Shown here in pieces: positions 1 through 64,000 of a DNA stretch of 64,000 nt. The stretch is from Agroathelia rolfsii (lineage: Eukaryota > Basidiomycota > Agaricomycetes > Amylocorticiales > Amylocorticiaceae), in assembly GCA_018343915.1 (NCBI GenBank), contig JABRWF010000005.1, positions 1,709,001 to 1,773,000 of the forward strand. Reading direction: 5' to 3'. Numbering within the stretch: position 1 is the stretch's first letter; each line of letters opens with the position of its first letter. A model generated the notes under the pieces. The model was not told the DNA's origin and did no database searches. It was given only the letters and a program-made list of their open reading frames with translations. Both the position numbers and the translations under genes were made by a program.

Positions 1-2
1 AC

Positions 3-957
3 GTCTTCAACAATACATCCGTCATCCAAGACGAAGTTCTTTCTAGTCGAATAGGTCTCGTTCCATTGAACGTTGATCCCAGTTTGATAGATTGGTCGCC
101 GCGTAAGCTATCAGTTGGATTTTCTATCCTTGCTATCATGATGTGAAGTCTGATGAACGAACGAACGAACTCTCCCCCGTCTACTCGAATTAAAAAAAAA
201 AAAAAAAAAATCATATAGCTGGAGCAGGACCTACCGACCAAAACACTCTCGTCTTCACGCTCAACGTCACCTGCACACGAGCCCCCGTGGCCAACCAACA
301 AAAAGGCAAAAAGAAGACGACTACCACCACCGCCAACGCCCCCTCGGAAGCCGAGTCATCCTCATCCCCATCGACTACGACGAATAATTCGCCGTACATC
401 AACGAATATGTCTATTCAGGCGACCTCAAGTGGCGTCCAGAGGGCGACCAACCGACGATGCTCACGGACCCCGTTCCGAGCGTGCTGAACCCGAACATTG
501 TGCTTGCCAAGTTACGACCGGGGCAGGATATTTCGATGGAATGTCATGCGATCAAGGGTGTTGGTATGGATCATGCCAAGTTTAGTCCAGTCGGTATGTT
601 ATATGTCTTCCTCAATTTGCGGCATAACTCAAACCAATAATAATAATAATATCTATGAAAAAAAAACAGCGACGGCATCATACCGCATCCTCCCCACCGT
701 CCATATCCTCAAACCGATCCCGCCCGAACACGCCGACAAGTTTGCGAAATGCTTTAGTCCGGGCGTGATCCGCGTGGATCCGCAGACGAAGGCGGTGAGC
801 GTGGACCCCGTCGGTGTGCGGAACGATACCGTCAGCCGCGAGGTGCTGCGGCATCCCGAGTTTGAAGGCATGGTTCAGCTTGGACGAAAGAGGGATATAT
901 TTTTGTGTATGTACTTTTTTTTCATCTTCTTTCTTACCCTTGATATATGCGGTACTG

Positions 958-1049
<92 letters not shown>

Positions 1050-1240
1050 ACATTATACCAGTCAACATCGAGTCTGAGTCGGCGTACAAGCCAGAACGAC
1101 TATTGCCTGAGGCGATCAAGGTGATGAGAAACAAGATCGCGACGATTCGGACGGCTGCACAGGCCCTTGTTGTCGATGCTTCTGCGGCATCATCTTCTGG
1201 CAAGGGGAGCGATGGAGACGTTGAGATGGCTGCACCTTGA
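3..1240 (+). CDS. RPC40: RNA polymerase I/III subunit AC40 (RPAC1), 5' end cut by window
   Basis: This is the shared alpha-like subunit of RNA polymerases I and III, which act in rRNA and tRNA/5S synthesis; it dimerises with AC19 to nucleate assembly. The model has four exons: 3-102, 219-593, 670-906 and 1062-1240, and the spliced frame stays open for 296 residues to the TGA at 1238. The first exon reads [16 protein letters not shown], the alpha-motif of the family. Further conserved pieces are the [19 protein letters not shown] stretch, the KFSPVATASYR loop and the C-terminal helix around [16 protein letters not shown]. About 50-70 N-terminal residues lie outside the window. The third intron is almost entirely a (CA)n tract. 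A Thr/Ser-rich insert with a lysine run follows [13 protein letters not shown] in exon 2. The gene converges with the next one. Confidence 0.93.
960..1047. repeat. (CA)44 microsatellite inside an intron of RPC40
   Basis: An uninterrupted AC/CA dinucleotide tract of about 88 bp fills most of the 155-nt third intron (907-1061) of the RPC40 homologue. It lies between the donor GTATGT and an acceptor ending ATACCAG. On translation it gives meaningless Thr-His or Val-Cys ladders in several frames. Confidence 0.95.
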
Positions 1241-1710
1241 GAGTGATGTATGTCTTAATGTTCTGGGTTGTCATTCAGAGTAGGACTGGGATTGGGACTT
1301 GTCGAGGAGAGGAAGAAGAAGAGAATCCGACTAGGAACATGCAAATTCAGGCTTACGATGCGAGAAGAAAAAAAAAATTCTAAAAACGTCAATTGTATAT
1401 ACTGAGTATGCGAGGGTATATGATATTATATACAAGCGGTTCCTTAGTGTCTATTAGTGTACAATGGTGGAAGGAGGGGAAGATGAGAGAGAGAGAGGGA
1501 GAGAGAGATAGGAAAAAGGAAATAAAACAAGAAAAACAATAAACAGAGGGAAAGGTCGTGAATGAATGCAAAGTGACGGTGTGTATATGTCGGCTGAGAG
1601 CAAGATGAGACAGAAAAGAGAGTGGGATGAGGTGAATATATCAGGATGCAAAGAAGCAGAGAACGAGGGAAATGGAACAAAAAGAAAAAGAAAAGAAATA
1701 TATAAAACAA
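1241..1710. other. Intergenic, convergent 3' ends
   Basis: This is the space between two gene 3' ends. It is purine-rich, with a GA-rich stretch near 1480-1510. I see no gene; it is presumably 3' UTR and polyadenylation sequence for both neighbours. Confidence 0.6.
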
Positions 1711-2573
1711 TCAACTCATTAATCTCTCGCCCCAGACGAGCCGCACCTTGTGAGCACGGATAACGCCTCTGACGACAATAAATGCAAACCAGAGGCACGC
1801 AAAGAGGGTGAGGATGTAGCACAGACGAATGATCGCCCGCCAACGCACAGAAACGGGCGTATCGTGCGTGAAGACGATCGCCCAGTGTCGTTTGGGCCAG
1901 TCGGTGTCAAGCCAGGTGAGGTCGTCCATGAGGCTTTCGGCCTGCAATACGCATGATCATGGTAGCATATTATGACATAGCATGAGAATGTTAGTTTGAA
2001 CCACGATTCCAATCTCCCCCTTGACTGACCTTTTTTCGGCCCGAATCGTACAGTGCCCGAATAGCAGTGACCTGTCCGTCGATGGCGTCGAGACGGACGG
2101 AGAGATCGGCGAGAGTTTTGCTTGCTTCTTCTAGCTCCTCGTGGATGTGTGGGACGTCCTTTAAGAGTGCATGCTCTGCACGGGCAGTCTTGGACTGAAT
2201 AAGATAAAAGCATGCACGGGTCAGGCGTGATGGAAATGATATAGCTACAGCATACTGAGAGACGGACCTGGATGGTAGAGAAAGTATCTTGCAGCATGTT
2301 GTCGATAGTCCGAAAGTTGCTCAGGTTTTCAATAAGCTTTCCCTGGTCACGAGAGAGGAGGAGGAGGAGGAGGAGGAGGAGGAGGGGGGGGCGATAGGGG
2401 CAAACAACATTCGTCAGCTGTGTGTATATATCATATGCAGTCGGTATAAAAATTCACATGCGTACCTCTAACTCCTTCATCTGATATTCATACTGTAGAG
2501 CGCGATTGGACGAGGTCTCGATGACATCGTCGAGTGGGATGTTTATAGGAGTCGTGTCGAGATGCGGTGTCAT
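1711..2573 (-). CDS. Small coiled-coil protein with a C-terminal membrane anchor, function unknown
   Basis: Four exons on the minus strand (2573-2466, 2342-2268, 2194-2030, 1941-1711) splice in phase 0 to a 192-residue protein. I do not recognise the family. Residues about 25-115 are rich in charged and leucine residues in a heptad-like pattern, suggesting coiled coil. They include the stretch HIHEELEEASKTLADLSVRL. Near the C-terminus a hydrophobic span (RLCYILTLFACLWFAFIVV) is followed by basic residues, so the chain is probably tail-anchored with a cytosolic N-terminus. A tethering or SNARE-like role would fit this layout, but no diagnostic motif is visible. The start ATG at 2573 is the first in frame. 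The first intron holds a (GAG)n tract. Confidence 0.72.
2354..2389. repeat. (GAG)n trinucleotide tract ending in a G-run, intronic
   Basis: A run of GAG triplets ends in eight or nine G residues. It lies inside the first intron of the minus-strand coiled-coil gene, close to its splice acceptor, where it forms a polypyrimidine-like tract on the coding strand. Confidence 0.85.
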
Positions 2574-3059
2574 GTGTGTTGTCTAGGTATGTATGTACAA
2601 GTGCAGATGCAAGTTTGGGAGGGCAGCAGTAGAAAGAGAGACGTGGAGAGAACAAGAGCTGGATATTTAATATTGAGCGGACGATATAAGAAAATTGCAA
2701 CGGCCGGGTCAAGAAAGAAGATTTAAAGAGGCAGCAGGCGATTGTTACGTTAAAATCCGAGGAGGTGAATAGAGACGATAGCCATGAGCAGCAGAGGCAG
2801 TCGTCGCTGGTTGTCTCCAATCCAATCACACTTGGCTGCTGCTGCATGGCCTCTCGGCCGATGATGGATATCCATATATAGTATACTCGGCATGCCGCTC
2901 TTGCCTGAAATGGAAGAATTTAGCCATAGATCAGTCAACGGAAGCATACCATAAATGTGCTCTTCCGGGGTCAAATGACGCGGCTTGCTTCTCGTCTTCA
3001 CACCAGGCACATCCCGGACTAAGCACTAAGCACCCACGGGGCAGTCCAAATTCCAATTC
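2574..3059. other. Divergent promoter region
   Basis: This is a head-to-head spacer of about 490 bp between the minus-strand coiled-coil gene and the plus-strand SnoaL-like gene, so it should carry both promoters. No clear TATA box or other site was recognised. Confidence 0.5.
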
Positions 3060-3527
3060 ATGGCTACTTATGCACGTATGCTCGCATCGACCAAGGCGCT
3101 CTGCGCCGCCTTTGCTGCAAAAGCAGATCCCGAGGAGCTCTTGGACCACTTTTCTGATACACACCAAATATCCGTCTTTGAGCATGGCTTACCTTCTTTG
3201 GCGCCCTTCCTTGGTCGCCCATTCAACGGCGTAAATGGGGTCGAAAAATACTTTACTCTCATTGGCGAATTACTCAGCTTTGAGAAGATGGAATTTGATA
3301 ATTACTTTGTGGACGAAGAGAAGCAAAGAGCCTGTGTGCAGGGCGAAGCCAAGTTCACGTGGAACGAGACGGGTGAATCCTGGGAGGAGCGGTTCGTATA
3401 CGTCCTCGATTTTGACGATGAGGCCAAAGTGGTCGATTACCGCGTTTGGGCGGACACCGGCGCTGCGTACTTGGCCAGCACGAGCCAACTGAAGCAGGTC
3501 AATGAATCCGCAGCTACCAAGGCATGA
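3060..3527 (+). CDS. SnoaL/NTF2-like domain protein
   Basis: This is an intronless frame of 155 residues. Its size and pattern (N-terminal helices, a DPEELLDHFSD segment, then strands containing FLGRPFNGVNGVEKYFTLI, FDNYFVDEE, EAKFTWNETGESWEERFVYV and VVDYRVWADTGAAYLAS) match the cone-shaped alpha+beta NTF2/SnoaL fold. That fold binds small hydrophobic ligands or works as an isomerase, cyclase or dehydratase. Such single-domain proteins are common in fungi and usually uncharacterised, so the substrate cannot be inferred. There is no signal peptide, so it is probably cytosolic. The ATG at 3060 is the first in frame and gives a typical family length. Confidence 0.8.
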   Translation: MATYARMLASTKALCAAFAAKADPEELLDHFSDTHQISVFEHGLPSLAPFLGRPFNGVNGVEKYFTLIGELLSFEKMEFDNYFVDEEKQRACVQGEAKFTWNETGESWEERFVYVLDFDDEAKVVDYRVWADTGAAYLASTSQLKQVNESAATKA

Positions 3528-4333
3528 AACTCTAGAGTGGCGATATTTCTATGGGAACACGCAAGGTGATTGTATGCGTGCAGATTTACACAAAGGACAA
3601 TAATACTATATGTAGCTAGTTGTAAATTGTTAGATTGTCGCGGTTACTTGTATGTATGTGTCTTGGGCTACTGAAATTTATTTGTAGTAAACTTGGAATC
3701 ACTGTCAATGACAACAGTGAAGTGACATGTTATCAAGAGTTCCCAGACAAAAAGCCCCTCCTCCAAGCCAGTGCCACGGATAACGATAACGAACTGTATA
3801 ATTTGATGTTGTGCTACTAGTCGCTGTCGGACTAGTTGGGCTACTGTGATTTTATGACTGAATCAAGTTTGCCATTGTGGAACTAGAATCATGGCTTGTC
3901 TCGAGTCTGAGCCATTAAAGGTATTAATATATTAGCTGCTGCTTACATCATCCGGTCGGGATCCGGAGAAGGCCGAAGAGAGAAAATGTTAGTTATCAGC
4001 TGAACCGGGCTGCTGCTGCTTGGACTTGGACTTGTGCGTCGACTACAACCCGAAGTTCAGCCAGGAGCTGCTGCTATCTCTTTCCTTTTCTCCTTTTTAT
4101 CCTATTACTCCTACTCATCGGTGGCGCAGTGCGTCAGTCTGCCTTCTCTACCGCACTATCTTGTCCGGCCTCTCGGTCTCCATAATAATACCTCTACGCA
4201 ATCACATCAGCGCCCCCTCTGTCACTCCGTGCCTTTGGCTGTCTTACTCATCTGCTATATCTCTCTCTCGGGTCACCAGCCATCTCTCTACGCAATACAT
4301 CCCCCCCCCCCAGCCCTTTCTCTCTATTGTCCG
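3528..4333. other. Intergenic, promoter of the copper ATPase gene
   Basis: This is about 800 bp between two co-directional genes. The 3' half is C/T-rich (for example a C-run near 4300), typical of fungal pyrimidine-rich leaders. I see no gene and no confident copper-response element. Confidence 0.5.
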
Positions 4334-7300
4334 ATGTCTGGCTTGCTGCAGACCATCATTTCCAAATCACCTCTTACTGCCGTTTCTCCTCTCGCGAGCA
4401 CAGATGGCGGCAAAGTCGGACTACCCACGAGCTCACAGGAGCCTCTACTGGATGGCAAGGAGAACTTTGGCAAATGCGAGCTGAGGATAGAGGGCATGAC
4501 CTGTGGTGCTTGTGTTGAAGTGCGTATTCACTTGCTTTGTCAATGAAAGAACGCAGTTAACCGCCGCAGTGCAGTCCATCGAAGGTATGCTGCGCACACA
4601 ATCAGGCATCCACTCCGTCAAAGTCGCCCTATTGGCTGAGCGCGGAGTCATCGAGTACGATCCGTCGGTATGGAATGTAGAAAAAATCATCGAGGTAAAA
4701 AAAGAAAAGAAAAGAAAAAAATCCTACCTCACTTTCTCCTCTCTCGGCGCCTATTAACATTCTCTCTACTTCTCCTAGGAAATATCCGACATTGGATTCG
4801 ATGCTACTGAGATCCCGACTGCCCGTGCTGACACGGTGACGCTACGCGTTTACGGCATGACTTGCTCCGCTTGCACCTCTGCCGTTGAATCGGGGCTTCT
4901 CGCCCTTCCCGGCGTTACAAGCGTCGCCGTCTCACTGGCCGCCAACTCATGCAAGGTCAACTTTGACCGCTCCGTTGTCGGCCCACGGGAAATCGTAGAA
5001 ACCGTCGAAGACATGGGTTTCGATGCCGTGGTCTCCGACCAGGACGATGCGACGCAGCTCCAGTCCCTCACCCGCGTCAAGGAAGTGACCGAGTGGCGCT
5101 CACGGTTCCGCTGGAGCATTGCCTTTGTGGTGCCCGTGTTCTTCCTCAGTATGATCGCGCCGCGCATTCCCTTCCTGCGCCCGATCGTGGGCCACCGGCT
5201 CGTGCGCGGGCTCTACCTCGGCGATCTGCTCGTCTGCATCATCACCACACCCGCGCAGTTCTGGCTTGGACAGAAATTCTACCGCAACGCGTTCAAGGCG
5301 CTCAAGCACAAATCGGCCACGATGGACGTGCTCGTCATGCTCGGCACATCTGCCGCCTATTTTTACTCCCTTTTCGCCCTCATCTTTGCGTTGCTGCGTA
5401 GCCCTGACGATGGGGATTCCAGACCGTTTGTATTCTTCGACACCAGCACGATGCTGATCATGTTCGTCTCCCTTGGCCGCTTCCTCGAGAACAAAGCGAA
5501 AGGGCGCACAAGCGCGGCACTGACGGACCTCATGGCGCTCGCACCATCAATGGCGACCATCTACACCGACGCACCCGCGTGCACGACGGAGAAGCGGATC
5601 CCGACCGAGCTCGTCCAGGTCGGCGACATTGTCAAGCTCGTGCCGGGCGACAAGGTCCCCGCGGACGGCACCGTCGTCTGTGGCGCGTCGAGCGTCGACG
5701 AGAGCGCCGTGACTGGCGAGCCCGTCCCCGTGCTCAAGCAGGCCGGCGATAGCGTGATTGGCGGGACGGTCAACGGCCTCGGCACGTTCGACATGCGCGT
5801 CACGCGCGCGGGCAAGGACACTGCGCTCGCGCAGATCGTGCGCCTTGTGGAGGAGGCGCAGACGAGCAAGGCGCCGATCCAGGCGTTTGCGGATAAAGTA
5901 GCTGGGTATTTCGTCCCCGTCGTGATCTCGCTCGCGCTGGCGACGTTTGCGGTCTGGATGGCGCTCTCGTACGGGCTGATCGGCGACGAGGCGCTGCCGG
6001 AGATGTTTAAGCGCCATGGGGCGAGCAAATTTGCGGTGTGCTTGCAGATGTGTATCAGCGTCGTCGTCGTCGCGTGTCCGTGTGCGCTTGGGCTGGCGAC
6101 GCCGACGGCGATCATGGTCGGCACCGGTATGGGCGCCAAGAACGGGATTTTGATCAAGGGTGGGCGCGCGCTCGAGGCGAGCAGGTCGATTCGCAGGATT
6201 GTCATGGATAAGACGGGCACGGTGACGCTTGGCAAGTTGACCGTCGCGCGGCTCGCGTGGGCGGCAGATCATCATGGAACGAGTTCTGTGGTGGAAGATG
6301 ACAATCACGCTAGTCTAAACGGTCTCTGTGCGGACGGAGTGACGACGCGTGCGCGGCTTCTAGCTCTCGTCTGTGCCACCGAAGCGCGATCGGAACATCC
6401 GCTGGCTAAAGCCGTCGCCGTCCATGGCAAGGGTTTACTCGTTCAGTCCGGTTTGGAAACGATCGAACCTACGATAGAATCCTTTGAGAGCGTCACCGGT
6501 GCCGGCGTCCGCGCCGTCCTATCCCACGCAGGCAGCAAGTATTCCCTTCTTATCGGTAGCGCACGCTTTGCAACACAGACGGACCGCGACGACGCACTGC
6601 CTGCTTCTCTCGCCAGCGTGACCGAACATGAGACCGACCTGGGTCGCACTGTGATCTATGCTTCGCTAGCCCGCGGTAACAATTCGACAACGGCTGTGCG
6701 CGCTCCCGAAGTCGTGTTGGCCATCTCGCTCGCGGACGCGCCTAAGCCGTCCTCTGCGCGCGCGATCGCGGCGCTGCAAGAGATGGGCATCGAGGTGCAC
6801 ATGATGACGGGCGACGGACAGACGGCGGCGGTGGCGATTGCCAAGCAAGTCGGGATCAAGCCTGAGAATGTGTTGGCGAGCATGAGCCCCAAGGGTAAGG
6901 CGTCCGCGATCACGGAGTTGATGGAGAAGGACAAGAGCGGGGGTGGTGTGGCGATGGTATGTTTCCTTCTCTCCCTCCTGCTGGTTTTTTGTTTTGTTTT
7001 TTGTTTTGCTTTTTTATATGCCTACCTATATCGGAAATCTTACCGCCCTTACAGGTTGGCGATGGTATCAACGACTCGCCGGCCCTGGTCGCAGCCACGC
7101 TTGGGATCGCGCTCTCCTCCGGCACCTCCGTCGCGATCGAGGCGGCCGATATCGTGCTTATGCGCTCGGACCTGCTCGACGTCGTCGCGGCGCTGCATCT
7201 CTCGCGAAGCATCTTCTCCGTCATCCTTCGGAACTTCGTCTGGGCGTGTATATACAACGTGTTTGGCATCCCGCTTGCGATGGGCCTCTTGCTGCCGTTT

Positions 7301-7570
7301 GGGCTATATATGCACCCGATGCTTGCTGGCGGCGCGATGGCATTCTCGAGCGTGAGCGTCGTGACGAGCTCGCTGATGCTCCGCTGGTGGGTGCGCCCCC
7401 GGGCCAGTGTGATGCCGGGTGAGGAGGTCCGCGGCGAGACATTGATGATGAGCGCACGGGCTGCCGTGGCGGGCGTATGGGAGGGCTTCAAAGGCACGTT
7501 TAGGTTCGGACGGCGGGTGGAAGCGGAGGGGTATAGTCAGATACCTATGGAGGTTAGAGAAACTGTTTGA
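4334..7570 (+). CDS. CCC2: Copper-transporting P1B-type ATPase (Ccc2/ATP7 type)
   Basis: It pumps Cu(I) from the cytosol into the late secretory pathway, where it loads secreted copper enzymes such as multicopper oxidases and laccases; copper is normally delivered by Atx1. Four exons (4334-4519, 4575-4694, 4779-6956, 7055-7570) give 999 residues, the usual length. Two N-terminal heavy-metal domains carry GMTCGAC (Cys57, Cys60) and GMTCSAC (Cys131, Cys134). Further motifs are the actuator TGE (414-416), the transmembrane metal site CPC (535-537) in ACPCALGLATP, the phosphorylation loop DKTGT with Asp579, the SEHPLAKAV motif of the nucleotide domain, and the hinge GDGINDSPAL (from 830) at the start of exon 4. 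All catalytic residues are intact. The start was chosen as the first ATG in frame (MSGLL) that keeps the usual short leader before the first metal domain. Confidence 0.96.
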
Positions 7571-8242
7571 TTGGGGTTTCTCTTTTATTTTTCTTCTTCC
7601 TCTTCCTCAAATGTTTATTTATTGATGTAATTTGCTTCGTCAAAGTGGTTTAGCTCTCTTCCTCCTTCTTTATCTTTTTTTTTCTTCTTTTTCTAATTGA
7701 CATAGCTGTAATCCTCAAGTTTTTCCGAGTTTGTATACCAGTACTTTTTGCCGTTTCTCTCCGTCGGTTTTCGTTAGAGCCTTGACATTTCCTGTCTTTA
7801 CTGCATGCTACTTTTTTCGTTTTTTTTTTCGTGATTGGTGACATTTGGGACGCTGGTTAGCCATATCTTATCCACTACTCTTGTGTTGTCATTCAAGACT
7901 CGAGGAGAATAGAAGGCTTTCTACACTTACACACTAATTAAACTAATTGTAAACACAACACGACCTGTTAACATGGGTGAGTACTAATACGTCATGGTTG
8001 CTTCTTTCCCAAGGACCACTACTACTAGGGACCACTGGCATTACTGGCAGCAGCTCAAGTTGTTCTACTGAACATCGTTCCAATCTAGTCTTTTCTCAGA
8101 GAGTCTTTGCTTACTGTTGGATCTGAGTGTTACCACGCTGCTCAATCGAGCGCACGCACACACACACACACACAAGCTTCAATAGTAGTAACATCCTGTC
8201 GCTTGCCATCCGTTGCCAGTGCCAACACCATTCTAAATTTCG
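7571..8242. other. Intergenic, T-rich
   Basis: The 3' flank of the copper ATPase gene (T-rich) runs into the promoter of the next gene. A short CA tract lies near 8157-8174. I see no gene. Confidence 0.5.
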
Positions 8243-9618
8243 ATGATCGGGAGCGTATTTCTTGGGGACCTGCAGCGCTCGCGCGTCTTCTCCAACCCGA
8301 CGACACCCCCGCCTCTATCGCCCACGACGGCCGTGTCGTTCCAGAGCATGGTGTCTGTACCTGACTCACCATCATCATCATCTGGGGCATCATCCTCATC
8401 CTCACCATCAGCTCCTGTTCCTGCTACTGTATCCTCACAGGACCAACAACAACAAGCACAACCGCCACCCCTACCACTATCACTGCCTACAGGGGGCGCC
8501 GCCGCCGGTGGTCCTGTGATCGTCGACCCTGTGCTGGCGCTAGAATTGCGCCTGCGGTGGCTAGAAGCGCTCCTCGTGGGCGTGCAGAAGGATAGCAGGA
8601 AGAAGGGTAAGGACAGGGAGAGGACAGCAGTTATCATCCCTAGCATCATCACCAAGAACGGTCAGAGTCTATTGCGCCTCGCGGGGGACGTACAGCGGCG
8701 TCTGAATGAGGTCGTGAACGGAAACGAGGGTCTGAAGCGGTTTATGGTCCACTGTGAGCTTTTTTTTTTGATTATGCACGTAAAAAAAAAAAGTGCACTA
8801 CCGCTGCTACTGCTGTGCACTACCATGACCACTATTACGATTGCACACGTTCATAGCAGCATTCACTGATACACAGATCTGCGTGTTTTTTTACATATAA
8901 TCAGATGACCAGTACAGCCATTTGCTAACGCCCGCATTTGCTCTCGCCGGTCTTGGCGCAAATGGCCCCCCATCGTACGAGAGTATGACTGCGGCTGAGC
9001 TTGACGCCTACCTGAGGGAGATGGAGCCTGATATCCGTGCCGCCGAACGAGACATGCGGGAGATTGAGCTTCTCGAAAAGAAAGGTGTCACGGGTGCTGG
9101 AAAGCTGGCAGGTATGTGGTGATTAGCGCCTTTTCCTTTTCTTTTTTTATTTTGTTCCATCCGTTCTCTTATGTCGTACCGTGCCGTTTCGGTATACTGA
9201 TGTTGATGTTGATGATGTTGTTGCTTGTACATTTTTCCACCTCTTTCTTTGGGCTGGGCATGCGTCTTTCCCCAAATAGATTACGAGGAGCTTCTACCCA
9301 GGTTAGAAGCGCTGATCAAAGCGCACGAGGATGACGAGCGAATGGCTTCATCATTAGAGAAACGTCTAGCTGTCCTCATGGAACGCCATACAACGCAGGT
9401 ATGTCCAACGTGGCTTTCTCTGTTCTTTTACCCTGTCCCCATTTTTCTCCATACGTGACTGATGATGGATGGCCCTTATGGCCGTGCTCGCCCACACGTA
9501 GGTTGACGCGCTATCAGAGCTCTTTGTGTCGTGGGACGATGTGATTACCTCGGCGGAGGAGAGGATTGTCAAAATAGAGCGGGCCAAGGACGAGCGCAGG
9601 CGGCTCGGGTATGAATAA
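8243..9618 (+). CDS. Probable dynactin subunit 3 (p22/p24)-like protein
   Basis: Four exons (8243-8753, 8905-9111, 9280-9398, 9502-9618) splice without a break to 317 residues. Residues 1-90 are a Ser/Pro/Gln-rich disordered leader. The rest is helical with four parts: a leading LELRLRWLEALLVG helix, a long middle with YLREMEPDIRAAERDMREIE, the segment DYEELLPRLEALIKAHEDDE, and a last helix SELFVSWDDVITSAEERI. This order, and the final LF-x-x-W-D/E pattern, resemble the small shoulder subunit of dynactin (human DCTN3 ends QFVQWDELL). That subunit stabilises the dynactin shoulder, which links dynein to its cargo. Identity at this distance is low, so the call rests on layout and a few positions. 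Alternative: another coiled-coil kinetochore or motor adaptor. Confidence 0.55.
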
Positions 9619-10306
9619 CGTCCGTAATAGGATCATCATCTATCAATGATCCTGCCATCCATCGGGCAATTATACCAATGGCACGGAGAACGTCGCTGCG
9701 AGGTGTTCCTATTCCATGCCGATTGGTGACAGCCATTGATTTTCACCTCTCACCCTCTTCTTTCGTTATTATGGTAATATGCGCATTTACGCTTGCAATC
9801 GGTCGGGCTGCCCGTTATGCATTTTGCGTTTCCCAATTCATAAACGAATTGAATGGTTAGGCATGACAGAGTTCTGGAGCATTATACTGTTTGTTCGATT
9901 TTAATGAATTTCTATTGGCGATAATAACTATAATCACTCAATCTCGTTCCTTCCCCTTCTGTTCTTATTTATTCATGGAACTTTCGCGTGCGGACGAGAA
10001 TAAAAAGCAGGGTAATCAGCGGCGTCAATAATGCACGGCATGCAAGAGAGACTGGCCTCGCGGACTCTATCCATCACGGAGATTGCTCTGAATGACATAC
10101 GGCAGCCCGGCCTTTATTGAATGCCTTACGTTTGCAAGTTAGGAACCATCTACAGATCGAAGCATGTCGAAAAAAACTACGATGAATTGTCCCTGACTTG
10201 TCAGCCGGGTAACGCATCATGGCAATGTAAGACGTGCCTCTCTGGATTGGGTTTATCTTGACGCTGTGAGCCCGCGTTGCTCTCCCCGAAAGTCCCCTCC
10301 GCACAC
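9619..10306. other. Intergenic
   Basis: This is about 690 bp between co-directional genes, with AT-rich sequence around 9880-9930. I see no gene or RNA signature. Confidence 0.5.
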
Positions 10307-11172
10307 ATGGACCTCGCACTCATCGTCGACTTCGAAGAAGCACCTTGCCCGCGCTGTGGCACTCTCTTCCAATACGCCAAGGGGGCGCCCTGGAAGGTAA
10401 GAACTGATATTCCTCTCTCTCTCTTTTTTTAATATCTATCCTTTGTGTTTCTCCGATCGGGCTCAAGCTCAGACGTTCTTCTTTCTTGTAAATCACAGGG
10501 ACTATATGCGTAAGTAAAAATATATACGCCTCTCTTTGTGACTGACCCCTTGTCATCTGGGGGAAGAAACGTACCTTTCTTTGTTTTGGTTTGCTTATTT
10601 CTACTTTTATTAGTATCGAATTTGAAGAACACTTGGCCAGTTGCGTTGGCTATGTACATGGACAGTTCGTAGCACTTTTTCGATTCTGGCCAGAAAATCT
10701 CACAGTCTCGAATTTCTAACGGGTATCGTTTTGTTATTTGATCCTTGCAGATCAGCAGAGAGCACATCTCGTCGAGCGTCTAATCCTCGCAAAAAGAGGT
10801 GCGTAGCCAAGCGGCTGATAGACAAACACACACATTGCAGTCAGCTGCTAACCACTCCCTCTTTCGTCTTGTAGTGCCCCCAGTCAGCTCTTGCAACAAA
10901 TCGCTAAAAGGAAAGCTGAGCTGGAGAACCATCCACATACGGCAGAGGTCCTCCCAGGCTCTGTCAAGTGCGCACGATGTAGCGCATGGATTACACTGAC
11001 AGGTCCGTTCCACGTCAATGCGTGGATAAGACACACCATGTTTTGTTCCAAGATACGGGAATATCAGGTACAAGGTCTTTTTCGTGTCTTGCCACCATTC
11101 TTTTTTTTTTTTTTTTTTTTTTTTACTCATTAGTCAGGAGCAGGCCCGCGCCCAGACATCATGAATTCATAA
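10307..11172 (+). CDS. Small protein with two CxxC...HxxxC zinc-binding modules, includes an 11-nt microexon
   Basis: No named family was recognised. Six exons restore an open frame: 10307-10396, 10499-10509 (11 nt), 10614-10664, 10751-10798, 10875-11067 and 11134-11172, giving about 143 residues. The spliced chain has two similar metal-binding modules: C14-x2-C17...H40-x3-C44, and C99-x2-C102...H120-x3-C124 (from CARCSAWITL). Module 1 exists only after splicing through the microexon, which supplies GLY and part of an Ala codon. A basic linker with SRRASNPRKK and a short helix (QLLQQIAKRKAELE) join the modules. A nucleic-acid or protein-binding role is plausible but unproven. The third donor is the weak GTTCGT. 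The last exon is uncertain: using the acceptor 4 nt further on would end the protein in EQARAQTS instead. Confidence 0.6.
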
Positions 11173-14100
11173 AGTTCAAACCCAAGGAAACTTCGGCTTC
11201 CTTGCTTTGACCCGCCGTCATCGCCTCACTAGCAGACTCTCAGCGCGCTTTAATTTTGTCGGCCACGCTGCAAGTGTCCCTGGCCTCGCGGCGAAAGGAG
11301 TCAGTCCCATGTGATCAAATTCTCTTCATTTTCTTTCATTTTATTTTCGCACTTTTCCATTTTCATTTTTCCTCTTCGGGTTCCTTGAAGCATGCAATCT
11401 TGTACTACTATTCAATTCAAACAGGGACTTTGTAGTAGGGCGCCTATCATAACTATACCATTATTATGTAGTAGTGTAGGAACAAGCCAAAGACCACGTC
11501 TCTGTTGTTCTCCTTAACCACAACCCCCAAGTGGTAATAATTTATCAAAAGAATACAATTTTTTTGTTTTGTTTTGTTTCTGTCTACTGTGATTATACTT
11601 GACTCTGAAAGCCATTCACACATGTTTTGTGCCACCTGATGTTGCTCAAAGCCACACGGCGTTATCAGCAAACCACTCAGGGTCATTCGCTTGCGGTAAG
11701 CGAGGAGTTTCTCGGCTCTCGCTTTACCCTTGATGTTGCAAACTGGTTTCTGTATTCCAGGATTGTGGTTCTCATCGGCCAGTGGCTCATACTGTCTGAC
11801 GATTTAAGGTGTTTTCTAGTCTTTCGGTAACTGAATCCATACTTCCAATAGAATGGTTCAGTACCTAGGATTCCGAGTCGCTACACACTTACTACTAACA
11901 TCCTTCAGACCTCAAGCTCAAGATTGGATACGGGGGAAGCGGGCCCCGTTGGTCAACGTGTCTGTGATATAAGCAACCGCCACATCAGTTCAACCGCATT
12001 GTTCATGCATGACAGTTCAGACTTGGCCCGAAAAAAAAAAGAGTCACCGAGGCTACAGCAGATGGTGATCCCGACGCCGACCAGCGCATTGCTTCTCTGT
12101 CCCGCCTTTCCCCATGTTTACCATTTTCAGGGTAGTAACAAAATAGGTATTAGTCCTGTACATTTCTTGGGCTTTGGTGTCAATGCGTTTGACAGATCAT
12201 CAACGCACATCAATTCATTCTGACGTTTCTGATTCCAATATGTCATCCTGCGTATGATCGACGTGCTGTATGACTCGGGTCTCTTCCTCCTTATCAGCCC
12301 AGAGACAAAGAGGGAAACTCGAGCTACTCAAGTAACTTGACCCCTATTTACAAAAATCGTGTTTTCTTGACGTTCCATTCCCATGGCACGTATTCGTTGG
12401 CATTCACGTCTGTTTTTCCCCATGTTGCCAGTACACAGCCAAGAGAGAGGCACAGGTGGCGTCGACGATACCATTCTATTGTGTTGATCCCAGTATCTCT
12501 TTACAAGGCCCTCACGATAGGTTCCTTGAACCTATGCATAGACTCGTCTTGTGACCCATTTGCCAGCGATATCGTGGACGAACCTCGGCTCGTGCGTTCC
12601 TCGGTAATTCAGTTCCTAATATGTTCACTCGCTGATTCTTGTCCAGTCGGATCTGTGGCGGAGAAACCGATCACGGCTGAGCGCTGAACGGCGCCTGGCC
12701 CTGATAATAATGATAGAGGTCCAATTTTCGTCATCTGGCGATCGCCGCTCATGTTCATTAGGCTGGTCTTCGAAGTATGACAATTTATCTTTGACTAGTA
12801 TTGTGAAATGGACAACCGTTATCTTTTTCTTATTACAGCCACCATGGATCCAGACACCCAACGAGTCTCTAAATCGGCGGAGCACCTTTCGCCCCTATGT
12901 GGCTTATGAGATCGATTTAATATCGCGGCATTCTATTTTTTTGTCAGTTGACCTTCCAAGTTGCTGCGGACGTGAAAACTAGTTAAAACCGCTGAAAAGG
13001 TACATGAGGGCTTATATGCCTGATAATTAAATGGATTTCTGACTGAGGCCTTATATACCAGTGCTATCTTCAGGTTCAATTTGGCTAACGTGGAGCATTT
13101 TACTGCCACTGGGATCTAAACTAGCAAAATCTGGCCCTTTTCCCTCACGCATTGAAGAATCCTGTTTACTCGCAATCGATCGAAAGAATGCATGCAGCCT
13201 GAGCGGTCCAAGTGTCTACTTGATAACTTATCTCTCATGGCGTCAATTGGCGATGGCATTTTGAACTCATTCATTCTGATGTTATTCCCGCTCCAGCCGC
13301 AACACAAATTCCACCCTTGACACATACACGTAAAATAAGACGCTATTTGGACTTCTAGCGGTGGCTTGATGTCAGTGGACTTACATATATGCAATTTAAA
13401 AGAATGACGACCCCCCTCCCCAGCTCCATTCAGTTCTCTTGTTCTGCTCCTCCACCGCAGCAGCTTCAAATTGGAATGGCAGCGGCGAAGATGGTCATAA
13501 ATGTTCAAATGATAAACCCCCTTCACGCCGCCATGCCGTGCCTTAGACACATGCCCAACTCTGAAAAGGCTGGGTAGTCTAGATCCTGCTCCCGAATGCA
13601 TCGACGATGATGATGATGACGGCTTTCTCAGGTTATTGGGCTCCGATGCTAGCCTGCCGCTGGAGCTCGACCTGTGATATCCCAATCAAGAATGGGGGCT
13701 CGTGATGCAAAAGCCATTCGAGGGTGCTACCGGCGGGGTAACAGCTACGCATGAATTAGGTCTGAATAGCCCTGGCGCCGATAAGCCTTATCCAGCAAAA
13801 CCGGAAGGAGTGTCAAGCTTGTCATCCTTCATTTCTCTCTCTCTCTCTCTCTCGGATCTTCTTCAGACATACAAACGAGAAACACGCTAAAAACAATTAT
13901 ATTACGTTGCGCCAGTACCACGACATGCACGTGTATCAATAATGAAAATACGGAAACATGCGCATGGAGAACACTGAAACAAATAGGTACATACACTTTG
14001 AGTTGAGGGACTAAGACGGATGGGACAAGAGAAAAGGAAAAGATAATCGATGGATAGCGGAGCGAGGGGACGCGTGTAATATTAACCGTCCAAAAGTAGT

Positions 14101-14417
14101 GGCAGAAGAGAGGTAGGAGAGGAAAAGTACCATATGTTCAAATGAGAACAGCTGAACAGTGTTCGAGACAGTGTAACGGAAATGACAGTAAGAGTAGAAG
14201 AGACAACCGAATAAAATGCGAGATGAAGCGGAATATGAGTGCTAGTTGAGTGCATGATGAATGAAGTGTCGAAATATTGCAAGAGACGGAAAAAGAAAAA
14301 AGAGAAGAGAAGAGTGCCACTGATGATGGAGGGGATGTAGATTAGTGATTAGATAACAGGTATCATGGTATCATGATCAAGAGATCAAATGAATAAGAAA
14401 AGAAATGGAAAAAGGGT
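11173..14417. other. Long intergenic stretch without a recognisable gene
   Basis: This is 3.2 kb between the zinc-finger gene and the 3' end of the kinase gene. Candidate frames are short, lack homology that I can see and do not splice into longer ones. It holds T-rich tracts and a (TC)n run at 13834-13853. A serine-rich minus-strand frame near 13560-13685 looks protein-like but has no support beyond composition. No tRNA or rRNA signature was found. Confidence 0.5.
13834..13853. repeat. (TC)n microsatellite
   Basis: A perfect TC dinucleotide run of about 20 bp in the long intergenic stretch. Confidence 0.85.
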
Positions 14418-17400
14418 TCATTGCACAATACAATTGTTGTTTGATTTTGAGTCTTGTTCGCCTCGTCTCTTGTGACGATTACGGCGACGCTCTTCTTCTA
14501 TGGATGATGACGTGCTAACGAACACTGCGACGTCGGAGTCGGTTGTAGTTGATGTCATGCGAGATGATCGAGGAGCGCTGATACCAACTTCCGAATCTGC
14601 CTCAGTGATGCCAGACTGTCGACGCTCATGTGAGGATTCAGTCACGGCGCTCCGTAGACTTGAACGGTTGCTGGACAGGGAGACAGCCGGGGGATCGCGA
14701 GAGCGCCTGAGTATCGATGGCTTCCTTGTCGGTTTCCTCTCTTTCACTTCCGAGGCGTCGGGACTCAACACACGAACAGGTTCGGACGGACCGGTGGGTG
14801 ACTTGGCCCGCTTTAGCACATGACCCAACTTGAACGCTGTTGGTGGATGGACATTGGACGAGTCGCCGCTCGGACTCACGACGGGTCTCACACCATCGAT
14901 ACTTGTCCGAGGAGTGGCAAGAGATACCGACTGAGACCCTTCCGAAGTAGGGCTGGTAGGATAAATACTGCCCAAGGTTTCCCAGTTCAGGTAGGGATTA
15001 GGTGGCTGGCCCTTCTCAGCATACTGCGCGTACATGAGCAACTGAGAGCGCAGGCCACATGTTGGAGGGGCGTGCTGTGCGCACTTGCTATGTGCCAAAA
15101 GACTGCACTCTTTACAGATTACAGCATTTTTCTTCACTGCCAAGAGGCAAACGCGACAAGTGACAGCTGGAGACAAACAAACAGATCTCTAAGCATCATA
15201 AAAGTACGGTGAGGGCGAACATCCTACCTTGACTGAGGGTGGTCTTCAGGAAATCGTGGTCGCGAGGGGAGATGATGTCCGCTGGGTCGGACACGGCGCC
15301 TGAAGATAGCTGTCGATTGAGTGGGTTGTGCGGGCCGTTAGTATCCTCCAGCGGAGCTTTGATTGGCGTTGACGGCTGAGCAATCTCTTGGACAAGGTCA
15401 CCGAGCGAGTTGATCCGTGCAGCCTGACCGGCTTTGTGCAAATCAGTGCTCACACGACGTAGGAACGGGATACTGTCCTGTTGGCGTAAATCCTGCGTAG
15501 ACAATAGTCAGGACCTCGAAAAGAGCAAAAGAAGGATGTGAAGAGCCTACTTTATCGAGTCCAAAGCTCTGTTTTAGCCAGTCATGTTCAGCCAGCTGTT
15601 CGGCGCTGGGTCTTTTGGCAGGATCCTTGTTGAAGCATTGCTTGAGGAAGTCGTGTAAGGCCTCGGAACACTCTTCAGGAATCGGCGGCATATCGTCTTC
15701 GACAACACGGAACATCACTGCATACAGTGATCAGCGCTCGATGCCTAAAGAGAAAGAGAGGGGGACAAAATAATTTACCTGTCATCGTGTTGGCAATGTC
15801 ACCATAAGGAGGCCGTCCTGTCAAGAGCTCGACAATCGTACAGGCCAGGGACCAGATGTCGGACTTGGTCGACGCGCCCTTGAGCTCGATCACCTCGGGC
15901 GCCATCCAGTTGGGTGTACCGGCAACATTGTTGTGTTCCTGGCGCTCCATAGCGCGCAGGTTGAGCGAGACACCGAAATCGGAGAGCTTCACATTGCCGT
16001 TCTTGGTCGTGAGGATGTTGGCCGACTTGAGGTCACAGTGCACGACGTCGTTCTGGTGAAGATAGTCGAGTCCCTCGAGGATCTTGAGTACATAGCTGGC
16101 CACGAGCCGTTCATTGAGCTTGCCGAATGCCTTGAGGGTCTGCCCGAGAGAGCCATTCTCCACGTATCTAAAAGAGAGCATGAGAACAACGCCAACGGAT
16201 TAATGGTAAACCCTATACTGACTCGAGAACAATGCTGAGAGTGTTGGCATCTCTAGCCATGCCTTCATATTTGACAATACTAGGATGACTTAGGCTCTTG
16301 AGCAAATCGACCTCATGCATGAGTTGCGTAACTTCTTCCTCTTTGAGACCCTCCAGTCCGATCCGCTTGACAGCAACCATCTGCCCGGTATTGATGTTGA
16401 GCGCACGATAGACTGAACCGAACTGACCCCGTCCAACACAGTTCCCGATAGCCTTTGAAGAAGAAAAAGATTATTACAATTAACAACACGTATGCCTCTA
16501 GTCGATAGCACTTACAAAGCTCGTTGGCGTCTTGCCATCCTCTTTCACAATTAGCGTCTGCCGCACACTTCCATCCATCGAGTCACGTGAAGACAATAGA
16601 TCGCTCGCGCTCGCATTACTCGACCTCACACCACCGCCACCGAGGTTGACCATGCTCTCGATGCGCGACCGACGCTGACGACTGTCCACCTCCTCATATG
16701 ACGTCGGCCGCTTCCTGCCCGGCGCACCATCGATATCACTCTGAAACCTGCCGCGAAGCTTCGGTCTCTCGGGTATGATTGCAGAAGGCATTATACCGCT
16801 CCCATCCGGCGACGGCGGCCCATCCTCGTTCTCAGGCGTGCGCGGGAACGGAATATGTTTCGGGGGAGAAGCAGACAATGGCACGATACCGCCCACAGAA
16901 ACACCATCAAGGATCATCGCATTGCGGTGCGGTCCGCGACTGCTGTTCCTTCTCAGCATGAGCCGGCTCTGCGGGGACACATCGCGACGGAGGATGCTCT
17001 CCTTAGGCGCCAGTCCAGAAGAAGTCGTGGTACCTGCTCCATCTATACTGTGCCGCGACCGGTGTGTGGGACGCCGAGGTAGATTGGGAAGCGCATCAAC
17101 ACTATCCTGGCCTGTACGCTCGACAATCGCCAACTTACGAGGTGGTGTTGAGCGCGTGGGTGTGCCCACGGGCGATGGCGTCGACGGCCACATTGTCTCT
17201 CCGGCAATCGCATTTGCTCTCGCGTCCGATGAGCGCCTGATGATGGGAATAGGAGGTGACGATGACAGCGGCGTCCCGCCGGCGCTGCTGATATCCTGAA
17301 CTGCAGAGCCATTGTTGCCAGGGAAAGCGTCCATGAAATCATCTGGCCAGACCCCCTTGCCGAGCCTGATGCGGTGCTTCCTCTCGAGCGCAACGATATC

Positions 17401-20400
17401 CGGATCGCGCAATTCCTCACCGCCCGACGCGGACTCTTCCGCGACACGGCTGAGGTCCAGGGGTGCTTGCTCGCTCATCTTACGCTCGCGCATGCGCCGC
17501 CCGTGGTGCTGATGGCCGTCGCGAATGAAGACTCCTCCGGAGGTGGTAGCACTACTGCTGAGGGCGCTCTCCTCGACGGGGCTACTGCCGCCGCAATTAT
17601 TGCCGCTCTCGTCCAGTATAGAGGTCGTATCCGTCGTCATCGTGCGCACGGTGCCATAGCGGTTTGCACCCCCTCCGCTTGCGTTGTTCTGGCGTGAGTC
17701 GAGAAAGAGGCTGTAAGTGGTGCTATCGGACATGATGCTGCTCGATAGCGACTGGCGTACGTCCAGGGGAGATGTCGCTGGTGAGGACGATGAGCCGTTG
17801 CCATTGCCGCTGCCGCTGCTCCTGGTGATGTTGTGGGCATGATGCTGATGGTGAGGCCGATGCCCCTTGTATGGCGTAAACAAATCGTCGTCTTCACTTT
17901 CCCGCCTCTGGCGCGTCGCTGACGACGACAAACGCGTAGGCGAACGTGTTAGATGCGCAGGCGAGAGCGGCCGAGAAGAAGCAGCATCGTCCGAGTCCCT
18001 CGACGCCGAGGACCTTCGTGGCGAGCGCAGCGTCCGATCGTGGTCTTGTTCTTCTCCCTCTTCATCATCGTCCGCAACAGCAACCTCATTATCGTCCTCG
18101 TCCTCCCCATCTTCCTCCCTCCTGTCATCCTTGCCAACTCCAACAGCGCCATTCCTGCTCCTGCTCCTGCTCTTCTCCCCATCCGACGACCCAGATCCAC
18201 TCCCACTCCCAGAACTGACGGTCGTCAGCGCCGGTGTAGGCGGACTCCACCTCTTGGAAGATGTCGACCTATGCTTTGCTGTCCTACTACTACTACTGCT
18301 ACTACCGCCCACACCACCAACACTAGGACTTACAGGCGACACCGATCGTTGCACCGCACCACCAACACCACTGCCCAAATTAGGCGTCGACGCTGCCGCG
18401 CGCGAGTTGGCGATGTACCCGCCCAAGCCGGATGTGACGATCTGGGCCGGTACGGGCGTCGTGCGCTGTTTCCTTGACGCTTGTTGTTGCTGTTGCTGGT
18501 GTTGAGTACCAGATGCTACGGAAGCCTTGCTGTTGTTCGACCGCACCAGGGAGGACAAAGACGGCGTCGGCGCCAGCTCTTCATGGAGCCTTTCGAGCGC
18601 GAGGATCGTCTTAGCCACACGCGCAAGGCTTTCCTGACTGGGCAAGATAAGACTACTACTAACGGAATCGGGAGATGATGATGGAGGGAGTATGTCGTCC
18701 TTTGAACACCGCTCGGCAGGTAGGACGCCATAGAGTGCCGCGGCGGCGAGAAACTTGTGGATGTTGCTCGCATGTGCTGCTGGGTCATCTTTAGGGTTCG
18801 GGCGCGTAATGGCATTAGGCTGGATTTTGTTCATGAACCTTTTTTTTTTTTTTTTTGCGAGTGTGTGATATTGTTATTTCGATTGGATGGAATGAAACAA
18901 AGTCGAAAAAGAAAGAAATAGGAGAAAGAAGAATATATGCATCAGCCGTTCATCCATACAATCAAATCAGAGAAAGAAAGAAAAGGCCATGTGAAGTTTA
19001 TGCAACGAAAGCAAAAAAATTGGAGAGAGAGAGAGAGGAGAAAAGAAGAAAAACAGGACGCACTGGCAAAGAACATATCCATCCCTCACCGCCTCACCAA
19101 AATACCTCCTCTCCCTTTCCTCACTCCCACTGCTCCCACCACCCGCCGCAAGCGACAGATTAACCTGACTCCCTGAAGCGCTCCCATTACTCCCAACAAA
19201 CCCACTCCCCGCACCTCCAGCTCCAGCTCCAGCCCCAGAAGAAGAACTCTTACTCCACACCCTCTCCGCCCTCGCCAACGCCTGCATCCGCACCTCGACC
19301 TGGTCCCACTCCGACCGCGTGAAATGCGACGCGGGCGGTCGTGCATGGGCCAGGTGTGTACAGAGCACGCGCGCGGCTTGTCGGATGAGGTCGCGGTGTT
19401 CGGGATTACTCCCTCTCCCTGCGCTGTTGTCATGTGAGTGACGATGATGATGTTGGTGGTGGTGGTGTCGCGAGTACGGAGAAGGCGAGGAGGGTGAAGA
19501 AGGTAAAGGCGACGCACGCCCCGCCGCTCGGGACGACACAGACCCTGAACCGGCGGCGGAGCCCTGGATCAACGACGAAGTCGACACGTTCACGTGCTTC
19601 GTGAACGACGAAGGACTCGTTGTCGTCGTCGTTGTTGTCGCCGAATTCGTTCGATGACTACTCCCATGGTGGTTATTGTACCCATCCCGCAACGTAGGCG
19701 TCGTCGCTCCTGATCTCACTCCCCCCGCTTCACCTGCCCGCCTCGGTGGAGGAGGATCGACCGATATCCTCCGCGGGTTGCCGTTACTGTCCACCACCGA
19801 TGGCCTGCGCGATCCGCTCTCCATCGACGCGCGGCGGGGCGAGATGGACGAGGTGCCCGAAACTGAAGCTGCAGACGTTGCTGTCGGTGAGGTCGGTGAA
19901 GTTGGCGAGGCAAGAGCGCCGCCATGACCACCCCCTCCACCAGAAATGCGTCGCGTGCCGAGTTGCGAGCGCGAGCGGAGCGGGCTTGGGGAGGACGGGG
20001 ATGGGGATGGGGAAGTCGATCTTTGTTGCTGTTGCTGCTGGTGATGACCATGATGATCGAGAGGCAAATGGCTGGTGCTACTACTCCCAAGACCAGAGCT
20101 CAACCCAGATCTCCTCGTAGTCGAGGACGACAGTGGCGGTAATGAGCCCAAACCAGCACGCGACGAAGAAGAAGAAGAAGTGGTAGTAGTATTGGCATTG
20201 GCATTGACAGCAGCAGACGACAGCGGGGCATAATTAATCACGGGCGATTCTGGCGGGGTCGAGTATGCCAGCAGGGATGTCACCGATGCCGAGGCAGCTG
20301 GGATGTTTGCGGGTGTGACTGTTGCCGTTGACGAAGTAGTCGTAGCCGTGATCGATCTAGTGTTGACGGCCGTTCGCGATACCGTCGCTGTCGCGGTTGA

Positions 20401-21609
20401 AGAAGTGGAGTTGGAAAAAGATCTTGTCTGTGCTTGCTTTTGCTGCTGTTGATTTTGAGACATTGAAGAAGAAGAGGATTTCGTGGCGTTGGTCGTATTA
20501 TTAGCATTAGCATGATTAACGTTGTTGACATTAATATCCTTCTCGCGCTCCGCTTTGTTGGTGGTGTTATTACTCGCGGCAGCCGCATGCGCTGTGGAGC
20601 GAGATGGTGCGTGGTGGTTATGGTCGTGGCGATGGTGCGAGGACGAGGACGAGGAGGGAGGGGCATGGGCATGATGCTGACCAGGCACAGTGTCCAAGCT
20701 CGACCGGCCCTCACGCGGCTGGAGTGGCATCGGCTTGCTCACGGGCGCAGGCTGCAGGCTCGCACGTTTATGTTTGCCTGCCGTCGTCATCGTCGTCGCT
20801 GTCGCTGTCGTTGCAGTACTCGAGGAGGTGAGTGTTGCCTCTCGGTCCTTGTTCTTTTCCCTCTTATCTTTGCTGCTGCTGCTCCCGCTGCCCGACGACG
20901 AGGATGACACCTCGGCACCGACAGCTGCGAACGCTTGATGCGCTGTTGGGAGAAGCGACGGTGATGACATGGATGCACCGCGTAGCGAAGGCGTGATGAA
21001 GCTCGTAAAACCTGCGCGGCGGGCAGGATGCTCACCATCCGCTTTACTATCGTCCTGTCCCACCAAACGCGACGAAGAGGAAGATGGTGGCGGATGTGAT
21101 GGTGAGGTGGGCGAGACTGCGCCATTGCGACGAAAGACGCCTCGGGTGGTGAACACCTTCGATCTCTCCTTGTGCACCACCCGGTGGGGGTCGGGGGTGA
21201 TGGCGCGTTCCTTGCCTTTGCTGGCAACGCTGGCAGTGGAAGAAGTGGTGAGGGTGGTGCTGTCGTTGGAGAAGCCGGGATCGCCGTAGTGGGGTACGAG
21301 GGCGAACTTGGCTTTGGATGAGCGGGTCGCACCGCGAATGCTCTGCTCGAGCGTGGATGCGATGCGCTTGAAGGTGGGGGCGCGGACGGCGGGGTCTGGC
21401 GTGCCGATCTCGGCGTGGTGGTGGGACCTCGTTGACGGGGAGGTGGGGGAACGCGTGGAGGATAACATCGTGGCTACACTGGTGGCGGTTGCTGCAGATA
21501 CTGGTGGTGTCGATCGTTGAGTCGACGATGAAGAGAGAGAGACGGAGCTAGCAGCAGCAGGGTTGTTTACAGTAGTAGCACCAGGAGGAGAAAGCACGGC
21601 AGCTACCAT
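14418..21609 (-). CDS. Large CH domain - STE-type kinase - C1 zinc finger protein (SepH/Cdc7 septation-kinase family)
   Basis: Seven exons (21609-19064, 18838-16516, 16452-16223, 16167-15779, 15717-15551, 15492-15228, 15166-14418) give about 2222 residues. A Ser/Thr/His/Gln-rich disordered arm (1-730) precedes a calponin-homology domain that spans the first intron, rejoined as VRDGYVLCQFMNKIQPNAIT. Another 700 disordered residues lead to a kinase from about 1624. Its glycine loop is GRGQFGSVY, its lysine is Lys1652 (VAVKRI), its catalytic loop is HCDLKSAN (1743) and its DFG starts at 1763. GTPNWMAPEVIELKGAS is the SepH/Cdc7/Cdc15 signature. The HRD arginine is Cys. After the kinase comes H-x12-C-x2-C-x10-C-x2-C-x4-H-x2-C-x7-C, a C1-type finger. 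Known relatives head the septation initiation network at the spindle pole. The start (MVAAVLSPPG) is the more conservative of two in-frame ATGs; a further 5' exon is possible. Confidence 0.85.
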
Positions 21610-21798
21610 GTGAGAGACATACACGTTGATCACTCAGCTGGACAATGAAGAAAAAGAGATTAGATAGAGGTGAAATTGAGAACGAGGGGGAGGAGCAAGT
21701 CACCTGAACAGATTACAGCTGGAGGGAATGTGACCAAACAGAACTCGACCTGGCAGGGTCGCAGAGATGCTGACAAGGCCAAGAAGAGAATAGACGAG

Positions 21799-21802
<4 letters not shown>

Positions 21803-21842
<40 letters not shown>
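21803..21842. repeat. (GA)n microsatellite upstream of the kinase gene
   Basis: A perfect AG/GA run of about 40 bp lies about 200 bp upstream of the kinase start. On the coding strand it is a CT tract, common in fungal promoters and leaders. Confidence 0.9.
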
Positions 21843-21844
<2 letters not shown>

Positions 21845-22065
21845 GACAGTGAAGGGGAGGGGGGAGAGCAGGCAACGTCGACTCGAACGTCGAGATAGGC
21901 AATGAGCTCAGAGACGGCGAGAAGACGACAAGCGAGACGGAGATCAGCCTCGTTTTCGGTAATCAGACAGTTTTCTAGGCCCTTTGGAAGAGTTCTGAGC
22001 TGGCAAGCAAGCAGCTGCCGCTGAACAAGAAGAAGAAGAGACGCGACGCGGGGGGGGGGGGGTAG

Positions 22066-22085
22066 GTAGTAGTAGTAGTAGTAGT
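22066..22085. repeat. (GTA)n trinucleotide repeat next to a G-run
   Basis: Six or so GTA units follow a run of G residues at about 22050-22061, in the spacer between two divergent genes. Confidence 0.8.
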
Positions 22086-23180
22086 TTGTCGCTGTCGTGG
22101 TCGTGGTCGTTGCCGCCGTGGTCATCGACTGGTCGATGAATTTTCCGAAGAAGCGTGAAATCGGCACAGACCCTGGCCACTCACTCTGCGCTTTCCCCCT
22201 TGGACTTGGACTCGAAAATGGTGATTGAGATTGGGCGAAAAGGCTTGATCCGTACAAGGAAGAGCGTCAGCGATGATTTCATGCCGCTTGCTGCAATCAG
22301 CCATCGACGCATGTCTGCACGCCCTTATCCGGCCTCTTCTCCTATCTTGCCAATCCTCACCAGCATCCTGTCCTATCACATGTCCTCAATCGGTCCGATG
22401 TCGATGGCCACGATGACCAGCCAGGTCGCTGCTGGTCTACCGCACTGCAGAGCACCGGACGAGCAGCAGACCCAAGGGGCTCCGATCCAATGCAACGGAT
22501 CGACCATCCCAGTGAAAGAGAAAAAAATTATATAACAGAGAGCCGCAAATAAAAGAAATAAAAGAAAGAAAAAAAGAAAAAAAAGGAAGGTGCCGGTGTT
22601 TCAAGCGCCCAAGAGGCGGCTGCAGTTGCAGTCTTGTCGCCCAACTAATTAGACTGCTGATTGTGACGCCTAAATTGCCTCCGTCGGTCCGGTACACACA
22701 ACTCTATCTAACATTCAGTACTCTTACTTACTTAGCCATCTAAAAAAACAGAATACACTAGGTGTGTATATTCTACCCCTATACATCCAATCACTTGTAG
22801 TATTCATGGTACGACAACGTGCCCGGCACATTGCGGAAAACGTGATATTTTACTCATTTTATACCTCCTCATTCTCGGCGTCTGTAAACTACAGCCAAGG
22901 CGCATCGCTACCCCTGAGCCATTTACATTCCCTTTGCCCGAAAATCGACCGGCGCTCTCATATTTCATGCGACCATACCAACTTCAAAAGGCGACCAAAA
23001 TCCGGGTCCTTGTTTCAAGCAATGGTGTGAAGGATCAAGGGACTCTCTCTCTCTATATATATATGTATGCGTCTTCGCATACAAAGACAAGAACATCGCA
23101 TGTATAATCAGTCTTCTTTTTTCCGGCAGTACCAGTTGAATATATTTTGCATACATCTGGTAAACTCACTTAGACATTGT

Positions 23181-23420
23181 TCCCGATCAAATGTATATCC
23201 AAACACACGCGTCAAGTACAGTACCCCGTCACAGTGTACGGTGCGGTATATGGTGTATACGGGTGTAAGAAGCATTATACAGACAAGAGCGTCGCAGGAG
23301 CAACCATCCTGTCTGACAACGCCAGCAACACACTTCCCCCGATCAAAAGACACAACCTCTGTTTTACATGATGTGAACACACGCGTCAAATGCTCGTCAC
23401 AGTGCGTGTATGCGACGGGA
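23181..23420. repeat. Degenerate tandem duplication, two copies about 155 bp apart
   Basis: Copy 1 (about 23183-23246) and copy 2 (about 23338-23415) share, in the same order, the words CCCGATCAAA, ACACACGCGTCAA and CGTCACAGTG. The sequence between the words has diverged and changed length. It was noticed by eye; no alignment was run. Confidence 0.5.
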
Positions 23421-24843
23421 CATGGATGTGCACAGTACAAGTTCCGCCGTCGGTCTCCGGCAAGCTTAAGGATGACAGTGTACAATATCAAAGCGGTACG
23501 CAGGTATTCACATGTCGCCCACTTGGAATCCGTGGGTCGGCTTGCCATTCTTGTGATCCTGGGACGGAAAGTGGGGTACCGGCAATCCTCTTGCACAGGC
23601 CTCGTAGAGACACACCAATTTGAATACAAGTAGCTCCATACATACCCTTTCTTACTTTACACGTAAAATGTGGGGTTATTTCATCTGAAGTTGGAAATTA
23701 ATTAGGCCAGAAGGGGCTGCCCGTACTCAATATGTTCCACATGAACCTTACTAAACTTAGGCATCATTTTAACCACACAAAGAATGTCTTTTTCGCCCTA
23801 AGAAACCTTCAACGTCGTACGGAATCCACAACCGTTGAATGAGGAAATACCAAATGCGAATATGGTTTCACTTTAAAAAAATATGCCAATTGTAATATAT
23901 AAATAAATAAAAACCCGGATTTAACAGAAGAATAATTTATACATAATGTTTTGAAGAGTTCTCATTTGATGTGCTGTTTATTAGTACAATTCTCAATATA
24001 CCAATTCTTGGTGAGTGTACCGGCAGATCCATACAGCTCGAGGTCTTCTTCATCCTAATTATAACGTGTTTCATCAACATTTGGGGGCTTCTATCTGTAC
24101 ATAGAGGAGTGGTGGTACTGTACTGGAAATATCTCATTCGAAATGGTCAGGGCCCAAAGCTTGTGTGCAGTATGAGAGCGCATATGTCACTAGTACCAAG
24201 GGCAATGAATGCACACTTGATCTCAGCCGAGCGCTACTCAAGGACGATATTTTGCCAAGGATGTCCGATGATAAGCACCCATGTGCAATGTTTTATAATT
24301 GTATTGACAAGGACCAAGACGTATTCACCATGATCATGAGCAATTGAATGACATCATGGTGTCTTACTTTGAGACAGTCTGATCAAAAGGCCCAAGTACT
24401 ACAGGTAAGCATCTTTACTTAAGATAAGTTTTGAAGTTTGGACTTGATAACGATAATAAAGATAAGAAAAAGTTGACATGGCATTGGACGAGCGTGATAG
24501 AATAGCTTGTTTAAAGCTCCGACGGACGCTGCGTCAGCCACAGTGTAATCGCGCGCCACCACGTCATCATCTAACCTCTTTCCGTCTCATCAACCGCCTT
24601 ATTTTTTTTCAGTGAAAAGAGGATAAAGGAAATAGGGGAAGCGCAAAAAGTCAACAAAGAACGGCTTCCTTGGATCTTGACGGAACTTGATACTACTGAC
24701 TGTCCAGAGCGTTTTGATATAGAGAAAAGAAAACGCGTTTTGGGCTTGGTTGTAGTTTGCCTTTTTTTTTTTGCTTGATTCAGACACAATCCTCTTCTTT
24801 TTCTCTTCTGCTTTACATCTGAATCTCTTTTGTAAAAATCATT

Positions 24844-27800
24844 ATGTCTGACAACTTGGCTGAGCTATCTCATCCTCAGCAGGATGAGAAGATGAGGACG
24901 GTAGAGGAGGAGGTGGAGGATGTGTCTGCTGCGCACGCGCTAGCGCCAAATGCGCCGCTGTTATCCGCAGAAGTCGATGAGAGCGCGCCGCCACCACCGT
25001 CGATGGAGGACGGGCAAGATAAGCATGAGGAGACCGTCACGGTTACGGTCAAAGTCGAGCCTGCGCCCGTCGATGAGCAGCCACTGGTATCCTCGCCGCC
25101 GTCAGTGCCCGTCATGGAGCAACAATCCTCGGCACACGACCAGATGCTTGAAGGCGCCAAAGTCGACGTAAAGATGGAAGACGCACCTACGACTTCATCC
25201 ACCAATCCTAACGCCATCGCTAGCTCCAGTGCCGCTCCTCCTGCTGCCGTGCCCACACGGAGATCGCAACGTCAGGCAGCCGCCCTGGCGAATGCAAAAA
25301 CTAAGACGCAGTCGCAACCGCAAACGAAGAGGACAAAGGCGAAAGCGAAGAGGGAGTATTGCGTATGTCGAGGGCCGGATGATGGATCGCCCATGGTCAA
25401 TTGTGGGGTTTGTCGAGATTGGTACGTGCGTTCATCACCATCATCATCATCACAGTTCTGTTTACAAGCACCGTTCCGGTCAATATCAATGGCTGACATA
25501 TAAATTTCCTAGGTTTCATTTCAAGTGTGTCGACTTGACGGAGGAAAAGGCAGGAGATATCAGTAAGTTATCATTTGGGCCCCAGGCTGGCCTCTTTTTT
25601 GTTAGTGGTGCTCGGAGAACTGCATTGCCTATCATTTACACGAATTTCCTTTCTTTCTTTTTGCAGGTGTGTATGTCTGCCCCCCTTGTCAGGTCAAGAC
25701 TGGCCGGCCCATCACATGTGAGTTTTGTTATTTGTTTTCTCCCTTTGAATGCCCTTTGCGTGTAGTTGTTACTTTTTCACTCGCTTGTCCTCCCCTCCCC
25801 CTTTCACTTTCACTTCTTTTACCTTTTCCTTTTTCCACGCCGAATGCATACTTGACGTTGTTGGGCTCTCATGTACCACCATCACCATCACGTTCGAGTT
25901 CGTTCATTCCACGCAAAGACAACTCAGCTCTTTTCTCTCTCTCTCATACACTGAGTGCTCTCACAAAACATATGATCATATACACACAAAAACGAGGTAT
26001 ATTTCGATCCCCGTCCCGTCTGAGTCTGTCGTGCGCGTATAGTATATACACGTCCTTCATCTGTCTTTCTCTCTCTCCCACCACCAACAAAAAGATAGAA
26101 GGAGAGACAGGCCAGACGAGTGTTGAGCATGATCATATCGTCGATTTATCAAAAAGAGAGACGGACAAAGAGAATGAAGCGGTTCTTCTCTCTCTTGATT
26201 TCGACACGCATATCATACACCTCGCCGCCATGAGCAATTGGCCGGCTTTGTATGCATGATTATGATTCTCTCTCTTTTTATTATTATTATTATCCCTGTA
26301 TATCCTTGAAGTTACATTGTCGCGCATATACACAAGAACTATAGTTAATCCTCTTTCCCCCTTCTTTTCTCCATTTGTCAAGTCCTGGAAAGCGCGACGT
26401 CGATCAAGTACTCATATATTTTTGTGATTTTTTCCTCTTTTTTCTACTAGATGAATGGGAAGGCCCAGATGCCCTCGAACTCGTGAGCGACGATGAAAAT
26501 GCCGTCATTCCCATACCCCCATCGACAGACGACGAAGGCGGAGGTGTAGCGGGAGGAGGAGGAGGAGGAGGAGGAGGAGGAGGCAGCGGCGGTGGCGCAT
26601 CCGAAACCGACGAGAAGACCAAGCCCGCCATGGCGTCGTCTTCTATCCCGCTTGTAACGAGGATCGAGTCTGATTCCGAAGAAGATGGGAGTGAAGATGA
26701 TTATGTCGATGATCGGGATGCGCATGACAAGGGAGGGAAGAAGGTATGCATGCTTTTTTTCTTTTCTTTTGACGTATGCCGTTTGATGTAAGGATGAGAG
26801 CTGACGATTCCATCTTGCCAAAAAAAACCTACAGAGAAAATCGAGACGACTTTCTGTCTCTTCCGCCTCCTCTTCGTCTTCTATCGATGATGAAAGCACC
26901 GGTGGCGGGCGCAAGCGATCACGAACTGCCACCACCACCGTCACCTCGTCATCGAAAGCCCCGCGCTCGTCATCGGCCACGATGGGGCGCCGCGGCACCT
27001 CGATGTCTGCCTCGCCTGCTCCGCCAACATTACCACTAGCTGGTACTGGCGGCGGCATAAAGCGCAAGACGAGCAGCGCAGCACCGGGTCCCTCCACGTC
27101 TGCATCGTCACATAAGCGGAGAAAGTCCTCCGCTGGTATGACCGCCGAGGACGATGCCACGAGGAGCTATTGCCTCAAGAAGCTACAGGAAGTGTTTGTG
27201 ACGATTTTCCACAAGTATCCTCACCTTCCTCAGCACCGTGAGGTGGCTGCTGCTGGCGAGGATGGCATGCAGGTGGAAGGAGAAGAGAAGACGGGAGGGG
27301 AAGAAGGAGGGGGTGGAGTAAATGAGGAGAAGAAGGATGTTGAAGAGACTGGAGAGCGCGTAGAACGGGATCCTGCGACGCTGACGGACGAAGAACGCGA
27401 AGTGTTGACGAAAGAGGCACATGCATTCGCTACTGAGCTGGAACGCCGTGTCTTTGAAGCCTACGCAGAACCGGATAAGCAAGGTGATATGGCAGCCAGC
27501 GCCAAGTACAAGTAAGTGCTAATTGCATGTATTCGTTGGATTGAACAAGAGGTCTAACTTAATTGACTACAGGGAACGCTTCCGCATGTTACAGTTCAAT
27601 CTATCCAAACCTGATCGAGTCGTCATCCACAAACGGATTGCATCCTACCACGTCACGCCGTTGGCAATCTCGCGCATGTCCTCGACCGAACTGGCGAACG
27701 AGGCACAACAGGAGTTCATCAAGGCCGCCGCAGAACAGGCCCTAGCACATTCGACATTGCTCGAAAAGACGACCGCACCGCGCGCCAAGATTACGCACAA

Positions 27801-29997
27801 AGGTCTACAAGATATCGAGGATGTCAACGGTGATATTGTCGGCGCACGTGAACTGGACAAGGAGCGTGAGCGTGAGCTTGAGGCAGAGGAGCGTAGAGAG
27901 CGTGAGCGGATCGCCAGATTAAAAGCTGCCGAGGAGCAGGAGCAACAGCGCACGGCTGCTGCTCTTGCCACTGCTGTACAGTCCCACAGTGGCGAGGCAT
28001 CGTCTTGGGGTGGCCCACCACCACTGCCATCAAAGCCATTGTTCATCCATACGCAGTCTGACTTTTCCATGGACGGAGCGCAGGAGCTTAATCTGGCCGA
28101 TTTAATCAACATCGACGAGGACCCATCCAGCTCGGATGCGGGTCATGGTGCACTAGCGTCCGCATCTCCTGTGGCGCTGTCGCCTTCAGTGTCCTCTGGG
28201 CCTTCGCCGTTCGCCGTGCCTGTGGCGAAGCCGACTTTGCCGCATCACCGCACATCCTCATTTAATCTCAATGCGCTTTGGAATGCGTCTACTGCTAAGG
28301 AGGATAAATTGGCGACCAAGGACGAAGAGGGCAAAGATGAGGATGGCGATGATGCTATGGAAATGTCCCCACCACCCGAGGATGAGCGTGTCTCAGAGGA
28401 TCCCATCTCGTTACAGATAGATGCCACGAATGAGGCATTGGACGATCGTGACTTTGACATGTTCCTCGAAAAAGAGGGCGTGGAAGGAGCCGAGACCAAA
28501 ATAGAGGAGGATAACAGTCCTGAAGCCACCCGCGCCAAGTTCGAGGCTCTGCCACAGGTTTGGTCTGGTAAAGTGAGTACCATGTTGAACCATTCCCATG
28601 ATGCAAGTTAGAATACCCAATATTTTTTTCTTTTTTAGATCAGCATGCCGACTGACTCGGCTACGCCTCAAGAAACGTCAATCACCGCCCGCCAAGTCGG
28701 GGGACGCGTCTTGGAAGCTGACTCGCACTTGTGGCGCACGCTGTTCCCACAGGAACTCTTACGAATCGATGGACGGGTGCAAGTCGAGAGTTCTGTCAAG
28801 TTTTTGTTGCAGATGAGACTCAATTCTTCCAAGGAGCTGATAGCGGCTGCGTTTCTGCCGAATACTCCGGAAAGCCAGGAGGGTTTCAATACGTTGAGTA
28901 ATTTTCTCATCTCAAAGAAGTAAGGGTTATCATAATCTATCAAAATATCTGTTGTACTAACCTAATAACTCAATAGTCGTCATGGGTTGATATTTCCCTG
29001 GGGTACACGTCCGAAGGAACACCATCCAGGGAAGGAATTATACATTATTCCACTCAAGGCCACGGATGCCCTACCGGAGTTCATGGAAATGTTGGATAAC
29101 ATGAAGGTGCCTTCCATCAGATCCTACGACCTCCTTATTGGTGTCTGGGTTCTTAACAAGGGCAAACTTGTCGCACCACCTCAACCACCACCTCCGGCAC
29201 CGGTTTCTGCCCTCTCATCATTATTACCCCAACTTCCGTCGCTTTCTTCGCTTTCTTCGTCCGTGCCTGTGCTGCCCCAGTCACAATCTCCGCCCGTCGT
29301 TCTCAGTGTAGCGCCACCTGCAATCAACCCAACTGCTTTAGCTGCTGAGGTTGCATCACTTACGCCTGAGCAAATCCAGCTCATGATACGAACTCTATCT
29401 TCTACGCCTCTGGGTGCAGCACTGCAGTCGTCCTCATCAACGCCCCAATTTCCTACGAGCACCCCAACACCACCTACACCTGGCCCACCATCCCTATGGC
29501 CCAATACTCCGCCCACTGCTGCTGTCCCACCTCCACAAATACCCTATTTGGGTGCTTACCCACCCCCATCGGGGCTGCCCCAGCAGTATCCCCCTGGAAT
29601 ACCAGCGTCCTCACCTCAAGCTCCGTACCAACCAGGAGGATCGGGTCTGATGCAGGCATCGCCTCCTCATCCGTTACCACAGTCATTCCATTCGCCTCCG
29701 TCGCAATCGTGGGACCAACCCAATATGGGTGGAAACTTTGAAAGGCGGGACGATCGTGATAGGAGCTTTGGGTATGAACGTGATAATAGAGGATCACCTA
29801 GTGGTGGCCCGCGTGGTGGATGGCGTGGCCGTGGCCGCGGTCGAGGACGCCATAGCGGTGGAGGAGGCGGTGGCGGCGGTGGTGGCGGTGGCTGGGGACG
29901 CGATCACGACTCGAAGCGACAACAGGACTCCGGATGGCCCAGGAAATCATCTGGACATGGCCAACGAGGTGATGGCCCGCACTCTGGCTGGCAATGA
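24844..29997 (+). CDS. PHD finger - TFIIS central domain - SPOC domain protein (Bye1-like)
   Basis: Eight exons (24844-25421, 25513-25562, 25667-25717, 26451-26743, 26835-27511, 27573-28572, 28639-28919, 28977-29997) encode 1316 residues. The PHD finger (172-217) has the full C4HC3 set: Cys173, 175, 187, 190, His195, Cys198, 214, 217. Around 430-620 lies a TFIIS-type central domain with CLKKLQEVFVTIF, ERFRMLQFNLSKPD and the ISRMSSTELA motif. A SPOC domain (about 880-1040) spans exons 6-8, with GRVLEADSHLWRTLFPQELL and FPWGTRPKEHHPGKELYIIP. This order is that of yeast Bye1, which binds H3K4me3 chromatin and RNA polymerase II; nuclear action is expected. The C-terminus, proline-rich and then RGG/poly-Gly, would suit RNA binding. 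Exon 4 encodes a poly-Gly run. The third intron (25718-26450) is unusually long. Confidence 0.9.
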
Positions 29998-31492
29998 AGG
30001 TTGTGCGGTATCTCTGGTAGTATTTGATGGGATTTAAAAGAAAGGTGGATCTATTTGTTACTTTATTGTTTAATCTTATGATTATGGGATGAAGATAACC
30101 GCAAAATTAACCTCGATATACTGTATGAATACTATGGATTTTGCACGCCTGTTAAACCATAGAACTAGTTGGATATATTACTACTGCTGCCTTGTTTTCA
30201 TGAGGTGTTAAGAAGTAGCAATGAGGTCGCAGCCTGTAAAGAGAGCTACCCAAAGTGGAAGACCGACACCACTAGCATATGAAAAGACTCTTGTTGTCGT
30301 TACCGTCCCGAAGACACCGTCAGGCTACTAGAGTCTTACGACTGCCAATAGGCTGGCTTGATTCCCTTCCCTTTCTTCTCTGTTACCTATATATAATTTA
30401 CTAAACATTCCGAGTCAATCCGCGAGTTTACACTTCATAGCAACCCTTATGCCACTATATGTCATACTTCCTTATCCATCCCAGCTTACAGTACAGCTTC
30501 CTTACACCATATTTTTTCTGTAGAGCATTAGTAAGGTACTAGCAAGGGTTCTCCATCCCCAAAAGAGGACTAGCGTAGCCAGTACCCTACCTCCGCATCT
30601 GTGGCAAGAAATCAAAAACCCTGCCTTTGAAATAAGTAGTTGTGTGTGGAGAGCAACCTTACCATTCATGGGAGTGCACTTGTGTGCATCAATGTTGGCT
30701 ACAATATGAGACTAGGGTAAGTACTTGGGATGGTTCGGAGGGTAGCCGATCCTCTCCATTGCCAAGCTCTTACTCGCTGAAACCCCCTGATCTTCTATAA
30801 GGATCTCATCGCTCTCTTTGTTCAGCTGCGGAGAGTGTTCCTCTTTTACCCGTGTGGCTCTACTAGATATTTTTTTAGTGTCTTCCTCTTGGATTTAGGT
30901 CTGCTAGTTAGAACATTCCCCCAGGATCTTAGTGTGTAGGCAAGGCGGTTCTGTATTTCTCATTGCGATTTTTATTCATTTACCCCACCCCACCCCTTAA
31001 CTCCTTATTCTCTAAATCAGGAAAGCTGTTTCTGATAAGAGTATTTGGTAGAATCGTGTGTATCCTGCATCGTTTGTCTTTGTTTCTACCGTAGTTTGTT
31101 TTCAGTATATGATGCGGCATTTGAACGCAGAAATAAAAATATACGCATATACTAAGAAAATCTAGCATCTTGCTGACTTAGCATGTTAGTATATGGCAAC
31201 TCTGGAGTCAAATACTCTATTTTTGTAAAGAGCTGACGCCAGTGTGACGAATTTTCTATTCTGATCACATCAACCGTTATGCGTTACGGGTATCTGTGAC
31301 TGTTTTTATCAAGGAAAATGGGAACAAATTCCAACAACGCGTCGCGACGCGTCTGGATTAATTGTGTGAAAGGTCGCGCCAACTGCCAGTGGCATACGCT
31401 CATCCAGCCATTTCCTCACACTCTTGTTGGTCTCATCTTCGATAAAATCCTGTGCCATAAGTTCTTTCCAAGGAACTCGGAATATATTTTGA
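29998..31492. other. Intergenic, promoter of the polymerase epsilon gene
   Basis: This is 1.5 kb between two co-directional genes. It is AT-rich with no credible frame over 70 codons in the direction of flow. I see no gene or RNA signature. The last 200 bp should hold the POL2 promoter. Confidence 0.5.
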
Positions 31493-34400
31493 ATGGCTCG
31501 CGGCGCTCAGCGCGGCACATTCGGCTTGACCTCACGCGGACGGAGTCGAGGCAGCTTCAGATCTGGGGGCTATCGCGGCGGCAGTAATAGAGGAGGCAGA
31601 GGTCGTGGGGGATCTAGAGCTGGAACGACAAGTGATGCACCACCTGTACGAGACGAAGAAGGAGCCCAATCCGCCGAGAAGTTCGAGCAGACCAGGCTGA
31701 ATGATGAGATTGACGAGAAACTCGGTTTCGCGAGGCTTCAGGAGGGTGCGAGAAAGGAGGGATGGCTGGTGAACATGCATCCGGTGAGCTCGAATAATCT
31801 TAGCTTGAAAAAGTATATTATTTACACTTTTAGTATAGACTTTGCTGAAGGATCCCGACTGGCCCACTGGCAAGGCGGCAGTAGACTATTACTTCATCCA
31901 AGACGACGGTGGCATGTTCAAAGCTACATTACAATATGAGCCTTATTTCCAAATTGCTTGCAAAGTATGCCCGACTTTTTTTCTTCATTCTCAAGTCATT
32001 AACTGTACACTACAGAGCGGCACGGAAGCCATGGTAGAAGAATGGCTTAAAAAGAAATACGAAGGAGTGTTATCTCGTATCGTACGACAGTACAAGGAAG
32101 ATCTCAAAATGCCCAACCATCTTATGGGACATAAGCGACTATATCTCCAACTCTGCTTCCACAATGTCACCGATCTTTTGACGGTGCGACGCGATATCGT
32201 ACCTCTTGCCTTAGCCAACGGATCCAAGCGTGATGCTGTCGATGCATATGCTGAAGTAGTCCGAGCCTCTGCAAACGAAAGCTTCGGCGGCGCAAATCTC
32301 GATGTTGAGCTTGAAAACTCTTGGGTTGATCCTACGCGGCTGCGTGGCCAGGATCCGAGCGAAGCAATAATCGATGCCCGTGAATACGACGTCCCATATT
32401 ATCTACGTGTGGCTATGGATAACGAGATCCGCGTTGGTCTCTGGTATGCCGTTATATTTAACGCGGGCCAGCCAACATTGGTTCAGATGACGGAAAAAGT
32501 GAAGCGTGCGGACCCCGTCGTAATGGCGTACGATATCGAGACTACCAAGGCTCCACTCAAGTTCCCCGACCAGGCCACTGACCAAGTCATGATGATTTCT
32601 TATATGATCGATGGACAAGGGTATCTTATCACCAACCGTGAGATCGTCAGTGAAGATATAGAGGATTTCGAGTATACACCACGCGAGGGCTATGAAGGCC
32701 CCTTTATTATTTTCAATGAGCCTAACGAGGTATGGCGTCAATCGCATGTCTCTGAACAAATTTTTGACTCACTCTATCAGGCGGCAACTATTATGCGATT
32801 CTTCCAACATTTCCAAGAAGTCAAGCCTACAGTCATGGCCACTTTTAACGGTGACTTCTTCGATTTTCCGTTCATGGATGCTCGAGCCAAGGCCAATGGC
32901 ATAGACATGTTCCTCGAGATTGGATTCGCAAAAGACTCTGACGACGAATACAAGAGTCGGACCTGTGTCCATATGGATTGTTTTCGCTGGGTCAAGCGCG
33001 ATTCTTATCTCCCGCAGGGTAGTCAAGGCCTCAAGGCCGTTACCACGGCGAAGCTGGGATATAATCCTATCGAACTCGATCCGGAACTGATGACCCCGTA
33101 AGTAAAGCTCGACAATCAACTAGATAATTACATCTAAGTCTTTACTGAAGGTATGCTATGGAGCGCCCTACGGAGCTCGCTCAATACTCCGTTTCCGATG
33201 CGGTGGCAACATATTATCTCTACATGAAATATGTACATCCCTTCATCTTTTCGCTTTGCAATATCATTCCGTTAAATCCGGATGAAGTGTTGCGCAAGGG
33301 TAGTGGGACATTATGTGAGACGCTTCTCATGGTCAGTACAATATCGTATATAATATCTTCAACTACTGAAATACATTCTCCCAGGTGGAAGCTTTCCGCG
33401 GCAAGATTATCATGCCCAACAGACACGAAGAGACCTTCACGAACATGTACGAAGGCCATCTCCTTGCTTCAGAGACATATGTTGGCGGTCACGTCGAAGC
33501 ACTTGAAGCTGGCGTTTTCCGCAGTGACATTTCCACCGACTTCAAAATTGTCCCAGCCGCTGTGCAGCAGGTAATTTATCCATGGTTTAAGCGTTTCTTC
33601 TTACTTTCATTGATATATATTCGATAGCTTATCGACGATCTCGACGCGGCGCTCCAATTCTGCATCATCGAAGAGAACAAAGAATCCTTGGAGGACGTGA
33701 CGAACTACGATGAAGTTAAGGTCGCTATCCAATCTGCACTCGAAGTCATGCGCGACAATCCAATCCGCAAGGACAAGCCACTTATTTACCATCTTGACGT
33801 TGCTGCCATGTACCCCAACATCATGTTGTCGAATCGTCTCCAACCAGATTCAATGGTCGACGAGTCCGTCTGTGCTGTATGTGACCACAATCGTCCGGGC
33901 AAGTCTTGCGACCGGCGTCTGGAATGGGCATGGAGAGGAGAATTCTTCCCCGCACATCGGGACGAGTTCAACATGATCAAGCATGCTCTCAATCAGGAGA
34001 CTTTCCCTTCCAAAAAGCCTGGTGGCCCACAGCGTCGATTCCATGAGTTGAGCACGTCGGAGCAAATAACATTGCTTCACAAGCGTTTGGGTGATTACTC
34101 TCGTAAGGTTTACAAGAAGATGCGCGACACAAAGATCGAAAACCGCGAGGCGATCGTGTGCCAGAGGGAAAACCCTTTCTACGTTGATACCGTGCGCCGT
34201 TTCCGTGATCGTCGGTATGAGTACAAGGGCCTCCACAAGACATGGAAGAAGAACCTCGACTCAGTCATATCCAGCGGTAAATCCATGGCCGAGGTCGAAG
34301 AAGCGAAGAAGATGATTGTTTTGTACGACTCTCTACAGCTGGCCCACAAGTGTATCCTTAACTCCTTCTACGGCTACGTCATGCGCAAGGGTGCGCGGTG

Positions 34401-37400
34401 GCACTCTATGGAGATGGCTGGCATTACCTGTCTCACCGGTGCAACCATTATTCAGATGGCGCGTATGCTGGTTGAGCAGATCGGACGACCGCTGGAACTA
34501 GATACGGACGGAATCTGGTGCATGCTTCCTGGCGTGTTTCCGGAGAACTTCAAATTCAAGCTCGCAAGTGGCAAGGCCATTGGCATTTCGTACCCTTGCA
34601 CGATGCTGAACCATCTTGTACATGCGCGATTCACTAATCACCAGTATCACGATTACGATCCCGAGTCAGGCGAGTACAAAATTCATAGCGAAAACTCGAT
34701 TTTCTTCGAGCTCGATGGACCGTACAAGGCCATGATTCTCCCTTCGTCCAAGGAGGAGGATAAGCTGCTGAAGAAGCGTTATGCCGTTTTCAACGACGAC
34801 GGCTCGCTAGCCGAGCTGAAAGGATTTGAAGTCAAACGACGAGGTGAACTGCAGCTAATTAAGATCTTCCAGTCGCAACTGTTCGAAAAGTTCCTGTTGG
34901 GTACTACAACGGAGGAATGCTACGCTGCAGTAGCAAAAGTCGCCGATCAATGGTTGGACGTCCTGTTTAGCAAAGCGGAGGCTCTTGCAGATGAAGAACT
35001 TGTTGAGCTCATTGCTGAGAACCGAAGTATGTCCAAGACGCTGGCTGAATATGCCGGACAAAAGTCGACCAGTATCAGCACCGCTAGGCGTCTTGCAGAG
35101 TTCTTGGGCGATCAAATGGTCAAAGACAAAGGCCTTGCTTGCAAGTTTATCATATCTGAAAAACCCCTCGGAGCCCCTGTCACCGAGCGTGCCGTCCCAG
35201 TTGCCATCTTCTCTGCTGAAGAAAGCGTTAAACGGACTTATCTTCGCAAATGGCTTAAGGATAGTAGTCTCACCGCGTTCGACCTCAGGTCAATTCTGGA
35301 CTGGCAGTACTACATTGAGCGCCTCGGCTCGGTAATCCAGAAACTTATAACCATTCCTGCGGCTATGCAAAAAGTCCACAACCCCGTTCCGCGCATTCGC
35401 CACCCTGACTGGCTCCATCGAAGGGTCGCAAACTCCGTAGACAAGCTGAAGCAAAACAAACTTACCAGCTTCTTCTCGAAAGTTGATGCGAGTGCAGGTA
35501 CTCAACCACCATCTGCTTTAGAAGACATGGAAGATATTGGCACCAACAAGGAAACCATGCCCGATCGCAAGAAAATCACCGTCTTCACTCGCAAACCACT
35601 ACCCAAAGATAAATTACCGGAGCCATCCCCTGATGATGCAATTAGCTCACTTCCACCTATTGTGGATCCTCGCAAATCCTACAAGGATTACATCCGCACC
35701 ATGCGCCCCCGATGGAAAAAGCGCCAGCAGGCCGTCTTTGGGGGTTCTTCATCTGCCATCGTCCCGTCGATGTTCAGCGGAACAAAGGTTCGCGCAGATC
35801 GTCGGCTCGACATCATTCAATTCAGGGCTACGAGGGTCCCAGGACGGTTTAACATGTGGGTTTCTTACGATGGATCGTTGGCGTCGATTCCGGTTCGCAT
35901 TCCCAGGATGTTCTATCTCCAATTCCGAGTGCCACCCAGGGATGAGCTCTTCCGAAAAGACCTATACTCTGTCGAAAAGGTTCAGAGAACCTTGCCTCGA
36001 GCGCTTCCATCCGAAAATCTCTATAAGATTGTTGTACGCGAGGACCTGTACCAGGAGGGAGAGGACCACTTTATGGAACTCACTAATGATCCCAACGTTT
36101 CTGGTGTATTCGAGCAGCAGGTGGGTTCGGCTTGTATTGAACATTTTCACTTTCTAATAACTCGTACTTTTAGGTCCCTCTCGTCGTCAGAGCTCTTCTG
36201 AGTCTTGGCAAGACCTGTGTCATCGATGATCTCAGCATGTCTATCAACCGTGCCCAAATGATGGGCTTAGATCTCAACCAATTGGAGCCAGCATTAACTA
36301 ATACTAGTGCCCGTAGAAAGCATCTAGACGGCGGGCGCGCTCTGGAATATGTATTTTTATACCACGCATGTTCCAAAACGACGGCCCTTCATCTTTTTGC
36401 CTTGTTCACCCCTCATGGGACAGTCAAGCTCCATATCGTCGATCCAGCGACCAGGCGCCAGCAAATTCCACGTCTTTCCGAGCAATACGCGGAACTGTTG
36501 CAAAAACGTCAGCAGAAGGGGTTCACTTGCGAAGCGATGGATTATCCTCCGAATCACGAATTCACCACTGCATATCACACTACCGATAAAGCTGCTCTGA
36601 AAGCGATATCTGTTGAGCTCGGTCTACTCGAGGATAAAGGCTACGCGGTCGTCATTTCCTCAGTAAAGGAGCAGTATTACTTTGATACTCAAGTACCCAA
36701 ACTCGCCAAGTTCCCTGTCGTATCCATGCCTAAAGCTGTTGGACCGCACTCGCTCGACATCTTCCCCTGGCAAACACAGATAGGTGCCAAGATGCTTAAC
36801 CGATACTTGTCTGTTGGCCCACAACTCGATCGGCTGGTGGCGATGGCGAATTACTACAACGTACCCTTTGGACACATTGACGGAGATCAACCTCTGTTCC
36901 TCTCGGATGTTAGTTTCGCCCGACAACTCACCCAACAAGACTTCGTCCTATGGTGGTCATTTGGCGACAAGCCCGACCTCGGAGGAATCGAGGAAGACAT
37001 TAGATCTACAGAGCCTCTTCCAAAAACGGAGTTCGTCTCTTCCGGCTGTTATACGAACGTCTGCCTCGAAATATCCGTTCGTAATCTTGCCGTTGATTCT
37101 GTTCTTCACTCGACTGCCATCAACGAACTGGAAGGCACTGGTGGATCTACGGCGTTTGACTCCACCTCGCGCACGCTCAACGAGTATGCTTCAGGCGAGG
37201 GATCGAGAGACCTTACGCTCGGCGAGTCGCACGTTTCTCCACAGATATTTGCCATTCTTCGTGGGATGGTCAAATCTTGGCTACTCGACAGGATCCGTAG
37301 TGATTTTGAAAGCCCTTCTTCGGTTGCGCTTGACCACTTCCTGCGATGGATTACTTCAAAATCATCGCAAATGTACGATCCTAGTCTGCATCGATTCATC

Positions 37401-38675
37401 CACGGCCTTATGAGAAAGACGTTCATTCAAATGCTTGCGGAGTTCAAACGACTTGGGTCGCACGTCGTCTATGCTGACTTCAGTCGCATTCTCCTGGCAA
37501 CATCGAAACCACCGGGTACGGCTCATGCGTACGCAACTTACATCAACACTGCCGTCACATCCAATGAGCTTTTCCAACATGTGTATCTCAATACCGAAAG
37601 GTTCTATGACTTCCTCATCCTGATGGATCAGGCTAATATGGCTGGGATCGTGTGTGAGGATCCACTTGCCATCGAGCCTCCGGAGGAGCTTTCCCTAGAG
37701 ATGAAATGGAACATTCAGGAATTCCTGCCCCCGGCCGTACAAGATGATTTTGCCGCCGCCGTTCGCTTCTTTGTCGTGGAGCTGTTCCGCTCGCGGCAGA
37801 AACTTAAGGACTTGGGACGCGCGCCCCTCCGGGTCATCGAGAACGGGATCCCAGATGCGACGCAGAAGAGTGCACAGCAAACCAAGGAGACGGAGATCGT
37901 GCAGGAGTTCATCTCTCGTCGGCTAACTCGACGCATGCTCAAGCTTGTTTCCAATATCCAAGATAGGGAAGTCGTTGCTCATAGAGAGGGGGATGACTCT
38001 GTGGAAGCATTCACGTTCCCCGTCCGTCCGGGCAGTCACCTGAATTTGACGAACGTCGCGCTACAGTTCGTTAAGTTCACATGCGCCGTCTTCGCCCTCG
38101 TCAAGGATCATAGTGTTGAAGTCGGTCTGCTGAAGCGAAACCTGCTCGAGCTCGTCGGTGTCAAAGAATTCGCAGACGCTGCCATCTTCCGCAATCCATG
38201 TGAGCCGCTTAAATTGTCCAATGTACCCTGCCGGTACTGTGACAGCATTCGCGACTTTGACTTCTGCCGAGACTCGGACCTTCAACCGGACGGCCAACAG
38301 GTTGCGAGCTCGGTCAAATGGCTTTGTATCGACTGTGGTGGCGAGTACGACCGACTGGCGATCGAGTTGATGGTTATTGAGATGGTGCATGAGATTGAGA
38401 GGGCATCGGCGCAACAGGATCTTCGCTGCTCGAAGTGCAAGCAAATCCAATCTGACAATCTGTCAAAACATTGCCATTGCTCCGGGGCGTACGAGCTCAC
38501 CGTGAGCAGAGTCGAAGTAAGAAGAAAGCTGAGGACCATTGTGAATGTCGCCAGGGCTTACGGCTTTAGCCGCTTGAGAGTAATTATTGCAATTTCAACT
38601 AGCATCGAGGCAAAAACTGACATTGTCAATTTGCAGGAAATGGCCGATAGAATGCTCTTATCGCACTCATCATGA
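31493..38675 (+). CDS. POL2: DNA polymerase epsilon catalytic subunit A
   Basis: This is the leading-strand replicative polymerase with 3'-5' proofreading. Eight exons (31493-31783, 31839-31964, 32016-33097, 33151-33331, 33385-33570, 33628-36120, 36174-38579, 38637-38675) give 2267 residues, close to yeast and human. An Arg/Gly-rich leader is followed by the exonuclease: Exo I YDIETTK (Asp312, Glu314), Exo [12 protein letters not shown] and Exo [14 protein letters not shown]. Polymerase motif A is [10 protein letters not shown] (Asp679), motif B is [18 protein letters not shown] and motif C is DTDG (914-917). After an inactive second polymerase half come two C-terminal metal sites: CRYC (from 2139) with CIDC, then CSKC with CHC, which bind the Dpb2 partner. 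All catalytic acids are present. A final 57-nt intron is in frame and easily missed. Confidence 0.97.
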
Positions 38676-39383
38676 AGATATTGCTCTAACAATATACCAG
38701 AATGATGAGCACATCAAGATCAACAGCGATGCATTTTTTTTTCCCTCGTAAAAAGCTTTTATTTATTCATTCCTAATGTTACGAAACGTGTATGTATACA
38801 CCGGTAATGGCCGTATATTCAGAAGTCAGAAGTAGAAAAGTTAACGGAGACTTATATTTCAATGTTAAGATCATATTCATCGGAGTCACTCGTCTACGCT
38901 ATTATCATCTTGTTACATGATCCGTAGATTAATTCGGCAGGCATAGCAGCAATGAACACATTCTGGCATATTATGAAATCCGACTCAGTTTCTTCATATC
39001 TTCGCCTCGATCAGACCCCACCATGAACATTTGTCATGGCATGGGAACAGTCCGAGGGTGGGATGTTAAAAAAAAAAGAGGAGTTGAATCCTCAGAAAAA
39101 GAAATGTTTGGGGAAAAAGCCCTCCTTGAGAGGGAAAAAACCCCAAGTATAAAAATCCCCGGCCGGGAGATATTGAAATAAAATGAAAAAACCATGAAAT
39201 AATATGAATAAAGATATTAAAGAGAGAGAAATCAGACACCACAACAGACACAGGAGAGAGCAGAACACCGAGAATAAGAGCCAACCAGTGGAGTCAGACA
39301 GACAAATAGAGCCAAGGATTGAGCCAGAGCCAGACCGAAACTTGAGAGCAGAAAGAATCCAGGAGAGCAGAGCATTAGGCAGC
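38676..39383. other. Intergenic, convergent 3' ends
   Basis: This spacer between the POL2 stop and the orphan gene's stop includes T-rich and A-rich tracts (about 38740, 39068). I see no gene. Confidence 0.5.
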
Positions 39384-40580
39384 TTAAAGTTCAGGACACA
39401 AAAGAATATAAAAAATCATATAAAAAAAGCCCGCAGAGTTCCCCGAATCAGTTGTCGGGACTCCATTGTTCTTGTTTTTGAAGAATCCGATGGATTTTCT
39501 CTCCGACGCCGCCGCTTTGAGATGTTGGTACCCCTCACGAGTTTCGTTGAACTTGCACCCGGCCCACTTTTTGATACTCTTCACGCTCTTCTTGAAACTC
39601 CTTGGCTTCTTTGCAGGTACCCTCTCTTCGAATCTCCAGTCACCACAACACGTCTCCAACAGTTCCTCCGATAGCAGGCCGGCATCCACACTATCAGGGT
39701 TCCTCGAGGAGGTGTTGTCGAGGGCGGCGAAGATCGAGGTCATCGGAGGTGAGCAATGCCCGAGTTCAGTAAAAGCAGTGAGAAAGTCCTTTACGGTACT
39801 ATACACTGCACGCCGCTTGGAGGGAGGACGAACGTTGGGGCGGAACGAGATCTCCGAGTCGTCGATCACCAGGACGGGAGGGACTGGCGAGCAGTAGGGC
39901 CGAGGTCGATCACGCAAGTCGAAGTGAGCGATGATGAAGTCCCTAACGGCGGTGCGCATTGGATGCTCGGGCGTGGGCGTGGGGGGATCGCCTACGTTGG
40001 GACGGAATGAAATTTCCAAGTCATCCACCGGCCTGGTCATTGCTGACACACGGGAAGATAAACTGGGGATAGGGGTGACAATGTCAGCCTCACGAGGAAG
40101 CTTATCGTCAATGGATTGCCCCAAGGACACCAAGGGCGTCTCAAGGTTCTTTCCGTCGAACGGTTCTATGACATAGTCGCTTTCAGCGGTGGTCGTTGCA
40201 TTGCTGCTTGAGGACATATCACTGAAAGCCTTGTCGAGTTCTTCGATTGAAGTTCTCGTTGATCTCGCCAAATGATTGGTGAAGATGTAGGAATCATATC
40301 CTTCGGTGAGAGGCTCTATGACAGAAGGAGCTGAGAATAGAGAAGATGAATGCGAGGGCCCACTAAGGGACTCAAGATCCGAAGGAGTAGTGGAGCCTTG
40401 TATCTTCATTGGCCCCTCCACTTCGCTCGTCGCACGGATCGTTATCCGCAGAGGGTTGAGTCCATTGAACCACAGTTTCTCGTCCGGGTTGTAGTCCTTT
40501 TCGGATAGCTGGTCTGTAACATGTGCAAATTTTGACAAGTCAAGTGCCTTTTGGGCAAACTCGAAATGTGAGTAAGGCAT
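39384..40580 (-). CDS. Hypothetical protein with an internal EISFRPNV duplication
   Basis: A single open frame encodes 398 residues from the ATG at 40580 (MPYSHFEFAQKALDLSKFAH). I do not recognise it. The same frame is open for 16 codons upstream, but that leader is proline-rich and less likely. The visible features are: an N-terminal charged helix; a Ser-rich middle; two related blocks, DDLEISFRPNV...RTAVRDFIIAHFDL and DDSEISFRPNV...STVKDFLTAFTEL, about 65 residues apart; and a basic C-terminal stretch (KKPRSFKKSVKSIKKWAGCKF). The last 14 residues are hydrophobic (FFYMIFYILL) and could be either a real tail or read-through of an unspliced 3' intron. There is no signal peptide. It is probably a lineage-specific gene. 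Confidence 0.6.
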   Translation of the reverse strand: MPYSHFEFAQKALDLSKFAHVTDQLSEKDYNPDEKLWFNGLNPLRITIRATSEVEGPMKIQGSTTPSDLESLSGPSHSSSLFSAPSVIEPLTEGYDSYIFTNHLARSTRTSIEELDKAFSDMSSSSNATTTAESDYVIEPFDGKNLETPLVSLGQSIDDKLPREADIVTPIPSLSSRVSAMTRPVDDLEISFRPNVGDPPTPTPEHPMRTAVRDFIIAHFDLRDRPRPYCSPVPPVLVIDDSEISFRPNVRPPSKRRAVYSTVKDFLTAFTELGHCSPPMTSIFAALDNTSSRNPDSVDAGLLSEELLETCCGDWRFEERVPAKKPRSFKKSVKSIKKWAGCKFNETREGYQHLKAAASERKSIGFFKNKNNGVPTTDSGNSAGFFYMIFYILLCPEL

Positions 40581-41629
40581 GGTTGTAGTCGTTTTAAAGG
40601 CAGGTAGCGGAGGGGGGTGTAATATCAAGTTATGGGATGCTTATCCCGCATGGTTCGTTGATTTTATAGGAAAAAGATAGGAGAAGTGCGAATCGGCTAA
40701 GAAGGGTGTAAGGGGAGAGTAAGGAGGGGATCAGGAGAACGAAGTCGAACCGCTCCTATCAAGCTCGATAGACGCTCTAGACAGATACTTGAGAGTAAAA
40801 TCAATACTTGGATGGGCTAGCTGGTTATAGGGCTTCCATCCGCATCGCATTCTCAATGCCCTACAAAGATATAAGCTCTCTGTGAGCAGGATGTACTGAG
40901 CAGCCATCCCATTGGTGCCAATTTGTGGGGGGAATTTGGTACCGGTAGTCGACACCGACATTGGATATCAGCTGGAAACTTGTTCTTTCTTTAGGAGAAG
41001 GACATGACCTGACATGAATTTGGGATGGGCCAAAGCAAATACAGCGTTCAGCTATCTTCAACTCAAAAAGCTCCAGCTGAGTCGGATAGTGATGTCAAGC
41101 AGCTACACAATCCGAACTTGAAATAGCCCAACTCAGTTATATATACATGCTGTTGACTTTCAGATAATGGTAATTCTAAATACGGGCAAAATACCGAAGT
41201 TCCTCGAATGAAAGACTTTTTCAAGAAGACTATGATGAATTTTGGAATTCAGTCGCATTAGAAAAGGTTCGAGCTCAAGTACTGACTGAGAGGCGGCTTC
41301 ATCCAGGCGTCGAATCCGCATTCCAACATCTGAGCAAGGCAAGTGGTCAACTGACTTAACTTAAGGATGGCTCACGATATAAGCGCAATTATCATCAATA
41401 TTAATAGAACCTATGCATTGAATCACAATAATCGTACAACATAAATTGAGTCTCATAGTTAGATAACGACCGATAGAAAAAAAATAGAGGATAGCATATA
41501 GAAAACGAAAATATTGAATAGCAAGAAAAAGAATCAACTGGTTATGTCTGCAGTGGTCGCGTACAAACAAAATGGAGAGATGGGAAAGGACAATACGAAA
41601 CATAATATAATCGCGATCCATGGTGATCA
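40581..41629. other. Intergenic
   Basis: This is about 1 kb between two minus-strand genes: the upstream region of the orphan gene and the 3' flank of the ASE1 homologue. I see no gene. A weak B-box-like word near 41266 lacks a matching tRNA fold. Confidence 0.5.
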
Positions 41630-44303
41630 TCATGGTGAAACCTCCTCTTCCTTAACTACAAGCCCTGACAGGCCTCTTGCTCCCTGTGCAAAACGGCCAG
41701 CGGCCGCATTATGATTCGTCGAGGGACCCATACCCCCGTCAACACTTGGCCGTGGCTTGAAACTTTCTCTGCGAGCCCGCGCAGCCTTCTTCACCGCCTC
41801 CTGTGCCGTATTCACTGTTGATGCAACTCGCTGTGTGCTACCACCAGTGCCAATCGTACTAGTGGCAGACATGGCACGGTTCCTCGCCGTACCGGACCGC
41901 AAGCCCGCTGCCATCGGTGTTGGACGTGACACGGACGAGCCGCCGATCTTGTGAGGCGACGACACACTGCGCGCAGTGGTCCCTGCCGCCCTGTTGCCAC
42001 CGTTGACCGCCTTTCGATTTGATGCTAGCAGGCCGCGTTGTTGGCTGCGTGTGTTAGGCTTGCTAACACTAGGCGGAGGGTCCGACATGAGTTTCATCCG
42101 CTTATTCGGTGCATTCTGACTCCCAGATGGTGCGGGCCGTACTGTTCCTGGCTTTTTGCTGCTAGTGGTAGCAGGAGGGGCCGCGCGCCCCTGAGAGGGG
42201 TTACTGTTGGCAGCAGGTGTAGTGGCACGTGGTGGGACGGAGCCTGCGCGGGACGGCTGACTCTTGCGCTTGTTCTCCTGTTCGGCCGCAGCGGCGCCTG
42301 CAGCCTGGAGCAATATCTCATGGATGCTCTCGCCGTTCACCATAAATTTGCGCCCTGACTCGGCCTCCCATGCAGGGATGGAAAGAAGTAAATCCTGCTG
42401 CAGCTAGACAGCCATATAATAATGATGAGACCGGTTTGAGATATGAATAGAAGAAACAATCACATACCCGGGGCTTTTCTTTATTGACGCGTTTGCGCAT
42501 CTTTTCCTCACGCAACAGCCGGCCGGGGTCTCGGGGACCTCGTCCAAGAAGACGTGATTGGTCTGAAGCAGCAGCGGCCAGCTCGCGTTCCTCCCGACAG
42601 ATGTCGAAATACTTGCGGATAGCGGCAAGAAGATGTGCTTTTGATCGACGGTCTTCCTTGAGCCTTCTAACCTCGTCTTCGTGAATGGCGAGAAGCTCTT
42701 CAGTCGCCTCGTCTAAAAGATGAAAGGAGAGAATTAGGGGGGGGGGGTTGAACAATGAACAGGATTCGAGATGAAAAATGCCCACCATCAAAGAATGGAG
42801 AAAAGTCTGCTCGTTCCTCTTCACCAACCAGGAGCTCATCCCACAACTTGGTGATCTCATCCCGCGCACTAGCCACAAACGCATGCATACTCTCCCGTTT
42901 CAGTTCCAGCATCCGCGCGAGCTCCTCCTCATATTGCTGTACAATCTGTTCCGTGCTACCACGGTGCTGCTCCACAAACGCATCCATATCTTCATCGGAC
43001 ACTCCCAGCCGTCGCCAGAGCGGCTCAAGCTGGTCGTACATAGCTTGGATACTCGCCTCGCGCGTGCGCTTGATTTCTTCCAGGCGTGACTGTGTGGCGG
43101 CGGCCCACGAGAGGAGAGCGGGTGACGGGTCGACGTCTGGTAGCAGTACCGAAGCAGGTTGGGCATCGGCATCTGCCAATTCTTCGAGGCGATCGACGAA
43201 CGATAAGAAGATGCGTTGATAGTCGGTCTCGTTGGGTGATGATGTGGATGAGGATGTAGCGGCTGTTGCTTTAGAAGTTGACGATAGCGGCGGGTTGGAG
43301 TTGAAGTTGAATAATAACGATGACTTGCGAGCTCCAGGCGTAGGTGTAGAAAAGGCAAAGGGATCATCTTCTTGGGAATCATTATTATTGGTATATGACG
43401 GAGATAAACATGAAGAAGTCGTGGGCACGGTGAAGGAGAATGTACCAGGGTCATCAGGTGAAGGTGGCGTGATGCCAAGTTCTGCATAGAGCCAGTCGAT
43501 CTGAACAAATGCTCCTAGAAGCTGTGCTAGGCGGTTTGACTGGAGGGCGGTCAGCACAAGGATTAAGAGAAAGGGAAACACGGAACGCACCACTTCAGCT
43601 TTGCCACGTACAAGCTCTTTCTCGAGCTTCAGGAATTTCTCAGGAGTAACATCGCGATAGGAGTCGTCATTGCTGGCTTCTTCGTCTTGTACAGACTGTT
43701 GCACCATGAATTCACGAGAGAAGAAGTCAGATCCAAGCGTTGTTGCGAGGGCGCTGAGCCGATTTGCGAGTGTATTTAGCTGTTCTAGTTTAGTTTGATA
43801 GAGCTAAAGATGCCAGGTTATGCTTCAGAGTTAACATTATTGCACAGCAGACGCACTTGTCGAAGTTTGTCCTGATGTTCTGAGATCAAGTCATATCTTC
43901 TTGGCAGCACTTGCTCCTTCTTGAGTTGCTCTAAGCTGTTGCCTGTCGTTTTCACATTGCCTTCAAGGGCACGCGCGTACCCTAGACAATGCCTCTCGAC
44001 ATCCTCACATTTTGAAATCCATTCATTAACTTGCTGTCTCCTGGAGTCGATCTGCTGTTCGACGCCGTTCATGAGCTGTTGATGCAACACATTGAGTTCT
44101 TCTGCGAGCGCCCCGGGAGGTAGACCAAGTCTTTATATTACACGTGAAAATCGTCATTCAGAAGGGCAATACTTTTTGTGTAGGTCTTAAAGCGGTGCAT
44201 ACTGGGCATGTAGCTCAGGCAAGAGTTGCGTTTGAGACTGTAGATGTGCATGCAGCGAGTCCAAGAGATCAGTCAGGTTGAAGGCAGACGATGAATCCGG
44301 CAT
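41630..44303 (-). CDS. ASE1: Ase1/PRC1/MAP65 microtubule-bundling protein
   Basis: This is an antiparallel microtubule crosslinker of the spindle midzone, needed for anaphase spindle stability and cytokinesis. Six exons (44303-44203, 44130-43857, 43803-43591, 43539-42786, 42712-42468, 42403-41630) give 786 residues. It starts with a dimerisation coiled coil (SLHAHLQSQTQLLPELHAQ, then LGLPPGALAEELNVLHQQL). The spectrin-like part contains RLAQLLGAFVQIDWLYAELG. The microtubule-binding signature is ITKLWDELLVGEEERADF, followed by FFDDEATEELLAIHEDEV, which reads correctly only after splicing. The C-terminus is basic and Ser/Pro/Arg-rich, as in Ase1, where it binds tubulin tails and takes Cdk phosphorylation. 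It is the last clearly conserved gene before the accessory region. Confidence 0.9.
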
Positions 44304-44989
44304 CTGGAAATAATGTGGCGTGTGGGCTGCGGCAGAGAAAGCCGTTGGTTTGTGTAGCTTCCTCTTTGTGGTGGTGCCAACGACGAATGTAGGCCGGCAG
44401 CGTCGACAGTGTGGTTGTGTGTGTGTGTGCGGATGCAGCGGCGGCGCCAATAACGAACTTGTTGCCAAGTATGAGATCGACCCCTTCCAAGCACGTGATC
44501 GCGAAATTCGATTACGTCATCACCCTTGCTCAGCCACTTCAAGCCAAAGTAGGCGTCATTCAAATAAATCATCAAGAGGCATACATATGTGTCGTAAAGT
44601 CTATCAAAGTAACTACATATGTGATCATGATACGTCGTGTCATAAGGCTACAAAAAGGGTGCTAAAATCCGGATCCCAATTGATACAAATGTTCATAAAA
44701 ATCCATGTCAGGTCTAGAAGAGAATAATAACCCATTCAAGTGGGTAGAATTGTCGTGCCGGTGTTGAATGCACGTGTTGGGTGCGTGGCGTCCTGGTCCC
44801 TATCCATGCGGGGGACGCAATCTGTATACGCAAGATATAGCTTAGTGGGTCGACCGTCGCATGAAGACCGACCAGCAGGGTGGGATGCGTCGAGGATCCA
44901 AATAGGTTTAGAGAGGTGTCGACAACATCCGAGCCTATGCAATGACGTTAGACGTCCACCATTCATATGCTCCGAGTATGTCGATACTA
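44304..44989. other. Intergenic border between housekeeping block and accessory region
   Basis: This is the upstream region of ASE1 and the 3' flank of the first small secreted gene. I see no gene. Confidence 0.5.
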
Positions 44990-45396
44990 TCATGATAGCA
45001 TTTGATGGACTGCATTGTGCCAAAGCTCTGTAGTCAAAGGGACTGAGCTTCTTTATTATGTTGTTTGAGATCGACGAAACTTACCTCCGTCACGAGATTC
45101 AAGAGTCACGTGAACAGCATCTTTCCAGAGTGCTCCAACTTGCGAAGCCTCAGTAGAGGCCTCAGCCTCTGTATTTCGTGATTCAATGGTCATGTGAACA
45201 GCGTCTTTCCAAAGGCCTCCATCTCGGGAAACCTGAGTATTGAGAGCACCTTCTGTGCAGGAAGAGATAAGCTGGAATGTATTGGATGATCCGATAACAC
45301 GTCGTGCAATATACCTTCTACAGGAAGTGGCGCAGAATGTGCAACAAGGGCTACTGACCCGAGCGTAAGAAGCAAGTACAATGCCTTGGACACCAT
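44990..45396 (-). CDS. Secreted peptide precursor with three LW-x3-VH cores
   Basis: Three exons (45396-45315, 45252-45085, 45027-44990) encode 95 residues. Exon 1 is a signal peptide (MVSKALYLLLTLGSVALVAH, cut near HSA/PLP) and ends in phase 1. The mature part contains three related cores: GGLWKDAVHMTIESR, GALWKDAVHVTLESR and, in a 38-nt last exon, ELWHNAVHQMLS followed by the stop. The first two end in ESR, and SRDGG/RDGGE precedes cores 1 and 3, so each core follows an Arg. It has no cysteine and no CaaX end. It shares its core and its intron placement with three other genes in this window. It is inferred to be a precursor whose short cores are excised, possibly after UstYa-type modification. 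A TATA box lies 97 bp upstream. Confidence 0.82.
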
Positions 45397-47237
45397 TTTG
45401 ATCGTTAAGCGGATTCGTTCTGAGGAGGCGAGGTATTCGTTATCTCTTGGTCGTGAATGGGATAATGCTGCGAGCCGAATACCACGACGAGACTTTATAG
45501 CCTCGTGGATTCAGTGTTTGAGGTGCCATGGCCGTAACTCTTGTTTGAGTCACCCGCGGTACGATGAGCTATAGCATCCACAGTCACCCGTCACTCCTGA
45601 GCAGTCACGAAATTACGTTTTGTGCGGGTGCTGAGCGGGTGAGTCATTCAGCCCACGGGGAACACAGCATTGCTGTTCTAAACCTGTTGTGTATCAGGTC
45701 AATTATGACAGGCACAGAGGTATAATGGATCTCGCCAAGCTGGATACCACAGCTAGTTGTGGTGACTGCACAACGGGTCAGCATAGCTGGAGTGATGGGG
45801 GAAGCCGGCGGAACCGTGCGCCATCAAGATATGGCGTGTGGCTATGTCATCCATATTGATGCCCAGGCAGTTGCATGAACTTCTGATTCGCTTGCCTGGC
45901 AATCGCTTGCGTGTGCCATTGTAGAATATATGTCTAGGTCAAATGTGCCCGTTTACCAGACCTGCATCAGAGCTCGCTTGAAGATCACAAATTTATTCCA
46001 GATAAATTGTCGTTATTGCTACATGCGCACTCCTGCTGATTACTGATGATAAAAATTAATTAAATCAAGGAGAGAGAAAGATACTGAACCACAACGCCAA
46101 GCGAAATGTGGAAATTCTGGCTTTCCGATGCAAATACATGACTGTTGCAGATGTGTGAATTCCAATGAAAGGTAAGCCTATCACTGCGTGTTCAGTAACC
46201 AGCAATCAAAACACCTTGAGAAAGTGGAGAAAGAGAAAAAGCACAGCACATCGTATATGAGTCATAAATACGGGAGCTGTGCTTTCAGGTTTTTTTGTAG
46301 TGCTATTTCTCAGCTCCAAGGAATGCTTATTGTAATAAGCTGATACCGTCAAAATAGCCATTGACATAACTTGAAGCTACTTTTGGCAATTCAGCATGGA
46401 GCGGGAAACACTTCAACAATATTCATTTCGTCCACAGTGTGTACGGTTGTATGATCAGAGAAATAGTGATGACAAAGGTGTGTTTATGCGTCCGGGGAGC
46501 GGAGACCTATACAAAAATAATGTCATTGAAAGGGTCGCACAAGTCTTGATGCACTGAGTAAGCTCGTCATTTATCTACGCATAGTAAGCATCGCTTGAGT
46601 ATCAGGCCCTGAGAGGGAGTGCGCAAAGAGTAGGCAGAGTACATGCACTCTCGGGCCTCGTCACGGACGGCACAACACCGTGATCGCGTGATCGGCTGGA
46701 TGTCTGTGGAGCTAACCCCGGAAGCGGAGTTCTAAATTTAAGGGTGCAACTCCGACACTACCGGACTGAGATAAAACGGAATCGGCGCTTAGAGTCAAGG
46801 ATCTACTTACTTTTGGCAGCCGTCTCACTGTTGTCGTTATTGTTTCATTGATGCTATATTACCCCAGTTGCCAGGCTGCAACAAGAAATAAAAATATAGA
46901 AGTACTCAAACATTTTGTTACAGGGTTACAACTACAAAGTCTACAAGTTTCACCTGGTATTTGTAAGACGGAAGCGGGGATAGCCCAAATAAACTAACCG
47001 AAAATGAACTAATGAATCAAAAGAACAAGATAGAAGAAGCGAAGAAAGAAGTAGAAGAGGAGTCCAATCCAGAACATCGTTATGGTCCAGGTTAGCAATT
47101 CCAGCGACGCGAATAGGCTTAAATAATTAGTGACGCTTTTGGATAAATAGCCTGGGTAAGGTCGACCTTATCGGGTGATTTTGCTCGTGACTACGCATCA
47201 ATGGCTGAGTGAACACAGGTTATCAATTTCGTCCGTC
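45397..47237. other. Intergenic in the accessory region
   Basis: This is 1.8 kb: the promoter of the three-core gene, then AT-rich sequence up to the stop of the nine-core gene. I searched it for further LW-x3-VH cores on both strands and saw none. Confidence 0.5.
45493..45499 (-). promoter_or_regulatory. TATA box of the three-core precursor gene
   Basis: TATAAAG on the minus strand, about 97 bp upstream of the ATG at 45396. The 9-core and 2-core paralogues have TATA-like boxes at similar distances. Confidence 0.6.
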
Positions 47238-47837
47238 TCAGTCGACTGTCTGGTGCACGTCGGCAGACCATATAGCACCCTCCCCGCGTTCGTCCACAGT
47301 CTGGTGAACATCAACAGACCAGATGGCGCCCTCCCCACGTTCCTCCACGGTCGGATGAACATCCGTAGACCAGATGGCGCCCTCTCCACGTTTTTCCACA
47401 GTCTGATGAACGTCGACAGACCAGATGGCGCCCTCACCACGTTCCCCTACGATCGGGTGAACACCAGTAGACCAGATAGCACCTTCATCACGCTCCTCCA
47501 CTGTTTTGTGGACGTCTACAGACCAAAGCGCGCCCTCTCCTCGTTCGTTTACGGTCTGATGCACCTCAGATGCCCAGAGCTTGCCATCGCCACGCTTTTC
47601 CACGGATTCGTGGACAGCAGTAGACCAGATAGCGCCCTCCCCGCGTTCGTCGACGGTTTTATGTGCATCAGTTGACCAGATAGCACCATTATCGCGAGCA
47701 TTGATTTCTGTTTGAGTTGTCAGTTCGGGTGATTTAGGAGATCTAATAAATGAAAGTGACATACGCGGCTGGATAGGTGCAGCCGAGACTATGGAAGCAG
47801 TAATAGCAATAACAGTGATGATAACGGGCGTGTGCAT
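47238..47837 (-). CDS. Secreted repeat precursor with nine 17-residue units carrying an [IL]W-x3-[VA]H core
   Basis: It starts at the ATG at 47837 with a signal peptide (MHTPVIITVIAITASIVSAA). After PIQP a 57-nt in-frame GTATGT..CAG intron (about 47777-47721) should be removed; its phase-1 position matches the paralogues. The remainder is nine head-to-tail units of consensus GEGAIWSVDVHQTVEKR, 17 residues or 51 bp. Cores, in order: AIWSTDAH, AIWSTAVH, KLWASEVH, ALWSVDVH, AIWSTGVH, AIWSVDVH, AIWSTDVH, AIWSVDVH, AIWSADVH. Units end in EKR (twice), otherwise in ER. The KR boundaries are Kex2-type; the others have decayed or need another protease. It has no cysteine. The layout (signal peptide plus many near-identical units with basic borders) is that of dikaritin precursors such as UstA, and of Kex2-processed repeat proteins generally. 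Confidence 0.9.
   Translation of the reverse strand: MHTPVIITVIAITASIVSAAPIQPRMSLSFIRSPKSPELTTQTEINARDNGAIWSTDAHKTVDERGEGAIWSTAVHESVEKRGDGKLWASEVHQTVNERGEGALWSVDVHKTVEERDEGAIWSTGVHPIVGERGEGAIWSVDVHQTVEKRGEGAIWSTDVHPTVEERGEGAIWSVDVHQTVDERGEGAIWSADVHQTVD
47239..47715. repeat. 51-bp coding tandem repeat, nine units
   Basis: This is the DNA counterpart of the nine-unit protein. Units are 51 bp and keep the frame; the last unit lacks its terminal three codons. On the plus strand the words CCAGAT(A/G)G and CGTTC recur once per unit. Divergence lies mainly at the two residues after Trp and at the unit border. Confidence 0.85.
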
Positions 47838-50499
47838 CTTGTCGGATAGGGGGGTGGTAGATAGTAGTGTTTTGCTATGTGGGGGGACTATTGGAGGAGG
47901 CGATAGTAAACTCATGCCAGTTCCAGCTGCTTTTTAAGCTCACGCTCGCGGGCCCGGTGAGAACACATTGCGAGAGGGGTGTCTCTGAAAAAACCTGGAA
48001 GACGTATAGGGATTACCCGAGTGAATAGTGCAAGAAGGCCATGGACCTCGGCTACAGTGGACCAACTCCTGCGCCAACGAATGCTTCCTCCCACGCTGGA
48101 TAGCAATGTCACAGCATGGTAAAGTCAGTCTTGCATCATCGTCCATCAACGTCACCGCCTCGAGGCAACAATGTTTGCCCCGATTGCAGTCGGCAGAATT
48201 CATGCAAGACAACTTGGGAATGAGTCATCCCTGATTTCTATCGTTCATGGGACATTTCATATAGTGGCAGCAGTGTGTTGCTTCCGATAGCAATGTGGCG
48301 CCCTTTTGTGGCAGAACTCAGACCGCATGAATGCGGTGACACATATGATTACCGGATGATCAAATACGGTCATGATAGTAATCCCAAGACTCTGACTACT
48401 CCGAGTACGCAAATCAATTTTTTATTTATGATCGTGGGCTTTTGCAACGTATCATATATCATTGATTACGTTTTTTTTAACCCCACCTTGATGCAATACA
48501 TTTGTAGGCTATGTTATAATATTAGAATCAGTCTCAGTCCGAGTTCGAGTCATAGGTGCTGTGCTTGCACTGGAGTTGACGGAAAGCTTCTTGCGAGCTT
48601 CTCGGACTTGCAAAAATAACGATAGATATAACAGATTTGATATAGCCACAAGTTGCTTGACTTGGAAAACTCTAAGTTATGTTTGCCTTACGTGACATCT
48701 ACTGCTAGTAGTACTTCAGCCAAGCTGAAGAAGTACTCGCGACTACTCGTGATCGTGGCACATATGATCTACGCTTGGCAAAGCCAGGGAATCCACTGAC
48801 GTGTTTCTCCATTTGGGCCAGTTTTCACGATCTGGAGGCGGTGTCGGTTAGCCGCTGCTATTCATATTGATGCATTGTGAGTATGTAGCCGCAGCAAAAA
48901 AAGACGTGGACTATGGGCATGGACCTCGAGTTGTGCGGAATCAAATTTCTTAAAAGTTTGATCTACGCAGCCCTACTTTAGCTATGGTCGGTAAGATAGC
49001 TCAACCGTTGTCGACAGAAGGGGTAACAATGTGCATGAAAACAGAAGCTAATCACCTTTTCTAGTTCCTGAAACACTGGCACAGGCAGGCAGGCGAATGT
49101 CTTAGCTTGTTGGAGTTCCTGAACACCATATAGACGTTGCATGCGGCAGCGAAACGATAAGTACCGTCACGATGCTTCTGGCCCTGCGTGAAGCACTGTA
49201 ACTCCACTTTCGACTGCTTAGGCGGTCCGTCTCAGCTCACCAGGCCCGGAAGCGACGGAACGCGGCGTTTCTCCCGACGTACGACAATGCCCTACGTGGA
49301 CAAGAAAGGATGTGGGACTGGAAGCTGGATACGATCTGTTCCGACGAAAACAAAGAAGCACTTTGTGTATTCATTATTTAGAAGCTCGTGATGTGATGGC
49401 ATGAATAAATAATAACTGGTTGATAACTTCCACAGATATGGCACTACAAGGTTTCCCTTAGGCACCTGATGCTTATATTGTACAGATGAATGTCGAGCAT
49501 TACTGTCCTCATTTTTATTGTAATTGACGAATAGCCTCCAAAATTGTAGTGCGGACCCGGTATGTTCCATCGAAAAAAAATACTGCTCACGTCGGGATGG
49601 CGTAGTATGCGCATCATGATAGATCCGATCATCGAGCACGCCCGCCTATGATGAATGATGAACTAGTATGATGCGCTGGAAGATTCTAGTCGTAGAAAAT
49701 GATTAAATAGAGATGGCGTATGTCGGGTGAGATAGGAGCTATTTTTTTCGAATATATATTTTGGTTGTGCTGGGACGCTGCTGCGTGCTGTGTGATGATG
49801 ATTAAAACGGAACCCAAACGCAACTTGTAATTAATTGTCAACAGCGGTCAAAGCCAATCTAACCATCAATGCTACTCTGGCAAAACCAAAACAGCCTAGC
49901 CATGCTCAGGTCCCTGACTCTGAGTCCAAGCGGAGATAAACTATGTGCAGTAGCATGAGAATAGGACTCTCTGTAGAGCTAGGATAAACTGTTTGATTCC
50001 AATCAAGAGCGTAACAGATGGTTTAGTGATGTTCGTGATGAACACGACATCCGCGTCACTGGGCCGGGCTTGCTGGTGAAGCCGGTGATACTTTTGTTCT
50101 CTAAGTGTTTTTTTTTTCTGACATCACGTCACGGCTATGTCACATTGTCGCACGGTCACCAATTTTAGGACCGCCGCGGCATAGTGTAACATTGCTAACT
50201 CGAGTATTCGGCCGGGGCTGTATCATCACCATAAGACCTGTGCACTATTATTTATGTCTTCGGGAACAGGTCGTCACCGCACAGGACGTTAAAGCCATCT
50301 CCTTGCTTCTCGGAACTATCGCTTCTCCTTACCACCAAGTAGACAGACAGTGTTTCGTTGCACATTCAAGTTCTCCAAGCCTCATCCACCGTTTACTGCT
50401 AGTAGTACCCACGCAGCGCTGTTAGTAATGACTTGCTCGCAAACGCTAGCTCGACTTACTTAAAGCTTATTGATTATATTGAATGTTTACAGACTCGAG
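47838..50499. other. Intergenic in the accessory region
   Basis: This is 2.7 kb between divergent genes, AT-rich in places (48460-48520, 49740-49760). I saw no further core motif, UstYa motif or other gene. Confidence 0.5.
47931..47937 (-). promoter_or_regulatory. TATA-like element of the nine-core precursor gene
   Basis: TTAAAAA on the minus strand about 95 bp upstream of the ATG at 47837, matching the spacing of the TATA boxes of two paralogues. Confidence 0.4.
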
Positions 50500-50802
50500 A
50501 TGCCTCAATACACACCCATTAGCCAGGACGAGGCCGAGACTGAAGCCCTCTTCAAAGAACTGGAGCATGACGGCTCACCAGCCAACGAAACTATCACCAC
50601 TTCTAAGCGCCCATGGCTTGAGCTGCGTGTCTCTCGCTTCACCATCTTCACAGTTTTGGCACTCCTATTTTTCATCAACGCTGCAGCCATTACAATCAAC
50701 TCCCGCAATACTCAGGAGCTCTATCGTATATTGCAATCTCGCACAGAACTATGGACAGATACAAGAGATTTGCCAAGGAAAAATCAAGGAGATATTTATT
50801 GA
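50500..50802 (+). CDS. Small single-pass membrane protein, probable truncated UstYa-like
   Basis: This is a 100-residue frame from the ATG at 50500. It has an acidic cytosolic N-terminus (MPQYTPISQDEAETEALFKE), a basic-aromatic stretch (KRPWLELRVSRF), one membrane span (TIFTVLALLFFINAAAITI) and a 35-residue tail ending NQGDIY. An acidic leader, a basic border and a single span near the start are what the N-terminus of UstYa/DUF3328 proteins looks like. The lumenal catalytic part with HxxHC motifs is absent, both in the frame and in the 1.2 kb that follow. It is either a truncated relic or a small independent membrane protein. A donor-like GTATAT inside the tail leaves an alternative spliced end possible, but I could not find the rest. 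Confidence 0.5.
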   Translation: MPQYTPISQDEAETEALFKELEHDGSPANETITTSKRPWLELRVSRFTIFTVLALLFFINAAAITINSRNTQELYRILQSRTELWTDTRDLPRKNQGDIY

Positions 50803-52025
50803 TATAAGGCGCTCCTCCTCAAGAGTCACTACGGTCTGTGATATCAACTTGTGATTGATGCCGAAAATTGATTTATTCTTCTTCGCAGTACATGTATATT
50901 TATAATTGGACAGTTTCGAAACGCCCGTATCCATTTCTTCTATTCATTAGTTATGTATTATCATGATGCTAAAGCGATACTACATGATCTGAACCTGGCG
51001 CGGTCACTATCAAGAGACAAGGATCCTGAATATGATGTCATCTTTTGATCTTGTTTTGGATTTCTTGCTGGCATCATTACACTAATTTTCGATCTTTCGA
51101 TAAATGTGATGAATTCGGCTGTTTTTTTTTTTAAATCTTCACAAGTATTCTGCCGAATTGCGACGGTGTTGAAAATGGCTGCCAGGATGTTCATTCCTCT
51201 CCTCGGACCCGATATGCGAAAGCAAACTGTAGAATAGACCAGTATCTTGGCTTGCTTGGGTTGATCAGATGTATCTGCTGGGTCGAATCCAACTTGGCTC
51301 TATCTAGCTATTTAGGTCTACACATGTTTCAGCATTCGATGCCTTGACCTGTCTGCATTTTCTGACACCCACACCGACTCCTAGTTTGATTGTCAATCAC
51401 TTACGATGGATCCGATTGCACCGCAAAATGACATGCTGATTCCTTACACCAGCAAATATTATTGTTCTTTTCATGCTGTTCCAGAGAGAGATGGTGACTC
51501 CACTCCGAATCACACGGTGGCTGTAAATGCTGGATTTACGGCTGCGCGAGGCTGTACTACTACTTGATACTGGGCATCATAACAAGTGTGACTCAAGCCA
51601 CAATCCCCGTTAAAAATATTATATCATTTAATGCCATCAAGGTAGTGATCCATACCCACCAGATGTCAACATGCATTGCATTTCATCATTTCCAACTGTA
51701 CTCTCGCAAATACCCATAACGGAATGAGGGAAACGACTCCGTCGATCACCGCCGTTTTGTGTCACATCTTTCACCATTTCACGGCGTTTGACACAGGTCC
51801 CAGGCCCTGGAACTGGCAGCCGTCGCTCTGTCCAACCAATGTTGCAGTGCCTGCGGCGGACAGGTTTTCCGATGTCCCTGGATCATCCACATATCTCTCT
51901 TGTGCTGTTAGAGGTATAAAGGTTTGGACGTTTGGCATTTGTAGCAATCCCTATCCACTACTCATATACAACACCAGCTCTTGTTTTACGACTTAGAACA
52001 TCTACTATCTAAATAATTTATCAAC
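50803..52025. other. Intergenic in the accessory region
   Basis: This is 1.2 kb downstream of the truncated membrane gene, ending in the promoter of the two-core gene. I saw no HxxHC-coding remnant and no other gene. Confidence 0.5.
51915..51921 (+). promoter_or_regulatory. TATA box of the two-core precursor gene
   Basis: TATAAAG about 105 bp upstream of the ATG at 52026, the same heptamer and nearly the same spacing as in the three-core paralogue. Confidence 0.6.
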
Positions 52026-52463
52026 ATGCTCTTTTCACTTCCCAAACTCTCAATCTTAGGCTTCGTGGCATTCATTTCTATTGCTACCTCTAATGCTCTC
52101 CCTGGTGAGCCTTTCCCATTTGTCATCCAATTCTCATTGGAGCAAACTAATTTCTAAATCGTTTTCATGATATCGTTAGTTGACCTAAGCACCTCTTCAT
52201 CTGCAACAGTCCAAAGCGGACAACTATGGAAAGATCATGTTCACATGTTCATTCCTGGACCACAGACAAACGACAAGATTACACCTACGCCTTCCAGGCA
52301 GCATGAAGACTTGGTCGCTCGTCAGTCGGCGACAACGTCGTTATCATCAATTTCATCAACCGCTAGCACCACTACTGATAGTGGCCTTGTCGGGCTGCTT
52401 TGGCGCGACGCTGTTCATGCCGTCATTGATCATTCACCATTGCCTACTGCTGGAAATGCTTAA
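52026..52463 (+). CDS. Secreted peptide precursor with two LW-x3-VH cores
   Basis: Two exons (52026-52104, 52180-52463) give 120 residues. Exon 1 is a signal peptide (MLFSLPKLSILGFVAFISIA, then TSNALP) and ends in phase 1. The mature chain has core 1, GQLWKDHVHMFI, close to its N-terminus. A Ser/Thr-rich spacer follows, and then core 2, GLLWRDAVHAVI, near the C-terminus. Between them are SRQ and ARQ sites that could serve as processing points. It has no cysteine and no CaaX end. It is most similar in core sequence to the three-core gene (WKDAVH) and lies two genes upstream of the UstYa-family gene on the same strand. It is inferred to be a substrate of the same pathway. Confidence 0.82.
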
Positions 52464-54330
52464 GCATACTGCGCAGCATGGTTTCCATCACGATAAATGT
52501 TCTCGGAACCCTTATTGAATCTCCCTAAGGGAATTCTCTTATTTTTAATAGCCTTTCCTACGTTTAAATTATTTGTTTATTTATCAACTTCATCATATCT
52601 ATTGGTCTATTTGCAGGCTATAGGACTTTTAAGCCCCTAATATTCGTATATTCGTTCTTTCTCCAAGCTTACTTACCCACTTGTACTACTATTGCTACTC
52701 ATCATCATGTATTTACTGTTGATTAGGCGGAGGTAGAGTTTGTTTACATACTTTGTACTCGTTTATAATTCAATATTAATTTTGCTCATGCGCATACGTT
52801 TACACTTTGATGCGTCTGCGTTCGATCAAAACCATCAAGCGCAACCTAGATGCTTGATCACTTCGTTTTGTTCGCATCAGAAGACGGCAGCAATTCATAT
52901 ATGCAATATAGCGGGGCAAGTTTTTGCCGCGAAATTAAGTGCACATGCGTAGCAATCCAGCTAACAACCTGAAGGGAAAGACGTTTCCCGTAAACTTAAT
53001 GTTTTTCCCTTGAATCATTCCTCACCGCTGGAAATTGGATTATCGGAAATCACGGTACTATCAGTGTTAAGCGAGTTATTCATCAAAGCCAGGACGGATG
53101 CCACCAAGTACTCATGCAAACGTCGTTGGAAAGGCGATCCGATGCTATCATGGTAATGTGACCCGCCATGGCAAGGGACACCTCACCACCGGGGGTGGAC
53201 GGCACACCCGGATGAATTTCAGCTTTCATTGATATAATTGATGATAGATGGCGTATTGATGACCAGGTACTATAACAATACTGGAGGATGTCAGGCACCC
53301 TGAATATGTGCTGTCAAAGGTTTGAAGATCTAATTAAGAAGATTATTTGGTGTCTACGTATGTATTAGTACCTGAGCCTGAGTATGAACAGCGTTTGAGC
53401 ACTCCGCGGAAAAATAAGGGTGTTTTATCAGATCTCAGGATTATTCTCTTGAGCTCGGTATAGCTTGAAATTTCGAGCTCAGAGACAGTAATGTTGTTTC
53501 TTTCTAATCAGGGTCAGGAGAAAAGCAGGCGTGCTTAAGATGATTCAAACATATCATTGTTGTCGAATCGGGATACCTTTGTACTCAAAAAAAGGGACAT
53601 GTGGCACTCCAGTTATAGCTTTCAGTCCACACAAGTAAGCCTCAAAAGAATTATGTGCCGATAGTGAGCCAGGAGAAATGGTCATCCGTAACAGAAAGAG
53701 CGAATACTTTCTGTGGTCAGCACTGGATGGCGGTGTGACACTGATAGGAGGAAAATTCGGCGCAATAAAGCGAACATACTTCATCATGCTCCATGATTGG
53801 TGTGTTGTAATCATCTCTGGTGTGTACGGACACGGGTTTGAATCAGAGCGACAGGCAGACAGATGGCCATCCCCTTAACTTTAGGACGAACTGAAATGAT
53901 GGCTTGTCATATCGATGAAACACGATGCGATATATGTTTTGATGAACGACGGAAAAGCTTGCGGAAAAGTACTCCTAACCCCGAGTCTGTTTGAACATGA
54001 GTGTCTGTTCACGCAAGGCGAATATCCTGTGCAAAGATGTGCAGCCCCAGCAGATGCTGAGAGCGTTGCGAAAACAAGCGAGTAGAAATGCAGGCGCTGG
54101 CCGAAGGAAACCGAGGTCCATAGACCAAGTGTCCATCACGTGTCAATGCGGCACCGCACTGTCGGTTGATGATCAGATACCAGATACAGAACATTATAAG
54201 GGCCGCAACAATTCCTGTGTCCGTAGGCTTCTAGCGCAAGACACTGTCTCCCGACTCACACACGGAGCTACTGACTGCTGCTGAGCATATACCACTCGTG
54301 TAGACATTTTTGGGCTTACCTTTTGCACTC
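52464..54330. other. Intergenic in the accessory region
   Basis: This is 1.9 kb between two co-directional genes. A minus-strand frame at 53554-53814 has no recognisable features. I saw no core motif. Confidence 0.5.
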
Positions 54331-55115
54331 ATGCCTGCCCTGCGATCTCCCTCAATGCTACCCTACAGCGGAAATTCTCAACAAGACAAGGCTGCTGATA
54401 CCAATGCTCGTCTGATAACCCTTACAACCACTCACATACTCGTCTTATTGTCACTAGTCATTTTCACTTCATTCAATGTCGGGTCAACTGTCAGAAATGC
54501 GAGCCTTCTTACTCAGCTTAGACCCCTGCCGGAGAAGCAGTACAGTATGCGAATCCCCTTGTTTTCACTGCGCTAGTATTCAACAATTTGATTGTCTTTT
54601 AATGTTTAGGTTACATTGGCAAAGACTATCCTGCGCAACTGCCACTTTATCTACCAGAGGTCGGTGTAGAGCTCAAAGATGGTGCACCAGACTTTGCCAT
54701 TATGGCAGATGACGAATGGGGCACGTTGTTCCCCGAGCGCGGCTCTGGCTTCACCATGTTGGGACCCACGAATAAATCATTCATACCCACCATGTACCAT
54801 CAACTACACTGTCTGGACGTGATGCGTGTTGAATGGGCTCGCGCAACAATCGTAAAAAAATCAAAACAGGCGGATGGTGATGACGCAGATCCAAAGGCAC
54901 CAGGTGGCGAGAACGCACAGCACCATTTCGTTCACTGCCTTCGCTATCTCAAACAGGGTATCATGTGTAATGCTGATACGACACTCGAAGAAGCCGTCGA
55001 GCGTGTCAACCCAGATGGTACAATCACTCATGGCTCCAATGGTGTCGACATGGTCCACCGATGCCGCGATTGGGGCGTCCTTAGATCGTGGCTTGATGTT
55101 CACGGGGAACTCTAA
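54331..55115 (+). CDS. UstYa/DUF3328-family membrane oxidase-like protein
   Basis: Two exons (54331-54544, 54610-55115) encode 239 residues. After a short cytosolic leader comes one membrane span (ITLTTTHILVLLSLVIFTSF). The lumenal part begins with DYPAQLPLYLPEVGVEL and ADDEWGTLFPERG. It then has the two diagnostic HxxHC motifs: H135-QL-H138-C139 in MYHQLHCLD, and H177-FV-H180-C181 in HHFVHCLRYLKQGIMCNADT, followed by LEEA. The C-terminus has the HRCRDW motif usual in the family. In ustiloxin, phomopsin, asperipin and cyclochlorotine pathways these proteins carry out oxidative cyclisation or hydroxylation of peptides in the secretory pathway. The gene is intact. Its neighbours are secreted repeat precursors on both sides, which suggests that they are its substrates; this is inference. 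Confidence 0.9.
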
Positions 55116-57183
55116 AGAACGAAACGCGGCGATTCCCACCAACGCCGGGTGGGCGAAGGCTGTCGCGGGCTGCAGGATAGAGTTTGGAGGATTTTAATTT
55201 CTTGGCGTTAACTTATTTCTTGATTCGTGTACAGTATACCATGTAAACATGCAGACTCTTCAGCTTGCCCCGCCGTTCTGTTGTTACTCCGACGTATGAC
55301 AAATTTGAAAACAATTGAAAAATCATTGAATACAGTGTCAGTTGGAGCAGCCTTCATTTAGGGTATCAGTCTTGAAACCTGTTGATTCATGTGGACACGA
55401 GAAAAGAAATACATCTACCCATCCATGACTCCAAAACGAGGGTAGTCGCATGATTCAAAAACACATGATTCCATTCTCATACCGCTTAAATACACTCTAC
55501 TAGAAAGATTTATGACAAATGCGATGATATAGCGAGCAATAGACGGAGATAGTATATAAAGTATTTCAATGAATCATTGCCGTTATCGAAAAGCTGTTGA
55601 CTTGAATTGTGAATGGAAGTATGTATTGGCATGTATATCACCAAAGTGGTTCCCGATCACGATCACGGATTGTCGTCGACGTCATAAGTCCTTGATAAAT
55701 CGTCACAAGCTCAATCGTATATTTCAAGTTGGAGCAGGCTACCAGTGAGAGCAGAGGAAGGTTGAACAGCGAGAGCGGGTCAACTTATGCCTGAACCACA
55801 ACAGGTAGTGTATTCGGCGATTATCTAAAGGCACTATGAATCATGTAAGGCGAACGACATCGATTAGAGTGTGAATTTCGAGTATGATAGGTGTTGTAGA
55901 CAGGGTGAGGGGTGAGAAGTGAGAAGGGCTGGGGTGGTGGCAACCGCCTGCTGAGCCTGTTGGCCCCTTAGCCGCATAATCTAGCTTGAAAGACACCGTT
56001 TAACACCGGGCCTGTGTTTCTTTTGTCGGAGGACGTCAAGGATCATCCTCGCACTTAAAAATATTCAAACCCGTGTACGTTTACTTGTTTGTTGGCGACT
56101 TGTTCGTTTTGGATCGCAACTAATTTATACACAGGTTAGGCTCGAAGGAAGGTTAACGACTCTGGAGGAGTATTTCAAGGCGGAAGATTGGTCATCTGTC
56201 ATTTATTAGTGAAAGAAAATACTATGCATGATACAGACTCAAAAGTAGTCTTCCCAGTCGATTGAGTGATTTATTTTTCAAGTACCGGCGAGCATTTTCG
56301 TTTATGAGCCGACCATTTGCATGCCATTGATGCATGACAGAGTCGCTAGCGGCTTACATGTGCAGGAAAGAGCATCTTACAGGGTGGTAGATGAGGCACA
56401 GGCGCCGTCATAAGTTACATCCGAGTGACGGTGCATTAGCACTTATATGTGTTGCCTATTGTTTAGTGGATAACATGGCTTAACATTCCTTGCTGAGTAT
56501 GCAAACTGCAGTGTACGTGTAATTCCAAACGTATATGGGCACGCCATATATACCATAGCCGTCGAGATGAGGTTGCAGGCCAAGCCAAGATCGATGACAC
56601 ATAACATCAGAGAGTGTTTGATTCGTTGTTGTACATGGTCGTACGCAGTCAAACGGATAAGTACTTGCAAGCAACATGTGACTGCTGTGAAGGAAGGTAT
56701 GGTCCATAGGTCATGTGACCTTTTCCCCATTGACCCGTTCCATCCAACTCCGATGCTTCGGATTTACCTCACCACCTCATAGTCCTAATTCAGATGAATT
56801 ATCGATACAACTTTGCCAGGCCACTACAGCGTCTAGTAACATCGTTCACTGTTTCCTCTAGGTTTTAATCCAAATCTAGGTTCAAATCTAGTACATGGCA
56901 ATTGGTCTTGAGGGATGATATATTGGCATCGCGGTTACCGTTCATAATAAGAGAAATTAAGCGTACAGTGAATCCTATCGCGGCTTGGAGACAAGTGAAG
57001 CACTAATCCCGATTTCGGCCTAGTTAATAATCAAGGTTTGCTCTTACTACATGTGCATATATTATCATACTTTTTACGCTACCACGCTTACTACAAACGT
57101 CATATCATCGCCATATAAATATAAGACTATTACTATGGGGTAAGGGCCACAACTTTATATTGACCGACTGAGTATCACATCGT
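55116..57183. other. Intergenic containing an NmrA relic
   Basis: This is 2.1 kb between the UstYa-family gene and the NmrA-like gene. Apart from the relic exon at 56135-56209 I see no coding sequence. A TATA-like TTATATTG lies just before the NmrA ATG. Confidence 0.5.
56135..56209 (+). pseudogene. Relic of the last exon of a second NmrA-like gene
   Basis: After an intact acceptor (TTATACACAG), 25 codons read VRLEGRLTTLEEYFKAEDW then SSVIY and a stop. This is clearly related to the last exon of the NmrA-like gene at 58448-58525 (VGLKGKMTTLEEYIKSEDW then SSVINW). None of the earlier exons could be found upstream. It is the stub of a tandem duplicate whose body has been lost. Confidence 0.8.
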
Positions 57184-58525
57184 ATGAGCGAAAAAATTTC
57201 AAAAGTCTTTGTTGTTCTTGGAGCGACTGGTGTGCAAGTGAGCGCCAGCAATACGAATTCATCCCACGATGGCTCACTAACCTTTGTCCTATCTCCATCT
57301 AGGGCGGTTCTTTAGTTAAGGCACTCTTGAATGATACCAGCAGGAAATGGAAAATTCGTGCTGTTACTCGAGATCCTACAAAACCTGAAGCAAAAGATCT
57401 CGAAAGCAAAGGCATAGAAGTTGTCAAAGCTGATCTTGGCGATATTGAATCTTTGCGCAAAGTCTTTGTGGTAAGCAGCTATTGACCAGCTGAAGGCTTT
57501 TCCAAGGAGCCCTTCTTAGCATTCTAACATAAAACTCTTCCATTTTTTTTTGTACAGGGTGCAAACTTTGTGTTTGGAGTCACTGATTTCTGGAGTATCA
57601 TGCGTCATGAGACGGAGAGGGGTCAAGCCACAGTCTCCGCTTCCGACGAAACGAGCGCATACAACTTGCAAGTACTCCAACGCACCTTCGATCTCGAAGT
57701 CCAAGATGGCAAGAATCTCGTTGATGCTGTTGCATCCATCGCGAACACAACACTGGAGCGCTTTATCTGGTCCGACCTGCCCGCTGTCAAGAACAACAGC
57801 AACGGCAAGTACGTGCATTGCTACCATTTTGATTCCAAGGCCGCTGTCAAGATGTACATCCAATCTGCGCGCCCAGAGGTGGCCAAGAAGACGGTTTATC
57901 TGCAGCTGGCGTCCTATATGTCGAATTGGAAGTTTGCGCCGGTCTTTCGTCCTATCAAGGTATCTCTATTCAAAACGTTCCCAATTTAATGGGCAATGAT
58001 GAATATGAAATGTCTCGCCTGTGCAGTGCGAAGACGGCGTGTACGAGTTCCGATCCAACGCAGACCCCCACACAATCTTTCCCCGCGTCGAAGCGATTGG
58101 GGATACCGGAAAGTTAGTGCTCGCACTCCTAGATGCCCCTGCCGGAACAACGCTCTTGGGCGCCGGCACAGAAGATACACACGCGAACATGGCCGCACTC
58201 TGGGGCAAGATTTTGGGCGTGCCAGCGCGCTTCAAACAAGTGTCTTCGGAGGAATGTGCAGCCGCCATTCCGTACGGTGCAGGTCTGGACGTCGCACAGG
58301 GGATAGCGTATACATCTGAGTTTGGATGGGACGGTGGGAAGTTGGGTAGTGTTCTCGGGCCAGAGGACGTAAGTCTGTTTGTCGATTTGGCCACTTTGGG
58401 TTCTCTGGACGGTTGTAAGCTTGGCTAACGCGTTTGTCCGATGTCAGGTTGGGCTCAAAGGAAAGATGACGACTCTGGAAGAGTATATCAAGTCGGAAGA
58501 CTGGTCATCCGTAATTAATTGGTGA
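57184..58525 (+). CDS. NmrA-like NAD(P)-binding protein
   Basis: Five exons (57184-57237, 57303-57470, 57558-57959, 58027-58368, 58448-58525) give 347 residues, the normal length. It is an atypical short-chain dehydrogenase-type Rossmann protein. The glycine motif GATGVQGGS (12-20) is formed across the first intron, followed by AVTRDPTKPEAKDL and a VVKADLGDIESL strand, as in NmrA/HSCARG. FVFGVTDFWS and RFIWSDLP are further family landmarks. The classical YxxxK pair is not evident, so it may be a redox sensor or a reductase with a different mechanism. Such proteins occur both as nitrogen regulators and as tailoring reductases or isomerases in fungal gene clusters. Its position beside the UstYa gene makes the second role possible. 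Confidence 0.9.
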
Positions 58526-59911
58526 AATAGGAAATTCAAAGCATGACCCGGAATATTATAGAGGAGCCTTTGATCGGCTTGATTCGCAAATGGGATCAGA
58601 TTGTAGGTCAAGTGTATCCCCAGTAATTATATGTGGTCCGACGAGTCTAGCTACCGGTCCAGGAGGACTCTTGCTTTGCGACCGCGACTCAATCGGCACT
58701 CGCCGTACCTACCGGTCGATGGTCGATGATCCATAGAGTTAACCTCAAAGATTCATGGCATGGATTCTATATTCATGTTTGTATTCTGGCCCGAGTGACG
58801 TGCGGTACTTCAAATTGTGCGTTGCCCAGCACGATCATCTGTATACACGCGGTAAGAAAAGAAAGAACAAGAACGAAGCTGTTGGCAAGCTCAACATGGA
58901 GTTCGGAATCTAATGTATTCCGTGATATACCATGCGTCTGGATATAGCTCGAACCTTGAAGCAAAATTCAAGTTGCCAGTAGGGCCGACAGATCGTCGGA
59001 CCGATATAAGTCGGACGTCCAGCAGATACCGGTCCGTCTCTCCGTAGTAGTAAGCTCTCTCCCCCGAATTTTGATTCCGACTCCGAATGTGAGTCGGTAT
59101 CATGGATCCCTTCAAAACAAAGTACGTATTTGCTATTATTGACAAGACCTATACGAGCAACCTCGCCAAGCCATGGTACTACCATTCAATACCCTCCAAA
59201 ATTCCTTATGCCCTAGTACAAAACTTGAAAGTCTAGGGGTAATACTATATAAGTGGGCTTTGGACAACGTATGAGGTAATACTATGCAGTAGTTTACAAA
59301 AGCGACACCAAGGCAGAAACAAAATAGAGACAGATGTACCAAGTGTGAACCAACGATGACGACAACAAAAAGAGAATATATAGACAAAACGGTGGAAGGA
59401 AGGCAGGTAGGAACAGAGACGGAGAGGATCGCGAAAGATGAAAAAAAAACAAACTGCTAGATCGTTGGGTGCTCATAGCACAGATAACGAGGACAATGGC
59501 GCGCAAGGGTGGAGAAGGGGGCAGGGTATTTTGTGTTTGTATGTATTTCGTAACGATCAAGAGGAAAGGGAGGGAAGAGAGAGAAAAACATTGCGTTTGT
59601 ATATGCTGATTATTATGATTACGAACGGCGGGATCATGTCTGAGTAAAGCAGGGTCATGCAAGTAGACAAAAACAAGGGCAAAAAGAAGAAAAAGAGCGA
59701 CGAGGGGAATCAAAAAGACCAAAAAACAACAAAAAATCACGAGTGCATGACAAAACATTGTCCCTTTTCCGTTCCCTTTTCTTTCTTTTCTCCTGGTGAT
59801 GAACAGTGATTATGTGAGGTGTGAGAGATGTTCATTTCATTCGGTTTTTCTTCTTCAGCCAAGGCCAGAGCAACCAAAAGAGCGGCCTCGAGGCTAATCG
59901 AGCATGCCCAC
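58526..59911. other. Intergenic, convergent 3' ends
   Basis: This is 1.4 kb between the NmrA-like gene and the stop of the multi-TM gene. A-rich and purine-rich tracts lie at 59280-59780. I see no gene. Confidence 0.5.
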
Positions 59912-61331
59912 TTATCTCCTACTACCTACGCTCTCTGCGTCCATACTTCTCCTACTCCCGCTCGCCTTGCTGACGCTATCATGCTTCTCGCGGCGTGCGA
60001 GCTCAACGTCCTCATACTCGACGTCCGTCGTGCCATAATCAGTCGTCATCGTCGGCCGGGTGGCGTACGTATGGTTCGTACGCTCGAGTCCCGTACGTGT
60101 CGTCGCTGGGCGGGCCCACGAGATGCCCGTTGTCGTCATGGCGGCGGTGGTGTATTCAGCGGAGACGCCGAGACCGACACGGAATGAGATCAGCGTGGGT
60201 GCGATGCCCTATTTGTTTTATTTGATGTATCAAAGTGATGTGGGATAAATATGATGCAATCATCAGTATTCCCATGACAAGGTATAGACAGCGTCAAAAA
60301 AAAAAAAAAAGATGGAAGAGGACTGACATATATCTGAGCGCCAATCACGCCCAAAATTGCCTGAGAGACATTGCCGATACCGAAGGCGACGACGAAGACG
60401 AACTGGACGAGCAGGTAGAGTGCACCGCTCTCAATCATGATGCTCGCCGCGTCCTGGATATGGCGTGCTGTGCTCTGCGCGACTTCCTCTGCCTGATCGC
60501 CTTCAATTGCGGGGTCGTTTTGGCGGCGGCGGCGGAAGAAGCTAGTGCCATAGCCAATGTAGTAGATCCTTCCCACGATGAGGAAGGTGATGATGAAGTT
60601 GGTCACGAGGGGCAGAGCGAAGGAAGCGGTTCCAAGGGGGACCAGCGCAGCCGGGGCGACGGGTGCGTTGGGGTTTGTGTTCCGCAGGATGCCTAGGCCG
60701 GACATGGCGCACACTTGTGATAGGAATTATATGCATGGGAAGAAAAGGCGGAGGATTAGCATCATCATCAAATAGAAGAGAGAAGGAAGGAAAAAGATTA
60801 TTTGATGGGATGCACAGATACGTACAGAAGCCACCCAGGGCAGTCAAAAATGGCAAGATGCAGACGAAATAATTGCCACCCCAAACAAGCCAGCAGCGGT
60901 AAAGCAAGACCAGGTCACCGATGAAATCGGTCAGGGAGAGAATAACGTCTGCTGCATAGAGATAGTTGTTCTCATTGGCATAATCCTTCACGATGCCAGT
61001 TGATTCCTAAACGAATGAAAGTGGGGAATGTAAGAGGGGGTGGGGGAGTTGGTGTAAAGATTATGTTATTGTACAGTCATGAGAAAGTGAGAGGAGAGAG
61101 AAAGAGACGAACAAGATAGGTATAGAAATGGTTGAATTCGAGTGAGTAGTGACAAGTACACAGGAGAAAGAGAAGAATTGTGGCGACAATCATTGGGACG
61201 TTGTATGCTTGAGTGCGACGGCGAGTGGTGAGGTAGAGCATGCAAAGCAGAAAGAGAGGAATGTAGAGGCCATAGAGGATGGACTCGCATGCGAAGCCGA
61301 TGAGGGCTGCGATGTCATTAGAGATGGGCAT
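59912..61331 (-). CDS. Multi-pass membrane protein, about seven TM segments, function unknown
   Basis: Four exons (61331-61113, 61006-60826, 60713-60328, 60208-59912) encode 360 residues. Hydrophobic spans include LYGLYIPLFLLCMLYL, VPMIVATILLFLLCT, VILSLTDFIGDLVLLYRCW, FVCILPFLTALGGF, FALPLVTNFIITFLIVGRIY, SGALYLLVQFVFVVAFGIG and a short one at the exon 3/4 join. The extracellular N-terminus is short. The last 75 residues are a hydrophilic Ser/Thr/Arg-rich cytosolic tail. The VLLYRCWLVWG signature is typical of a large basidiomycete-specific family of seven-TM proteins with no known ligand. Exon 1 uses the weak donor GTTCGT. Nothing ties it to the peptide cluster except location. Confidence 0.8.
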
Positions 61332-62776
61332 GGTCGACAGCAGCAACGATGATGGTGAGGCGAAGGCAAGACAGCGCTGGCTAGAGGAAAACAGCAAACA
61401 GCAGCCGGTGGAGAAGACGGAGCCTGAGCCTGAGAGGGAAGAGGCCACTGAGGACGGTCCAAGTCCAAGCCCGGCCCAGGGGAACATCTTGACATCCGGC
61501 TACACATGCTCCCTCCTGCTTCTCCGGTCCACGTGCCCCGCAACCCGATAAGCTTGCCCCATTGCCACCGCCACCCATACCAGCCACAATCCTCCGACAG
61601 CCTCCGTCTAACCATCCGATGCCTAGTATTCTCGTCTGCTTCAAGTTGTGCACTTGTTACATCTGTCTCTTCCATCCCCACATCCTGCTCATTCACACTA
61701 GCCATGCCCAGAAAGTGTCCATTCTCCTAGTCCCTGCTTTCATCTTCTCAGGTTCGTTCATATGACGTTCTATTATTGTCAAGGCACATTCTATCTGATG
61801 GATGCCTTATATGCACTCATCTACTGCCGATAACCCCCGCAAGCCTGACAGCAGTGTGACCAGACAACCACAGAAGCGTCAGCAAAGACACAACATTTAG
61901 TATGCTCGTCATTGCGGAAGAAACAAGGAAAATGCTGGACCCTATCTATCCTTATACTGCAACTGCATCATGGAATCACATCGAATGCAATCGTGGCTAG
62001 GCAAAATCTATACTTGCTGCTGCTTCTCTATCCAACTTCTTCATCTGGCGGATTCCGCTCATCATGTCCCTTTTGATGTTTGTATGGATGAATGGATGAA
62101 TCAGCAGCCCATGTGCCGCTCACGTGTTTCTATCCTTGTAATCATTTTCATTTGTTTCGTGGGCAATGGGCATGCTTAAGTCAGCACTCGCATTTTGACA
62201 TCAGGAGGAGTCGTCATCGCTATATCCCTGAGCCAAAGCTTCATTTGACCGTAATAGGTACCCTTCTCGATCAGCACGATTGGCAACGTGAACAGTGAAA
62301 GAATCATCGAATTCATCGTCACGTTTTTTTTTTTTTAGCCGTCGGCTATCCCGATTCTGTAATTGACGTTTCTATTCGGGCGGGCTATTGATTCGCTCTC
62401 TCTTACGACATTACTTGTAGTGCACAGTTCATCCATTCATTCCTGCCAAGGATGGCTTTATGCAGTTACACAAGTGCAGAATTCCACTCCTCTCAGGCAC
62501 TTTTGCAGGCGTATCCAACTCGAGCCATTAAAGGTCATGTAGCGCTTACAGTTGGGTATTACAGTAAAACGCCACACCTGTCCAAGCGGACATACGCTAG
62601 TTTACGACAACTGCGACTCATCCGTTGCTTCTAAAATTCCATAAATGGCCTAGATTGGTCTGAGAGTGTCACTTCCACTGCGTGTTAATTATTGTTGTAA
62701 TATAATTGGCAGTCGACACAAGTTAGGGAGGCTCGAGAGGCGAGAACACACACACACTCAGCAGTCTACCATTAGC
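61332..62776. other. Divergent intergenic stretch
   Basis: This is 1.4 kb between the multi-TM gene and the single-core precursor gene. Frames here are short and have no recognisable features. It should hold both promoters; CATAAATGG about 135 bp before the precursor ATG is a weak TATA candidate. Confidence 0.5.
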
Positions 62777-63174
62777 ATGCGCACTACGACAACTATCTGT
62801 GTTTATCTTTTATGGGCTGGATATGGCCTGGCTTTGCCACTGATGGCATCAGGTATGTACACGAAACCCTGGTTGCCTGCTAGTAATCTATTTTTACGTT
62901 TCCCTTCTTACAGAACTTCCTGAGTCGCGTGGACTTGCCAGGGATGGTTCAGACGTCAACAGTCGCGCAGATACGTCTATTCAACTTGGTAGGTGGAATG
63001 CTCTTCTCCTTTCTACGAATTTTACCCAGGAATCTATGCTCAGGCTGATTGTTTCTTGCTGTTCTTTTGATGCGCGTACGTCCAGCAGAACTTTCGAGAC
63101 GCCAGACCGTCTCGCCCGACAGCTCAAATCTATGGAAGAATGCTGTCCATGTTGCGATTGGAGACTACATCTAG
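62777..63174 (+). CDS. Secreted peptide precursor with one C-terminal LWKNAVH core
   Basis: Three exons (62777-62852, 62914-62988, 63089-63174) give 78 residues. Exon 1 is a signal peptide (MRTTTTICVYLLWAGYGLAL) ending in phase 1, as in the paralogues. The middle part is rich in Arg-flanked short segments (ESRGLARDG, VNSRADTS). The last exon begins ELSRRQTVSPDSSN and ends in the core LWKNAVHVAIGDYI and a stop. The dibasic RR lies 10 residues before the core. The exon 3 acceptor is a tandem CAGCAG, so one extra Ala may be included. The gene is visible only after splicing: the core is read in a different frame from the longest open frame there. It has no cysteine in the mature part. Confidence 0.75.
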
Positions 63175-64000
63175 ATCTGTTTCCTATGGTGATGGACTTG
63201 GATTCGCGTCCCCTACGACGTTGTTTGCGTCGTTTCAAGAACCGTGGTGGCGGCATCATTTCTATTTCTTGAAGAACAAAACAACCTCGACTTTTTTTTT
63301 CTTTCGTTTTGTTCTGTTTCGCCTATTATGCATATAGGACACTGCATTTTCTTCTTCTTCTGCATTCCTCGCTACAAAAGATACCTAGTATTACTACATG
63401 TAAGTATATAATTGCATTGATGATCTATAAACATTTGCATATGTGAATCACTACAATTATGCCCATGTATTTATCGCTGTTTTCCAGTCACCGACTCATC
63501 GCAACTCCATTTCTAAGTGGATTGCTTTGAATCATCGGCGGAGTTCTTTCACTTCCACGCCTTGACAGGCATCATACTCATACTCCATAACTTGACAGGG
63601 AGTGCGGTGCCGTTCATTGATTACAGAGTTTGCGTCCGCATGGGCAGATACACCATCCTCGGGCATAGAATGTATATATCAGGAACCCATTGAGTCCATC
63701 CAGGATCCAGCACACATTCAGTGCCATTCAGTGGTCAGCCTGTTGCTGCCGGCGGTGTGCTGTGAGCAAGAGATCTTTTGGCATTCTCAAAGACACCGTT
63801 ACACGGTATACTTGAAGTCCGACATACATGTACTGATCACATGAGGGGTTTGAATGTATGTAGTATTGTGGTCCATGGACCGATATCTGAGTTGTATGCA
63901 CCACGGGACTAGTTGATTAGGATTCGGACCTGTGGATATTGGGTGATCCTCTAGGCCAGCGTTCTTTGCTTCTAGTACAGGCACGAGCTGGAAGAGGAGG
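63175..64000. other. Intergenic to window end
   Basis: This is the 3' flank of the single-core precursor gene and about 800 bp of further sequence. I see no gene, core motif or RNA signature before the window ends. Confidence 0.5.

Follow-up and report, generated by a model that had tools for sequence, protein, structure and literature searches.

A Tyr-free Trp/His-core precursor family beside a UstYa/DUF3328 gene: a candidate dikaritin-like system in a basidiomycete-type genome

Known fungal precursors and copper oxidases

The closest described systems are the dikaritins (ustiloxins, phomopsins and asperipin-2a), in whose loci a secreted multi-core precursor is found together with a UstYa/DUF3328 gene, with a reductase-like gene nearby. 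Tyr is the cross-linked residue in ustiloxin, asperipin-2a and phomopsin. A more distant parallel is offered by the moroidin-type burpitides of plants, which carry Leu-Trp and Trp-His links. Plant burpitides are described as products of BURP-domain copper cyclases (PMC12186524). Among DUF3328 enzymes, CctR is described as a membrane-associated homodimer whose binuclear copper site is formed by HxxHC(x)nHxxHC and which uses O2 and electrons; AprY and ApnU are mentioned as further copper enzymes of this family (PMC12435403). In Pleurotus, 16 UstYa-like genes are reported, of which six are developmentally expressed (PMC8893723).

Secreted proteins built of repeated short peptides, as at the locus described here, are also known from Basidiomycota as Kex2-processed repeat proteins, KEPs (PMC7329392, PMC6339444). 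In the survey text of Umemura 2020, 103 of the 1680 repeat precursors from basidiomycetes lie near DUF3328 genes; across all fungi, 65.6% of the repeats in DUF3328-accompanied KEPs hold Tyr, leaving roughly one in three without it, 20.5% hold Trp, and the abundant DUF3328-linked type P-3 combines Trp with Pro (PMC7329392). Tyr-free and Trp-holding cores are thus not new in themselves, and repeat precursors linked to DUF3328 genes have been described from basidiomycetes before. The same text does not decide between a cyclised motif that varies from phylum to phylum and a near absence of cyclisation in basidiomycetes (PMC7329392), and for this question the present locus provides a concrete Tyr-free candidate with a defined enzyme and core. 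Whereas the survey demanded Kex2 sites between repeats (PMC7329392), the family described below is mostly without them, and surveys with this requirement could miss such precursors. No W-x4-H core is named in the main-text passages of the two KEP papers covered here (PMC7329392, PMC6339444). Among the open-access papers that our searches listed, as judged by titles and the beginnings of abstracts, we recognised no description of a W-x4-H DUF3328 peptide.

Four precursor genes surround a UstYa/DUF3328 gene

The window, a stretch of 64,000 nucleotides, lies on contig C5 of a 37.7-Mb genome in 8 contigs. Between positions 44990 and 63174 it holds four spliced precursor genes, with 15 cores in total, and a UstYa/DUF3328 gene among them (Table 1). 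Precursors and enzyme alike were found where the original prediction had placed them, and the intact NmrA-like oxidoreductase and a relic of a second copy were confirmed as well. The introns of the four precursor genes are GT-AG, with splice sites picked by eye from the genomic sequence rather than from transcripts. Each of the four has a phase-1 intron shortly after its hydrophobic N-terminus, and this like placement supports common descent. The P2 intron is 57 nt long and in frame, so that the unspliced reading is likewise open.

Table 1. Features of the locus, in coordinates of the window
Feature	Position	Strand	Description
Precursor P1	44990..45396	-	94 aa in three exons; three cores, namely GLWKDAVHMTI, ALWKDAVHVTL and, within the last exon, C-terminal ELWHNAVHQML; spliced model
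Precursor P2	47238..47837	-	180 aa, nine cores with an exact 17-aa period (type GAIWSVDVHQTV); C4 copy 89% identical
100-aa protein	50500..50802	+	intact membrane protein with one hydrophobic stretch; ends identical in both copies of the locus
Precursor P3	52026..52463	+	120 aa, two cores (QLWKDHVHMFI, LLWRDAVHAVI)
UstYa/DUF3328 oxidase	54331..55115	+	239 aa, two exons; HQLHC at 135-139, HFVHC at 177-181
Relic of second NmrA-like gene	56105..56220	+	90.5% identity to L010:7484-7599
NmrA-like NAD(P)-binding oxidoreductase	57184..58525	+	347 aa, five exons; PF05368 E 3.5e-43
Precursor P4	62777..63174	+	79 aa, three exons, single C-terminal core (NLWKNAVHVAI)

An inverted syntenic copy of the locus is present on contig C4, at a mean nucleotide identity of ~85–87%. 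Several further paired stretches, between C4 and C5 and between C2 and C8, are 85–92% alike; stretches of one UstYa gene group match more weakly (71–88%). The simplest view is that the paired stretches are the two nuclear haplotypes of a putative dikaryon. Comparison of the two copies gives dN/dS values of 0.22, 0.21, 0.28 and 0.27 for P1 to P4, 0.058 for UstYa, 0.17 for the NmrA-like gene and 0.08 for the 100-aa protein, although substitution counts are small for the individual precursors. Values of 0.06–0.28 indicate purifying selection on the genes of the locus, which are therefore likely functional.

Genome-wide core patterns led to two further precursor genes, P5 and P6, at C2:995.0-997.0 kb. 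Both have two cores and resemble the terminal part of P1 in structure: a phase-1 intron precedes a C-terminal E-[LI]-W-x3-V-H-Q core. On C8, the counterpart of P6 is intact, and that of P5 is broken by an early stop and has one core His and one core Trp changed. The genome thus contains six related precursor genes, four at the window locus and two unlinked to it.

Outside this genome, a search of 5.8 billion proteins with P1 returned a single homologue, P0001, from a public metagenome (E 5.7e-30). Of its core residues, 19 of 20 are retained, compared with 33 of 47 in the remainder of the mature portion (Fisher p 0.028). The corresponding search with the unspliced P2 model yielded 2689 candidates, none at E 0.001. 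Both searches require shared exact words, a design under which distant relatives could be missed, and neither found a precursor homologue in any named species, a point against the pathway proposed below, though relatives of the UstYa type occur in many. Matches of P2 to Pfam (Evr1_Alr and four others) each fell under their own cut-off and were rejected as compositional.

Precursor architecture and possible release of peptides

By inspection, all six precursors have a hydrophobic N-terminus with a small-residue cleavage context, and in all six the last core stands at or near the C-terminus. Dibasic sites are scarce. Two of the eight P2 linkers contain Lys-Arg and the other six Glu-Arg; P4 has one RR site ahead of its core; P1, whose linkers contain Ser-Arg, has no dibasic site, nor do P3, P5 and P6.

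The scarcity of Kex2 dibasic sites in most linkers, together with the exact 17-aa period of P2, would suit secreted repeat proteins that stay uncut and whose Trp/His units bind metal, the cell wall or each other. We consider this quite improbable: P4 has but one core, at its C-terminus; the position of the final core in all six resembles that in peptide precursors; and the spacers outside P2 vary in both length and sequence.

A conserved Trp/His core

The core can be sharpened to G-x-[LI]-W-x3-V-H-x2-[VIL]. This full pattern has 32 matches in the 37.7 Mb, 28 of them in the precursor family, with 0 and 0 in the controls (0 for the reversed pattern); the repetition of the core is therefore not due to chance. 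Of the four matches outside the family, one was inspected, and it is no precursor. Two narrower patterns fall entirely within the family (hyd-W-K-[DN]-x-V-H, 11 of 11, controls 0 and 0; the C-terminal core pattern, 5 of 5). The looser L-W-x-[DN]-x-V-H gives 33 matches, of which 14 are in the family, versus 15 control matches, so the short motif alone is unspecific; of the 19 genomic matches that fall elsewhere, 10 were inspected and none is in a precursor. All of these patterns were derived from the precursor family itself.

Thirty-eight cores were compiled from 12 sequences (P1–P4 twice, P5 once, P6 twice, and P0001), a set that omits the broken C8 allele of P5 and any third core of P0001, whose record is unspliced. 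Cores were selected by [LI]W-x3-[VA]H, which in itself makes those four positions invariant; Val occupies +4 in 37 of 38. Independent of the selection are the Gly at -3 (35 of 38), the Val, Ile or Leu at +8 (38 of 38), and the confinement of Trp: outside the N-terminal hydrophobic parts, 38 of 38 Trp residues in the 12 sequences sit in a core. The 17-residue frames of the 38 cores contain no Tyr.

Between the two copies of the locus, the 60 anchor codons of P1–P4 ([LI], W, [VA] and H) show one non-synonymous and six synonymous differences. For the cores alone, dN/dS is 0.52 in P1 (three changes), which is not a low value, 0.15 in P2 and 0.05 in P3, and is not computable for P4. The family of precursors with Trp/His cores is real and conserved, and a copper-type oxidase stands beside four of its six genes.

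The UstYa/DUF3328 enzyme

The enzyme matches PF11807 at 71.7 bits (cut-off 25) and carries both HxxHC motifs. Residues H135, H138, C139, H180, C181, C191, H221 and C223 are invariant in 45 aligned sequences, and H177 is present in at least 90%; the alignment drew on 44 of 58 homologues, with two weak ascomycete matches left out. With CctR, AprY and ApnU the protein shares HxxHC(x)nHxxHC, conserved cysteines and, in the model, one membrane helix. An AlphaFold2 model of moderate confidence (mean pLDDT 71, pTM 0.50) places a long N-terminal helix at residues 17–63 and the motif-bearing helices at 132–158 and 172–191. A search of solved structures gave no match, either for the single sequence or for the profile.

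The best scores elsewhere are 188 bits in a named species and 294 bits in a metagenome protein, and the nearest named relatives are from Agaricomycetes, for which reason we take the host to be a member of that class too. Within its own genome the next UstYa scored reaches 31 bits, compared exon by exon, a difference which suggests that the window enzyme is a single-copy member of an old lineage. The first UstYa DNA pattern had one site elsewhere in the genome.

Does the enzyme act on the precursors?

The UstYa gene lies 1.9 kb from one precursor. Genome-wide, 36 UstYa hits joined at 30 kb give 16 loci, counts that are lower bounds, and the probability that 18.2 kb drawn at random contain a UstYa hit is 0.0098. 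The original prediction had named a core family occurring widely without DUF3328 neighbours among the observations that would refute it, and in part this is what is seen: P1–P4 adjoin UstYa, whereas a search around P5 and P6 on C2 out to 640 kb yields no UstYa hit, nor does one around their counterparts on C8 out to 800 kb. With a single locus to support it, the link of the enzyme to the precursors is weakened: given two precursor loci, a UstYa neighbour at one or both would arise by chance with a probability of ~0.02.

These figures bear on a second explanation, namely that the precursors release unmodified secreted peptides (signals, antimicrobials or host-directed molecules) and that UstYa is a chance neighbour or has another substrate. 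Two of six precursor genes without a UstYa hit nearby would be expected on such terms, as would the small share of basidiomycete repeat precursors near DUF3328 genes (only the 103 of 1680 in the survey text of PMC7329392), and a conserved core would suit a receptor ligand no less than the substrate of an enzyme. A UstYa hit would fall among the precursors by chance with a probability of ~0.01, which argues the other way, as does the strong conservation of the UstYa gene among the precursors (dN/dS 0.058). We regard release of unmodified peptides as possible, but distinctly less likely than not being the case.

Two further scans addressed the association. The motif [LIVMF]W-x3-[VA]H was sought in 18 stretches of ten kb each that flank other UstYa genes, covering 10 of the 16 loci. 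The 10 matches are scattered and, on inspection, none belongs to a repeat precursor; the same scan gave 12 matches in the two stretches of the syntenic copy. Promoter words of four lengths were compared between the 600 bp upstream of nine genes and 355 background stretches. No convincing shared word emerged: the best 7-mer has p 8e-5 among 3710 distinct words, and the best 9-mer, ACAGACTCG, which occurs upstream of UstYa, of the 100-aa gene and of P6 (three of nine), has p 6e-6 among 5161 distinct words, or ~0.03 after correction for one of the four word lengths, and is not taken as evidence.

A proposed pathway

Sequence comparison leaves at an even chance the reading that this is a dikaritin-like RiPP system in which a Tyr-free Trp/His core is oxidised by a copper-type enzyme. 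The precursors would enter the secretory pathway, their hydrophobic N-termini being read as signal peptides, and the peptides would be modified there. UstYa is expected to be a homodimer that is anchored in a Golgi or ER membrane and exposes its dicopper site to the lumen, and to oxidise the core while it is still part of the precursor. Trp and/or His would be the likeliest targets, by hydroxylation, dehydrogenation or formation of a ring between them. Proteases would then free peptides of ~10–17 residues; the cut would fall at a lone Arg in the majority of linkers, and a few would be cleaved at Lys-Arg or Arg-Arg. On the assumption that it works in trans, the same UstYa would also serve the unlinked P5 and P6. 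We guess that the NmrA-like protein may reduce an intermediate and that the 100-aa protein may be a partner.

A narrower form of this proposal is rather doubtful: a predicted DUF3328 dicopper enzyme would link side chains of Trp and His (W to H at +5, perhaps also involving the preceding Leu or Ile) in a moroidin-like manner, on six precursors at two unlinked loci with release at single Arg. Moroidin-type burpitides resemble the window system in having a copper enzyme and a core in which a His follows further along from a Trp; they differ in enzyme family and kingdom, and the likeness is one of analogy only.

The class assignment in the original prediction, a dikaritin-like RiPP, is reasonable as to RiPP in view of the multi-core precursors, hydrophobic N-termini, conserved core and DUF3328 oxidase, and as to dikaritin fits poorly with cores that lack Tyr and linkers that mostly lack Kex2 sites. 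Unlike the dikaritins, the window system also belongs to a basidiomycete-type genome and has several precursor genes per enzyme, two of them unlinked. It probably works like dikaritins but should not be filed among them, since there is no Tyr core, Kex2 sites are mostly absent, and co-location occurs at one of two loci.

Other genes at the locus and a Tyr/Kex2 precursor elsewhere in the genome

The gene at 50500 had been taken for a truncated UstYa-like protein. We reject this: it encodes an intact, unrelated protein with no match to the UstYa profile (probability 0.5%) and no Pfam match up to E 1. Its two copies, the only ones found in the genome, differ by 13 synonymous and 4 non-synonymous changes, and its low dN/dS shows that it is no relic. 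The second NmrA-like gene is fuller in the C4 copy, where its exons were read by eye.

The genome itself offers a useful contrast. A 12-unit repeat, [DE]DL[DE][IV]TL[KT][QK]PY[KR]R, with one Tyr per unit and Lys-Arg or Arg-Arg at every linker, is found ~2 kb from the UstYa hit at C3:5315946-5316485. A signal-peptide-like start stands upstream in a different frame, implying an intron. The repeat looks like a classical Tyr-core, Kex2-type precursor, and its position beside a UstYa hit indicates that the genome has such pairs; the window family differs from it in having no Tyr in its cores and, in P2, dibasic sites in just two of eight linkers.

Genes flanking the fourth precursor

A cytochrome P450-like gene, recognised by eye from the motif GGGRACMG, which is characteristic of these enzymes, lies ∼1.8 kb past P4, the last Trp/His-core precursor of the window, and could belong to the same locus as the precursors P1–P4 and the UstYa (DUF3328) oxidase gene. 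Between the NmrA-like oxidoreductase gene and P4 lies a multi-pass membrane protein gene; its hand-spliced model gave no hits to Pfam at E values of 0.1 or less. A heavy-metal P-type ATPase gene, which encodes E1-E2 ATPase and HMA domains, is ∼47 kb from the UstYa gene, and its presence in the same window is probably due to chance.

Features of the window and of stretches (L) cut from the genome
Feature	Position in window or stretch	Genome position	Strand
P450-like gene	L002:938-3300	C5, about 1773.9-1776.3 kb	
Membrane protein gene	window 59900-61490		minus
P-type ATPase gene	window 4779-7352		
Second NmrA-like gene, C4 copy	L010:6600-9000		
Second NmrA-like gene, relic	window 56100-56230		
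P5 and P6	L033:5956-6257, L033:7667-7983	C2, 995.0-997.0 kb	
P5 and P6 counterparts	L044	C8:2493400-2496600	
Tyr/Kex2 repeat	L016:2506-2951	C3, about 5318.5-5319.0 kb	

Syntenic stretches and unlinked precursors

Syntenic pairs across contigs C2, C4, C5, and C8 are 85–92% identical and suggest either a phased dikaryon or two subgenomes. Most exons of a second NmrA-like gene are legible in the C4 copy of the locus, and its window counterpart is a relic. Contig C2 also carries UstYa matches, at 1.97/1.99 Mb and at 2.09/2.19 Mb, that have equal scores and opposite orientations.

Two more LWKDHVH precursors, P5 and P6, lie on C2; no UstYa match was found near them. Among the genes around them, visual inspection shows one that resembles short-chain dehydrogenases and another that resembles alpha/beta-hydrolases. 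On C8, the P6 counterpart is intact; that of P5 is broken by an early stop, and a core His and a core Trp in it are altered. Finally, a twelve-unit Tyr/Kex2 repeat on C3 (consensus [DE]DL[DE][IV]TL[KT][QK]PY[KR]R), ∼2 kb from a UstYa match other than the window gene, looks like a classical dikaritin-type precursor.
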